A DNA stretch of 64,000 nucleotides from the NCBI GenBank assembly GCA_026874595.1, contig CM049314.1:53305812-53369811 (forward strand). The letters are read 5' to 3'. The number at the start of each line of letters is the position of its first letter. The first letter of the stretch is position 1. Positions 1-64,000 of this stretch are shown in pieces. The translations under genes were made by a program, and so were the position numbers. Source of the DNA: Sipunculus nudus (taxonomy: Eukaryota > Annelida > Sipuncula > Golfingiida > Sipunculidae). The notes beneath the pieces are model-generated. The model worked only from the letters and a program-made list of their open reading frames with translations, was not told the DNA's origin and made no database searches.

Positions 1-928
1 ATAGGTTTCCAGATTGAGAAAACAATAGTTTTCTCCTTAACATGAAAATCTGGGGTAAAATGGGCACATTTAATAAAATATAAATGATTTTCTTCCATCA
101 TGGTAACCTGAGACACTTGAGACATCTATGTCCTTGGCATTTGGGAGGTATTAAACAGTTGTGAATAGACCATGAAGACGCGTCTAACTGAACAATCCTC
201 AGTCGACATACATAGAGCATGAAACCACAGGAAATTTAAAGCATTAACTAGAGAATTACTGGTACGTGGCACTTAATTAATCTGAGTTTAGGCAGTACAG
301 CAAGACCATGGTATTACAAGGACAGATATACAGTTTTTTTTTCTTTTTTTTTAAGAATCACCCAATGAAATACCCACATTCTTGCTCTATCACCGATCAA
401 ATACCAACACACGATGCTCTTTTACTAGCAAATATACATAAGGCCTTGGTTGTGGTTTTTTACGCATGTACTGTTATTTCATTTATATACATTATCTGGG
501 TAATACGGCATAAACTGACCCTTCTGGACCTCACAACATGCATGGGATTTACTTGGCAAAAGCAGAGTACCAGTACACACAGGAATGGGAAGACATTCCT
601 GTAACAAAACTCAATAATGTTGCCAACTGTAGTTTCTTCCCAGTATCTAACATTTTGATTCAACAGAATATTTTGTTTGAGACACATATTATCTATCTCA
701 TGATGGTCAACCCTTAATAGTTGATCAATACCAAAAGCACAAAAGCCATCAGTCATTGACACTCTTGGTTTTTATGCTTCTCCAGTTAGTTATTGGGTTT
801 TATAGGGAAATACACGTATCCTGAAAGGTGTGTTCGTATTTCTATTTTTACAAGTAACGTCAGGTAACTGAAGGAATTAGATGTGTTATGTTTTATTGTG
901 GATTAAATGATTGTTGAAGTAATGAACT
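1..928 (+). repeat. Left arm of foldback element
   Basis: This arm pairs with 3404-4332 on the other strand. It contains a T-rich run near 334-352 mirrored by an A-rich run near 3983-3998. Open frames here (308-604, 460-762) reappear as mirror frames in the right arm, so they reflect the duplication and not coding. Confidence 0.8.
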
Positions 929-2964
929 AAAAGTATTCATCCTACCTTAAAATTATGGGGAAAGTATGCAAATTTCAATTAATTTTAGTGTCATCATGAA
1001 AACTTTTAATATCTTTGATTGGTTTTGTATTATATTCCTTTATAAGTTCTTGTTTATTATCCTTATATAGACAGGGGAGCATTTAATACCAGTGTATATG
1101 TACCCGATGTGTGCGATTCACTGCATACAGAGCATAAAACCACAACAAAGTGATAAACATATTTGTATTACGTGGAGAAATAATTAAGCTGCATGCTATT
1201 CGAATAATATATAATTATGCTTATGATCAGATATAATTTAATTGAACGTAAGAACACACTTCCATAGTCTTGCTTCCGTAAGTTTTCAAATTTACTGCCA
1301 TGTTCTGGAATACAATATCTCTTTAATACCCCTTAAACCATACGTTTTGCACGGCTTACATAGGTTTCACTCTGTCACAGACGGAGTACACAGAGGTATT
1401 GGCAGCTGTACACAGTGGACATGAGAATTTCTTTATTGCCAACAAAAGATTATCGTCTGCTTGAGCTTCAATGCACAACTTTCAGGTCTTGTGCGATATA
1501 ATCATCACATAATCAATTTAAGATGTGCATTTGATAAAAATGGAAGCACCTATTTCCCAGAATCTAGCATTCTGGATAGTGAAGTCCATTGCACGAATCA
1601 CATTAGTAAAAGTTCCTTATGCACAGAAAGGCAGTACTACTATCAGAGTTGTCACAGGACAGTCACAAATTGATAAACTTGGCCAAACATTGCTTGTTTA
1701 CAGATCTAGTCAAACTGCATTTGAGAATGTGTGTATACTTCTGAAGCCAAATCCTCAAACATCTATCTTTTAGATTGGAGTGATTCCTGGACTTTGGTGT
1801 TTATTAATATTTATAATGAACTGAATAGCCGCCTGATATCTGTTGAAATTCTAACGAGTAAGCACAACATGTATTACAATCTTAGAAATCTCCCTAAAAA
1901 CCCAAATGTGACCTGGTATGGCCCTACTTGCCAAATTCATCTGCAGAATATCGGCAGGTGACCCTGAAAAACTTAGGAGCATTGCACTTCAATTAAAACT
2001 AATGGATTGTGTGCATAGGAATTATCACATGGTGGTACCACCGCATAAATTAAAGAAAACCTATATCTTGCTTCATAGGTTAAATAAAATGTCCAGTACT
2101 GTTTATGTTATAGGCCCTTCGAATTTTAAGTGACATTTGTGGCGTGTCTTGCTGACGTCAAAGCAGTTTGAGCCCCCTTTTCAGGTTAGTTGTGACCAAC
2201 TGTTAAAGTATAACATACACATTTTATTAAATTTTTATGAGCAAGAATTAGTTTTTTCTGAAAAAAACCAGATTATTTGTTTGATTGGAAATGTGTGAGA
2301 ATTTGCTGAAGAGGTCAGAGACAAGTAACATGACGGGCGCTGCTGCTGTTTATCAACGTGGCCCATGCCTGAAAGGGTTATACATAGTAACATAAAGCTG
2401 CTGGTGCGACATGACTGAATGGGATTTGCTAAATAAGTTCATCAGAGATTACCTAACTTTGGAGAATCATTGACAAATGGTCAGCTTTACAACCCTAAAA
2501 GTATTTGTTTTCCACTGATGGAACCTAAAGGGTTATTTTCTTGGTGTAAGCCCTGACACTTGTATACTCCCAGGTACTGATAACTTAATTTCCTAGGTCT
2601 GTTCGGGGTATTGTTAAGGTTAAATGACATATTATTCACACTTATGCATTACCGCGACTTGTGCATATCTAGGTTTAAGATGTATTTTCATTGCATGATG
2701 TAAGTAAATTAGTGTCTTAATCTCTTTAAATGACAAAGGACACTACCAATTTTCTATACCACTTCAATTTGGATCTTACTGAGAAGAAAATTATTTACTT
2801 CCCCATGGACATTGGACACCAGGAACATATGTGGACCAAGAGGTGACTGGATCCTCAGGGAGTACATGTGAGATCCTTTTGCCCAAAGATTATAGCTGAT
2901 TTTTGGCAACGGAAAGAAATGTCTTTGGACGCAATGTTTAAATAAAGAGCTAATCACTGAGAAC

Positions 2965-3050
2965 ATGGAACATAGGAGTCGAGTGGTAATAGACTTTGAT
3001 CTCTGTGCTGGCTATACCCAGTTTCAATTCCCGGGAAAGCTATGAGAATA
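2965..3050 (+). repeat. tRNA-derived SINE-like segment
   Basis: A box-A-like gtcgagtggtaatagac is followed about 35 nt later by a box-B-like agtttcaattcccggg, the spacing of a tRNA-type Pol III promoter. It does not fold into an obviously intact tRNA, so I read it as the head of a tRNA-derived SINE inside the foldback element's centre. Chance similarity is possible. Confidence 0.4.
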
Positions 3051-3403
3051 GATGACAGTGACCCTTTCCAGGTCAGTAGTTTCTCTGAGTCCATGTAAAG
3101 TGATAAAGTTACAATTTATCAAATTCTAAACTTTATTGAATTACATTTAGACATTACATTCAACACTTTCTGCTTTTCTGTTATGACTAGTGTAAAAGGT
3201 TATATTGCACGGAAGTGAGAGGTAATTAAAGCCTGTTAGGCGGACTTGGCATCACGCCTTCTTGCTGTGCTTATACTTCGGTTGCAAGTTTATTATTGCA
3301 TCATTAACATGCTGATGATCGGTGGCATTATTGCAGTTTTTGTGAACAATACTGGATTCATTGATATAACCTGCACCACATCCTGAACAATCAGCACTGC
3401 CAC

Positions 3404-4332
3404 CATTACTTCAACAATCATTTCACCCACAACTAAAATATAAGACATCTAATTCCTTCAGTTCCCTAACATTACTTGTAAAAAATAGAAATGAGAACAA
3501 AGTTTTTAGGATATTTCACTATAAAACCCTAAACTTATTGGCGAAGCATAAACACCAAGAATATCAAGAACTGATGGCTTTTTAGTTTTCAGCATTGATC
3601 ATTTACTATTATGGGTTGGCCATCATGAGATAGATCATGAGATAGATAAGATATATTTCAAGCAATATATTCTGTCGAATCAAAATTTTAGAATCTGGGA
3701 AGGAACCACAATTGGCAACTTTATTGTGTTCTCCTACAGGAATATCTACCCATTCCTGTGTGTACTGGTACTCTGGTTTTATATATATCTCATGCATGCT
3801 GTACTTTCGAGAAAGGTCATTTTATGCCGTATTACCCAGATAATGTATATAAATGAAATAACAGTACATGCGGAAAAACCACAACCAAGGCCTTATGTAT
3901 ATTTGCTAGTAGTAGAGGATCCTGTGTGGGTATTTGATCGGTGATAGAGCAAGAATGTGGGTATTTCATTGGGTGATTCTTAAAAAAAAAGAAAAAACTG
4001 TATATCTGTCCTTGTAATACCATGGTCTTGCTGTACTGCCTAAACTCAGATTAATTAAGTGCCACGTACCAGTAATTCTCTAGTTAATGCTTTAAATTTC
4101 CTGTGGTTTCATGCTCTATGTATGTCGACTGAGGATTGTGTTCAGTTAGACGCGGCTTCATGGTCTATTCACAACTGTTTAATACCTCCCAAATGCCAAG
4201 GACATAGATGTCTCAAGTGTCTCAGGTTACCCTGATGGAAGAAAATCATTGATATTTTATGAAATGTGCCCATTTTACCCCAGATTTTCATGTTAAGGAG
4301 AAAACTATTGTTTTCTCAATCTGGAAACCTAT
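3404..4332 (-). repeat. Right arm of foldback element
   Basis: Reverse complement of the left arm, ending at 4332 in ctggaaacctat. The next bases (ttcattgg) have no partner inside the window. The inner limit lies near the shared gattgttgaagtaatg motif. Confidence 0.8.
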
Positions 4333-4998
4333 TTCATTGGATTCCTTGACCAAGAAAATGTATATTTTGACACAAAATTTGTCATTATAGCTGTAACAGC
4401 AGCAAGCATATGGGTTTGGAGTATTTTAGGCGGCCATTTTGAATAATTTGCATATATTTCACATACTAAGGGAGATCTAACTTGTGTCTTTGGATAAATT
4501 TAATCCTATGACCCTAAGGTACTTTTATGCCAAAGGGGACCTTTGCATCATGAAATGAAGTCAACAGCCTATTTTATGCACTTAACTCACCCACTAAATG
4601 ATAATAATGATGAAACCGTTGATGATAAAATGATGATGTATTAAAAATATAAACTGTAAACTGTAAATGCTAGAAACAGATTAAAGAAAGAAATTCTAAT
4701 TATTCGAATAAACTAATGAATTGGTAACTAACCCTGATATCTAATTTGAATGTTATATTCATAGATACTAGTCTTGAAAAAAAAAAAATAAATAAATAAT
4801 TAACTCTGCTTTAACAAATTCTTGGGCAGCACTGCATACAATTTTCCCTCAATTAAAGTCATGTATAGGTGTTGTATATTACAGGTAGACTTTCTTTAGC
4901 TGATTAAAACTACTGTGCAATCATTGATTTATCTGGTAATATTATTTGATGTATTACTTTGCTTAAGTTCATATGTAAATATGTAAGGAGATTTTACA
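4333..4998. other. AT-rich spacer, no gene seen
   Basis: AT-rich sequence with an A-run at 4777-4800 and no recognisable coding, RNA or transposon signal. Confidence 0.5.
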
Positions 4999-5575
4999 TT
5001 AAGCGAGAAATCTCGCTGTTACTTGATTATTATTACTTGGTCAGTTGTAGTTCGTATTTTAGCCCAGTGAGAGGGCATATTTCGGCCGAGCGGGGCTTAA
5101 AAACCGTCCAGATTTTGAGGCCAAACAGGGCACAGAATAAATACTGTTTATGAAAAGCTTACCTGAGGGTAATGTATATACGTCTAAACACTGATCAGAT
5201 GATGATACAGTGTGCGAGTGAATCTCGCTAGATAAGTCGACCAATGGTCTTAATATTTCACCCCAGTGAGCGGGCATGTTTCGGCCGTGCGGGGCCTAAA
5301 ATACCGTCTGTATTTTGAGGCCAAACAGGGCACAGAATAAATACTGTTTATGAAAAGCTTACCCGAGGGTAAAGCATATACGTCTAAACACTGATCAGAT
5401 GATGATACAGTGTGCGAGTGAATCTCGCTGTATTAGTAGACCAGTGGTCGAAATATTAATTAGCCCAATGAGCGGGCATGTTTCAGCTAGACGGGGGTCT
5501 AAATAAATTCCGTTACAGTCGTGAGGCCAGACAGGGCACAAAGAAAATACTGTCCATTAAATCTGATACGTTGGT
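4999..5575. repeat. Tandem repeat of ~199 bp, about three copies
   Basis: The block cccagtga..gggcat..ttcgg starts at 5063, 5262 and 5464, giving periods of 199 and 202 bp. Each unit contains gaggccaaacagggcacag and an ending gagtgaatctcgct. Copies one and two are very similar; the third is more diverged and truncated. No coding function is apparent. Confidence 0.8.
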
Positions 5576-5932
5576 TACTTTTGCCAATCTTGTATCTTCG
5601 GGCTATACAACTTTTGGGGGACCATAGTTACCCCTAGTTTTATATGCTCCATATAAAAAGGAGAAATGAGCCCAGATTATCCCTATTGGAGGGTCCCTTC
5701 ATGTAAACTGTTGTCAATTTTATTTAATAATGTATAGTTGAAAACTTAGATCAAGTGTTTAACTGTTTTAATGTTTTACCAAGGGGCCGCTTATCATCAA
5801 TCTTTATGTTTGATTATGTATAATTTTTTGTGAGAGCTATTTTTTTTAAAATAGTCATGTCTAGGTTATTGCCGCAAAAATTATACTTGTGTCATAAGGA
5901 CAGATACTGCCGCTCTTGAATTTTATTTTCAG

Positions 5933-6260
5933 AGGCTCTATTTTCGCATGAACCAGTTGTCAGCCATCAGTGCAGCCTTCCCAGTGTGGTCCGGCACAGC
6001 TCTTCTGCTACAGCAAGCTGCAACCTGAGCCAACATTCCACTACAGCCAGATAATGGACGCTTTTACAAATGCAGCACTCCTTGAGTAAATACTGAGGCC
6101 TGTGGCGCCACCATCTGGACTGATATTTTATTAAATCCTTTATGGCCACCAGGCTCACTAATGGACTGTAACATCTAATAACTTATTGTACCTGGTGCAT
6201 GTTGAATGTCAGTGATGTATCTTTGAATATTTTATATTGTTTTTGAATGTTCAATAAAAA
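5933..6260 (+). other. Possible 3'-terminal exon (low support)
   Basis: A good acceptor (ttttattttcag, ending 5932) is followed by two open frames: one ends at a TGA after 33 codons, the other at a TAA after about 40. A polyadenylation signal AATAAA lies at 6253-6258. It could be the last exon of a gene starting left of the window, or a relic of an element's transcript. I recognise neither peptide. The downstream part carries tgtggcgccacc (6101), a motif of a local repeat family, which weakens the exon reading. Confidence 0.2.
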
Positions 6261-6565
6261 TTACACAATCCCTGAACCTTCAAAACAACTATCAGACTGC
6301 AAAATCCCTAATCACTGGAGGTACTGTGTGGGGAGAGAACACTCCCTACCCGCTGTTGTAGCATTGGATAAACCTACCTCCCCCCTCCCAACATGGGAGT
6401 TAGGGGTTGGGTAGCCGGCTAACAGCCTATACACAGCCTGCCAGCCATGTTTTGGTCATATAAGAAACAAACAAAAACAAATTCTCCTCTCCAAAGGCTA
6501 GATATCATGACTGCTATCGCAAAATTTTCCACTGTAGTGAAAAATTTTTCCTATAGGGGGGAAGG

Positions 6566-7046
6566 ATGTAACATTCTTGCCCTTTGACCTTGCCGGGGAG
6601 GGGCATCAACACTGATTGACAGTCGATATAGAGATGCCCCAGAGCCAATCACAGGCAGCTAAGGACTTTGCCCTCTGTCCCTCTGGGATAAAACCCCCTT
6701 GCCCTGGCGATTCTCGCTCTCTTGGATCATCGAGCAGTGGACCCCTATGCCTGCCCTCTGTGGCAGGCAGAGGGTATATGGCTTCTTTTTCACCTTGGGG
6801 TTGGTTTTATGACAATGTCGGCTACCCAGGTGAAGAGTCACCCACTTCCAAAGAGCAGTCCTTTTATCTAGTCTGGTGAGTATCTTTCTGTTTCATTTAT
6901 AAGTCTAGATAATAATATGCAGTCCTGATATTTTGAAGGTTTAGGCTTAAATTTTATTCCAATAAAAAAGTGTTATTTTATCTCTTTAAATTGTGTGAGT
7001 GCATGTTGCCCAAGCCCAATTTCCTCCCAGAATAAATAAGCAGCTA
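6566..7046 (+). mobile_element. Solo-LTR-like segment
   Basis: Sequence runs from TGTAAC to GCTACA, with a CCAAT-type motif (agccaatcac, ~6645), a TATA-like gggataaaa (~6688), a polyadenylation-like ccaataaaa (~6958) and aataaat (~7030). The order of promoter then poly(A) signal inside TG..CA ends fits an LTR. No 5-bp target duplication is visible at these borders, so ends and identity are tentative. Confidence 0.3.
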
Positions 7047-7195
7047 CACTACTATGGAAATAGCTGGGTCTTATGGCTATGAAATGAGCTAATGCTTTCC
7101 GGTGGGACAGTCAGGGTGCTGTACTCTCCCAATGGCGTTATTCGCTGTACATAATATAGGCACAGTTCATATATCAGGATATGGAACTCGCATTG

Positions 7196-7198
<3 letters not shown>

Positions 7199-7243
<45 letters not shown>
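7199..7243. repeat. (AT)n microsatellite
   Basis: About 22 uninterrupted AT dinucleotides. Open frames reading through it on both strands encode only alternating Tyr-Ile and are not genes. Confidence 0.95.
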
Positions 7244-7248
<5 letters not shown>

Positions 7249-7439
7249 GTTTCCCCACGCAGGCTGACGACACTGTTTATATGTGAATGATGTATGTAAC
7301 AATATTCTCAAATGTGGCGCTTTTCATTTATTCCGAATGTCACCAGAGGACTGTGACTTAGTTATTGTATTGCATGTTCAGGTAGGGAGTATGTAGAGAT
7401 GTTGTTTTTGTTATTAAATGTACATTGATATGAGGTATC

Positions 7440-8650
7440 ATGTTTTAAATGATAACGTGAAAACTTACGTTAGAGAGCACAGGTGCCACGTTTGATGTTA
7501 TCTTCAGTACAGTTTAATTTCGTGGGATCCGTCACTGTCTAGATGATTTCTATAGTACCGTTGTTTATTGAAGATTTCAAAGGGCGAACACCTGCTTAGT
7601 TTGGTTTTCTCAGGGTTAGATCTCTGGAGGCGTGCCATTCTTAATATTCATGTAATTACTGACTGTCGGCATAATAGAATGTGATGACTGGTCAGAAGAC
7701 GGTCTGGACTTGTGATGTCAGTAAGCATATATAAGCCGTGGTTGAGAAGAAATTCGCTACAATTGCCTGTTCAAAGCGCCAGCTTGATGTAGCCTGACGA
7801 TTGTCTGTAATCTAGAGGAAAGTCTGTGTTCATCAGTCTCTGGAAAGCTGAGAGATAATTTCTGGAAGCGTAAAAAATCAAGTGTCTGAGTAGGCCACGT
7901 TGATACCTCTGTAACAGACTTCAGAGCGGATATCGCAATTGCCGATGGACTGGTATTTTATATAATATGAATGCTTCCAATAACAGGCCAAGGACATTAT
8001 TTAAACGTGAAAGTTTAGAGGTACTGTGGGTCGTTGGGTGCATGGAGACATATTCAGTTACCTAGTGCTGGGTGATCCAGGAGATATCAGCTGGGAAAGA
8101 CATGGATTCTAAGTTCATATAGAAAAGGCTGTGCACCTATCAGAGAGTGGTGCGTGAACTGTGGGGCGAACGAGTACTCCAGCAAGGAACTGTTGGAGCC
8201 CTGTGTAGATACAAGTGAACTGATAGTGCTGTGTACAAAGTGAGAGCAAACTGTGATGTGAGTGGCCTGGCATTCCAATGTCGTGTGCCTGATGGTCATG
8301 TGTTTAGGGGAGTGTAAACAGATTACTCCCCCGTGTATATACAGGTGAACATAACGGACTTAGTGATTTTGTTTTTTATATTGGACGCTTGTGATCTAGT
8401 GTTTCTATGTATGGAGCGCCTCTCCAGAGAAATGTAGGTGCATTCTTTTAATAAATTGTTTTGTTAACTTATGTTTTATTCATCTTTTGGAGTGTATATA
8501 TGTATTAGTTTCAGCTGGTTTAGTTTACAACTTAAAAGAACCTGGTCATAACTTTACGGCGCAACACCGAATAAGACAATTGTACTAGAATACGGGTAGT
8601 CGACAAGCGATTACGTGTATCCGCCGAAATCAGAGTGGGACAGGTAAAGT
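7440..8650 (+). mobile_element. Possible LTR or promoter relic with TATA box
   Basis: agcatatataagccgtgg at ~7724 is a strong TATA element, and aataaa follows at ~8449, 0.7 kb downstream, with no long open frame between. Bases 8585-8645 (ctagaata..gggta..tcgacaagcga..gtatc..gccgaaat) recur inverted at ~28983-29045, so at least that end is a dispersed repeat. It could be a retroelement LTR plus leader, or an unrelated promoter. No paired LTR was found. Confidence 0.3.
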
Positions 8651-8704
8651 GAGGCATGGATTGAGTGGCAAGGGGAAATAGAGTGAGGTGTGTTGCATAT
8701 TAGC

Positions 8705-9340
8705 ATGGATGTCTGCAGCTGAAATGTGTATGTAGGTTGCGCCACCTACCACAAAATCCAGAAAGCTGCCAAAGTTGTATACATATACAAAACGTCAAAC
8801 CACTGCCGAGATGTGAGTGATTTTATCCCACGGCAGACAAACAGACAGACGCTGTGCAAAAATGGTTGCAGGTGGCGCCACCAGTTTTGCCTATGATAAA
8901 GAGCTTTGTGAGATCTATAAACAGGCAAAAGTTTGGCCCAATCGGTCAAACGGTTCCTAAGATATGAGCTTGGATGTATGGAGCGTAAATGTGTAAGTAG
9001 GTGGTGCCACCTGTCATAAAATCAAGAAAGCTATCCAAGATGTATAAACATGCAAAATTTTAGGCAGATAAGTCAAACCACTGCCGAGATATTAGTGATT
9101 TTATCCAACGGCAGACAAACAGACGGACGCTGTGCAAAAATGGTTGCAGGTGGCGCCACCATTTTTGATGTATGTTATAAAGCTATCCAATTTGTGCAAA
9201 TTTTTTTCCTGATTGGTCAAACGGTTCCCGAGATATGTAGGTTAATGTGTCAAAACAGACACACAGATGGACGCACTGGGGATAGGAAAGGTCAGAGGTC
9301 AACGAAAAATATTTTGGCACTAGTTCACATGTGACCTGAC
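8705..9340. repeat. ~267-bp tandem repeat carrying GGTGGCGCCACC
   Basis: Two and a bit copies of a unit containing gccaccta..ataaaatc.agaaagct, then accactgccgaga, then gcaaaaatggttgcaggtggcgccacca. Perfect 12-bp palindromes lie at 8871-8882 and 9149-9160. The same unit occurs at 37.0-37.6 kb. It also carries runs of the type cagacaaacagacggacg. Confidence 0.8.
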
Positions 9341-10700
9341 AATCGTGCAAAGTTTCGGAAAAAATCTATCAAGTGGTCTCAGAGTTCTATTCCGGAAACG
9401 AACGCGGCGGCGGCGGCGGAACCCGGGCAAAAACATAGTATCGGCAAAACTTTGTTTTGGCGGATACAAATTACTTTTTTATTGGGGGTTGGGGGGGGGG
9501 TCTCTTTGTTTTAATTGTCTTACTTCACAGAGAAAGTGGTTTCATGGGCAACAGAGGTTCATATAATGTAGAAGTTACAAATACCTTGGCATAACTAGAT
9601 TACAGGTTCAGGTATCCGCCAAATCACGGAGGAATGGATACAGGGAGGCATGAAATCTCTCCTAACATTACACTAGAGGTGCTCGCCAGCCGCTTGGACA
9701 AAAATTTTGGGCTGGACCAGACCTGACCCTTTATCTCTGGACTAGACCAGTCCGGACCGCTATGAACAGGTTTAAGCTAAACAGATGACTTAATGCGTTT
9801 AGTTTCACAAACCCACAAATCTTGTTTTGAACACGGTGTAATTAACCTCTCAAAGAAAGACTCTTTATTACATAAAATGTATTTTAAGCAATGATAGCTA
9901 GTATAATTATATATGTGTGTATCATTTTCTATTTTTCTGAGTAACAGTAAAGGGTCATTATTATCCCCTTACAACGAAGTATAGCCTTCGTTCATGCGTC
10001 TGTCTCTAAGAATTGGCTTATGGACTGATTTTAAGATAAACCATTTGACTAAAACCGTTCATCTGTCAAATTTGGCTCACCCACCCACAGATGAAGAACC
10101 TTATCGATTTTGAGACATACGGTCAAAGGTTAAGGTCACAGGACCCACTTCTTGAAAAAGCTTGTGAACCCAGCTAAACCATTTGACCAAAACCTTTCAT
10201 CTTTCACACAAGGCTCACTCACCCACAGATGAAGAACCCTATCAATTCGGAGGTGACGGGGGCAGAGGTCAAGGTCACAGAGCAGCTCTCCTGATTTCCA
10301 TACTGAGTAATACACCCCGTATAATTATGCTTCAGTGTGAGGGGATGCTCGGCTTTTTTATTAACTTGTGATTGAGGTGACATGTTAAGCATTAGAATCA
10401 TTGTCCCCTGCTGTTTTGCACAATGCGTATGCTTTTTCCTGTTTCACTGTGTATCCCAGTATAATAAGACCAATTTATATAAATTAAGTACATAGGCCTG
10501 TATACTCTATATATTAAATCATTAACATTAGATTATACAGACTATTTTCAAATCACACTTAAACCACTATAAAATTATATAGGTAATGTCAATCTACATT
10601 CATACCTTTATAAAATCAGTAGTTAGTACCATGGAAACATAGTACCTTATTTTCTAAAACCTTATAGTCAATTGCAATATTTTTTAAATGTGATTAAGTA
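9341..10700. other. Dispersed-repeat remnants, no gene
   Basis: Contains a hairpin-like gtatcggcaaaact..ttttggcggatac (~9438-9470), a G-run at 9490-9500, and a short direct duplication around ccattTGAC and cacccacagatgaagaacc (10075-10105 and 10210-10240). No coding signal is recognised. Confidence 0.4.
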
Positions 10701-10716
10701 TATACATATATACATG

Positions 10717-10717
<1 letters not shown>

Positions 10718-10764
<47 letters not shown>

Positions 10765-10862
10765 GATATTTATAATATATATATATATAATTATAGATAT
10801 TTATATATATATTTTGAAATGTGTCATTCAGGCACTTAAATATTTAAAATGTGTCATACAGA

Positions 10863-10900
<38 letters not shown>
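10718..10900. repeat. AT-rich microsatellite cluster
   Basis: Several (AT)n and (TATA)n tracts, interrupted at ~10810-10865 by two copies of aaatgtgtcat.cag. Confidence 0.9.
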
Positions 10901-12424
10901 GTGTGTGTGCTTGCAAGGCATCCCCCCACCCTGGAAGAAAATTGACGCCACTGAAACCACCTTTCAGCTGGTAATCCATATATAGAATAAAATATATTAC
11001 CAGACCTGCCAACATTGAAAGCTTGAAATCTTACTCAATGCGAGCGCTCGCCCTAGATGGGTTGGGTTAAGGGGCCCCTGCATTTCGAGGATTTTAATGG
11101 CCCCAAATCAGCTGTTTTTTGGCATATTTTCTAACAAAAGTTGATAGCATTACAAGACTTGAATTACTATTTGAAATTGATAAGCAGGATGTGCTAATCA
11201 ATTTCCTAATTGACTGGCATATAGCCAAAACTGAGGAGAAAAAATAAAATCGTGTTCAAAAGTCTGTTTCATGTGTTTTCTTTTGACTGCTATATAAAGA
11301 TCTTCCATCCTCTTTTGTTCACCTGTTTTTTAGCAAAGAAAAATTCTATTAGTTACTTTTCAAAGGAGAACTAGGAATGAGGAGAACATAACTATAAAGG
11401 GTCTCATTTTCAACAAAGTAAAGAAACGGTTAAAATACAGAATTATTTTTAAAAACATATGAATTCGGTCTACTCTTTACAACGTGTATTCTGCAGAAGT
11501 GTCAGATAGGTCTATTGGTTTAATAAAAAAAATCTCACTAGAAAAAAAAAGTAAAAAAAAACTTGATAAATAAACTGAATAAATACAATAAAATTGCAAG
11601 TCAATTCCTTAAACCTTGTCGTGGGCCTCAACTGATAATACTATGCACCTTCAGTACAATTATTATAAATATTATTATAAATATACAGCTACAGTAATTA
11701 ACATGTGTAACCTCTGATAACTTAAGACACGTGTTTACTTTGCATGAAATTCACTGAATATCACAGTATTATCACATTTCTTTGAAAATGTTTGCATTTT
11801 CCTCCGAAAGGTAAAGGAAAGTGCTGTCAACGGTAGTTAGAAGATCTCTTTACAACACAATGCTAAACCCTATACAACATTGCGTCACTACTTTATTAAA
11901 AATTTGATAAGTTCACCCGTCAGACCTATTCATATGGCCTGTGTTTTTTTTATATTTGTATAATATAATGGACAACATTCCAAAAATACAATTCGTAACA
12001 TAGGCCAAAACACGTTTTATTTGCTAACAAACGCCCCGGACCTCCATCTCACGTGCGTATCTCGGTACCATACCACGAGCGGGCGGGCCTATTACTGGGT
12101 ACGGGTATTAATGTTTCTCGACGATGAAATGCCCTACAAAAATAGACCGAATTTCAGGATAGAGGGCAAAACAAATTATTTATTTTTATTTCTCCACCGC
12201 ATTTTCAGACGAAACCGGCCGTAATCGGCAATTTGACAGACTTTAATTTTACTGACAATGTAAAATATTGACATCGCCGGCCCTGGTATTATCTTATAAT
12301 TTGGATCAAATGGTAAAAAAACTGGCACATTTAAAGTGCGTACGCTCCATTTAATAAATGCAGATAGTTTGGTCAGTTAAAAACAAATATGTTGCTCTTT
12401 GTTTCACTTCGATGATAGGTATCA

Positions 12425-12720
12425 CGTCCAGCCCACCGGAGTGGGAACTTTCTTCCGTGCGAAAAACAATCGTCAGACAGTCACAAGGCGGGTCAGAGGT
12501 CAAATGACGTCTATGCAAATAAAATCGAGGTCAACCAATGGACGCATGGGTCAAATGACGTCGATCTAATGTCATCCAATGGGTGCGTGGGTCAGGTATC
12601 ATTGGTGTCGCCGGGATTAGCTTTCCGGGAAACTTATGCGGCAAGCGCGTGTCAGTCAACCCGTTCATACATCGTTCAACGGAGCTCGCTCACAGGAGAA
12701 GTACCCGAAAGCCGCGGTCA
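12425..12720. promoter_or_regulatory. CRE/CCAAT-rich patch inside the TIR transposon
   Basis: Two CRE/ATF cores (aaatgacgtc at ~12503 and ~12555) alternate with CCAAT-type motifs (aaccaatgg ~12533, tccaatggg ~12576) and an inverted attgg (~12600). GC content is higher than around it. It resembles a Pol II promoter, but lies inside the element defined by TIRs at 11001 and 13757. It may be captured host promoter or the element's own. Confidence 0.4.
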
Positions 12721-13382
12721 CGCACCTGCGTTAATAATATGTGCACTTTTGTTCACGTCTACATTTCACCACGCAGGGTGTCTCAGAAATCGCTCTCATT
12801 AAAGGTCAACACATGCATTTCAATAAATTCACAGACAAAGCGACAGGAAATAGGAACAGGTTCGCAACTAGCCCATAAGAATGAACTCCTCAATTGCTTT
12901 TTTTCAGTGACTGACGCATTGTGGAGTCCATAGATTGCACATGCAGTTAACTGTGATTATAACACTCCATAAACAACTGTGAGATTTAACATATATCCAT
13001 TGATTAATGTTCAGTACATCTATGTGTATTGTATATTTGACCACTAGGAAACATTACTGTTCTGTTCTCAGCCCTATTATGCACCAAGGAAGTTAAAATA
13101 TGAACATAATAGTACACAGGCCTAAAGCCTTGTACAGGACTGCCACCAACTGCAAGCTCTTAATGCTTCAATTCTCTCTGTACAAATACTATCAGTTGTT
13201 GATCTACATGCTAGCTACAGGTGCTTCATGCTTTCCAGAATGTTTTTTTTTGTTACAGGCCTTTCAACATACAACATTATGTGAACATTGGTCTGCTAAA
13301 ACCATCTTAAATATTTTTATTTAATTTTCTTTCTAAGAGTAACAGGTCGTATCGTACTATAACCCCAGTTAGCCCTTTGGTG

Positions 13383-13435
13383 GGCCGGCGACGCAACAGC
13401 TACCTGAAACCTGTTGCGTCGACGTCGGCGGCTAG
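13383..13435. repeat. Inverted repeat GACGCAACAG/CTGTTGCGTC
   Basis: A perfect 10-bp stem around an 11-nt loop (ctacctgaaac), followed by gacgtcg. It lies in the GC-richer right part of the TIR transposon. The open frame across it (13377-13580) is not recognised as protein. Confidence 0.6.
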
Positions 13436-14391
13436 TTCGCAACGGGCCCGTTTTGCGTCGCATGCTCGTGCCACAGTTGAAAGTTACATTTTATTAGCAC
13501 ATGCACAGTTTACAGAAAGCCGCTCAATGAGTAAAAGCTACAACAGATTGAGATTTAACCGCTCAGGATTATTTGGGTAATGGAATGAATGAATGACGAA
13601 TGAAGTTCGATCAGAATTTAAAGACAGGAAATCTTTGATTAGCAGAATGAATTTCTTTTCCCAGAATATACAAAAATCGTACTAATACGATTTTCTCCTG
13701 CCAAACATCTTAAAAATCGGACTAAGTACGATTAAATCGGACTAGTTGGCAGGTCTGTATTACCGGCACATTAATTGCACAATTTGTGGTGTATGTGATA
13801 TCTGGTTTTGTTAAATAAGTCAATTAATATGTATTAAAAACAAGTGACCCATGGGTCATGACGCTCAGCTGCCAAGCATGACCTGCGACATCATGGGCTG
13901 CAATTCACAACTTCTAGTAAAATTGTTGCAGAACCTATATGCCAATTTTGTTTAAACTTTCTACATTGCCATAAATTCTTATCATATATGTCTGGTTAAA
14001 ACATAGTGAATGATGGTCTGAGGCAAAATGTATGGTTGTTGAGCTATCAGGAACTAATCCCACAGCTTGCTCGATACCTGTCAGTCTCATATAGCAAAAG
14101 ATCAAGGAAATCCATGCAAGAATTATTGTGAAACGGGTGTTTCCATATTAATTTTTATTCAATACAAGCCACTGTACTGAGCTTTCATAAATGATGGTCA
14201 TATTTATCAAGAAATCTTTGACCCAATGCAAGATTACATTAATATAGATCCCACTGCATTCACTTTAATAGTTCTTGAGATAACATGTTCTAGAGGAATT
14301 TAAAGATGGCGTCCTGGTGGCCATATTGGATTTCTGACAGGTCGGAAATTGAACAACAAACATCCTCTAAAAGGGACCAAACATCATAAAA

Positions 14392-16429
14392 CTAGATGTG
14401 TCGGAACGACACGAATGCCCCCGCCTGGGGCAAATTAGAAACATTTGTAAAATTTTGAAAAATTTTTTAAGTTCAGGTGTCGTCGTATGGTCAAAAGTAG
14501 GTCAACAAGGGCAAAATGCAAAATCATGCCAGTATATGCAGGCATTGTGAAAAAAGTCCATACATGTGCATTTTCCATAAAAATTTCTGTCTTTCATGAA
14601 ATTTTTTTATGTTTAGGAGCCGTAAAACAATCAAAAGTAGGTCAACCAGGACGAAACGCGAACTCGATCTGTAACTGTCATTATCTGCCCACACATAAAA
14701 AATCAGGGTGGTATCTGCAGGCATTGAAGAAAAAAAGTCAGTACATATGCATTTGTTATGAAAATTTCTATTTTTCATGAACTTTCTATGTTCAGGAGCA
14801 GTCAAATGGTCAAAAGTAGGTCAATTGGGACAAAACAAGAACTCGATCTGTAACTGGTCCTTATCTGCCTACACACCAAAAATCAGGCCCGTATCTGCAG
14901 GCACTGCGAAAAAAAGTCAATACATGTGCACTTTTTTATGAAATTTTCTATGTTAGAGCACCGTTAAATGGTCAAAAGTAGGTCAACGGGAACAAAACGT
15001 GAACTCGATCTGTAACTGGTCATTATCTGCCCACATACCCAAAATCATGCCAATATCTGCAGGTATTGCGAAGAAAAGTCTGTACAAGTGTATTTGTCAT
15101 GAAAATTTATATTTAAAATGAAATTTTCTATGTTCAGGAGCCGTAAAACAATCAAAAGTAGGTCAACTGGGACGAAACGCGAACTCGATCTGTAACTGGT
15201 CAATATCTGCCCACACACCAAAAATCAGGCCAACATCTGCAGGCATTGCGAAAAAAAGTCTGTACATGTGTATTAGTCATGAAATTTCATATTTTTCATG
15301 AAATTTTCTATGTTCAGGAGCCGTAAAACGGTCAAAAGTAGGTCAATCGGGACGAAACGCGAACTCGATCTGTAACTGGTCAATATCTGCCCACACACCA
15401 AAAATCAGGCCAATATCTGCAGGCATTGCGAAAAAAAGTCCGTACATGTGTATCTGTCATGAATATTTCTATTTTTCATGAAATTTTCTAAGTTAAGGAG
15501 GCGTAAAACGTTCAAAAGTAGGTCAACCGGGACGAAACGCGAACTCGATCTGTAACTGGTCATTATCTGCCCACACACAAAAAATCAGGCCAATATCTGC
15601 AGGCATTGCGAAAAAAAGTCCGTACATGTGTACATTTGTCATGAAAATTTCTATTTTTCATGAAATTTTCTAAGTTTAGGAGCCGTAAAACAGTCAAAAG
15701 TAGGTCAACTGGGACAAAACGCGAACTCGATCTGTAACTGGTCATTATCTGCCTACACACCAAAAATCAGGCCAATATCTGCAGGCATTGCGAAAAAAAG
15801 TCCGTACATGTGTATTTGTCATGAAATTTCATATTTTTCATGAAATTTTCTATGTTCAGGAGCCGTAAAACGGTCAAAAGTAGGTCAACCGGGACGAAAC
15901 GCAAACTCGATCTGTAACTGGTCTATATTTGCCCACACACCAAAAATCAGGCCAATATCTGCAGGCATTGCGAAAAAAAAGTCCGTACATGTGTATCTGT
16001 CATGAATATTTCTATTTTTCATGAAATTTTCTAAGTTAAGGAGGCGTAAAACGTTCAAAAGTAGGTCAACCGGGACGAAACGCAAACTCGATCTGTAACT
16101 GGTCATTATCTGACCACCCACAAAAAATCAGGCCAATATCTGCAGGCATTGCGAAAAAAAGTCCGTACATGTGTATTTGTCATGAAATTTCTATTTTTCA
16201 TGAAATTTTCTAAGTTTAGGAGCCGTAAAACGGTCAAAAATAGGTCAACCGGGACGAAACGCGAACTCGATCTGTAACTGGTCTATATCTGCCCACACAT
16301 CAAAAATCAGGCCAATATCTGCAGGCATTGCGAAAGAAAGTCCGTACAACTGTTTGATTTCGGAATGACGGAATGACGGACATGGGTAAAACTATATGCC
16401 CCGGCCACTTTGTGGCGGGGGCATAAAAA
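14392..16429 (-). mobile_element. Helitron-like element A with ~180-bp internal tandem repeats
   Basis: Read on the minus strand, the element ends with the hairpin GTGTCG-TTC-CGACAC, then AT and the terminus CTAG, followed by T: the CTRR-type 3' end of Helitrons and Helentrons. The other end carries a second GC hairpin (gcccc..ggccac-ttt-gtggc..ggggc, 16399-16422). The inside is about eleven tandem units of 180-181 bp, each with gtaggtcaac..gacgaaacgcgaactcgatc and gccaatatctgcaggcattgcg. A three-unit block seems duplicated (tgaatatttc near 15460 and 16000, 540 bp apart). It has no coding capacity. The architecture resembles the bivalve pearl family or other non-autonomous Helentrons. Confidence 0.75.
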
Positions 16430-16841
16430 TCACAGAAACTGTCCTGGCAAAAGGATTTCTAAAATGGCTACCTGGCAGACATAATGGTTTTCTGACAAGT
16501 CACACATCCTCCAATAAGACTCTAAACTTGTAGCAATTGCTTCAAAGAATGTAACAGTTATGAATGTCCAAAACAATTCAAAAGGCATGATCAGGTTGGA
16601 CAGCTCTCATATCAGATTTATGAACATGCAAATGTAAAAAGTGCAAGTCCAATTTGTTTTAATTATCAGCTTGCTGTTCAATGGGGTCAGCAGGGTAGGT
16701 AAACTGCAAAACCTAAAAGAAAAGAAATGCAGAAAGCATCACTAAGAGTCTTGTAATCAAATAAAGCCATCCTAAATCCAGGTACAGACCCATATATTAT
16801 CAGAACAAACACTTGCTGGTATAGCAGATGAATTGTATAAT

Positions 16842-18252
16842 AATATTCAGATATCTAGAAAACTAAGTTTATTGCTATGATTCCATGATATAAACTGCAA
16901 AATGTTCCCATCATTTTATAAATCAGTAGCTAAACTTAACACTTAACTCTCATAGTCTTAATGCCTGGCCAAAGCATTCCGGCAACAGTGTTTTTGTTAT
17001 GCACTAATGATATATCCGTATCACTCCATGAACTGATACAAAAGGGAGTCATATATCACAAGTGTCACTGACAATTATGGGCACATAGTGAGATGTACCA
17101 GTTGTGAGTGCCATATGGTTATATATACAAGAAAACAAGAAAAATAGAGATGGTCTACAAAATAAGTTATTGTGAACATCCCTGACCTATGACCTTGGCC
17201 TTTTGCCCACATTGAAACTGGATTCTTTCTAAATGATGGGTAACTACTAACCACTTACATCTGGCCTGGTGTAATTAATTGGCAACCAATGAGTGAATAA
17301 CTTAGACCTGCAACCTTTAACCTCCTGACCAGATGACCTCAAAATCAATAAGTTATTTCTTCATGCAAAAATACCCATAAATATGAAGTTTGAATCAAAT
17401 TCAGTGATGCATAGATGTGGCATATGTGAAAGACTGAAGGTTTGGGTTGAACAGTTACACTTGAAATATGTTCACAAGCATTAAGAACAATATTGTGACC
17501 TTGACCTTTGGAACTCAACATCAATAGGCTTCTTCTCCTATTGGTAGGTAAGCCATATATGACAGATGGAAAGTATAGATTGAAAAGTTTGCTGAAAATG
17601 ACTCCACGCAAGAAGAGGGTGCTGTGAACTTGACCTTTGACCTCAAAATCAACAGGTCTTTTCCCCTGTTGGCAGAGAAGCGATATCAGTGCTGAAAGGT
17701 TTGGAATGAAAGGTCTAGCTTGAAATGTGTCCACAACCTTTTCAAAGAAGTGGATCCTGTGACCCTGACCTTTGACCTTGTGACCTCAACATCTATAGGA
17801 TTCTTCTCCCACTTAGTAGGTGAGCTATATGTGAAAGATCAAAGAATTGGGGTGAAACGTTTGGCTTAAAATGCATCCACAGGCTTTTCAAAGAAGTTGG
17901 TTCTGTGACCTTGACCTTTGACCTTGTGACCTCAAAATAATTATGGTTCTTCCCCTGTTGGTAGGTGAGCTGTATGTGCAAGATGGAAGGTTTGGGATGA
18001 AAATTTTGGCTAAAAGAATTATTTCTGGGGGGTGCAAACACACCCCATAACTTCGAGAATATAGGTCGCAGTGACCTAATTTCAGGGTTGCAAGGAGATC
18101 TTTTTAGAACCTCTAAGACTGCATAGGGTTCATGGCCCTATGGTTACGATTTGTGCCCTGCTAACGGCCGGACGGCCGTACGGACAGACGGAAGGACGCC
18201 GGACAAAGACCCATCGCTATAGCCCAGCATGACTGAAAGTCAGCTGAGCTAA
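16842..18252 (+). repeat. 1.4-kb GGTCA-rich repeat, copy 1
   Basis: Matches 60530-61927 in inverse orientation over its whole length. It contains several sub-units built on tgaccttgacctttgacctt, separated by ..aggtgagctatatgtg..aaagtttggct..aatg.atccac. The end is a GC-rich stretch of ggacgg repeats followed by the AGTCAGCTGAGCT hairpin. Minus-strand open frames here (17345-17734, 17793-18041) reappear in the other copy. I recognise no protein, so they are probably not genes. Confidence 0.85.
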
Positions 18253-18269
18253 AAATTATTTAGAATAAA

Positions 18270-19390
18270 CAAGGGATCCATGGGTCACGGCGCTCAGCTG
18301 TTATATATGATAAAAAATATGATTTGGGAAAGCGGCACATGTTTGTTTTGTGTGGTAATAAATATAAGCTTTATTATGAGTTGTTGGTGTTTAGCTTATG
18401 TATGATTTTGATAGTATCATTGGAGACAGGGAAGAGGATTGATTTCATTTATTTTATTAACAAATGGAGTGCTATTGTCACACAGATTTTGACTTGGCCA
18501 TATAACTTATAAGCAGCACATATTATAAAAGAGTTTATTTATTAAAATTTAATAACAAATATTATGCCAATATAATTTGTAATAAAAAAAAATAAGAAGA
18601 AAATCATATGATTTTTTAAAATAAAATATAACTGAAATGATTATTGAAATAATATTATAGAATATATTCATGAATGCATTCATGAATACATTTTGAAAGT
18701 ATCTGCACTGGTATTCAAATACTTTCATTTTTACCTGAATTCCCATTCTTATGCAATAAAATTTTTTAATGCAGTACATAATCATATTCATATTCAAATA
18801 CATTTGCAAAGCATTCGCACCATGTCTAGTATTTATTCAGTTTTAGCCAAACAAAGATGTTGAGAAACCAGAATATACAAAATTCACAAATTTAAATAAT
18901 GATCATAAGTACCTGGTTTTATGGCTTTTATTTATATTAAAAAATTGTAATATATTCACTTTGGACTACTTTCACATCAATCTACACACTAGACACAGTA
19001 GGAATCTAGATTAATATTATCAACTGCATCTTTGTCTATCATTAATTTCCTTCATATGATCCCTAATGATTAGTAATGAATAAAATGATTTATTTTTTTA
19101 TCATTAAAATTTCACTGAAAAATACCATAGGTGACTGCATGGTGTTATTTGGAATAACATTGACATTCTATCCATCCATACAAGATTCTTACATCATCAG
19201 TAACTGCAAGTTAATTTTCTGTTACTCATCAATTAACAAATTCCTTTTCTATTAATTTTTCTTTAATTTGTTATAAAAAACCAATACAAAATTATTAATT
19301 TATTGTTTATTGTTATGTTGTTTTTCAAAACTACTAGATGAGTTGGGCTGGACACCTGGATCAACTGTGGCTGGGCATTAGCTGCCTGGC
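18270..19390. other. AT-rich repeat-derived DNA, no gene
   Basis: Opens with another family head (acaagggatccatgggtcacggcgctcagctg, ~18272-18302), directly behind the previous element's tail. The rest is AT-rich with no recognised feature. Confidence 0.4.
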
Positions 19391-19394
19391 TGCC

Positions 19395-20415
19395 CCAGTG
19401 TATGTTTTGCTCAAGCATACTGACATCATTTCTGGCATGTGCATAGCGATTGTATCGAAAAATATGTATATTATAAATGATCAAAGTCAGATCAGTGGTT
19501 TTGATATTAGGCAGTCTTACAGTGTAACAATGGGTTTTTAATGGAAAAATGAAGTTTTTCATTAATATTTTGAAGGAATTAAGTCCTAGTGATAAAATTC
19601 TTGGCATGGTAGGGGATTTTGGAGACATCTAACTGTATGCTAAATTTAAGGAACTAAGAGCTGAAGCTGGGGAGCTGAGCTCTAGCAAACTGCATAACAC
19701 TAGCTTGATGTAAACTTGATGTGACATGGTGCTTGAAAACTTGAATAAAATCTAGTTTTTGATCAACTGGTTTCAAATTTTTGGTGTTAACAGACAAAAT
19801 GCTAACAAAAACATGCTGTGAAAATTAAATCCACAGTACTTACAGGAAAAAAACGTGCCATGGTCAAAATTTAAGGTACCAATTTTATATATTTGCCAAT
19901 ATTTAAAAAAAAATTAACAGATTTTGATCTAATTTTGGTATACAATTAAATTTTGATCAATTAAAGTTGTATTACTGAAAAAAATTCCCTACCTTTAACA
20001 CTTTTGGTCTTAAGTGACCAAATATCTTTCCTGATTTTTTTACAAAGTCCATTATGTTTGGGCCAATAAACTTTTTAAATTAAATAATACTGACTTAATT
20101 TCTGGCATGTATATAGGAACTATATACAAGAATATTTAAGGTAAATATGAAGAAAACCAGATGAGTGGTTTTGATATTAGGCAGTCCTGAAGTGTGAAAA
20201 CAGATTTCTAATAAAAAATTGAGGTTTTTCCTTAATATCTCGAAGGAATGAAGTCCTATTGACCCAATTTTCGGAATGGTAGGAGATTTTTGGGGCATCT
20301 AACGGTATGGCAAATTTCAGATTCGTAGGTCGAATGGTGTCAAAATGTGCCAGTCTTACGGACGGACAGACGGACCACGACTATAGTTCAGATGACTTAT
20401 AATCAGCTGAGCTAA
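19395..20415 (+). repeat. Two copies of hairpin-ended repeat family F2
   Basis: Copy one (~19395-19690) and copy two (~19975-20415) share tttctggcatgt.ata..aa.tatatac, gagtggttttgatattaggcagtc and gaaggaat.aagtcct. Copy two ends with acggacagacggacc and a hairpin-like cagatgact..aatcagctgagct. Other members: 33.77-35.41 kb, 41.27-41.64 kb, ~43.85-44.0 kb (part), and 61.93-62.4 kb inverted. The pre-insertion sequence at 20025-20050 reveals the Helitron insertion at 33.84 kb. Confidence 0.8.
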
Positions 20416-21440
20416 TGAAGAATAAAAACTATTTTAATTTAATGTTAATTATAATTTAATAAATGGATTGGACTGGTCCACCTACTAGACCGTAACGCCT
20501 ACAGCTGGACCAGACCAGGACCTGATTGCGTATATGAAAGACCATGGGTTGGTGCATTGTGGTCTGCACCTCTACTGACAAAGAGGGGAGGAGCTGTGTG
20601 GGCTCTTTTAACCAGTGTATATCCTTGTGCAGATCCTATGGCAAAAAATAACAATAAGAAACTGTAGAGTTTTTTTTTTATTGAAAGACCTGACAATGTT
20701 ATAATGACATAATGAGCGATTCACGGCGATGTATGACATCAGTGAAGATTCGTAAAATATCTTAACAGAAAACATGACAGCACCCCAGCGACCCCTCGTT
20801 TGATTTCTTATCTTGTAGAAAGAAGGCCTACATGCGGATAATTTTTAACAAGGAATGATTGCACTCTTTTTCTGTTTGCTTATTTAGCATTACACAGTTT
20901 TGAGTTATGACTATAAAACTGTTAAAAAATAAGTTAGGGTCAGGTTTTTCAGCAATAAAACCCTAGTCAGATTATCATTAAACTAGACCTTTCTGGCGTT
21001 GGAGATTACATAGACTAAGCAATACCCCCTCTACAAATAGGATCCCTTGTTCCGAAGCATATATTTACACTTTACAAGGCCAAAGCCACTTTCATCAAGT
21101 CTGACAACTTGATGGAAACAATTTGTGTATCAAATTTAAAGTAAAAAAATATGCTGCACTTAAAAAATTAATGATTTCTCAAAATTTCTGTATTTCCACA
21201 GATTGACATTAAAAACAAAGGTCAAAAGTCTTCCAACAAATCTGAGATCTTGGCGGAAACAATTCTTGTCTCAAATTTGAGGAAAAATAAGCAGCACTTA
21301 AAAAGTTATGTGGTTCACAAAAATTATAGATATTCTTAAAATTTGAGCTTGAAGACCAAGCTGAAGGTCTGTGATCTTGGTGGAAACAATGTGTGTGTCA
21401 ACTCTGAAGAAAGAAAGATGCAGTTCTTCAAAGTTACAGG
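20416..21440. other. Repeat remnants downstream of eIF4E2
   Basis: Bases 20470-20580 contain ggaccagaccaggacc and a possible hAT-type end gcacctctactg (20568-20579). Bases 21000-21440 hold diverged copies of a unit with cttggtggaaacaatttgtgt. No gene is recognised. Confidence 0.4.
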
Positions 21441-21455
21441 GTTCATAACAATCCT

Positions 21456-22151
21456 ATTTATTACCATGTTTTGACCTTAAAGGTCTAAGTCAAAGGTTTT
21501 CAAACAATACTAACATCTTTAATTTTCATTTTCAGAAAAATACAACTATCTGGTTGAGAAAAATGTTTCGTTTGTTTTTCACCAAATATGAAAATACTGA
21601 AGGTCAAGCTATTCTCATTGATAGATATGTGTGTACATGTTTACAACTTGCTAATAAAGATCACTCAACATAGGTGTTTACACTCTGTTGCATTTCATGT
21701 TCAGTTACATATTTTAGATTAAACTGATATACATGAAGATGTCCCAGTTGCAGACTTTAAAAATGGCTGTGATGAAGATCATTAGAGAGGGAATAACACT
21801 GACCTGTACTGTTGTTTTTTACAAATGAGGTCAGTGACCTATCTAGGCATTTCTAGATAAATCTAGATAACATCTAGATAAATACCGACCCCTATTACCC
21901 AGAGAGTCAAGTTCAGTACATGATAGGACTTTCATGTTGCAGTTAAGTTTAATTCCAGAAAACATAAGATGCTTCTACCACTAAATAATCTTGAGTCATG
22001 TGATATTAAAAGACTTGTCAAATTTCTGGGGAAAACTGTTCTGTGAGTCACGTTGTACCAGTTCTGTCATGACTGACCATAAACAATGGTAATGTTAATG
22101 AAACAAATGCCAAGATGCTGTGATGATGATGATTAGTCTGATGTCATCCAC
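21456..22151 (-). other. Probable 3' UTR of eIF4E2
   Basis: Lies directly downstream (minus strand) of the eIF4E2 stop codon. Candidate polyadenylation signals on the minus strand are ATTAAA at 21948-21953 and AATAAA near 21456-21462, giving a UTR of about 0.2 or 0.7 kb. The true cleavage site cannot be chosen from sequence alone. Confidence 0.45.
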
Positions 22152-22194
22152 TCATCTCATGAAGACATCTGTGTTTCTGTAGCTGGAATTGTCC
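22152..22194 (-). CDS. EIF4E2: eIF4E2 exon 7, C-terminal tail and stop
   Basis: The acceptor ataatattttcag is followed by G completing Lys206, then DNSSYRNTDVFMR and TGA. The phase fits exon 6, and DNSS.RNT is the tail I know from other invertebrate 4EHP proteins. Intron 6 is 3.4 kb and is mostly satellite. Confidence 0.92.
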
Positions 22195-25100
22195 CTGAAA
22201 ATATTATTTATATTCAGTAATTCATTACAAACAAATTTCCATTAAATCATAAAACCAAATAATCTGCTTTATTCACATACCAGTGACTCAGTGACCATGC
22301 AAACTTGATGAAAATCAGCTCAACCAGTTCTCTGATCTGACACTGTGACATAAACATGAACAAATTTCATTGTAGGGTTGTAGCTCCATTTTGATTTAAA
22401 ATTCCTCTAACCAAATCTAGGCTTTACTGAGCTTGATAGTTCTTTTATGCATTTTAATATAAAGATGTCATGGGAACCAAATTGTTGCCGTGGCTCACTC
22501 AAAAGATGCCTGACAAAGGTCACAAAATGTCTCAGCTTGAATTACACAAAAAAAGAGGTTTTACAAGAAAAGTAGCACATGCTTTGGCTATAGTTTAAAT
22601 ACTTTAGGGTTTGGCTGTATTGGAAACTGAGTCTTAATTTGAGTTATAAATTTTTTTACAAAAAAAAAAAAAACATTAACAAGCATACATACACTTGTAC
22701 TGGTGTACTTACTTGATGCTGTCTGTGTGACACTTGTACTGGTGTACTTACTTGATGCTGTTTGTGTGACACTTGTACTGGTGTACTTACTTGATGCTGT
22801 CTATGTGACACTTGTACTGGTGTACTTACTTGCTGCTGTCTGTGTGACACCTGTACTTATGTACTTTTTTTATGCTGTTTGTGTGACACTTTTACTGGTG
22901 TACTTACTTGATGCTGTTTATGTGACACATGAACTGGTGTACTAACTTGATGCTGTCTGTGTGACACATGAACTGGTGTACTTACTTGATGCTGTCTGTG
23001 TGACACTTGTACTGGTGTACTTACTTGATGCTGTTTGTGTGACACTTGTACTGGTGTACTTACTTGATGCTGTTTGTGTGACACTTGTACTGGTGTACTT
23101 AACTGATGCTGCTTGTGTGACACTTGTACTGGTGTACTTACTTGATGCTGTCTGTGTGACACTTGTACTGGTGTACTTACTTGATGCTGTCTGTGTGACA
23201 CTTGTATTGGTGTACTTACTTGATGCTGTCTGTGTGACACTTGTATTGGTGTACTTACTTGATGCTGTCTGTGTGACACTTGTATTGGTGTACTTACTTG
23301 ATGCTGTCTGTGTGACACTTGTATTGGTGTACTTACTTGATGCTGTTTGTGTGACACTTGTACTGGTGTACTTACTTGATGCTGTTTGTGTGACACTTGT
23401 ACTGGTGTACTTACTTGATGCTGTTTGTGTGGCACTTGTACTGGTGTACTTACTTGATGCTGTCTGTGTGACACTTGTACTGGTGTACTTACTTGATGCT
23501 GTCTGTGTGACACTTGTACTGGTGTACTTACTTGATGCTGTTTGTGTGACACTTGTACTGTTGTACTTACTTGATGCTGTTTGTGTGACACTTGTACTGG
23601 TGTACTTAACTGATGCTGCTTGTGTGACACTTGTACTGGTGTACTTACTTGATGCTGTCTGTGTGACACTTGTACTGGTGTACTTACTTGATGCTGTCTG
23701 TGTGACACTTGTATTGGTGTACTTACTTGATGCTGTCTGTGTGACACTTGTATTGGTGTACTTACTTGATGCTGTCTGTGTGACACTTGTATTGGTGTAC
23801 TTACTTGATGCTGTCTGTGTGACACTTGTATTGGTGTACTTACTTGATGCTGTTTGTGTGACACTTGTACTGGTGTACTTACTTGATGCTGTTTGTGTGA
23901 CACTTGTACTGGTGTACTTACTTGATGCTGTTTGTGTGACACTTGTACTGGTGTACTTACTTGATGCTGTTTGTGTGACACTTGTACTGGTGTACTTAAC
24001 TGATGCTGTTTGTGTGACACTTGTACTGGTGTACTTACTTGATGCTGTCTGTGTGACACTTGTACTGGTGTACTTACTTGATGCTGTCTGTGTGACACAT
24101 GAACTGGTGTACTAACTTGATGCTGTCTGTGTGACATTTGTACTTGTGTACTTACTTGATGCTGTCAGTGTGACACTTGTATTGGTGTACTTACTTGATG
24201 CTGTCTGTGTAACACTAGTATTGATGTACTTACTTGATGCTGTTTGTGTGACACTTGTGTTGTTGCATTTACTCGCTGCTGTATGTGTGACACTTGTACT
24301 GGTGTACTTACTTGATGCTGTTTGTGTGACACTTGTATTGGTGTACTTAATTGATGCTGTCTGTGTGACACTTGTGTTGTTGCATTTACTCACTGCTGTA
24401 TGTGTGACACTTGTACTGGTGTACTTTCTCGCTGCTGTTTGTGTGACACTTGTACTGGTGTACTTACTTGATGCTGTTTGTGTGACACTTGTACTGGTGT
24501 ACTTACTTGATGCTGTCTGTGTGACACTTGTACTGGTGTACTTACTTGATGCTGTTTGTGTGACACTTGTACTGGTGTACTTACTTGATGCTGTTTGTGT
24601 GGCACTTGTACTGGTGTACTTACTTGATGCTGTCTGTGTGACACTTGTACTGGTGTACTTACTTGATGCTGTCTGTGTGACACTTGTACTGGTGTACTTA
24701 CTTGATGCTGTTTGTGTGACACTTGTACTGGTGTACTAACTTGATGCTGTTTGTGTGACACTTGTACTGGTGTACTTAACTGATGCTGTTTGTGTGACAC
24801 TTGTACTGGTGTACTTACTTGATGCTGTCTGTGTGACACTTGTACTGGTGTACTTACTTGATGCTGTCTGAGTGACACTTGTATTGGTGTACTTACTTGA
24901 TGCTGTCTGTGTGACACTTGTATTGGTGTACTTACTTGATGCTGTCTGTGTGACACTTGTATTGGTGTACTTACTTGATGCTGTCTGTGTGACACTTGTA
25001 TTGGTGTACTTACTTGATGCTGTCTGTGTGACACTTGTATTGGTGTACTTACTTGATGCTATCTGTGTGACACTTGTATTGGTGTACTTACTTGATGCTG

Positions 25101-28100
25101 TCTGTGTGACACTTGTATTGGTGTACTTACTTGATGCTGTCTGTGTGACACTTGTATTGGTGTACTTACTTGATGCTGTCTGTGTGACACTTGTATTGGT
25201 GTACTTACTTGATGCTGTTTGTGTGACACTTGTATTGGTGTACTTACTTGATGCTGTCTGTGTGACACTTGTATTGGTGTACTTACTTGATGCTGTCTGT
25301 GTGACACTTGTATTGGTGTACCTACTTGATGCTGTCTGTGTGACACTTGTATTGGTGTACTTACTTGATGCTGTTTGTGTGACACTTGTACTGGTGTACT
25401 TACTTGATGCTGTTTGTGTGACACTTGTATTGGTGTACTTACTTGATGCTGTCTGTGTGACACTTGTATTGGTGTACTTACTTGATGCTGTCTGTGTGAC
25501 ACTTGTATTGGTGTACTTACTTGATGCTGTCTGTGTGACACTTGTACTGGTGTACTTACTTGATGCTGTCTGTGTGACACTTGTATTGGTGTACTTACTT
25601 GATGCTGTCTGTGTGACACTTGTATTCCATGATGGTATTAGGAGGAAGGTTCAGGACACGCTTCAAGGTGTCTCGTATCCGGGATGTGGTCACCTGGTCA
25701 TTTGCCGTCTTGTTCCACAGAGATAATATATCTTCCTGTAATTCAGATTATAACTGCTCAATGGAGGGACATAAAAAGGAAACTTCTTTCAAATCTTTTA
25801 GAACATATTGCCCAAGTATAATTTCATTCATTGCCTCAGACACCCTCACTGAGACTTTACAAAAGCAAATGAAGATATAATGACTGACCATCACTGAGCT
25901 GACCAAGATTATGGCTGTGATTATTAACTTCATGAAAATTATAAACATGTTGGTAGCCTGAGAGAACATAATTATCTGTGAAAATATCCCCCATAGTAAC
26001 CAAATTTGAAATATAACAAAATCAGGAAAATGTTATTGATAATTTGCAAGGGTTCCTCATACAATATTAACTGTTCTCATGACTAGCTGCAGAATAATAC
26101 TTCTGCAAACTTGAACATGAATAAATTAAGACACAAATCTGAGACTGAGGTCTATCAGTAATATTTAGGAGCAAGGCCACCCATCACAGGTACTTACTCA
26201 TCAGGGATACAGTTCCTACTCATCATAAATACAAACATACTCTTCAGGTACTCACTATAGATACAGACCCCTACTCACTACAGATACAGACCCCTACTCA
26301 CTACAGATACAGACCCCTACTCAGTTACAGACCTGCCCATCAGAGATACAGATCACTTACTGACCACTGTATTCAGTATGATGTACTCACCTGATATCGT
26401 ATTGAGATGACGGCACCACACACCTCCTCTCCCACCATGAACTGTTCTCCCAGCATGGCCAGCACTAAGTTCTCCCAGCACCGGGAAGCCAGGCCTTTCT
26501 TTAACCTGATGATCCATTTACCCCCCGCCCTGTTGGCCATGTCCTGTAACAATGATAAATAACCCAAGATCAGTTACAACCGGGAAATATATTCCACTTG
26601 TAAACCTGGCTGAACAGACTAGTCCAGAACACATGAACACTAGTAGCAAGTAAGACCCTAAAGTGACATGGCAGAGCTGAAGGAAGGCCACAGACACTAC
26701 TGTAGACCTGCGTAGGTCCCTATAATTTTGTCTGTTTCTGATTTTGCATAAATATACCCCAAGTAAAAGCAACCCCTATTCTTTTACTCTGTTGACCCTA
26801 TGTCCAGCTTCCCTGTTGCTGCCATGACCAGTTCCAGTAATTCACAATAATAACTACAGGTGGCATCTGTGTGCTCAATTATAGGGACCTGTAAAATCTG
26901 TACTGCTGCCACCTAGCACCGACTGGAAATCCAGTCGGTAACCCTGATGGGGCTACACTGACCACAGGTCTTGTGTCCTGTGATTAATGACTCTACGGTG
27001 ACACCCTGTGGCACCCCTGATGCAGAACAGAAGTCCAGCCCCTTCACAGCCATGTGGCCTGTGAGGTCTTGTGTAAACACTGCACCAGTAGGTGACTGTA
27101 TCAGTCACACATGAACAACTGAGCAGTTCACTATATAGCTGCAATTTTTGCAGCTTTATTGATATGTGGATATAAGAAATGAAGAAACGTCAGCTTGAAA
27201 TTTTGCAGTACTTTGCATAAAGTAAAGACTGTATCCTGTGTGCTCCTACTGGGTCTAGAAAATCCCTTGTATAGGAGTTGATGCCATATTTGTTTGAAAA
27301 CTTACACAAGGAAGCGCATTCAACACAGCCAGGACATTGTATGGTTATTGTCTTAACCCCTACCCCTAAAATATGAGATAGTTTGCATCATGAACTTCCA
27401 AAGCCATGGGTGGAAGAAGCCTACAGCACTCAAGGAATTTTCATTATCCCACTAGCTTGCGATTTTTAGGTGTCCTTTACCCATTTCAAGGTGTTCCAAA
27501 CATATAAATAGGGCAAACGCCATATAAATCTTTTTTTTTTTTGCAAAACTAAATACTAAATTTCAAAACCTGGAGTGACTTTACACCAGTATGAGGACAA
27601 TAATAATTAATTGATATTATTATGAATCAACATTGCATAATTTTTACACAAATAGAATTGGAAGAACATTACTATATTATAATTACTGTTTTGCTCCAAG
27701 GTAATAATATATAATATTTCTGAGGCCATTTTGTATCCTCTACCGGTAATCCTGATTTTATTTCCCTAAAAATTAACACTTGTGCATGTATAACAAAGGC
27801 ATGCATGTTTATGACTTTTTATTGAATTTTAATAATTCTTTTGATACTTCTTCTGTATATCAGAATGTATACCATTTATAGAAAGTCAAATATGCCAGGG
27901 TTCGGTGTTGATCAAATGGCATTTTTGGAGCAGTTAATTTGGAATATTGAAAATACAAATGAAAAATTCGCCAGATTGTAAGAGACAAGATAGTTAAAGC
28001 GTATATTAATACAAAGCGGCAAAAAAATAAAGGAGGTACAGGTGAAATATTGACATTTTGAGAGGCAAGACTTAAAACAGATAACTATATAGGGCAAAGG

Positions 28101-31100
28101 CACTAAAGAACAATGATCAGTGCTTAAATTTTAAAAGCATTATAATAGCGTACATACATGTTATCTTTATCCTGGGGATATTTAACATTATCTTTAAATT
28201 CTATGAGTTAAAGAAATCAAGTGAACCTAGACCATGTATGCTGTTATTTTCTTGTACCTGAAGTTATGAAACAAAATAAACTATAATGTTGGTAAAGCTG
28301 GTATTTGTCACTGACACTTCAATTAGTTATTTCGGATAATTTTGGAAACACTAGAAGAGGCCTGTATGCCTAAGTCTCAATTACTTACAACACAAGTTTT
28401 CATTTAATTGAATAGTTTATCACAGAAGTAGAAGTTGATATGTTCAACCTCTGCCTTAGTTCTATTGAAAAAAGTAATGTCAAAGGTTAAAACCCATTAA
28501 TTAACCAAATATGGCATAAATACCATATTTAAATGCTATATCTTATCTTATACTTATAAAAGGATTTCAGTCCACCTGTGTTCGCAAAGTTTTCTGAAAC
28601 CGCATTGTGTATGATACTGTGCTATACCTCATTTTAAAGGTTATTGTCCCGTCAGTGACATGGCCGATTCATGAATAAATAATTTTTAATTTACACATCA
28701 TTTTGAGTGTTTTTGGCTGTTTTCTGATAAAAACGAACTGCCTTCGACAAAGACCGGATTTTCTCTGCAGTCACCTAAAGCACAGAATTAAGCCAATTTA
28801 AGGGCTTCCATGCATATGAATAACCTTGCTTTCAAAGACGGATTTATGCATGTTTGTGCTGACATTTGACAAAGGCTCTGACCCATGTGTGTGGTCAGTC
28901 AATGTGAAAAAAAAAACATGACTCTAGCTCGCTTTACGAAAAGGAGGGGTTTAACCCAGGAGGAGTAAAGACAAAACAAGGTCCCCAATTCGGGACATCC
29001 AGGCTTATTTCGGCAGATACACATGTCGCTTGTCGAATACCCATATTCTAGTTTCTTTATGGAAATCAAAGAGTACCCAGTGAAAACATCTGATCCTTAA
29101 TGAAACAAATTCCCATTTCCACATGCTTATTCTTTTGTAATGCAAGTGTAGTGTCAGATGAAACCTCAAATAATGAATAGAGGACCAGGCCCATTAAACA
29201 AAGTGCTCATAACCTCTGTGTGAGTGTCCTTGGCCTTTTATGTCACATTCTTATTAAATTCATACAAATGAATTGCTTTCTAGATTGTTCTGAAAAATAT
29301 TATGTTTATATGTCAATATTTAATTAAGTTGTGATTACGGCACATGAAAATGAATGTTTTTTTTTCTGATTTTATCAGCTGTATCCTAGATTCACTAGAT
29401 TCACTGCAGTGATGTTTGTATAATTAGTTTTTGTTCAAATTGTTTAGTACTTGCATTGTTCATATATACATGTCACACATGTACTTGAAAAGTAATGGTC
29501 CAGCATTGATGCATTATACCTGGTGTACATATTCCATTGCACAAGTTTGCATTAGGCCTGTAGGCCTTGTTACACTTGTATGACATTTAGAAGGGCATAT
29601 GATAAACCAAATTATAGCTAAATTTATGAGCATATGTGTGATGGACTCCAAAGGAAAAATTACTTGACTGGTTGAAATTTTTGGGAAACGTAACCACATA
29701 CCTCTCTTCAATTTTATCAAAAATCGGTTGCGTTTCAAAGCATTCACCGAAATTGAGACAGATGGTATAAAACAAGCAATGAACTACAGTATTTAATGTT
29801 TACTTTTCCTCAAGGAGCAACTTTTGAGAATTGTGTATTGAAACATTCTAAGGAATATTCTAACTTTTGAGCCCTCTAGCAAGACTTTGAAAAGTCCATG
29901 TTATTTTCGAAAATGAAAGGGGACCGCATTAGTACCGTGTAGGGCTTTTTGGGTGGAAGCGTTTTCTTTAAATGACTAAGAGTTCAGCAGATACAGCTTT
30001 AAAACATAGCTAATACATGTAGTCCAACAAATAATATGGTATTATGTGGTTACTGCAGCATTTGTGTGCTGAAAAGGTTTATGTAGGTTTGTAGCTGATC
30101 AGCATGTTACAGGGCACATTCAGAAATGACATCAACAAGTAATTTTGGGGCCTCCTGCTGACTCTGAATTTTGCAACTTGCAAATAGCAGCACTAGAAAG
30201 GGCATATTCTTAGCTTTCTGTTGTTAATATATAGAACATGCACTTTAGTTTTAAACGGTATTAGAAACCCTGACATTTTGTGAAAATGGACTACCATACA
30301 AAATGTGACTGTGTACAAGATTATGACTGAGACCAGGGTAGCCAGGTCAAGCTGGCAGGGTGTGAATGTTAGTGGGGTGTCACAGCCTTGTGAGAAGGTC
30401 AGTGGAATGTCTTATTAATTGCTCCCTGGGGCGAGCAGATGTAGGGCTATTAAGGCTGACGGCACACTTGCTGCCAGCTCATGCATATTTATATCAGTGG
30501 AAACCCTGCAGACTTTACAGGTCGAGGATTCTCATCTAGTCCTTACCCCTTAGTGATAGTGGGGCCCCCTGGAGAAAGAAAGTAAACTATTTGCACCCCA
30601 CAGAAGGGGCCAATACATGAATTATAAAATGATCACTGAAGATTGATTAATGTGATACAAACAAATAAAAAAAAAAATTATTCCTCGACCTGTTGCAGGT
30701 CTAACACTACTGATACAACCGTGCATGGAGAGCGAGGCTGGTATTCTCTAATATGTGTTGCTGTGCAGATTATATAACACAAAGAACTATAAAAAAGTAA
30801 TTTCCATTTTTTCACATGATATTCATATAATGCATAAAATTTTTGTCTACACCTGCCAATTGCATTCAAATGAAACAGGTGGTTTTAACTTTGAGAAGTT
30901 TTATGGAGGTTTCTGTCTGAAATGGGAGGACTTTCTGAAACATGATTGTAAAAAAAAAGACAAGTCTGACAAGCCAAATGCAAAAAAAAAAATGTTCAAA
31001 TTCCAATGCAGAGGGCCATAAGTAGCTCATTTTTATGAGTAGTGTCTCTCGTAATCTCAAATTGGGGAACAAACAAGTGACCCATGTTTCAAGATGCTCA

Positions 31101-34100
31101 GCTACATTTGTCATGTATACAGGTGATGCATGTATCAATTATTGATGTAATGATTTGGTAAAAAATATCTGTTAAGGAACCTTGAACAATGGGTAGAATG
31201 ACTTCCAGAGTGCTCAAAATCATGTTTTTTGCCCATAGTCCTTAGAAAATAGGTACCTGCAAGATTTTACTAGGAACTCTGCAGATGCTAAGTTAGAAGT
31301 TTTTACATGAAACTGCTATGACTTGTGTCCATCTGACTCATAGGGTTCTTAAATCATCTTGTTTCACACAGCATACAGAATTGCGTCACTTTCACATTAT
31401 TTTGGTTGTCAAAGGAAAAAATTACAATGACCTCCCTTTATATTAAGAAAGACAATAGAGCCAACAGTTAAGATTTGTGACCTGTCTGACTTTCTGGGTA
31501 CTCAAAATTAGGTTTTCTGCTCATGGCTCAGACAATATAGGTCATAGTGACCTAATTTCAGGATTCAAAAGAGACTTAACAGGGACCTCCCTGGATGTCA
31601 TATTACAAGGTTCTAGGTAAAGTAAAGTTTGGTGCCATGCCTGACTGTCTGGATGCCCATAATCATATTTTTCGCTATCAGAGTATAGGTCCTCATGACC
31701 TAATTTCAAGTTTCAAGGACATAATAATATTTTATTTATTAAATGAAATAAAATGCTGTAAAAAAATTTGAAAATATCCGTTTTCAAATGAGCATCACTT
31801 GTATATGATGGGCATATATTGTACTGTGTAATACATGAAAACTGTGACCTGAAACCATTTTATACTGCAGTAAGGAAAAACACATTATGAGCCTGAGAGT
31901 TATATGAAAGGAAACATTTGACCAACAAAAAATGTGTTAATGTTATCAATAAGTCTGTATGGAGGGAGGAAGAGGAGAGAGAGAGTGAGAAAGTAGGAAA
32001 GGGGGAGCATTCAACAGAGCTTACAGGAAAAATGTTGATTCATAATCATTATATATTAAATGATAAACAGAGATGGTCAGACAAAGCTAATCACTGTATG
32101 TCCCATTCTGCTGTGGCAAGAATATAACATATATATCATATAGTTGCTATGAACTAAAAGGCAAGCCCACGGGTTCAATGGCATGGGGGGGGGGGGGATG
32201 AATGGTGAGTTACAACACCTCTGCATATACACACAGGTCTTGGATTTAAGGCAACAGTGCTTACAAGAGGAAAATTTTATTCATAATTATTAAATATTTA
32301 AAGACAGGCAGTGAGGTGGACAAACAAAGTTTGTTTCATATAAAATGAACAAATGTTTGCACAAGATCCTCATTCTTTTCATTACATCTATTTTTTTCAA
32401 GTTTATAAATTTTATACATATGCAATATAATATATATATCTGAATATATAAGTTGATTCACAATTCTAAATTGCATCATCATTTATCCCTAATTCTGTCA
32501 GAAAACAACACATTATGCATACACATGTATTTATTTTTACAAAAATATAATATATATATATATATATCTTATAAATTTGCAAAACAATACATATCTTAAA
32601 ATATAACTTAATTCACAATCTTCAATTTTAAATTGCACCTTTATTTGTCCATAAATTCCTTCATTTATTATCAATTTATGCTTCCTTCTGAGTATAATTA
32701 TATTCTAATTCGTTAAAATTATTTAAAAGGAAATTAATTTCTTTAAAAATGTTACATTCACAGCATGTCATTATGGATAACTCCTTGATTTAGAACAGTT
32801 TTGAACAATGGAATGAAACAGCTTAACAATTAAGGAAATAAATTTAAAACTATAACAATTTTTGCATTATACTTGGGTGTGGGGGGGGAGAGAGGGTAAG
32901 ATGAGAACTAGACATTTCTTGGCACCGCAGGTGCCATAGTATCCCCAGACAATTAGTCCCCCCCCCCTTTTAAGAATAGGCCCCCATCATCAGCAACAAT
33001 TAATATCAGACCACACTCATAGAAAAGGTCACTCTCATAGAAACAGTCATGACCCCAATTTCAATATACATCATCCCATAACCCATGTCTATGTATATGC
33101 ATAATATGAAAGAAATCTGTCCATTAGTTTTTGACTTATAATGCTCACAGTACTGTTAAGTGGCAATGATGGGGGTCTTAACAGCACAAAAACTAGTAAA
33201 AGAATAACAGGTGGCGCCACCTGTTTCCCGTACATGACATTACTATCCAAGATCTTTGATCAAATTGATTTTTGGACCAATCTGTGCATCCCTTATTGAG
33301 ATATTAATGATTTTGTGTATTTTTCACCATATATGGCAATATTCAAAGTCAAGGCCACTCTATTAGGAAAGGTCATGACCCCAATATTTATATACATCAT
33401 CCCATAACCCATGTCTATGTATATGCATAATATGAAAGAAATCTGTCCATTAGTTTTTGACTTATAATGCTCACAGTACTGTTAAGTGGCAATGATGTGG
33501 GTATTAAAGGCACAAAAACACGTAAAAGAATAACAGGTGGCGCCACATGTTTCTGGTACATGACATTACTATCTTCGGTCAAGTTGATTTTTGGACCAAT
33601 CCATGCATCCCTTATTGAGAAATTAATGATTTTGTGTGATTTTTACCATATATCTCATAGAAAAGGTCATGACCCCAATTTAAATAACATTATCCCATAA
33701 CCCATATCTATGTATATTATATATTATAGTATATATTATATATAAACAACTGAATCTTGATTAAATTTTTTATTTGAAAAAAAAAAAGTGTCTAGCTTCA
33801 ACATTTCTCATGTTAAGTGATTAAATATCCTTTCCTAATTTTTACACCCCTGCCACAAAGTGGCCGGGGCATATAGTTTTACCAATGTCCATCCTTCCGT
33901 CATTTCGAAATCAAACAGTTGTACAGATTTTTTTGCAATGCCGGCAGATATTGGCCTGATTTTTGGTGTGTGGGCAGATAATGACCAGTTACAGATTGAG
34001 ATTGCGTTCTGTCCCGGTTGACCTACTTTTGAACGTTTTATGCCTCCTTAACTTTGAAAATTTCATTAAAAATAGAAATTTTCATGACAAATACATATGT

Positions 34101-37100
34101 ACAGACTTTTTTTTGCAATGCCTGCAGATATTGGCCTGATTTTTGGTGTGTGGGCAGATATAGACCAGTTACAGATCGAGTTCCCGTTTCGTCCCAGTTG
34201 ACCTACTTTTGACCGTTTTACGGCTCCTGAACTAAGAAAATTTCATGAAAAATAAAAATTTTCATGACAAATACACATGTACAGACTTTTTTCACAATAC
34301 CTGCAGATATTGGCCTGATTTTTGGTGTGTGAGCAGGTAATGACCAGCTGCAGATCGAGTTCAGGTTTTGTCCCCGTTGACCTACTTTTGACTGTTTGAC
34401 GGTGCTCTAACATAGAAAAACTCATAAAAAAAGTGCACATGTACAGACTTTTTTTCGCAATGCCTGCAGATACGGGCCTGATTTTCGGTGTGTAGGCAGA
34501 TAATGACCAGTTACAGATCGAGTTCTTGTTTTGTCCCAGTTGACCTACATTTGACCATTTGACTGCTCCTGAACATAGAAAGTTTCATGAAAAAATAGAA
34601 ATTTTCATAACAAATGCATATGTACAGACTTTTTCTTCCTCAATGCCTGCAGATACCACCCTGATTTTTTTTGGTGTGGGCAGATAATGACAGTTACAAA
34701 TCGAGTTCACGTTTCGTCCCGGTTGACCTACTTTTGATTGTTTCATGGCTCCTAAACATAGAAAATTTCATATAGGACAGAAATTTTTATGAAGAATGCA
34801 CATGTATGGACTTTTTTTCACAATGCCTGCAGATACTGGCCTGATTTTTGGTGTGTTGCTTGATAAGGACCCGTTACAGATCAAATTTGCATTTTGCCCT
34901 TGTTGACCCACTTTTGACCATATGACACCTCCTGAACTTAAAAATTTTTTCAAAATTTAACAAATGATTATAATTTGCCCCAGGTGGGGGTATTTGTGTC
35001 GTTCTGACACATCTAGTTTTACAAAGTGTATTATGTTTGGGCCCACAACTTCAAGAAATTACACAATACTAACCTTATTTCTGGTATGCACATAGGAAAT
35101 ATATAGAGGAATATTTATATTATATATGATCAAAAAGAGATCAGTGGTTTTAATATTAAGCAGTCTTGAAATGAAACAATGGGTTTTAAATGGAAATTGA
35201 GGTTTTTCTTAATATCTCAAAGGGACGAAGTCATAGTGACCAAATTTTCAGAATGGTAGATATTCGTGAGATCTAACTGTATGCAAAATTTCAGATTCAT
35301 TGATCCAACAGTTTCATAACGTGCCCTGTCAACAGACGTACCCTCAGACGGATGACAGACAAAGGACCATTGCTATAGCTTAGATGACTTATAGTCAGCT
35401 GAGATAAAAAAAAATATAACAAAATACTCAATCTTAACTAATCATGTTGTTAAACACACATAGTATGACTGGCACACCTTTCTTTATCAGTTTATGTGGG
35501 CATATAAATTTTCTGAAATTAAGTATATCACTGAATTAACTCAAGTATTTACCCATAAGTCAATTCAAGTATATTCATTAGTCCACTCAAGTATATTTAT
35601 ACATCAACTCAAGTATATTTATAAGTCAACTCAAGTATATTTATGAGGTCAACTCAGTAAATGAACTCTATCTTAGCAGTAGCAGTGGTATATTTTAACG
35701 GCTGATATATATTACCTCCCACATGGGTCGAATCCCACACTTAAACAGGTGGTAGTCACTGTGCCCAGACAGGTCACTTGGCCGCACCAGGTGATTGTAA
35801 TACCTCCAAAACTGTTCCACCTGAAAAAGTAACAAGTTGCCCATGGGCCATGATGCTCAGCTGAATTCAAGGATCCTTGAACAATGGGTAACATGACTCC
35901 TAGAGTGTTCAAAATCATGCATTTTGCCAATAGACATTAGTGCACAGGTAAGAGTAGGTTTAGATACGTAGGTTAGAGTGACCTTATTCTACATCAAGCT
36001 GCTACCATTTGTGCCCATCTGACATACAGAGTGTTAGAATCATGTTCTTTCAGTTTGCAGAATAGTTCACAGTGACAATATTTCAGGTTTCCAAGAAATT
36101 TTTACAGGAACCTCCCTGGATCTTAATCAAATTAGAAGTTTCTGGGTCTAACTGTAACCAATCATGCAAATCTGTCCTACAGGGTGCTCATATCATGTAC
36201 TTTCACATATCTTGCAGAATATAGGTCACTATAACCTAATTTCAAGTTTCTAAAGAGATTTGCCTCAATGGATGTACAGTAAAAGATTCTAGGTCTAACT
36301 GTTGCAGTCCTGCCCTATTAACAGCCAGACTGCTTCATTTGAAGGTCTTAGAACAGAGAAAAAAATCCTTAAAAAAATAGAAAAAAAGACTGGTGGTGCC
36401 ACTAGTCTGCAGGAACTGATGATACACTCCATGATCAATATACATGCAAAGAATCATCGAGATCAAAGCATTAGTTATTTAGATACAGGGATTTTTGTGT
36501 CAAATTTCTAATTTTCTGTTTAAGCTGCAAAATGCACCCTAATAAAAGTAGGTATGACAACTAAAAATGAAACACATAAAGAGTAGTTTTTTGTGGAATG
36601 AATGGTGATGGAATGTGAATTTGATCACTTACTGATGCAAATGTAGCAACTTGTTTGAGGTTCTGGTCATAGTTCTGAGAAGATGTGGCTTTTCCTGGTG
36701 TCCTCCGAGAAAACCAAAACGTGTACTGAAACTGGAGCTTGTGTTCCCCTGGTCCCACCACTGCTGGCTGAAACATAAAAAAATGTTAACACTATCAAGG
36801 CATTAAGCTTCATATCTAATCTAATCTACAGCAACATACACCAGCCACAAGGCCAAACATGCCAAGTAAGTGGTGCAACAGGCAGCCATGTAACAGAAAA
36901 AGGAAGGATCTCACCAATGTCACATTTCTAACAAGGGACCCATATTTCACAATGGTCAGCTGAATTTGCCTATGAGTAGTGTTGGGACAATATGAGAGAT
37001 ATGAGCTTGGATGTCTGCAGCTTAAACGTGAATGTAGGTGGCGCCACCTGTCATAAAATCAAGAAAGCTGTCCAGAATGTATACACATGCAAAATTTCAG

Positions 37101-40100
37101 GTGGATAAGTCCAACCAATGCTGAGATATGAGTGTTTTTATCCCAAGGCAGATGAACAGATGGATGCTGTGCAAAAATGGTTCCAGGTGGCGCCACCATT
37201 TTAGTGTATGTTATAAAGCTTTCCAAGGGCTACATTTGTGCAAAATCTTTAGCCTTATTGGTCAAACGGTTCCCGAGATATGTGGGTTTATGTGTGGAAA
37301 CAGACACACAAATGGACACTGTGCAGAGAGGAAAGGTCTGAGGTCAACCAAAAATGAGGGCCCAGCAGTTCTCATGTGACCGATCATAATTCCAAATGTT
37401 AAAAAATTCTGCCCAGTGGGTATGGAGGAGTTCTCCGGGAACCTATGCGGCGATGGCAGCAGCGTCAGCGTCCAACTGAAAACATAGTATCCACAAAACT
37501 CTGTTTTAGCGGATACAATGATTGTAGCTGGCACCACCAGTATGTCAAACAAACCCCTCCTATGAAATAAGGAGGGACATACACTGTGCAAAAACTATTG
37601 TAGGTGGCGCCACCAGTTTTGTACACTATAAAGCTACCTGATATGTATAAACATGCCCAATTTTAGGCTGATGTATAAAAATCCTCTGTAGAAATAAGCA
37701 GGTGCATACACTGCAAAAGTCAATGTAGGTGGCACCAACTGTCTTGTAAATGAGAATACCATCAAAGATGCATAGACAGGTCAAAATATCAGTCCAATAC
37801 AACAATTTTCCCAGAATTTGATGCACTGGGCTGACAAGGCTTAGGTGAGTAAGGCAGTTGCCCCCAAGTGACCTGTGACAAATTGCTGCCTCAAGCTACT
37901 GCACTGAGTGAACCCTTGACCTGCACCTGGCTAGACTGAGTGAACTCTTGACCTGTTGCATAATCTGGCACAGTTGGCAGTCTGCCAAAGCTATAAATAG
38001 ATTCAGGCTGCACTTTGATGCCAAATATGATGCAGTGAGCAGTCTGCCAAAGCTATAAATAGAATGCAGCTACTGCACTGAGTGAACTCTTGACCTATAC
38101 CTGGCTGCACTTCTTCCAATCCTGGCACTGTGCCAAAACTATTTATAGAGCTGACATCATCTTGGCTAATGGCCAACATCAAGGCACTGGCAATCTGCCA
38201 ATGGTAAACCAAGTGCTGCCATCTGTACACAAAAGTGGTCCCTAATTGTAATAACTTTGAAATTTATTTTCCCAATACGAAATGCTTTTCAGCTGACTTT
38301 TTATAAGAAAGAAATCAGGAATATATGTAAAATTATTTTGGATACATACTGAATGCAAAATTAAAATACAGATATATCTCATTCATGGCAAATTCTTGAA
38401 TTAAGTTGAGTAGGGATACCAATAATTTATAATCCACATACAGTTGTCTTTATATAGCCACAGAGAGCTGAATATTCATGACTGTAACATTACCTGGTAC
38501 AATGAATAACTAAAATCATATATCTAAACTTTTTAAAAGCTTTCAAAAAAACTTTCTTGTCAATATTAACCAAAGATAACCTGAAATCTAAATGTCTAGT
38601 GGCATGATGTAATAGATGCTGATAAACTGGTGCCAGGCTAGCTGTTACAGCATCACACAGCTAACATATAGGGTAAAATGACTCAATTCAAGCTCCATAA
38701 TTCAGCCAAAAATCATTCATGTGGAACCATTAATGACAATTATTATAAGAATAATTGTAGGGATTATTCTTGTAAAATATTTAACAAAATGGCTTTAGTG
38801 GAATCAGTCGAAAAACGTTTTGCAGGTTTATAACTCATATAGGAAGATACAGCAAACTGGCTAAGTTCAGCTTCCCGTTACTCAGCCAAAAAGCACTGAA
38901 CCAAAACCATTTGAACAAACTTGAATTATCAACTGATAATAATCTGAGGATAATTAATGTGTGAAATTTAAGAATTTGGCCCAGTGGTTTTTGAGAAGAA
39001 AATCTTTATAGCCACTGAGCTAAAATGGGCTGTTATGGCATATGACTAAATTCAGCTTCCCATAACTTAGCCAAAAGTCACTGAACTGAGACCATTTGAA
39101 CAAACTTCAGAAAGCACTACCCTAGGATCATTTCTGTGCGATTTTAAACATTTTGACCATATGGTTTCAGAGTTTTTTGTAGCCCTCAATGTAATACAGG
39201 CACTGATGACCCCGTACAAAAAAGGCCGATGCAGGTGGCGCCACCAATACCTCAATTTCAGATATGACTTATGTGACCAACATTGGCATAAAATTTGGTG
39301 ATAATAGCTCCAGCCGTTTCTGAGATTTAAATTTTAATATGCTTTTTTGCACAGGTAACAAAGTTCAACCTCCTGTAACTCGGCCAAAAATCTCTAAACT
39401 GGAACCATTTGAACAAACTTGAGACAGATTGTTCCAGGGATAATTTCTGTGAAATATTGGACATTTGGCTGGACAGTTTCGGAGAAGAAGATTTTTAAAG
39501 CTTTTTTAGCTTTTTCCCTATAAAATCTAAGAAAATGCAGTTAGAAAAAAAATAAACAAAATCCCGTATAGTTTTTTGGATGACTGATTATTTGCAAAAT
39601 ATTTGGTGATGCTAGCTCCATCCATTTTTGAGATAGCTATGGTTAACGTACAGACGACGCACGACGCTGCACCATTGCATAAGCTCACAGGTTCACTAAT
39701 AATGGCATAAATAAGCCATCAATAATGATATTTATAACAACCACCTTTTAAGTCTTGACTTTACACAAAAGGTTAAGTATTAAGCTGTGTTTCCATTCAT
39801 CCGTAAATCTTGTACGTCTCGTACGCAAAAAAATCGGATCCCTCTTTTTAAGATTAACTGTTTCCATATGTTTGTTTAACGTGCTATGCATGCGTATCTG
39901 CAAAAACGGAGAGCATCGAAACAGATCGGTGAGTGATTCATCCGTTTTGCGGATGGCAAAAATGCCTACTTTTCCCAACAGTGCCCCGGCGCCAGGTGGG
40001 ATGAGACATATTGACCTTCTTCCTGCCTGTCGTCCTTGCAGTTTCAAAAGAGGCACGTGAAAGGGTATCCGCAAGAAAAACGTATGTACTTATGGAAACA

Positions 40101-43100
40101 GTTTTGACGGACTGCACACCAGGGAGCGTACATACGTCTTTTGCGGATACGATTTTTACGGATACATGGAAACACAGCTTTAATGTCATTTATACTTATT
40201 GTGCCAGTACCACAGAATGACTCGTTACGTGATGTAAAAGTTGCATGAAGGTCCTGCAGGTGTGCAAGCTTGAGGCGCGGGAAGTCCTGCCCCCATCGTC
40301 GAATCACGCTTGTCAGAACTTTCCATCAGTTTCCTATAGCTACATAAAAGCCAGAGAATCCCGGCGAATTTTCGGAGAGCGCGTTATACCAATCATGGCT
40401 AAATATACCATCCCAATTTTATATGGCAAAATATGCAACCTGTATGGAATGTTCGATTCAGTTTTGACACTTTTATGTTGACATTTTCGTTCTATGCAAT
40501 AAAAGCATAAATATGTGTATTTATTGCTCTTTCATTATAATATTATTTTCTCCTGGAATTCTCAAGCTTATGTCCTCTCTGATTTATCCTGCTACTTCCA
40601 GACATTACCGACTAGTCTGTAAACACACGGTTCCCCCACACGTGTGTATTCAAATACATGTGGTTTATACAAATAATTGTAATTCTTTTAAATAAATTTA
40701 TTTTGAACCTCAAGGACTTGCCTGTGAACCAAAATCGTGAACAAAAATTGATATTGTGGTATCGCGATAATAGGAAAGTTGACGGTATGATAACCATAGC
40801 TGTCAGATATCGTGATAATACCGTATACCGGTAACCGTCCCAACCCCACCTATGAGCAAAAAATATCAAATATTGTTGTGCAGAAAAGATGTTTGAGTTT
40901 TGGTATGTAGCATTTGGAAATATAGGTTAAATAAGACTCATAAGTTGCATCATTATTTGTCCTTAGCCTACTCATATCATGACAAATTATGCTTACACAT
41001 GTTATTATTTTTTAAATAAAAAACATTCCCAAACTGAGTTTAAAAGATAAATCACTAAAAGAATCCATTATGCCACAACTTGGCATCTAATAGATTATTG
41101 ATCAACAGTGCTTACAGGGAATTATATTCCATCATGAAAGTATGAAAAAAATTAAGGTATTCAATTTACATAACTTAAATTACAAAATTCTTATATTATT
41201 TTTGGTATACAATTGAATCTTGCAAAAAAAAAAATTAATTTACTTGAAATAAATTTAAATCCTTGAAAAAAGTCCCTGGCTTCAATAGTTACCATGTTGA
41301 GTGGTTAATGATGTTAATATATTTCTTGCTGTCATGATAAGGTATTTCTAGTTCAGGCCATAACATTTAAAATTACATAATACTGACCTAATTTCTAGTA
41401 AATATATAGAGGAATCTTTTCGCTGAATATAAATAAAATACACAAGTGGTTTTGATATTATTCAGTCCTGAAGTGTAACAATAGGTTTTTATGATGGAAA
41501 ATTGTGGTTTTACTGAATTTTTAAAGGGACAAAGTCACATAACAGTTTTTTGTTTAGTAAGAGAACTTAGGGATATCTACCTGTAACTTTCTTGATTAGG
41601 CCGCAAGTCTTTGACATAACTTCTTGTAACCCTGCCTAACATTCCCTCGTCGGAAGGAGTTCTTGAAAACCCCTGTTTGAAGCAGCACCCAGGCTTCAAG
41701 GTACATGCACAAACTCCACCTGAGAACCCTCAGAGAACACCCCAAAGATCAGCTCTGCCCGCTCGCCTGTCATATCCTACTGTCTGACTTGGCATGAACT
41801 CGTGAAAGCCAGATGCCACTGTAATAACCCTAACCTTAAAACAACCAGTGAAAGAACCAATAACGAATAAAATATATATCTGACATGGTCTCACACCTAA
41901 TAGGATTATTTCAGACATACCAGATAATTTATACTGGATAAGGCTAGAGGCAGCCATGGAAAGACCGAGAATTAATTCAGTTAATGTGGTGGGCTGGCTT
42001 GAAACATTGGATATCAAAGAAAGCTAATTTTGAACCACCCCTGCACAATTTAAAGATGATTTATCCATAGCAAGCCATTCAATTTGACAACTTAAGTGTA
42101 ACCAATTAAATGGCTCCTGTGTACAACCCTCAATCCAGGAGGTCAGGTCTTTGTTACAATAGACAGACTCAGCAGATGTACTCATCTTGACATGTTTGCA
42201 AATAACTGATCCTTTTAATTGGCCTTTGATTTCCCAGGGAGACAAATTTTGTATTTGTGACTTAGGTCAGCATGAACAATTTTTGTTTATGCTTGAGCAA
42301 CTGGATGAATTTATTTTGCTTCTTCCCAGTCACAAATTATGTTGTTTTGTCTTACAGCAATCAGCCTGGCTAAAGTGTAAATAAGTTAAAATGACATAAC
42401 ACAATCCCATATGTCAGCATATTCAAAAGATTCTACCGTCAGAGTTAAATTGCAGGCTATAAGGGCATTAATTTGTAAGTTATAACTTCTAAATCAGAAT
42501 CCAATAAACACATTCGAACATGACTTTCCATCTAGTCCACATCTTTTTTATGATGGTTCTTATTTTGGTTTGCCACGAGTCAAATGATATCCTTATGCCA
42601 AATGTAATCTGTTAATATACCTATAACTAGTGATTAATATTGACACACTTTATTTTGTAACACGTATACTCAGGGGGTGTGCATATAAAAAATATAATTC
42701 GCAAAAAACAATATTAGTAATGGCATAAACATATTCATATGGGAAGTCTAAAGTGAAGATGTCCTCATACCCAGGTGTGTAAAATGTTATTTCTGAACAC
42801 ATAATTTTATTTTTGCTGTGCAATATGTTTAATCCTGCATTACAAGATTACAAGCGCCTAAATTTAAGTGTCTTGGGGTCATCCCCATAACACAAGGTAA
42901 TATAGCTTAAATGAGCACAACTTCCCGAGAACATTCAAACCAGGTCATTCAAGGTAGGGGTGGTGGGGTGGCAGTGCATGTATCATGGGTTCATTTAGTG
43001 ACTGGACATACGCCTGGAAATTTGTAAATTTTTATATTAGGTGTATTCATAATTTTAACTGGTAAATTTGTATGTTTTCGAAAATTGTGAACAGATGCCT

Positions 43101-46100
43101 ACATTTTTCACCAGTATGTCATCCATTTCTGCCTGATGAAAATCGTGCCCGTTTGACCAAATCTAGATTTTCCAAATGTCCCCATTTGAATGTCTGAAGG
43201 CCTAGAATCGTCTGCCCAGTGATTCAGTGGCCTTTGATCTGTCTTGGGGACACCTGCAGTGTGTGTAGTAAAATGTCCTCATGTGACGATAATCCTGGGT
43301 GCACGAGAACCATGCAGGCAGTAGTCTTGTGGCTCCCAGCAACAGGTAAATTGTGGTCATTCCCCAAGGATTGCATAATAAAACCATTGTTAAAGGTGCT
43401 TTCTTTACACAAGTGTTGCGGAATTGGATAAAAAATGTAGCAGGGTACCCACTGAAACTTGGGTATGACAGAGACATGATAATATAGCTGCTGATAGTAT
43501 GCAGCAAATAAAGTTTATGGCGTGGTCATGTAAAATGATGAAATTTCATGTAACTTTCAAACAAAAATTAACTTTAAAATATCACTTTCTTGTGTCAGAC
43601 TTAGTTTTTATTCTTTAGACTTTAAACTATGTATCATTAAATAGGCTCACTCCAGCTTTCCACCAGGGCCATTAGTCTCCAGGTCTATCGTTTCTTCCAT
43701 ATTATGGCTTTATGTCAAAACGATTAAGATCCACAATAATTAATTCCTGGAGAATCATCAAATTGAAGCCGCATTAAGAGTTGGTGAGAATTAGATGGGT
43801 TTTTAATTTCCCCCCCCAAAATTAGACAGCAGCCTCATCAAGCGAATATACTTAAACTGTATGTAATATTTAGGATTTGTAGGTCTTACACTTAGTAACA
43901 GTTTCAGAACTGCTACACTAATGGACTGACAGGTGAACAATGGACAAAAGATCATAACTATAGCTCGATGAGTTTTAGTCAGCCAAGTTATAACTGAATA
44001 AAGGAACGCACTTAAAGGTATTGTAGACACTGAAACAGTCCTGCCAAAATACCTCTCAAAACTGAAAATGATACGTTTAACTGTGATTACAGATTGATTA
44101 TCACATTTGATGCCGACAAGTGCGTGACCTGATATCCTTAATAAGAAAAGTAACATGAGGAATGCTGTACTTTTGCTTCCATTTCTGGGTTTTTCAGGTC
44201 TGAATTTTCTTCCTCCCCACTGTCATCAGTCTTCAGTCTGCAAGAGATAAATAAAATGATAATTAAATTACAAAATCCAAAATAGTTGGCAGTCTGCCAA
44301 GTGCTTTATAGATACAAACAACATTTTGGCATGATTTATACACTGAAAGACTTTGGCTACAATGCTTTTTTAAGCTGCATATTCATTAGATTTTTTATCA
44401 AAACGTTTAGAATAATAACAGATGCCTATTAAAACTAGGGACCCATGGGTCTCGACACTCAGCTGAATTTGTCTGTCAGGCTATTTTTTAAGAAATTTTC
44501 AGAATAACAGTCCTGTGACCTTAACCAATGAACTTGTGACTAAAAAACCTTTGAATTTAATATCCTTGTACCTGCAGCATTAAGATTAATGTAACAATCT
44601 TTTAAAAAGTGACCTTGACCAAGTAACCTCAAAATCTACAGGTTTCCTCACTTAGGGCAAGTAAGCCATGTGTGAAAGTTGGAAAGTTCAGGATGAAAAG
44701 TTTGATTTACACATTTTACAGTGCATCCACAATGTTTTAAAAGATGTGGCTCCTGTGACCATCAACTATTATCTCTGGACCCTGAAAATCAAAATGAATT
44801 TACTTAAGTGTTGGATCATTATTAAGTTTGAAGCCAGTCAGTCTATCCAAAGTAGAATTATCATCCATAATTTAATTTGTGAACAGATGGCCCCTGTAAC
44901 CTTGACCTTTGACCCTATGACCCTATTATCTTCCCCTACTGGCAGGTTAGCAATATCTTGAAGATGGAAGGATTGCGATGAAAAGTTTGGCTTCTAATGC
45001 ATACGCATTCTTTTTTAAAGAAATGGGTCCTGTGACCTTGACCTTTGACCTGAAAATCATATAGGTTCTTGCTTATGTGGTGGGCCATATATAAGTTAAG
45101 TTTGAAACCAGTATGTCAAACTACCCTGGAATTCTCATCTCAAAACTAATTTGTGAACAGATGGCCCCTGTGACCTTGACATTTGACCTTGTGACCCCAA
45201 ATTCATTTAAGCTCTCCCCATACTGGCAAGTCAGCTAAACGCGCAAGATGGAAAGTTTGGGATGACAAGCTTGGCTTTAAATGCAGCCATAATCTTTAAA
45301 ATAAGTGAGTCCTGTGACCTTGACCTTTAACCTTGTGACCCCAAAATCATATAGGTTCTTGCTATAGTGGTGGGCCATGTGTAAGTAAAGTTTGATATTC
45401 ATGTGTTAATCCAACCTGGAGTTATCATCAGGAAACAAATGTGTGTGGATGGATGGATGGACAGACAGATAAACAGACATACAGCCAGACAGACAGGGTG
45501 ATTAGTACAAGGCATCCATTTGTGATCAATAAACACCAGGTTTTGGGACACTAAATGTTATCACAGCTGAGAAACTTACATAACTGTTGTCATTTTATAG
45601 TAAAAAAAAGGAAAAATATTCGTTAAAATGGGGAAAAAAATATAAGTGGCGTCACCATGTTTCGGGAACTGACAAAACTAGTCATGGTCAATATTCCAGG
45701 CAAGAACTTTGACAATCCATGCATTAATTATCAAGATATTGGAGGTTTTGCATCAATTTTTTTATTATTCTTGGAAGGGGGGGGGTACTTTTAAGCCCCA
45801 TAGCTCGGATATAGGTCGTAGTGACCTAATTTCAGGTTTCCAAGAAGATTTTTTATTGACCTCCCTGGATGTTCACTTAGAAGTTTCTAGGATCAGCATT
45901 TACGATTTGTGCCCTGTTAACAGATGCCCAGACACCCGACGGACAAAGCGCCATACCTATACCTCAATTGACTTACAGTCAACTGAGCTAAAAATCAGAA
46001 TACAGATATATTTTATTAATGAATTGATCTTACACATAAGAAGGATATGGAACCAATTATTTATGTTGCCTGTAAAGTACTGCTTATATACACAAAGAGC

Positions 46101-49100
46101 TCAGTTAAAAACAATAAATCTACTAGCTTTGAACAAAAGCAACCTATGAATAATTTTTATGATTTTATAACAGTTTTGCAGAAGAAGACTTACAAATGAC
46201 CACAAGACCAACTTAAGCTTTCTAATAAAACTAAATGAACTTAAAATTTTCTTATACAATTATACAGCCCCACCCCAGGAAAATTCTTGAGAAAAATTAA
46301 ACTATTCAGTATGGCAATTTCATCATAAAACATTTATAGCTGTAAGAGGCTAAAAAAGTTTTCGCCTGTAAAAACAGGTCAATGTTAACGGCCCCACAAA
46401 ACCTCAATTTCAAATGTGAGTCATTTGACCGACATTTGCACAAAACTCATTGATGCTAGTTCCTGTAATTTCTGAGATAGTTATTATGTTAGTATGCTTA
46501 CTTGGCCAAATGACTAAGTTCAAATTCCTGTAACTTGTTGAACCCAATCCATTTACACAAACTTGAGAGAGCTTGTCTCTGGGATCATTTCTGTAAAATA
46601 CTGAAAAATTTGGTTGAATGATTTCAGAGAAGAACTTCTGAAGAAGATTTTCTAATTTTTGTTTTATCCCCCCCCCTGTAAAATGAAAGTTGATGCAGGT
46701 GGTGCCAAAAAAAAACTATATCACACAGCATATGATATGTGACTGAATTTTGCGTAAAACTTGGAGATGCTTGCTCCTGATATTTTTGAGATATTATGGG
46801 TTTATTAACTGAAGACAGATGACCCCATACAAAAAAGTCAATGCAGGGGGCGCCACTAAATCTCAATTTCAAATTTGACTCATGTGACCAACATTTGCTT
46901 TGAAATTTGGTGATGATAGCTCCAGGGTTGACAAGTTTATGCCACTGCTATTTCTGCTGTGGCTTCTGCCTGGTAATTGCTGGGCAGCAGAAATACCTTT
47001 CTGCCCTTGTTTCAGCCCTGTAAGTAACTTGAAAGTATTTTTTTATATTACATATTTATTATTATAAAATGTGATAGAAAGTTGCACTCAAGGCATATTT
47101 GAAAGTTTCTACCCCTTATCTGCCATGCCTGACTCACAGAAAGCCATTTCTGCTTTATTTCTGTCACTGGCAGAAAACCAACCCTGTATAGCAAAATGAC
47201 CAAGTTCATCTTACTGAACTCAGTCAAAAATCAACAAGCTGGAACCATTCAAACAAACTTGAGAGAGATGGTTCCTGGGATCCTATCTGTGAAATATTGG
47301 ACAATTTGGCTGAACAGTTTGGAAGGAGAAGTTTTTTTTAAAGTTTTTTATAGCCTTTTCCCTAAAAAAACATTAGTATTAACAGATAAAAAAAATTAGC
47401 AATATCTGTGAAGAGTTGTTTTAGATGACTGATTTTTTTTTTAATTTGGTGATGCTAGCTCCTGCTGTTTTTGAGATTGTATTGGTTAACATACAGATGA
47501 CAGACAAGGCTACACCATCACACAAATTCCTTTTTAATTTTGCATATCACTGGGTCTATTGTTATGCTGCATATTGTAGAAAGTTCTACGTGTAGTGATT
47601 AAATTAAAACTGAACTAAAAATGTCTGGCAATGGAGATGCCATAGTATCCCCACACTTATAAAGCTTACCCCCTTCTAAAATTGGCACCCTTCTTCTGAA
47701 GTATATATTGACACATGACAGGGCCAAGTCACAGCTGTTTGATCTTGTCCTTCAGCTTGGTGGAGACTGTTGTATAAAATTTGAAGGGAACAGATGCCGT
47801 ACTTCAAAATTATGGGGTTGACCAAAATTCTGTTTCTAAAGATCTGAGAATAGATGGCTCCTGTCAGATTGACCTTTGACCTTGTGACCCAAAAATTGAT
47901 AGGAATCTTCACCCATTGGCAAAGCGAACTATATTTGCAAGAGGGAAGGCTTAGGATGAAAAGTATTGCCTAAAATGCTACTACAATCTTTTAAGGATGT
48001 GCATCTGGTGACCTTGACCTTTGACCTCATGAGCCCCAAATCACAAGGATTCTTTATTGATTGGCCATATATAAGTCAAGTTTGAAATCCATATATCAAT
48101 CCAAGCTGGAGTTATCATCAGAAAATGAATTTTTGGACAGATGGCTCCAGTGACCTTCACCTTTGAACCTAGGCTGTAACCCCAAAATTTATATGGATCT
48201 TCCTCTATTGGTAGGTGAGCTATATGTGCAAGGTAAAAGGTCTGGGATGAAAAGTTTTGCTTTTAATGCATCCATAATCTTTTAAAGATGTGGGTCTTGT
48301 GACCTTGACCTTTGACCTCATGAACCCATAATCATTAGAGGAATTGCTTTATTGACGGGCCATAATTAAAAGTCAAGTTTGAAATCCATATATCAGTCCA
48401 AGCTGGAATTATCATCCAAAAACTAATTTTTGGACACATGGCCCCTGTGACCTTCACCTTTGACCTTGTGACCCCGAAATTGATAGGGGTCTTCCTCTAT
48501 TGACAAAGGAGCTATATGAGCAAAATGAAAGGTCTGAGATGAAAAGTTTGGTTAAAAATGCATCCACAATCTGTTTTACCATGTGTGTCCTGTGACCTTG
48601 GACCTCATGACCCCAAAATCAATAGGATTCTTGTTGAATTGATTGGCAATATATAAGTCAAGTTTGAAACTTGTATATCAATCCAAGCTGGAGTTATCAT
48701 CTCGGAACCTTATTTTTGGACAGATGGCCCCTGTGACTTCACCTTTGACCTTGTGTCCCCAAAATTGGTAGGGGTCTTCCCCTATTGACAAAGAATTATT
48801 TGTGCAAAATGAAAGGTCCGAGATGAAAAGTTTGGTTTAAAATGCATCCACAATCTGTTTAACAATGTATGTCCTGTGCCCTTTGGAACTCATGTCCCCA
48901 AAATCAATAGGATTCTTTCTTTATTGATTGGCAATATATTAGTCTTGTTTGAAACTCGTATATCAACTCAAGCTGGAGTTATAAGCTCCTGTGACCTTCA
49001 CCTTTAATCTTGTAAATGCAACATTGATAGGGGACTTCCTCTATTGGCAAGTGAACTATATGTGCAAGATGAAAGGTCTGGGATGAAAAGTTTGGCTGAA

Positions 49101-51755
49101 ATGCATCAACAATCTTTTAAAGATGTGTACTGTGACCTTGACCTTTGACCTCATGACCCCAAAATCAATTGGGAGTCTTACTTTTTCAATGGAACATATA
49201 TAAGTCAAGTTTGAAATCCAAACATCAGTAAAAGCTGGAATAATCATCCAGAAACTAATTTTTTGACAATTATGGGGGTATTCAAAGGCATGAAAACAAG
49301 AAAATGATAATAGATGGCGCCACCATTTTCCACCACATCACAAGGCTATCCAAGATCTTTGGTCACCTTGATTTTTGGACCAATCGATGCAAGCTTTCTT
49401 GAGATATATATAAGAATTCGTGTAATTTTCAGCAAATTGACCTATTCAAGGTCAAGGTCACTCTCCTTGCAATGAATGACCCCTTTTTAAATAGGCTTCG
49501 TTCTCTTACCTATATCTATACACATGTAAAGTTTGATAAGGATCAGTAAAATATTTTTTGAGTTATCCCACTCAAGATTTTTCTGAAGGGGCTGGACCAT
49601 CATAAAACCATAGTATCCTGACTTTGTCTGTGGATACAATTTATATTTTATACACTTAATGCAAGACCAATAGCAAATGCTAGCCAATGCTATTGTAGAT
49701 CTTTCAGTTTGTGCCGGAAAAATAGCTCTCATATATCTGTCCATCAGTGTCAGTGCGCATGCCAGGGAACTTAAGCCTGTGTGATCAGTGTGTTGGACTC
49801 GAACTTTAACAACAGCCTTCAATTAATGCTTTTAGCATGGTCAATTTCAATCAAGTTTAGTCATTTTTGGTCATTTTAAGTTAATAGTCTGTCATGTGTT
49901 TGGAGACCCTGTCAATTTTGGGAAAGAACTAACCATTCCATAAATGTAACCAGTAACTGGTAACCCTGTTGTTGTTGATGGGGGCATCAAAATTCACAAA
50001 GTGGTGACTGGAGCCATAGCACAGCCTCATAGCATGTAAGCAAAGCAGATATAAGATAGCTAGATTTAATCAGACTCAATATTATAAGGCCCTGCCATAT
50101 ATAAAATTCAACATGGATAATCTTTTTTAAACATTTACTGACCTTTCAACCAGAGGCATGTCAGTGAGTTTAGTAAGGACAGAGAAGAACAGTTGAACAG
50201 ACGTACTTGAAGACCTAACTGGGAGTCTTGCAGACTCGAGTGATTGACAGCTAAAATTTTGTTACATTTTGTTTCAACGGGCCATGCTCTGAAGAGTTAC
50301 GCGTTGGCATGGGGTAATAACACCTGATGACATGGGTTACAACTTACAAGGGCATTGGGTGGTGTGTAGACTGAGGCTTATATTATATAAACTCTCATTG
50401 TATAGCTATCGGACTCAATATATGGCAGGGCCTAATAATATTGAGTCCGTTTATATCGGGCTAAAAGAAGATAAAGAAGCCACTATAGAACGCGGCTTTA
50501 GAGGGTCTGAGGATCACTTGTGCACTGTCTTAATGAGGTTATGACTATGAGTATACATGAACGGACTTCAAGGATTTATGTAGTGGAGGAGAGTGCAAGT
50601 GGCAAAATTTAGATTAAATCAGATGCAAGCAGCAGTATGACTTCATGCATATCCTATGGATGTTGGGCTGAAGCCTGTGGTTTATAGTAGTACCAAGATA
50701 AATTGAATACTCTCATATATAATTAAGTTAACAGCCGATTGATTAAGGCCTGTAACACATAACATCTTGACAGTTTTAACCTGCAGTCAGTTATACTTAA
50801 ACTTTAGGAAGTGGCTAAACAACCGACAGGGTGCCGGCAGTTTAGTCCACAGGCTAAACAGCCGGCAAATTAATGTATACTCTATTAAGAGTATTTCAGT
50901 GTTATACTAATACTTTATACTTTCCATTATCATTATTATTTGGACAATGAGCTGACAATATAATGATGACTTACCAAATTATCTATTTTGCTGGTTTATA
51001 TGTAATAAGTATGTTGAGTAATAATGAGTAGGTATTAAAAGTACACATTTGTGATATTGACAGGGTACTTTTATATAAATTATCTGATAAAAATTGTAAT
51101 ATTTACAGGATAGTTTATAGATTTTGTCATAAAAATATACCAGAAATGTGAATGTGTGTCCAGAGACTGTTTATAGTTTATACACTAGTGTGCTTATGAG
51201 CAAACAAATAATTAGTGCGTGAAAAAAACTAAGGTTATGTCAAATTAATGGCCAAAGATTCAGCTAATTACTTGATCAAAGGTATAATCACACAATCTTA
51301 CACCACACCCAATTAAAGTTGCTGAGCCTAGCTATTGTGTTGTGAGATGATGCAAGAAATATCAACACCAAATAGCATTTCTTAAGAAAAGGCTATCAAA
51401 ATATCTAAATTGGTAAGTCAGCACTATATTGTCACCTCATTGTCAAAATGATAATGAAAGGTACAGGGAATCACACTGAAATAGAGCATACAATGTAACA
51501 TGTATTACATGTATTGGCTATAGACTCAAGGGCAAGGTCAGTATTCCCTGCCGGCTGTTTAGCCTGTGGACTAAACTGCCGGCACCCTGCCGGCTGTTTA
51601 GCCACTTCCTAAACTTTAAAGAGCCTTTTCGCGTTTTCGGCTAGGTTTCCTTGTGGAAAGGATTCCAAAGTCAATCAGTTTGTTTACTTTTATGGTATGT
51701 TATTTTTAAACAAGAAGGCGCTAAAATTCACTCACGCGTCAAATTTGTTGTTCAT
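22152..51755 (-). CDS. EIF4E2: eIF4E2 (4EHP) cap-binding protein, complete gene in 7 exons
   Basis: Encodes a 219-residue member of the eIF4E family, class II. It binds the mRNA 5' cap but, unlike eIF4E1, does not recruit eIF4G productively. With partners such as GIGYF it represses translation in the cytoplasm. Coding exons on the minus strand are 51736-51755, 44171-44237, 36633-36767, 35716-35820, 26391-26543, 25599-25735 and 22152-22194; lengths sum to 660 nt including the stop, and every phase fits. Seen: start MNNKFDALK like the vertebrate protein; cap-sandwich Tyr62 (QNYDQN, Tyr being the 4EHP signature in place of eIF4E Trp) and Trp108 with Glu109 (RPMWE); dorsal-surface Trp79 (VEQFW); then GGKWIIRLKKGLASRCWENL, LAMLGEQFMVGEEVCGAV, RDTLKRVLNLPPNTIMEYK. 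The tail DNSSYRNTDVFMR is the invertebrate-type C-terminus. The acidic linker (residues 8-29) is shorter than in vertebrates, so a small missed exon in intron 2 is possible. Confidence 0.96.
22694..25627 (-). repeat. 39-bp satellite of duplicated 5' splice sites, ~75 copies
   Basis: The minus-strand monomer is the last 25 nt of exon 6 (acaagtgtcacacagacagc + atcaa) joined to intron bases gtaagtacaccagt. The cttgta landmark at 22694 and 25619 is separated by 2925 bp, exactly 75 x 39, so net indels are whole monomers. Most units keep gtaagtac; variants include gttaag, cttagt-like and shortened forms at ~22860, 24270 and 24420. Two positions vary systematically (gacagc/aacagc; caatac/cagtac). 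Both strands are open only because 39 is divisible by three: 13-residue repeats VSHRQHQVSTPVQ (minus) and LVYLLDAVCVTLV (plus). I do not call these proteins. Confidence 0.97.
25599..25735 (-). CDS. EIF4E2: eIF4E2 exon 6, source of the intronic satellite
   Basis: 137 nt, acceptor ctgaattacag, donor atcaa|gtaagtac. Encodes EDILSLWNKTANDQVTTSRI, RDTLKRVLNLPPNTIMEYK and CHTDSI (residues 161-205) plus two bases of Lys206. Its last 25 nt are the left portion of each 39-bp satellite monomer in the adjacent intron. If the true donor is skipped, the frame reads AAG TAA, ending the protein at Lys206. Confidence 0.97.
25736..26390. other. eIF4E2 intron 5
   Basis: 655-bp intron with no gene inside. It holds the 23-bp minisatellite at 26240-26335 close to the exon 5 donor. 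Confidence 0.9.
26240..26335. repeat. 23-bp minisatellite in intron 5
   Basis: About four copies of actcactacagatacagacccct, the first and last diverged, ending 55 bp from the exon 5 donor at 26390. Confidence 0.9.
26391..26543 (-). CDS. EIF4E2: eIF4E2 exon 5, central core
   Basis: 153 nt (residues 110-160), acceptor attgttacag, donor gtgagtac. Encodes DMANRAGGKWIIRLKKGLAS and RCWENLVLAMLGEQFMVGEE, the most conserved stretch of the family, ending ISIRYQ. Phase 0 at both ends; it joins to E161 of exon 6 as in vertebrate VRFQED. Confidence 0.97.
26544..30670. other. eIF4E2 intron 4, mostly single-copy-looking part
   Basis: No coding exon is recognised. Bases 28983-29045 share an inverted ~55-bp match with 8585-8645. 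Bases 28640-28960 and 30300-30540 have more balanced composition than the AT-rich surroundings and no match elsewhere in the window, so they could be conserved non-coding sequence; this is only suggestive. Confidence 0.4.
31070..31740. repeat. CCATGGG-headed repeat, diverged copy
   Basis: Starts aacaagtgacccatgtttcaagatgctcagct, then three or more diverged sub-units containing cctaatttca.g.ttca and acctccctgga. The same body occurs at 35830-36310 and 45790-45990. Confidence 0.6.
31741..33000. other. AT-rich intron sequence
   Basis: No gene seen. Contains a G-run at 32187-32198, (AT)n near 32545-32565, and a purine-rich gggggggagagaggg at 32882. The rest is AT-rich. Confidence 0.4.
33000..33710. 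repeat. ~320-bp tandem repeat with 18-bp palindrome
   Basis: A unit with catgaccccaattt, cccataacccatgtctatgtat and ttttgacttataatgctcac is repeated 2.2 times (aggtggcgccac at 33209 and 33536, 327 bp apart). At 33207-33224, acaggtggcgccacctgt is a perfect 18-bp palindrome; the second copy carries a mismatch. Confidence 0.85.
33770..35410 (+). repeat. F2 repeat split by Helitron-like copy B
   Basis: The left part (~33770-33840) and right part (35017-35410) together match the uninterrupted F2 copy at ~19970-20415. The tail has gatcagtggttttaatatta.gcagtc and ends atagtcagctgagataaa. Confidence 0.85.
33841..35016 (+). mobile_element. Helitron-like element B, inserted in F2
   Basis: Opposite orientation to copy A. 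The 5' end has the hairpin gccacaaagtggc; the 3' end has gtgtcg-ttc-tgacac, then at and CTAG at 35013-35016. The inside has about six tandem units with ttgacctacttttga and aatgcctgcagatattggcctg. The F2 copy at 20 kb supplies the empty site (a T-run followed by acaaagt), defining both borders to within a few T residues. No coding capacity. Confidence 0.8.
35535..35665. repeat. Short tandem repeat aagtcaactcaagtatatttat
   Basis: About five imperfect copies of a 22-24-bp unit in intron 4, starting about 50 bp from the exon 4 donor. Confidence 0.85.
35716..35820 (-). CDS. EIF4E2: eIF4E2 exon 4, VEQFW to PMWE
   Basis: 105 nt (residues 75-109), acceptor actttttcag, donor gtaatat. Encodes VEQFWRYYNHLVRPSDLSGH then SDYHLFKCGIRPMWE. 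Trp79 is the dorsal partner-binding Trp; Trp108 and Glu109 hold the cap base. Phase 0 at both ends. Confidence 0.96.
35826..36310. repeat. CCATGGG-headed repeat in intron 3
   Basis: The head acaagttgcccatgggccatgatgctcagctg is followed by sub-units like those at 31.1-31.7 kb. It fills most of the 812-bp intron 3. Confidence 0.7.
36633..36767 (-). CDS. EIF4E2: eIF4E2 exon 3, start of cap-binding fold
   Basis: 135 nt (45 codons, residues 30-74) between acceptor tttatgtttcag and donor gtaagtg. It carries LQFQYTFWFSRRTPGKATSS and Tyr62 in QNYDQN, which stacks on the cap in 4EHP proteins. Phase 0 at both ends. Confidence 0.95.
36935..37830. repeat. Second cluster of GGTGGCGCCACC repeats
   Basis: Bases 37000-37380 match 8960-9330 closely. 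Perfect palindromes lie at 37037-37048, 37187-37198 and 37603-37614. A hairpin-like gtatccacaaaact..ttttagcggatac at 37484-37518 matches 9438-9470. Confidence 0.8.
37880..38240. repeat. Local duplication with gcagtctgccaaagctataaatag
   Basis: gcagtctgccaaagctataaatag occurs at ~37978 and ~38039, and cactgagtgaac..cttgacct three times. Related ggcagtctgccaa is found at ~44288. The ctataaata looks like a TATA element, but no start or exon follows. Confidence 0.6.
38670..39680. repeat. Dispersed repeat, direct copy of 46.3-47.5 kb
   Basis: Diverged tandem sub-units with aactcagccaaaaatc.c..aaactggaaccatttgaacaaactt and gggataatttctgtgaaatattggac. One unit carries ggtggcgccacc at 39234-39245. 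Confidence 0.75.
39783..40179. mobile_element. PIF/Harbinger-type MITE (397 bp)
   Basis: Terminal inverted repeat AGCTGTGTTTCCAT, then a second matching block ATCCGTAAA, with the 3-bp direct duplication TTA on both sides (39780-39782, 40180-40182). A TWA target and short TIRs fit PIF/Harbinger. Sub-terminal inverted copies (tttccatatg/cttatggaaac) lie inside. No transposase, so non-autonomous. Confidence 0.8.
40245..41260. other. Intron 2 sequence, no gene
   Basis: No recognised exon or RNA. Bases 40730-40850 include short direct repeats of gata..taccg type. Confidence 0.35.
41270..41640 (+). repeat. F2 repeat, 5' part
   Basis: cttcaatagtta..atgttgagtg, actgacctaatttctag.a..atatatagaggaat and agtggttttgatatta.tcagtcctgaagtgtaacaa match F2 copies; the tail hairpin is missing. 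Confidence 0.7.
43840..44005 (+). repeat. F2 tail fragment next to exon 2
   Basis: Fragment with gatttgtaggtc, acaaaagatcataactatagctc and agtcagccaag, a decayed F2 tail ending 166 bp from exon 2. Confidence 0.5.
44171..44237 (-). CDS. EIF4E2: eIF4E2 exon 2, acidic N-terminal linker
   Basis: The acceptor atctcttgcag precedes 67 nt that complete Ala7 and encode residues 8-29 (LKTDDSGEEENSDL..MEAK). LK.DDSG aligns with the vertebrate ALKDDDSG. The chosen donor AAAA|gtacag is weaker than the others but gives the phase needed by exon 3, and other GTs do not. An extra micro-exon in intron 2 cannot be excluded. Confidence 0.85.
44435..45990 (+). repeat. Composite repeat with GGTCA units, full head and tail
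   Basis: Head aactagggacccatgggtctcgacactcagctg at 44435; tail acctcaattgact..agtcaactgagctaaa at ~45960-45991. Between them are at least five units with tgtgaccttgacctttgacc, a (gga[t/c])n microsatellite at 45448-45500, and a GTGGCGTCACC relative of the palindrome at ~45646. It is the most complete example of the head-body-tail design. Confidence 0.65.
46300..47530. repeat. Dispersed repeat, copy of 38.7-39.7 kb
   Basis: Same sub-unit text (ggaaccat.c.aacaaacttgaga, gggatc.t.tctgtgaaatattggac, gaagaagattt). Has gggggcgccact at ~46847 in place of the perfect palindrome. Confidence 0.7.
47690..49260. repeat. Long tandem array of GGTCA units in intron 1
   Basis: At least five units of about 280 bp with cctgtgaccttgacctttgacctcatgaccccaaaatca, ttgattggc.atatataagtcaagtttgaaa and atccaagctggagttatcatc. 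A half-unit with ttcacctttgacctt alternates. Same theme as 17-18, 44.5-45.4 and 60.8-61.4 kb. Confidence 0.85.
49261..49480. repeat. GGCGCCACC-family fragment
   Basis: Contains gatggcgccaccatttt at ~49313, ccaagatctttggtc and gatttttggaccaat, matching the 33.0-33.7 kb unit. Confidence 0.75.
50073..50447. mobile_element. MITE-like inverted-repeat element (375 bp)
   Basis: The left end gactcaatattataaggccctgccatata is matched in inverse by tatatggcagggcctaataatattgagtc at the right end, about 28 bp with one or two differences. No clear target duplication. No coding capacity. Confidence 0.6.
50805..51616. mobile_element. MITE with ~70-bp GC-rich inverted ends, close to promoter
   Basis: The left end (ttaggaagtggctaaacaaccgacagggtgccggcagtttagtcc) and right end (inverse at 51545-51616) match over about 70 bp, including the inner block aggctaaacagccggca. 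The middle is AT-rich, without open frame. It ends 120 bp from the eIF4E2 exon 1 donor. Short flanking similarity (cttaaact / actttaa) does not give a clear target duplication. Confidence 0.7.
51736..51755 (-). CDS. EIF4E2: eIF4E2 exon 1 (coding part, 20 nt)
   Basis: ATGAACAACAAATTTGACGC followed by the donor gtgagtg encodes MNNKFD plus two bases of Ala7. The start matches the MNNKFDALK start I know for vertebrate eIF4E2. Intron 1 is 7.5 kb. The start codon lies 182 bp from the MED4 start on the other strand. Confidence 0.93.
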
Positions 51756-51937
51756 ATTTATTTCCTAAAACGATTTCCCTTATCAGAATGTTAACACACG
51801 GCTTACTCCTCGGGCCTCTCGTGGTCGTATACCTTCACTTCCGGTTTATCGTCGTCATTGTTTCCTGCTTTCTCATTGGCCAGAGGTGAGCACCTACCTA
51901 AACCGAACTATTTAATTGGCCACCAAGCTCAATCAAG
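51756..51937. promoter_or_regulatory. Bidirectional promoter eIF4E2 / MED4
   Basis: The 182 bp between the two start codons contain an ETS-type cacttccggtt (~51836), two inverted CCAAT boxes (cattggcc ~51875, aattggcc ~51915), and the YY1-like aagATGGCGGC overlapping the MED4 start. No TATA box. This motif set is typical of housekeeping head-to-head promoters. Transcription starts are not determined. Confidence 0.8.
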
Positions 51938-52002
51938 ATGGCGGCGCCCAGTACAAAACAACGACTGCTGTCGCTCGTGGATGATGTTGAAATTGTATCC
52001 AA
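51938..52002 (+). CDS. MED4: Mediator subunit 4 (MED4), first coding exon only
   Basis: MED4 is a core subunit of the Mediator middle module, linking activators to RNA polymerase II in the nucleus. The exon encodes MAAPSTKQRLLSLVDDVEIV plus S and two bases of a Lys/Arg codon, then the strong donor gtaagtat. It aligns with the vertebrate stretch STRERLLSALEDLEVLSR that begins the MED4 coiled coil; the vertebrate protein has a longer Gly-rich leader. The ATG sits in a YY1-like context and the frame is short, so assignment rests on 18 residues. No further MED4 exon was found up to 64000, implying a first intron of more than 12 kb if the call is right. Confidence 0.75.
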
Positions 52003-52535
52003 GTAAGTATACCGACTCCCCCGAACATGTTACAGGCACACACACGGTCGCAAATGCTGACTTTCCTGAGAGTGCTATTTGTATTGCTTTAATTTCCTCC
52101 ATAATAAAGTTGTTTCAAATCTTAAGTAGCGATAATTGGGGAGCGGTACAATACTACGACGTAGGCTTAGGAGTTGGACACCTTACTACCTTAGGCTTAT
52201 AATATAGAATCCGAGGAGCCACTATAGAATCTGGCCTACGCTATAGTAACTGTCCTACATGTCGGTTATCCAACACTATAAGAGTGAGATATTTTGAAGG
52301 AGAAAAACTGGGTTGCACAGGCCTTGCTTTTTGAAAAAGGCACGGGAGTGAAAAATCACTCCCCTCGTAGAGTTAAGGCTAGTGGTTCACTCGCCTGAAA
52401 TTAAAGAGTTAAAATTTCCCCTCTAATTCATGAATATATCATTATATAGTTCAGTAGGGTATGATTTACCTTTCTGTGCAGTAACAGGTGAAAAGTGTTT
52501 ACCCATAAGGTCAACAGATTAACTAATATTGTAAT
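52003..52535. other. 5' part of MED4 intron 1
   Basis: No recognised feature; an open frame running from 51858 to 52202 is in another frame and crosses the exon and donor, so is not a gene. Confidence 0.5.
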
Positions 52536-53379
52536 GGCCGCCCTTATTGACACACGGGGTGTGTCAATAAGGTCCAGCTTATTGACACACGATTTAACTG
52601 CGCATACGTCAAATCTGTCACACTCCCGCTAGATGGCATTGCGTTCACCGTGTGTCACTAACACCCCCGTCGTGATACCCAAAACCGTGTGTCAATAACG
52701 CGAGTTGTTGTTACTATAGCAGGTCTTAATTACCAGGCCGTGTAGGAGAAGTGGTGGCTTTGGACTAATCAGGTCCTTTGATCTCTGACACATGTTTAAC
52801 ATTTATAATAGTTTATTACTTTCATCGCCTAGGTATATTAATTAGTTTAAAACCTATTTTTTTTCAGGCGGGTTATTACTAATTTCGGGGATGAAAATTA
52901 CATCCTTGATGAAAATTATTGATCTCATTTCAAAATTTTAAATATATTCAACAATTAAAAAATAAAATATAATTTACATACATATATCTCTTGTTTTATT
53001 CAATATCATTTTTCTAACAAGAAAATAATAAACAAGGATAATAGGAAAAAATAAGCTTTATTGAAATTAATACAAAATAATGTTAATCATAGTTTCTTAT
53101 GGCTAAATATACAAAATTTATAAGCACATCGATCCTGAATAATTAAATAATTGCTATTGACCTGGAGAAGTGGATACTTTATAACTCTAATTATAATACA
53201 GACGTGATTACTAGGAATTTTGCCACATTGTTCTTTATGAAATGTATATACTTTTCTAGATTTTCACGATGTAAAGTGGACATGTTCAAAATCAGAGGAA
53301 CAAACCGAAAATGAAATTGGCTAAGTTACTATGAGCCATGGAATGGTCATATCTTTATCAAAAACTCATCATCGTGGCC

Positions 53380-54215
53380 TGATCGATTACAGAATAACGC
53401 GTCTTACTTTAACAAACTTAACCTTATAGCCAAAGATCAGAATGGGGTTCGAAAAGGACGCTCCTGTACTGATCATATTTTCAGTTACTTCATTATTAAG
53501 TAATCGTTTGCCTCAAGGAATAGAAACACGTCGCCCTAGTAAGTGGGCATGCATGCAGGAAAAAGCTGTTGATGGGTAAATATAGAAAACTACTCTTCAC
53601 TCGCGGCTGTTTGGACTAAAAATTGATTACAAAATCTATAACACCATAAACAGTTTATATAGTAGTTGTTCAGCTTATGTATGATTAAGTAATAATATTT
53701 TCACAAATTGGTTTGGGGTACTATGTGATGTACAAGACGATATAATACGTCACGCTGTTTAATATATATGCAACGGCTTAACAGAAAAAATAAAAAGCCT
53801 CATGTCGGTATAAAATCCTTTTTTATGGCCTAAAAGTTTTGATTTCCTAGCGCTTGCTGGATTTTAAGCTCTTGGTCTAGTATTGAGCAAGTTTAAGAAT
53901 TTTAAGGATACTATACTTATATTACTCCTTTACAACTTTATATACTATGATGGTAGTAACAGTCCTGTAGATTATGCGTCTGAGTTATGGGGATATGCAT
54001 AAACCCCGTCATGTGATAATATTCAAAACAGAGCTCTTCGTTATCTTTTGTAGTGTTCACAGGTTCTGCATGTGTAATTGCTACTGTAAAAGAGACAATG
54101 GTTGTTTAACATGTAGATATCATTTGATTGAGATGTTACGATTTTGGAATCACTATGGATCACACAAGTCTAACCAAGAAAATATTTATATTGCATATAA
54201 CCTTGCAAGTCGCGG
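53380..54215 (+). pseudogene. Decayed non-LTR retrotransposon reverse transcriptase
   Basis: Frame-broken pieces show typical RT text: KDQNGVRKGRSCTDHIFSY (~53430-53490), then GLKIDYKIYNTINSLYSS (~53612-53665), then SPVDYASELWGY..NIQNRALRYLL (~53960-54050) and LIEMLRFWNHY. These correspond in order to fingers/palm-downstream blocks of LINE RTs. Many stops and frameshifts; not functional. Clade not resolved. Confidence 0.75.
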
Positions 54216-54534
54216 ATAACTGCGGTGCTCAGATGCAAAGAAGTAAGATACTCGATCGAATCCATTGATGTATATTAATACACACTTACAATAAAATAGC
54301 GCCGCATTACCAACGTAATCTGAAACAGAAGTTACGTTCTGATAATCAACATAAATGGCTTGAATAATGCCGATCGGTTCCGAAATTAGAATTTTTTTAT
54401 CAGTTTTATCAGCACTCAGTGCACAGCACATAATTAAGTATAATATATACGTTAAAAAGTATATGGCCCGATCGACGGCAGCAAACATACCATTATAAAT
54501 AAATTACTAATAAAACCTGCAAAGAAAATCCAAA

Positions 54535-55175
54535 CAAGAGAAAACAAGAGAAACATTTAGTCACTCTGGGCTTAGTAGTTAAGAAATGGATACAAGATTT
54601 AATTGATATATCAGAGGAGATTGTTTATATGGAATTCTCCAAGTTAAACCCATTTTTTCATAGACTGAATGTAATAGATTCTCCTACTTGTACCTTAACA
54701 GCCTTACTTGTAAATTAGAAAGAGAAACTTTATCACATATTTTTGGAATCGTTCTTTTGTCGCTAACTTGTGGTTAAAAAATACAAGAAGTTTTGAATAG
54801 TTTGTCATTAAACACCTCTGTTAAGTTTTCAGTATCTGAAGTTCTGTTAGGTTAAAGCGAACATAGATGGTTAAATATGCTAACACTGGATGTGAAAAAG
54901 TATGTTTATAATTGCAGATGTCCCAAAATGTTACCGAACTATCATGGATGTATAAGCTATGTTAAGCAGATTTATTCAACAGAAGATGTAATCGCTATGA
55001 AAGGAGGTAAATTAACTCAACATTTTTCAAAATGGGAAAACCTTACCTACCTGCTCTCCTCTACATGAATAATCTTCACGATTCAATGTAAACTGTTATT
55101 GAAATATTAATTTCTATATGTATGTATGTACTGTTCCGTTATGCATGTACTATGTTTGTGTAATAAAAAAAAAAG
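54535..55175 (+). mobile_element. 5'-truncated LINE insertion with 14-bp TSD and A tail
   Basis: Ends in an A-rich tail (55163-55175) and is flanked by the direct repeat aaagaaaatccaaa (54521-54534, 55176-55189). Broken frames encode a C-terminal motif of LINE ORF2: CKLERETLSHIFW then a changed third ligand, LWLKIQEVLNSLSLNTSVKF. This is classic target-primed insertion. The tail region corresponds to that of the RT piece upstream, but the duplication shows it arrived as a separate truncated copy. Confidence 0.8.
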
Positions 55176-56099
55176 AAAGAAAATCCAAATAATTCATCAT
55201 GCTATATAAAATAGACACAATTAATATACACAATATAAACATGATAAGATACGGACACAAACATGCATACACATTTTTATAATATACAAAATGTACCTTA
55301 CATAAATATTCAAGCAAGTTCCATATAAAATTATAATTCCAAAACAGTCTTCTTCAGTATCATCCTTCTCGACCTCTGAACAGTGTTTCCTAATCGTCTG
55401 CATGCCCTGCCATGCAGGGGCCATGTATGAGGTAAATATGCAACTAGAGAATTTTTAAAGGATTGTTTCATTTATTATCTTTGACGCATTATTTCCAAAT
55501 TTTTATTATTCTATAATAAGAAATGGATATCTATATAAGAATAACTACCATATTTGATATGTAATGACTAAATGTGCTCAAATTAGTCAAATATACCTTG
55601 TACAATGCAATGCAACGTTTTCTTACCGACTTTATCAATATCAACGTCATGCATAACGTTATGGTGGTAGATCAAAGCTTGAGCCGATAAATTCGACTTA
55701 GGATACACAATGACTCTCAAACAACACCACCTTTCACAAAATGCTTATTTTTTGTAAAATTATTATCTCCTAGCTGTATATTACAGAATATTACTTTTGT
55801 TTATAATTTGCGTTAAAGATGGAAAATAGGCCACTGAATAAAAGATTTAAATACACAATTACCCTGGAAAACCCCAGTTACATTAATTTAAGGCAAAAGA
55901 AACGTCTTCGCAATGATAAAAAAAAACACCATATTTCACGACGCTCAATTTCCCTGGTAGCCTTTGAAGTTACTTGGCCCTTTGATCTAGGACACCAGTG
56001 ATCAGAGACTGCAAAACACGGTAACCGAGACTTCCAAATCGAGGTAACCGAGACTTTCGGACCGTGTGTCAATAAGCACTCCGTATTGTAATATATAAC

Positions 56100-57050
56100 T
56101 AATAACCAAAATTTAAATGTTTACAAAAAAAAAATCCATGATCATTTACTAACAGCATAATTTGTATTTTTATACACTAATAACTAAAATATTTTGGTTG
56201 TGATGGCATTATTACACATATATTTCAGAATACATTATTCAAAATTAAATATTTACAAACAAATATTTATTTGAGATATTTTTGTTGAAGTTGGGCCGCA
56301 TGAAATCTCATTAACTGATGAGTCCCGGGGATACTTCAGTTAATTGGCCCTTTAACATATACGAAAAGTCTTAACAAATAAAAAGATAAGAAAGAAATTA
56401 TTATAAGAAGAGGAGAAGATAATACCATAAGTGTTGAATTATAGGTATATCAAATGGTATATGAATCGACATGTATGGCTTCTGTGCTAAATCTTTATTA
56501 TTTAGTAGGTTTGACGGAAAAACACGTGCCAATGTCGATCTGTTCATTCTTCTTCTTGGTTCAATAAAAAGTTGATGATACAGTCAATAAAATACAAAAA
56601 AATATATATATATTTTAAAAAAATCTGTACGAATATATTGCATCTAGTACCTGAACACTTCTAAAAATCAACTGTTTTTTGTTAATCTAAATAAAGATAT
56701 CAGATAGCCACTTCAAAGTGTACATTTTTTCATGGTGCCATGTGTCAGTTGACCATCGCTAAAAACGCGTATTATCAGTTCATATATCGTTCGACAAATG
56801 TCAAATGCAGAAACTGCCAAGCTTCATTTCAGAAAACAATAATTATAAATAGACCTAACTTGCGCTTTAAGCGGGTTTGACATGTTTTGCAACTTGCTCT
56901 TCAGCGGTGGGAATTCATGTCACATACTGACATAGGGCCTAACTGCAGAAAGCGTCGGTTGCGTGAACATACAACAGGTCACAGAAGTTCCGGGACGACT
57001 AAGGCTTGCACATGCGAATATTGACATGAGGGAATTCCTATTCAAATTAA
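56100..57050. other. AT-rich MED4 intron sequence
   Basis: No gene or repeat recognised beyond AT-rich tracts. Confidence 0.4.
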
Positions 57051-57054
57051 GGCA

Positions 57055-57190
57055 TGTGACAAATGTATCCAATAGCGCCTGAATATTATAAAGAACATAA
57101 GACATGCGCAGAAAACAATTGAGTAGGCCTAATGACGATCTCCGTCTAGACCAGACGCAGTCATGGATTCCGCAGTTATGGCAGCATGTA
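57055..57190 (+). promoter_or_regulatory. Possible promoter and tiny first exon
   Basis: A CCAAT motif (atccaatagc, ~57067), a TATA-like tattataaag (~57086) and an NRF1-like acatgcgcag (~57103) precede ATGGATTCCGCAGTTATGGC at 57163, followed by a donor-like catgtaagatt. It could be an alternative start or an unrelated gene. No downstream exon identified, so support is weak. Confidence 0.2.
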
Positions 57191-59000
57191 AGATTATTCG
57201 CACAACAAATACAAGAAATTAACTAAATTCACTTTAAGTTGTCACGTTTTCATATGTCATAAAAGTTTTGGACTGAAGAGAATCTGTGACGGTCGGAAGT
57301 GACAGTTCCGGGTAAAATCGTTCTTCTGTTAACAGATATTCCATTGTAATTGAAGCCGGACTTGCGGTCAATGTATATAATTCTTAATTATAATTTTGAC
57401 TAGCGTGTTTCTTCATTGAATATTACAAAAATTTAAACAAATTCATACAGATTTCAAGGCACCAGGCTACATTTTGTCAAGTTGGAGTCGATACCCTCTC
57501 AGCTGGTCAGGCGGTTCCATCAAGCAAACAAATCGTCCAGCTAACAACATGTCTTGCATCAAAATACCGGGAGGTTGTTCAATACGTGTAACGGCACTGC
57601 TTGGCTGCAACCGTCTTCTAATTCAAGTACCCGTACCTGCCCAACTCTGGACTTCGAGCCAATCGTTTGAGATCCAAAAAAAAAATTTTGGAAGGCTCTG
57701 AATGCCAGGAGAGCGATTATTAGCTCTCCTAAAGTCTGTTTTAGGCGAGCGATGGCGCGCGGGAGCGATCGCTCGCCTCAAAAGGCAAGGCCTGGTTGCA
57801 GCTTCTATCAAGGTTCAAACAAAGAAATAATGAATTATATCAAAATATCTGTTTTTTCTCTTCTCTACTCTATCTTTTATCTGCAGAGTCTTCAAGTTTG
57901 TCCTTTTGATCTGATTTGGAATCTGAAACCTGAGAGAAATTCATGTAATTAATTCAATCAATGACAGTATGAAATGACAGGAGTCAATCAAGGTACCTCT
58001 GGCATTGAAGTCATCCTCGCTACCAGCTGAGCTGTAAAGTGCTAGTTGAGATTTCCTGAATTCCAGGGATATTTATATGGGTTACGCGACATATCATCTG
58101 CTGTTTATACCCAGAAGGCCTAGACCCAGTTGTGGCTCTGTTTCAGCCAGCGGTGTGCAGTGCATGTGTTACATCATCACTGCTGTGAGTGTCCTTGTAA
58201 CTGGACCACTGGCTACACAAGACCACTGGTTACACAGGTTGTTAACAGGGTTACACACTGGATTGTTTCAGCTGGCCAGGTGCATGTGTCACATTTTAGC
58301 TGAATGGGTTAGGAAGTCAGCAGTGATGATGTAACGTGCACTGCACAGCGCTTGCAAAATCAATCACCCTGGCTCACCTTTGTATAATAGCTGCATGCAT
58401 TCCCATCTGCTAGATAAATGATGGCAGGGACCTGTGGCTCTGTGTTTACAACAGATTTAGTAAGATTCCAAATAGGACTCCTTTAGAATTTATTTAAGTG
58501 ACTTTTTAACAGATGTCTACATAATAGAATTACCTTTTTTTTGTCTTTGGATGTTTTATGAAACTTTGAAAGGTGGTAGCTCCACCGAATCCTCAAAAGT
58601 CCTACATATCCATAATATACCAAGAGCCTGAAAGTTTACATAGAAAAGAAGTCGCCATGATTAAGTGAAGTATCCCAAAGCCCTTTACAACAGGATCTAG
58701 ACTGGGACCCCATTCTGATCTTATCACTGTTGGAACTGAAAAAAAGGGGGCTTTAAAAGGGGTCGGTACAGGGCACCAGTCAATCAAGGTCCTGTCACAG
58801 TAAGTTCTTAAAGTCTGTTATGTTTGAATCACAGCAGGCTTATAAGGATCTTTAGGGGATACTATTTAATTAAAATATCAATGTAAGAATTTATTGACTT
58901 GCCAGAAAGACCCATTTACTAACAAAGACACATAAGGATTTATTTTGATCGATGTGTATATTTAGCACTTTTAGAGTTTTTTGGTGCCTACTACCATTTC
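57191..59000. other. No gene recognised
   Basis: Includes the palindrome gagcgatcgctc within a GC-rich gcgagcgatggcgcgcgg patch (57745-57780) and short duplications (accactggctacacaa/accactggttacacag, ~58206-58240). No coding match. Confidence 0.4.
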
Positions 59001-59006
59001 ACCATG

Positions 59007-59108
59007 AAGGCCATTACAATTGTACACATCATTCCCACAACTGAAATCATTCACCATTACAAGGCCATTACAATTGTACACATCATTCCCACAACTGAAA
59101 TCATATCA
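59007..59108. repeat. 54-bp direct duplication
   Basis: aaggccattacaattgtaca followed by catcattcccacaactgaaatcat occurs twice, starting at 59007 and 59061. Confidence 0.95.
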
Positions 59109-59109
59109 C

Positions 59110-60528
59110 AGTTGTTGATTCCGCAACAAACACTGGCCACAGACGGACCATGTTGGTCACCAGCACTCAGCAGCAGGGGATTTTGGTGGCAAGCTCAAGT
59201 GAGCCGCACACCAGCACAGACTCTGTCCAGTCAACCATATTGACCGCGGTGTGAACCGGAGAGCCCCATTTCTGCCGCTGGGCCCCTCAGTTCTAAGTGC
59301 AAAGGCCACAGCAGTTTTACTGGTATATAAATGTTTGTCCCAAATACAGGAACAAGTATCGTATCGCAACCTGCAAAACAATCATAGAATATCGTGAAGG
59401 CAGTGGGGGTTAACTGCCCAGATAAGACAAATACTATATCAACTAGACCTGGGGTCAATTCAAATTTTACAGTTATAATTCAAGAACTTTTATGAAACTT
59501 CAATTCCAATTCAATTCAATGTGCTTGAGAAAAATATAAATTTCAGTGCAATTTTTATTCAATTTAAATTCAATTTGCAATTCAAAAGGTTGCATACAAT
59601 TCATTTGTGTGGTGTGAATGTTACCACAGGAGTTGTTTTACATATGCACTGGTACACAACATGCAGTTTTGTTCAGAATTGGTTGAATTCAACCCAAATT
59701 TAAATGAAATATTATTAATTACAAGTTTTGCCATTTTGAGTCATGTGGTATGGCATGGCTGCCTGATAGGTTTTACTTGTTTTGTTGGCCAATTATTCCT
59801 TAAGATCAGGTAAGCTACCCAAATTTGGATAAAGGTTTATCTGGATTTCAAATGAGTGGCCATTATTGCCTAGTGCAATTAATATATATGCAATAATCTA
59901 TTTTGGGTTATGAAAAACATTAAAGGTCTCATGATCATGGGGGTGGAGGGGGTACAAACAAAGGCACTCCTATAGACAAAAGCCCCCCCTCCCCCACAGG
60001 AAAAATAGCGTCTTCTCTTTGAAATAAATTTGTACCTGCCATAATCTGCACCAAAACCCTTGGCTGACTCCTGTTAATGAATGTTAAAAACAGTGGACCG
60101 GGCACGATCCAAGGTGTCAACATAAGCACAGCACATGAGACTTTGTGCATCACCTGTGCCAAGTTATACATCAATCAGGAGATGCTCTGACTGACTTGGC
60201 CCCAAAAATGTAATACATGTTCCGCAGGCTGAAACATTACATGTTATCTGTCACACGTGCAGAATCTGACCTCCATCCATGCGGCCTTATTATTGTAAAT
60301 AGACACACATGAACTGTATATTCAAACATGCCAAAGCATAACAAGGTGTTAAACAGCTCAAAGGGAGGTCCTGAGACAGTGTGCTGGTATGGTTTTGCTG
60401 GGACAGTTTTGTATAAAGTATAGCTGAACTGAAAGTGTGAAAGAATAGGCATAATATTGCTCCTGATTATGTCCCTTTTTAATGATAAAGAGGACAGAAG
60501 CCCCTCCCACATTAAATTATATTTTTAG
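59110..60528. other. No gene recognised
   Basis: Low-complexity ttcaatt-rich stretch at 59455-59590; C-rich run at 59984-59996. Nothing else identified. Confidence 0.4.
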
Positions 60529-60529
60529 C

Positions 60530-61927
60530 TCAGCTGACTTTCAGTCATGCTGGGCTATAGCAATGGGTCTTTGTCCATCGTCCTTCCGTCTGTCCGGCCG
60601 GCTGTCCGTTAGCAGGGCACAAATCGTTACCGTAGGGGCTAGGGCCATGAACCCTATGCAGTCTTAGAGGTTCTAAAAAGATCTCCTAGCAAACCTGAAA
60701 TTAGGTCACTACGACCTATATTCTCGAAGTTATGTGGTGTGTTTGCACCCCCCAGAAATACTTCTTTTAGCCAAAATTTTCATCCAAAACCTTCCATCTT
60801 TCACATACAGCTCACCTACCAACAGGGGAAGAACCATAATTATTTTGAGGTCACAAGGTCAAAGGTCAATGTCACAGAACCAACTTCTTTGAAAAGCCTG
60901 TGGATGCATTTTAAGCCAAACCTTTCATCCCAATTCTTTGATCTTTCACATATAGCTCACCTACTAAGTGGGAGAAGAATCCTATAGATGTTAAGGTCAA
61001 AGGTCAGGGTCACAGGATCCACTTCTTTGAAAAGGTTGTGGACACATTTCAAGCTAGACCTTTCATTCTAAACCTTTCAGCACTGATATCGCTTCTCTGC
61101 CAACAGGGGAAAAGACCTGTTGATTTTGAGGTCAAAGGTCAAGTTCACAGCACCCTCTTCTTGCGTGGAGTCATTTTCAGGCAAACTTTTCAATCTATAC
61201 TTTCCATCTGTCATATATTCCTTACCTACCAATAGGGAAAGAAGCCTATTGAAGTTGAGTTCAAAAGGTCAAAGGTCAAGGTCACAATATTGTTCTAAAT
61301 GCTTGTGAACATATTTCAAGTGAAACTGTTCAACCCAAACCTTCAGTCTTTCACATATGCCACATCTATGCATCACTCAATGTGATTCAAACTTCATATT
61401 TATGGGTCTTTTTGCATGAAGAAATAACTAATTGATTTTGAGGTCAGCTGGTCAGGAGGTTAAAGGTTGCAGGTCTAAGTTATTCACTCATTGGTTGCCA
61501 AGTAATTACACCTGGCCAGATGTAATTGGTTAGTAGTTACCCATCATTTAGAATTATCCAGTTGATATGTGGGCAAAAGGCCAAGGTCATAGGTCAGGTC
61601 AACTTATTTTCTAGACCATCTCTATTTTTCTTGTATATATAAGCTTGCACTCCAGCTGGTACATCTCACCGTGTGGCTGTAATTGTGAGTGACACTGGTG
61701 ACATATGACTCCCTTTTGTATCAGGCTATTAAGTGATAAGTCTGAGTGATAAGTACCTCGTTACTGCATAACAAAACACTGTTGTTGGAATACTTCAGCC
61801 AGGAATTAACACTATGAGTGTATAGTATTAAGATTTAGCTACTGATTTAGTAGATGATGGGAACATTTTGCAGTTTATTTTATGGAATCATAGCAATAAA
61901 CTTAGTTTCCTAGATATCTTAATATTT
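60530..61927 (-). repeat. 1.4-kb GGTCA-rich repeat, copy 2 (inverted to 16842-18252)
   Basis: Begins on the plus strand with ttagctcagctgactttcagtcatgctgggctatagc (tail hairpin in reverse) and matches copy 1 to near aactaagtt/aacttagtttcctagatatctt. By eye most of the length is over 90% identical, apart from indels near 61655-61690. It ends where an F2 element begins. Confidence 0.85.
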
Positions 61928-62400
61928 AGCTCAGCTGACTATAAGTCAACTGAGCTATAGTCGTGGTCCTTTGTCCGTCGTCCGTCCAGCCGTCTGGCCG
62001 TCTGTCCGTTAACAGGGCACGTTTTAAAACCGTTTGACCTACGAATCCAAAATTGTGCATACCAATAGATGTCCCCAAAATCTCCTACCATACCAAAAAT
62101 TGGGTTATTAGGACTTTGTTTCTTCGAGATATTAAGGAAAAACCTCCGTTTTCCATAAAAAAGCCATTATTACACTTCAAAGCTGCCTATTATAAAACCA
62201 CTAATCTGTTTTTGATCATATTTAGTATTCGTATTTTTCCATACATTTTCTGTGCACATACCAAAATAAGGTCAGTATTGGGTATTATTTTGAAGTTATG
62301 TGCCCAAATATAATGCAGTTTCTTAAAAATCAGGAAATATATTTGCTCACTTAACATGAGATTGCTGAAGCTGGAGACTTTTTTTCAGAGATATAACTTT
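61928..62400 (-). repeat. F2 repeat, inverted copy
   Basis: Starts with the strongest hairpin of the family, agctcagctgact-ata-agtcaactgagct, then ccgtccgtcc-type runs, gttaacagggcacg, and the F2 body in reverse (ctaatctg.ttttgatcatattt). Abuts the 1.4-kb repeat with no gap. Confidence 0.8.
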
Positions 62401-62499
62401 ATTTAATCAATATTTATTGTTTACCCAAAATTAGATCTGAATTTTGCAAATTTTTCAAGATATTAGCATAAATAAAAAATCAGTACCTTAAATTTTGTC

Positions 62500-63472
62500 C
62501 AACTTTGGCAATGGCACGTTTTTTCCCTGTAAGCACTGTTGATTTAATTTTCACAGCATATATACATAAGGATTTAATCTTTTAAAATCTGAAATTTCAA
62601 AGGAATTGTTTGAAAAAAGTAGCTTTTATTCAAGTTTTCATACACCATGTCAAGTGTTGTTTACATCTGGCCCACCTAGTAATACAGTCTTCACTTGCAT
62701 TATGTAACCCGCCCCAGGCAGCTTGCCTTGGCTTAGCTTGGCCACTACTAGCAGGCTTCCCCTCTGCCCTGCACTTCCACCCCCCAGCTGGTGCAGAAAC
62801 TAGATGAATGTTATAATTTTCTGTATTTTATTTTTGGCTATGCTACATTTTAGATTTTGTATTGTACCACCAGGATTACAATTATTAAAATGCACATTTA
62901 ATTGTGTCCACAAAGTGATGTATTGCTATGAAAGTGTGGATGTTCATCAGAGTGCTCATTAAAGATTTTAATTTGTTGACTTATAACTCATGGTTGTATC
63001 AGTTGTTACATGATACTGGCTAAATAATCAAAATTTATATTGCTGATCCTTTATTTCAGTTCATAAAATTAAACATTCCCAACTTTAGTTTGCTCCTGGT
63101 ATAATATATTGGGTGTTTTGATCCTTGGATTAATTTTAACACATGGATTAGTTTCATAGTTGAGAATACTTTTCTTTTTTTCCTGATAGCATTTAAAAAA
63201 ATAAAAATATTTAAATTTTTCCTGTTAGTGCTGTGGAATTAATTTTCACAGCATGTACACATTAGCATTTCATCTGTTAAAATCTGAAATTGAAACTAAT
63301 TGATCAAAAACTGTAGATTTTTATTCAAGTTTCCAGGTACCAAGTCTTCATTGTTTACATCAGGTCAGTATAAATGCAGTGTACTGGGCAGTTACATAAC
63401 ACCTTCAGGTCTGACCTACTGCCACTGTGAGTGTCTGGGTCAGGATGGGTCAGGCAGTAATTACCAGAGAGC

Positions 63473-63503
<31 letters not shown>

Positions 63504-63860
63504 TTATTGCCTCCCTTCCTCCCTCCATCCCATTCTGTTGACAGGTACTAAAAACTAGATACATTAGCTATAAATGTTGATGCAATTTAGAAATGTGAAT
63601 CAACTGAAATATTCACAATCACATGTATGTTATACTGTAAATTTATAGTAACATTCGTAAACCTGGATAAAAATTATTTAATGAAAAAAAAGGAATAAAT
63701 GCAAATATTGTTAATTTTTTATTGGCTCAGTAGAATGGGGAAAAAATGATTTGCTTTGTTTCTCCATCTTTCTGTCTGTTTTAAATATTTAATGTTCATG
63801 AATAAACTTTTTTTTATAAGCACTGTTGAATTAAATTTCATATCCTGTATGTATATGCAA
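62500..63860. repeat. Diverged direct repeats with cacagcat..taaaatctgaaat
   Basis: The block tgttgatttaattttcacagcat..ttaaaatctgaaat..ttttattcaagttt..gtttacatc occurs at 62515-62670 and 63215-63365, with a fragment at 63815. Spacing is about 700 bp. No gene. Confidence 0.6.
63473..63500. repeat. (CT)n microsatellite
   Basis: An uninterrupted run of about 14 CT units followed by a C/T-rich tail. Open frames across it are Ser-Leu or Arg-Glu repeats, not genes. Confidence 0.95.
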
Positions 63861-64000
63861 GGGTGTTGTAACTCTCACCATCCCCTTCTTCATCCCACTG
63901 AAGGTTTGCTCCTTGGCACTGTGAACAATAGTTCTATGGCTATAGCATAAAATTTAATAATTAAAGAAAATATCTGCAGAGAGACAGAGGTGTTGTAACT

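Follow-up and report, generated by a model that had tools for sequence, protein, structure and literature searches.

The window analyzed here, a 64,000-nucleotide stretch of the Sipunculus nudus genome (assembly GCA_026874595.1, contig CM049314.1), carries on its minus strand a gene whose exons 3–7 join into a single open frame. Searched against the PDB, this joined frame had "translation initiation factor 4E type 2" as its top match (3.3e-102), with the best other eIF4E at 3.7e-35, and Pfam placed an IF4E domain within it (1.7e-60). An IF4E domain nearest to type 2 identifies the gene, at the level of sequence, as eIF4E2/4EHP, for which one genomic location was found. The open frame also upholds the exon 6 end and donor proposed in the first-pass annotation. 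The last coding exon could be joined in frame from the unit 1 donor only, and not from the other units of the tandem array in intron 6 (Table 1).

Table 1. Features of the eIF4E2 locus, numbered from the first letter of the window
Feature	Position	Strand	Basis
Exon 3	36633..36767	-	joined frame
Exon 4	35716..35820	-	joined frame
Exon 5	26391..26543	-	joined frame
Exon 6, 137 nt, phase 2 end	25599..25735	-	joined frame and homology
Donor GT in frame with last exon, inside unit 1	25597..25598	-	joined frame
Intron 6, 3404 nt, of which the array is ~2.9 kb	22195..25598	-	frame and unit phasing
Tandem array of 39-bp units, 75 complete and one partial (9 nt)	22691..25624	-	Tandem Repeats Finder and phased cutting
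Unit 1: final 26 nt of exon 6 (25624-25599) plus first 13 nt of intron 6	25586..25624	-	phasing and frame
Units 2-75, intact GTAAGT in 61 of 74	22700..25585	-	phased cutting
Units 31-39, more diverged patch	24104..24454	-	phased cutting
Partial final copy of 9 nt, TACAAGTGT; identical 9 nt in exon 6 at 25624-25616	22691..22699	-	
Last coding exon (exon 7), DNSSYRNTDVFMR, stop; acceptor TTTTCAG directly before	22152..22194	-	joined frame

Tandem Repeats Finder described the array as having a period of 39, 75.2 copies, 94% matches, and 0% indels. This agrees with the ~75 copies in exact 39-bp phase into intron 6 that had been noted earlier; the array does lie at the span given then, 22694–25627, but those coordinates were 3 bases off. 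Similarly, the monomer had been correctly described as spanning the exon 6/intron 6 junction but wrongly split into 25 exonic and 14 intronic nt. Cut in phase starting from 25624, each unit holds 26–28 exonic and 11–13 intronic nt, and the junction reads ATCAA/GTAAGT; the figure of 28 includes the A/A preceding each unit, a place where 30 of the 75 units have A and 45 have G. The array starts, as had been claimed, at what the frame into the last exon predicts to be the functional donor of exon 6, and unit 1 is identical to the commonest unit type. GTAAGT is intact in 62 of the 75 units and GT is kept in 68. Runs of units recur within the array, 8 units at an offset of 13 and 5 units at an offset of 30. 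The array cannot be due to chance, because of its length. When a 117-nt probe (three units) was matched against the genome, all 33 matches fell at the eIF4E2 array, a single locus in an intact gene frame. A repeat in intron 5 (26249–26331, containing GTGAGT) was considered as a second junction array and rejected, as its alignment to the exon 5 donor was matched by 335 of 500 shuffles.

Copy number in tandem arrays is often uncertain in assemblies, and on that general ground the copy number, or the whole array, might be an assembly artefact. We judge this extremely unlikely, since the units fall into 26 distinct types that follow an ordered pattern, the flanks are non-repeated on both sides, and similar arrays are present at other loci (see below). 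The chance that the array encodes a 13-residue peptide repeat is next to negligible. Two of the three sense frames are indeed open, the longest stretches reaching 389 and 435 residues, but such stretches come free in an array whose period, 39, is a multiple of 3, and the frame of eIF4E2 itself stops at the first codon past K.

The earlier description of dozens of near-identical decoy donors proved accurate, in that the 61 further copies with intact GTAAGT equal the real donor in predicted U1-duplex energy (−7.0 kcal/mol). Predicted accessibility gave no support, over 74 decoys, to RNA structure as a mask hiding them; it was no lower in kind than at the real site, whose value of 0.105 was reached by 10 of the 74. 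Both observations favor a reading in which splicing from decoys is frequent enough to be useful and the array tunes 4EHP output. Splicing at unit 2 would then give 4EHP minus its last 13 residues, and splicing from unit 3 onward would give transcripts destined for nonsense-mediated decay. We consider this reading unlikely. Past exon 6, the frame reads ...DSIK and then immediately TAA, so every decoy product would end at the same stop, and a ladder of useful splice products, as once suggested, is not supported. Retention of the donor columns above the rest of the unit was looked for over the 75 units and not found: the GTAAGT hexamer ranked 24th of 37 among hexamers of the unit, and the donor columns carried 14 changes over 6 columns (mean 2.33, vs 1.4 for the exonic columns once column 16 is excluded). 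Ranks of decoy hexamers were mixed over 11 further rankable arrays (12 tried), one of them being L006, an array located away from exon ends. Among 28 array-bearing genes, there are 23 in which use of the second-copy donor would disrupt the reading frame. Read in the coding phase, an insert of one unit would do no harm in 5 of the 28, vs 8 of 56 tests for the two remaining phases, and array periods divisible by 3 numbered 12 of 28 (p = 0.19). With no excess of harmless inserts or of periods in multiples of 3, we see no sign of later donor use.

The array might alternatively act as a U1-binding block, guarding a long transcript from early polyadenylation or soaking up U1, the latter being the sink role raised in the first-pass annotation. 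Numerous U1-like sites do sit within one intron, but we find this role highly unlikely and the sink unsupported. Hexamer retention is average, the array occupies a last intron of 3.4 kb and not a long upstream one, and the few hundred sites on nascent transcripts would be small beside the U1 pool, which is about a million per vertebrate cell.

Similar arrays recur at exon ends of other genes, and this recurrence is the new element here. Of 37 sampled donor-bearing arrays, 27 begin at an apparent exon 3′ end; exon calls were visual and unblinded. For 12 of the 27 (ATG7, PKA-R1, CNNM, and others), homology reached 1e-4 or better, L003 being placed among them on its ATG7 match. The remaining 15 are without a match at 1e-4: L010, L011, L013 (PH 0.016), L014, L016, L018, L027, L028, L029, L035, L041, L042, L044, L045, and, as the fifteenth exon-end frame, L036, which was outside the homology searches. 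The count includes L028, L036, and L041, where the repeat shares <8 nt of exon, and an exon acceptor was looked for and not seen at L014, L028, and L038. Junction seeding was rejected for L004, L006, L008, L012, L030, L031, L037, and L040, which were counted as not junction-seeded. L009 and L007 are in neither group of the 37, the array of L007 filling the whole 7.4 kb examined. Since exon ends elsewhere in the genome bear arrays of this make, the eIF4E2 array is a large member of a class.

Arrays at exon edges were also found on the acceptor side, in 4 of 16 examined, and at all four the exon stands after the last copy, an arrangement that speaks for the explanation we favor below. TTTCAG arrays contributed one (L020, ATG7 1.1e-8) among 8 examined of ~10 listed, a set in which L025 was without an array by Tandem Repeats Finder and L026 was entirely array. 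Arrays of TTTTNCAG contributed three (L051, L052, and L053) among 8 examined of 9 listed, L048 being entirely array. For the reversed motif TGAATGGA, exon-edge arrays numbered 0 of 3 examined. The occurrence of exon-edge arrays at acceptors weakens a donor-specific mechanism. The small number of acceptor-side cases, 4 of 16, counts against that explanation, as do the unblinded exon calls and the 15 frames lacking a match at 1e-4.

At the level of the class, the genome may simply be rich in minisatellites, with a donor-motif search finding chance overlaps and junctions not being preferred. We regard this as a serious possibility, short of probable. GTAAGT triples gave 15,519 matches vs 22,419 for the reversed motif, acceptor-side arrays exist too, and, when one satellite stretch is included, arrays start at 906 of 140,900 random positions, which exceeds the donor rate. 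Without that stretch, however, the random rate falls to 33 of 130,900 (0.025%), vs at least ~0.25% of AGGTAAGT sites, a floor that derives from 8 arrays in ~148 Mb and 21 AGGTAAGT sites per Mb (a density from 3 sites only). A donor pattern with 15-base spacing was rarer genome-wide than the reversed motif, and was dropped as a measure since the spacing was badly chosen.

The minisatellite of human IFI6 (6-16) has a unit of 12 bp. As outlined in its description, two downstream repeat units serve as donors (PMC4526556), so that, as at eIF4E2, repeat units at an exon end supply several donors. This precedent favors decoy use, but the IFI6 unit is short and its downstream units are used in vivo, whereas later donors of eIF4E2 would end the frame at once. 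Human UBC likewise speaks for decoy use: it has tandem identical splice sites in one gene, and the available account reports an array of dual-specific sites with an RT-PCR ladder of unit size (PMC10809524). Its units are coding ubiquitin monomers in which AG/GT serves in both roles, as acceptor and as donor; the unit at eIF4E2 reads AA/GT, without AG before GT, and so cannot be a dual site of the UBC kind. The human CBS 31-bp VNTR, c.1444_1467+7(16_21), at exon 13-intron 13 (PMC2630376, PMC1395315), also consists of head-to-tail units across an exon-intron junction; by its name, each has 24 nt of exon and 7 nt of intron. The eIF4E2 array fits this kind, each unit comprising an exon end and an intron start and the first copy being, by the reading frame, the predicted functional exon end. 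The accounts of CBS describe 16–21 copies in one human gene, polymorphic in people, vs 75 copies at eIF4E2 in one assembly, with similar arrays in other genes. The first-pass statement that no exon-intron-junction satellite had been described is contradicted by CBS and IFI6; the kind is already known, and what is new is its recurrence. Minisatellites at exon boundaries of many genes are also reported for human segmental duplications (162 alignments, with 27 intron modifications after inspection; PMC2812944), where the variable internal tandem repeats, as presented, are ~30 bp, occur 4 times on average in recent paralogs, and were studied as gene-structure changes and new introns. In intron gain by tandem duplication (PMC4974935), the duplication is similarly intragenic and involves splice sites, but that process, as described, makes a new intron, and none was seen at eIF4E2.

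We think it likely that the eIF4E2 array is a junction-duplication minisatellite, one of a class, in which the unit 1 donor is used and units 2–75 are passengers. It would have arisen when a 39-bp block spanning the exon 6/intron 6 junction was duplicated in tandem, the two 9-nt copies of TACAAGTGT perhaps being the short direct repeat involved, and would have grown into intron 6 by slippage and duplication of unit runs. Unit 1 would remain the end of exon 6 and supply the donor spliced in vivo to the last exon, the decoys of the later units being presumably neutral. The exon-proximal copy would be chosen though local sequence gives it no advantage over other units, and the selection rule may be exon definition, in which a donor is paired with the acceptor at the other end of its exon. 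In two-site experiments, the intron-proximal donor often wins once U1 occupies both sites; such a preference would predict late-copy use and counts against this explanation.

More broadly, we advance tentatively, as possible rather than probable, that exon boundaries, mainly on the donor side, are preferred sites of minisatellite birth or survival in Sipunculus nudus, perhaps filling hundreds to a thousand intron starts. If so, either splice junctions breed tandem duplication or an array is tolerable only as long as the exon-proximal copy stays choosable. Choice among several good 5′ splice sites has mostly been studied in minigenes with few competing sites. Here, native genes carry 3 to ~75 copies of one donor, and because the copies have the same local sequence, position must decide donor choice. 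The array genes would then amount to a permanent natural experiment in exon definition, in which as many as ~75 near-identical sites compete. Should the exon-proximal copy win on both exon sides, a single animal would supply direct evidence of exon definition from many loci; should later copies be used, ladder splicing would be widespread. In either case, coding exon ends would be evolving beside an unstable repeat, with which they may convert.

The genome searched comprises 1,426,538,692 bases in 153 contigs, with the window on contig C9. The first-pass annotation described a donor array of about 75 copies of 39 bp in intron 6 of the eIF4E2 (4EHP) gene, and this was both correct and precise (see table). 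Cut from 25624 on the minus strand, the array yields 75 full units plus 9 nt of another. The units fall into 26 distinct types, the commonest of which comprises 19 units and is identical to unit 1, the exon 6/intron 6 junction. That each monomer is a junction unit was upheld, but its proposed division into 25 exonic and 14 intronic nt was not: the exonic part, TACAAGTGTCACACAGACAGCATCAA, has 26 nt, the intronic part is GTAAGTACACC, and the two bases beyond it are intronic or, judged by the exon's GGAA, possibly two more exonic nt. The 75 units differ in their last column, with A in 30 and G in 45. Runs of units recur exactly inside the array (8 units at offset 13, 5 at offset 30), and a genome search with a three-unit probe matched at this place only.

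Exons 3–7 join into one open frame of 190 residues, which matched solved structures of eIF4E type 2 at 3.3e-102 (best other eIF4E, 3.7e-35) and Pfam IF4E at 1.7e-60. Across the genome, Pfam IF4E gave six matches, two within the window and the rest on contigs C2 and C1. No second eIF4E2 copy was found, as all four genome matches of the window's own protein were exons of this gene. The last coding exon was located through a tail motif of animal eIF4E2 proteins. The donor of unit 1 is the array donor that fits the frame with this exon, in agreement with the proposal that the array starts at what is probably the functional exon 6 donor. The position directly before HTDSIK holds a Cys, in place of the Thr of human eIF4E2. 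None of the 75 units varies at the first two bases of this Cys codon, so the Thr/Cys change either predates the array or was carried across its units. Elsewhere in the window, a 23-bp repeat with GTGAGT lies shortly downstream of the exon 5 donor; judged by alignment, it does not derive from that donor. A ~180-bp tandem repeat occurs twice, seemingly in opposite orientations.

We then considered the decoys, array units 2–75. GTAAGT is intact in 62 of the 75 units. The six donor columns carry 14 changes, a mean of 2.33; the mean is 1.5 over intronic columns 33–38 and 1.4 over the exonic columns once the highly variable column 16 is set aside. GTAAGT ranks 24 of 37 in retention among unit hexamers. 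The decoy donors are neither better kept nor clearly purged. The real donor, with A at −1, is predicted to be weak, with a U1 duplex of −7.0 kcal/mol against −13.6 for the exon 5 donor and −14.0 for a perfect site. Its predicted pairing is equalled by 61 decoys, and its predicted accessibility (0.105) is reached by 10 of 74. On these predictions, local sequence does not separate the real donor from the decoys. Any decoy junction appends GTAA..., encoding K and a stop, with a predicted product lacking the last 13 residues. From coordinates, the stop lies 35 nt upstream of the junction for unit 2 and 74 nt upstream for unit 3; under the usual 50-nt rule for decay of stop-bearing transcripts, decay would be expected from unit 3 onward. 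The suggestion that the decoys sequester U1 or produce a splice-length ladder is without support, given the K and stop that decoy use brings and the hexamer rank.

To survey donor-side arrays elsewhere, the genome was searched for donor motifs repeated three times in succession. Triples of GTAAGT were common (15,519 matches versus 22,419 for the reversed motif). The distinct arrays among the first 100 places listed per motif numbered 7 for GTAAGT (first 3 Mb of C1), 11 for AGGTAAGT (C1 and the first 37 Mb of C2), and 19 for AGGTGAGT (C1, C2, and C3 up to 95.7 Mb). Assigned by eye and not blind, the first copy read as an exon 3′ end in 27 of these 37 arrays (4/7, 8/11, and 15/19, respectively), on the basis of an open frame running up to the donor, with an acceptor-like AG at the frame start in 24 of the 27. 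Eight others lay off exon ends, while L009 (unclear) and L007 (unresolved) belong to neither group. Twelve of the 27 exon-end frames had a homology match at 1e-4 or better (table, L001 to L043). The donor-side ATG7 array (L003), with ~73 copies of 45 bp, matches the window array in copy number. Upstream open frames at 35 of the 37 first copies (without L007 and L012) exceeded in length those at random sites (p 3.6e-6) and those at GTRAGT sites taken from random DNA (n = 42; p 8.6e-5), with only 4 of 35 above the random 95th percentile. Counting eIF4E2, at least 8 exonic nt lay inside the repeat in 25 of 28 arrays (median, 27.5 nt). The exons at L001 and L002 match neighboring Raf-like RBD parts, each with its own donor-side array, and seem to represent one gene with two such arrays.

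Features of the window and of loci elsewhere in the genome (G000)
Feature	Position	Strand	Details
39-bp array	22691-25624	minus	TRF: 75.2 copies, 94% matches, no indels
Patch of more diverged units	units 31-39	minus	cut array
Exon 6 end	25599	minus	within ...EYKCHTDSIK
Unit 1 (real) donor	25598	minus	
Cys codon	25616-25618		
Last coding exon	22194-22152	minus	G completing K codon, then DNSSYRNTDVFMR, stop
Intron 5 repeat	26249-26331		23 bp
~180-bp repeat	14520-16348; 33920-34947		
L001	G000:C1:420900-440000 (with L002)		Raf-like RBD, 3.7e-5, under Pfam cut-off; array 35 bp x 12
L002	G000:C1:420900-440000 (with L001)		Raf-like RBD, 5e-8; array 54 bp x 39
L003	G000:C1:883200-887300		ATG7, 2.5e-10
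L005			CNNM2, 1.2e-20
L015			ABC transporter membrane region, 3.1e-6, just under cut-off
L017			PKA type I-alpha regulatory subunit, 8.6e-25
L032			annexin
L033			TMEM94, 6.3e-6
L034			major intrinsic protein
L038			leucine-rich repeat, 1.8e-5, under cut-off
L039			MAS20 import receptor
L043			Kunitz domain
L020	G000:C1:954500-956300		ATG7, 1.1e-8; 20-bp array
L053	G000:C1:8484789-8489400		MMS19; 44-bp array
L066 and L007	G000:C1:2981000-2988300		GC-rich 50-bp array, all of ~7.3 kb examined
L061	G000:C3:20000001-20010000		randomly picked 10 kb, tandem repeat almost end to end

On the acceptor side, the tally spans 16 arrays, 3 of which could not be judged. Three of eight TTTTNCAG arrays examined (L051, L052, and L053) ended at an apparent exon start, one with MMS19 homology (6.8e-13), as did one of eight TTTCAG arrays (L020), whose ATG7-matching exon lies upstream of L003 in the protein, on the same contig and strand. 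These cases indicate arrays at both exon edges; for the reversed motif TGAATGGA, none of three arrays examined was at an exon edge. The L053 array runs for several kb upstream of the MMS19 exon, and its unit, an acceptor plus the first exon bases, is a mirror image of the window array. In ATG7, a donor-side array follows one exon, and ~70 kb away another array extends as far as the acceptor of a preceding exon.

With the coding phase taken as the longest open phase in 28 genes, inserting one unit would shift or stop the frame in 23 and be harmless in 5; in the other two phases it would be harmless in 8 of 56 tests. Periods were divisible by 3 in 12 of 28 arrays (p = 0.19). Much use of later donors would lead to an expected excess of harmless units. 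In acceptor arrays, the exon comes after the last copy. On both exon sides, the copy nearest the exon appears to be the real one, a choice that, judged from DNA alone, would fit exon definition better than a rule by which the first copy transcribed is the first used.

Comparable array starts occupied 33 of 130,900 positions when random stretches were taken together with the masked window, or 906 of 140,900 when the all-satellite stretch L061 was included. Donor arrays make up at least ~0.25% of AGGTAAGT sites (8 in ~148 Mb), at a site density of 21 per Mb that rests on 3 sites seen. An excess of arrays at junctions is likely, though unproved. Scaled to the genome, 8 arrays in ~148 Mb and 15 in ~305 Mb correspond to ~150 junction arrays for AGGTAAGT and AGGTGAGT together; extrapolated by the share of such donors, the number over all donors might be ~1,000.

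The first-pass annotation had held that no satellite built from an exon-intron junction was described. The human CBS VNTR, c.1444_1467+7(16_21), contradicts this: its name as written (PMC2630376) makes a unit of 24 exonic plus 7 intronic bases, and it is listed as exon 13-intron 13 (PMC1395315). Other reports describe a human IFI6 minisatellite with several donors and two downstream units in use (PMC4526556), an RT-PCR ladder for human UBC (PMC10809524), tandem repeats where exons meet introns in duplicated human genes (PMC2812944), and an abalone intron with a 27-bp minisatellite, 62 repeats of which are shown and whose junction placement is not stated in the portion available (PMC6905558). 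The eIF4E2 array is a known kind of structure on a larger scale. Within the accessible text of the open-licence literature, we found none that describes junction arrays as a genome-wide class in an invertebrate. What is new is the recurrence of junction arrays within this genome, in conserved genes and at either edge of exons.
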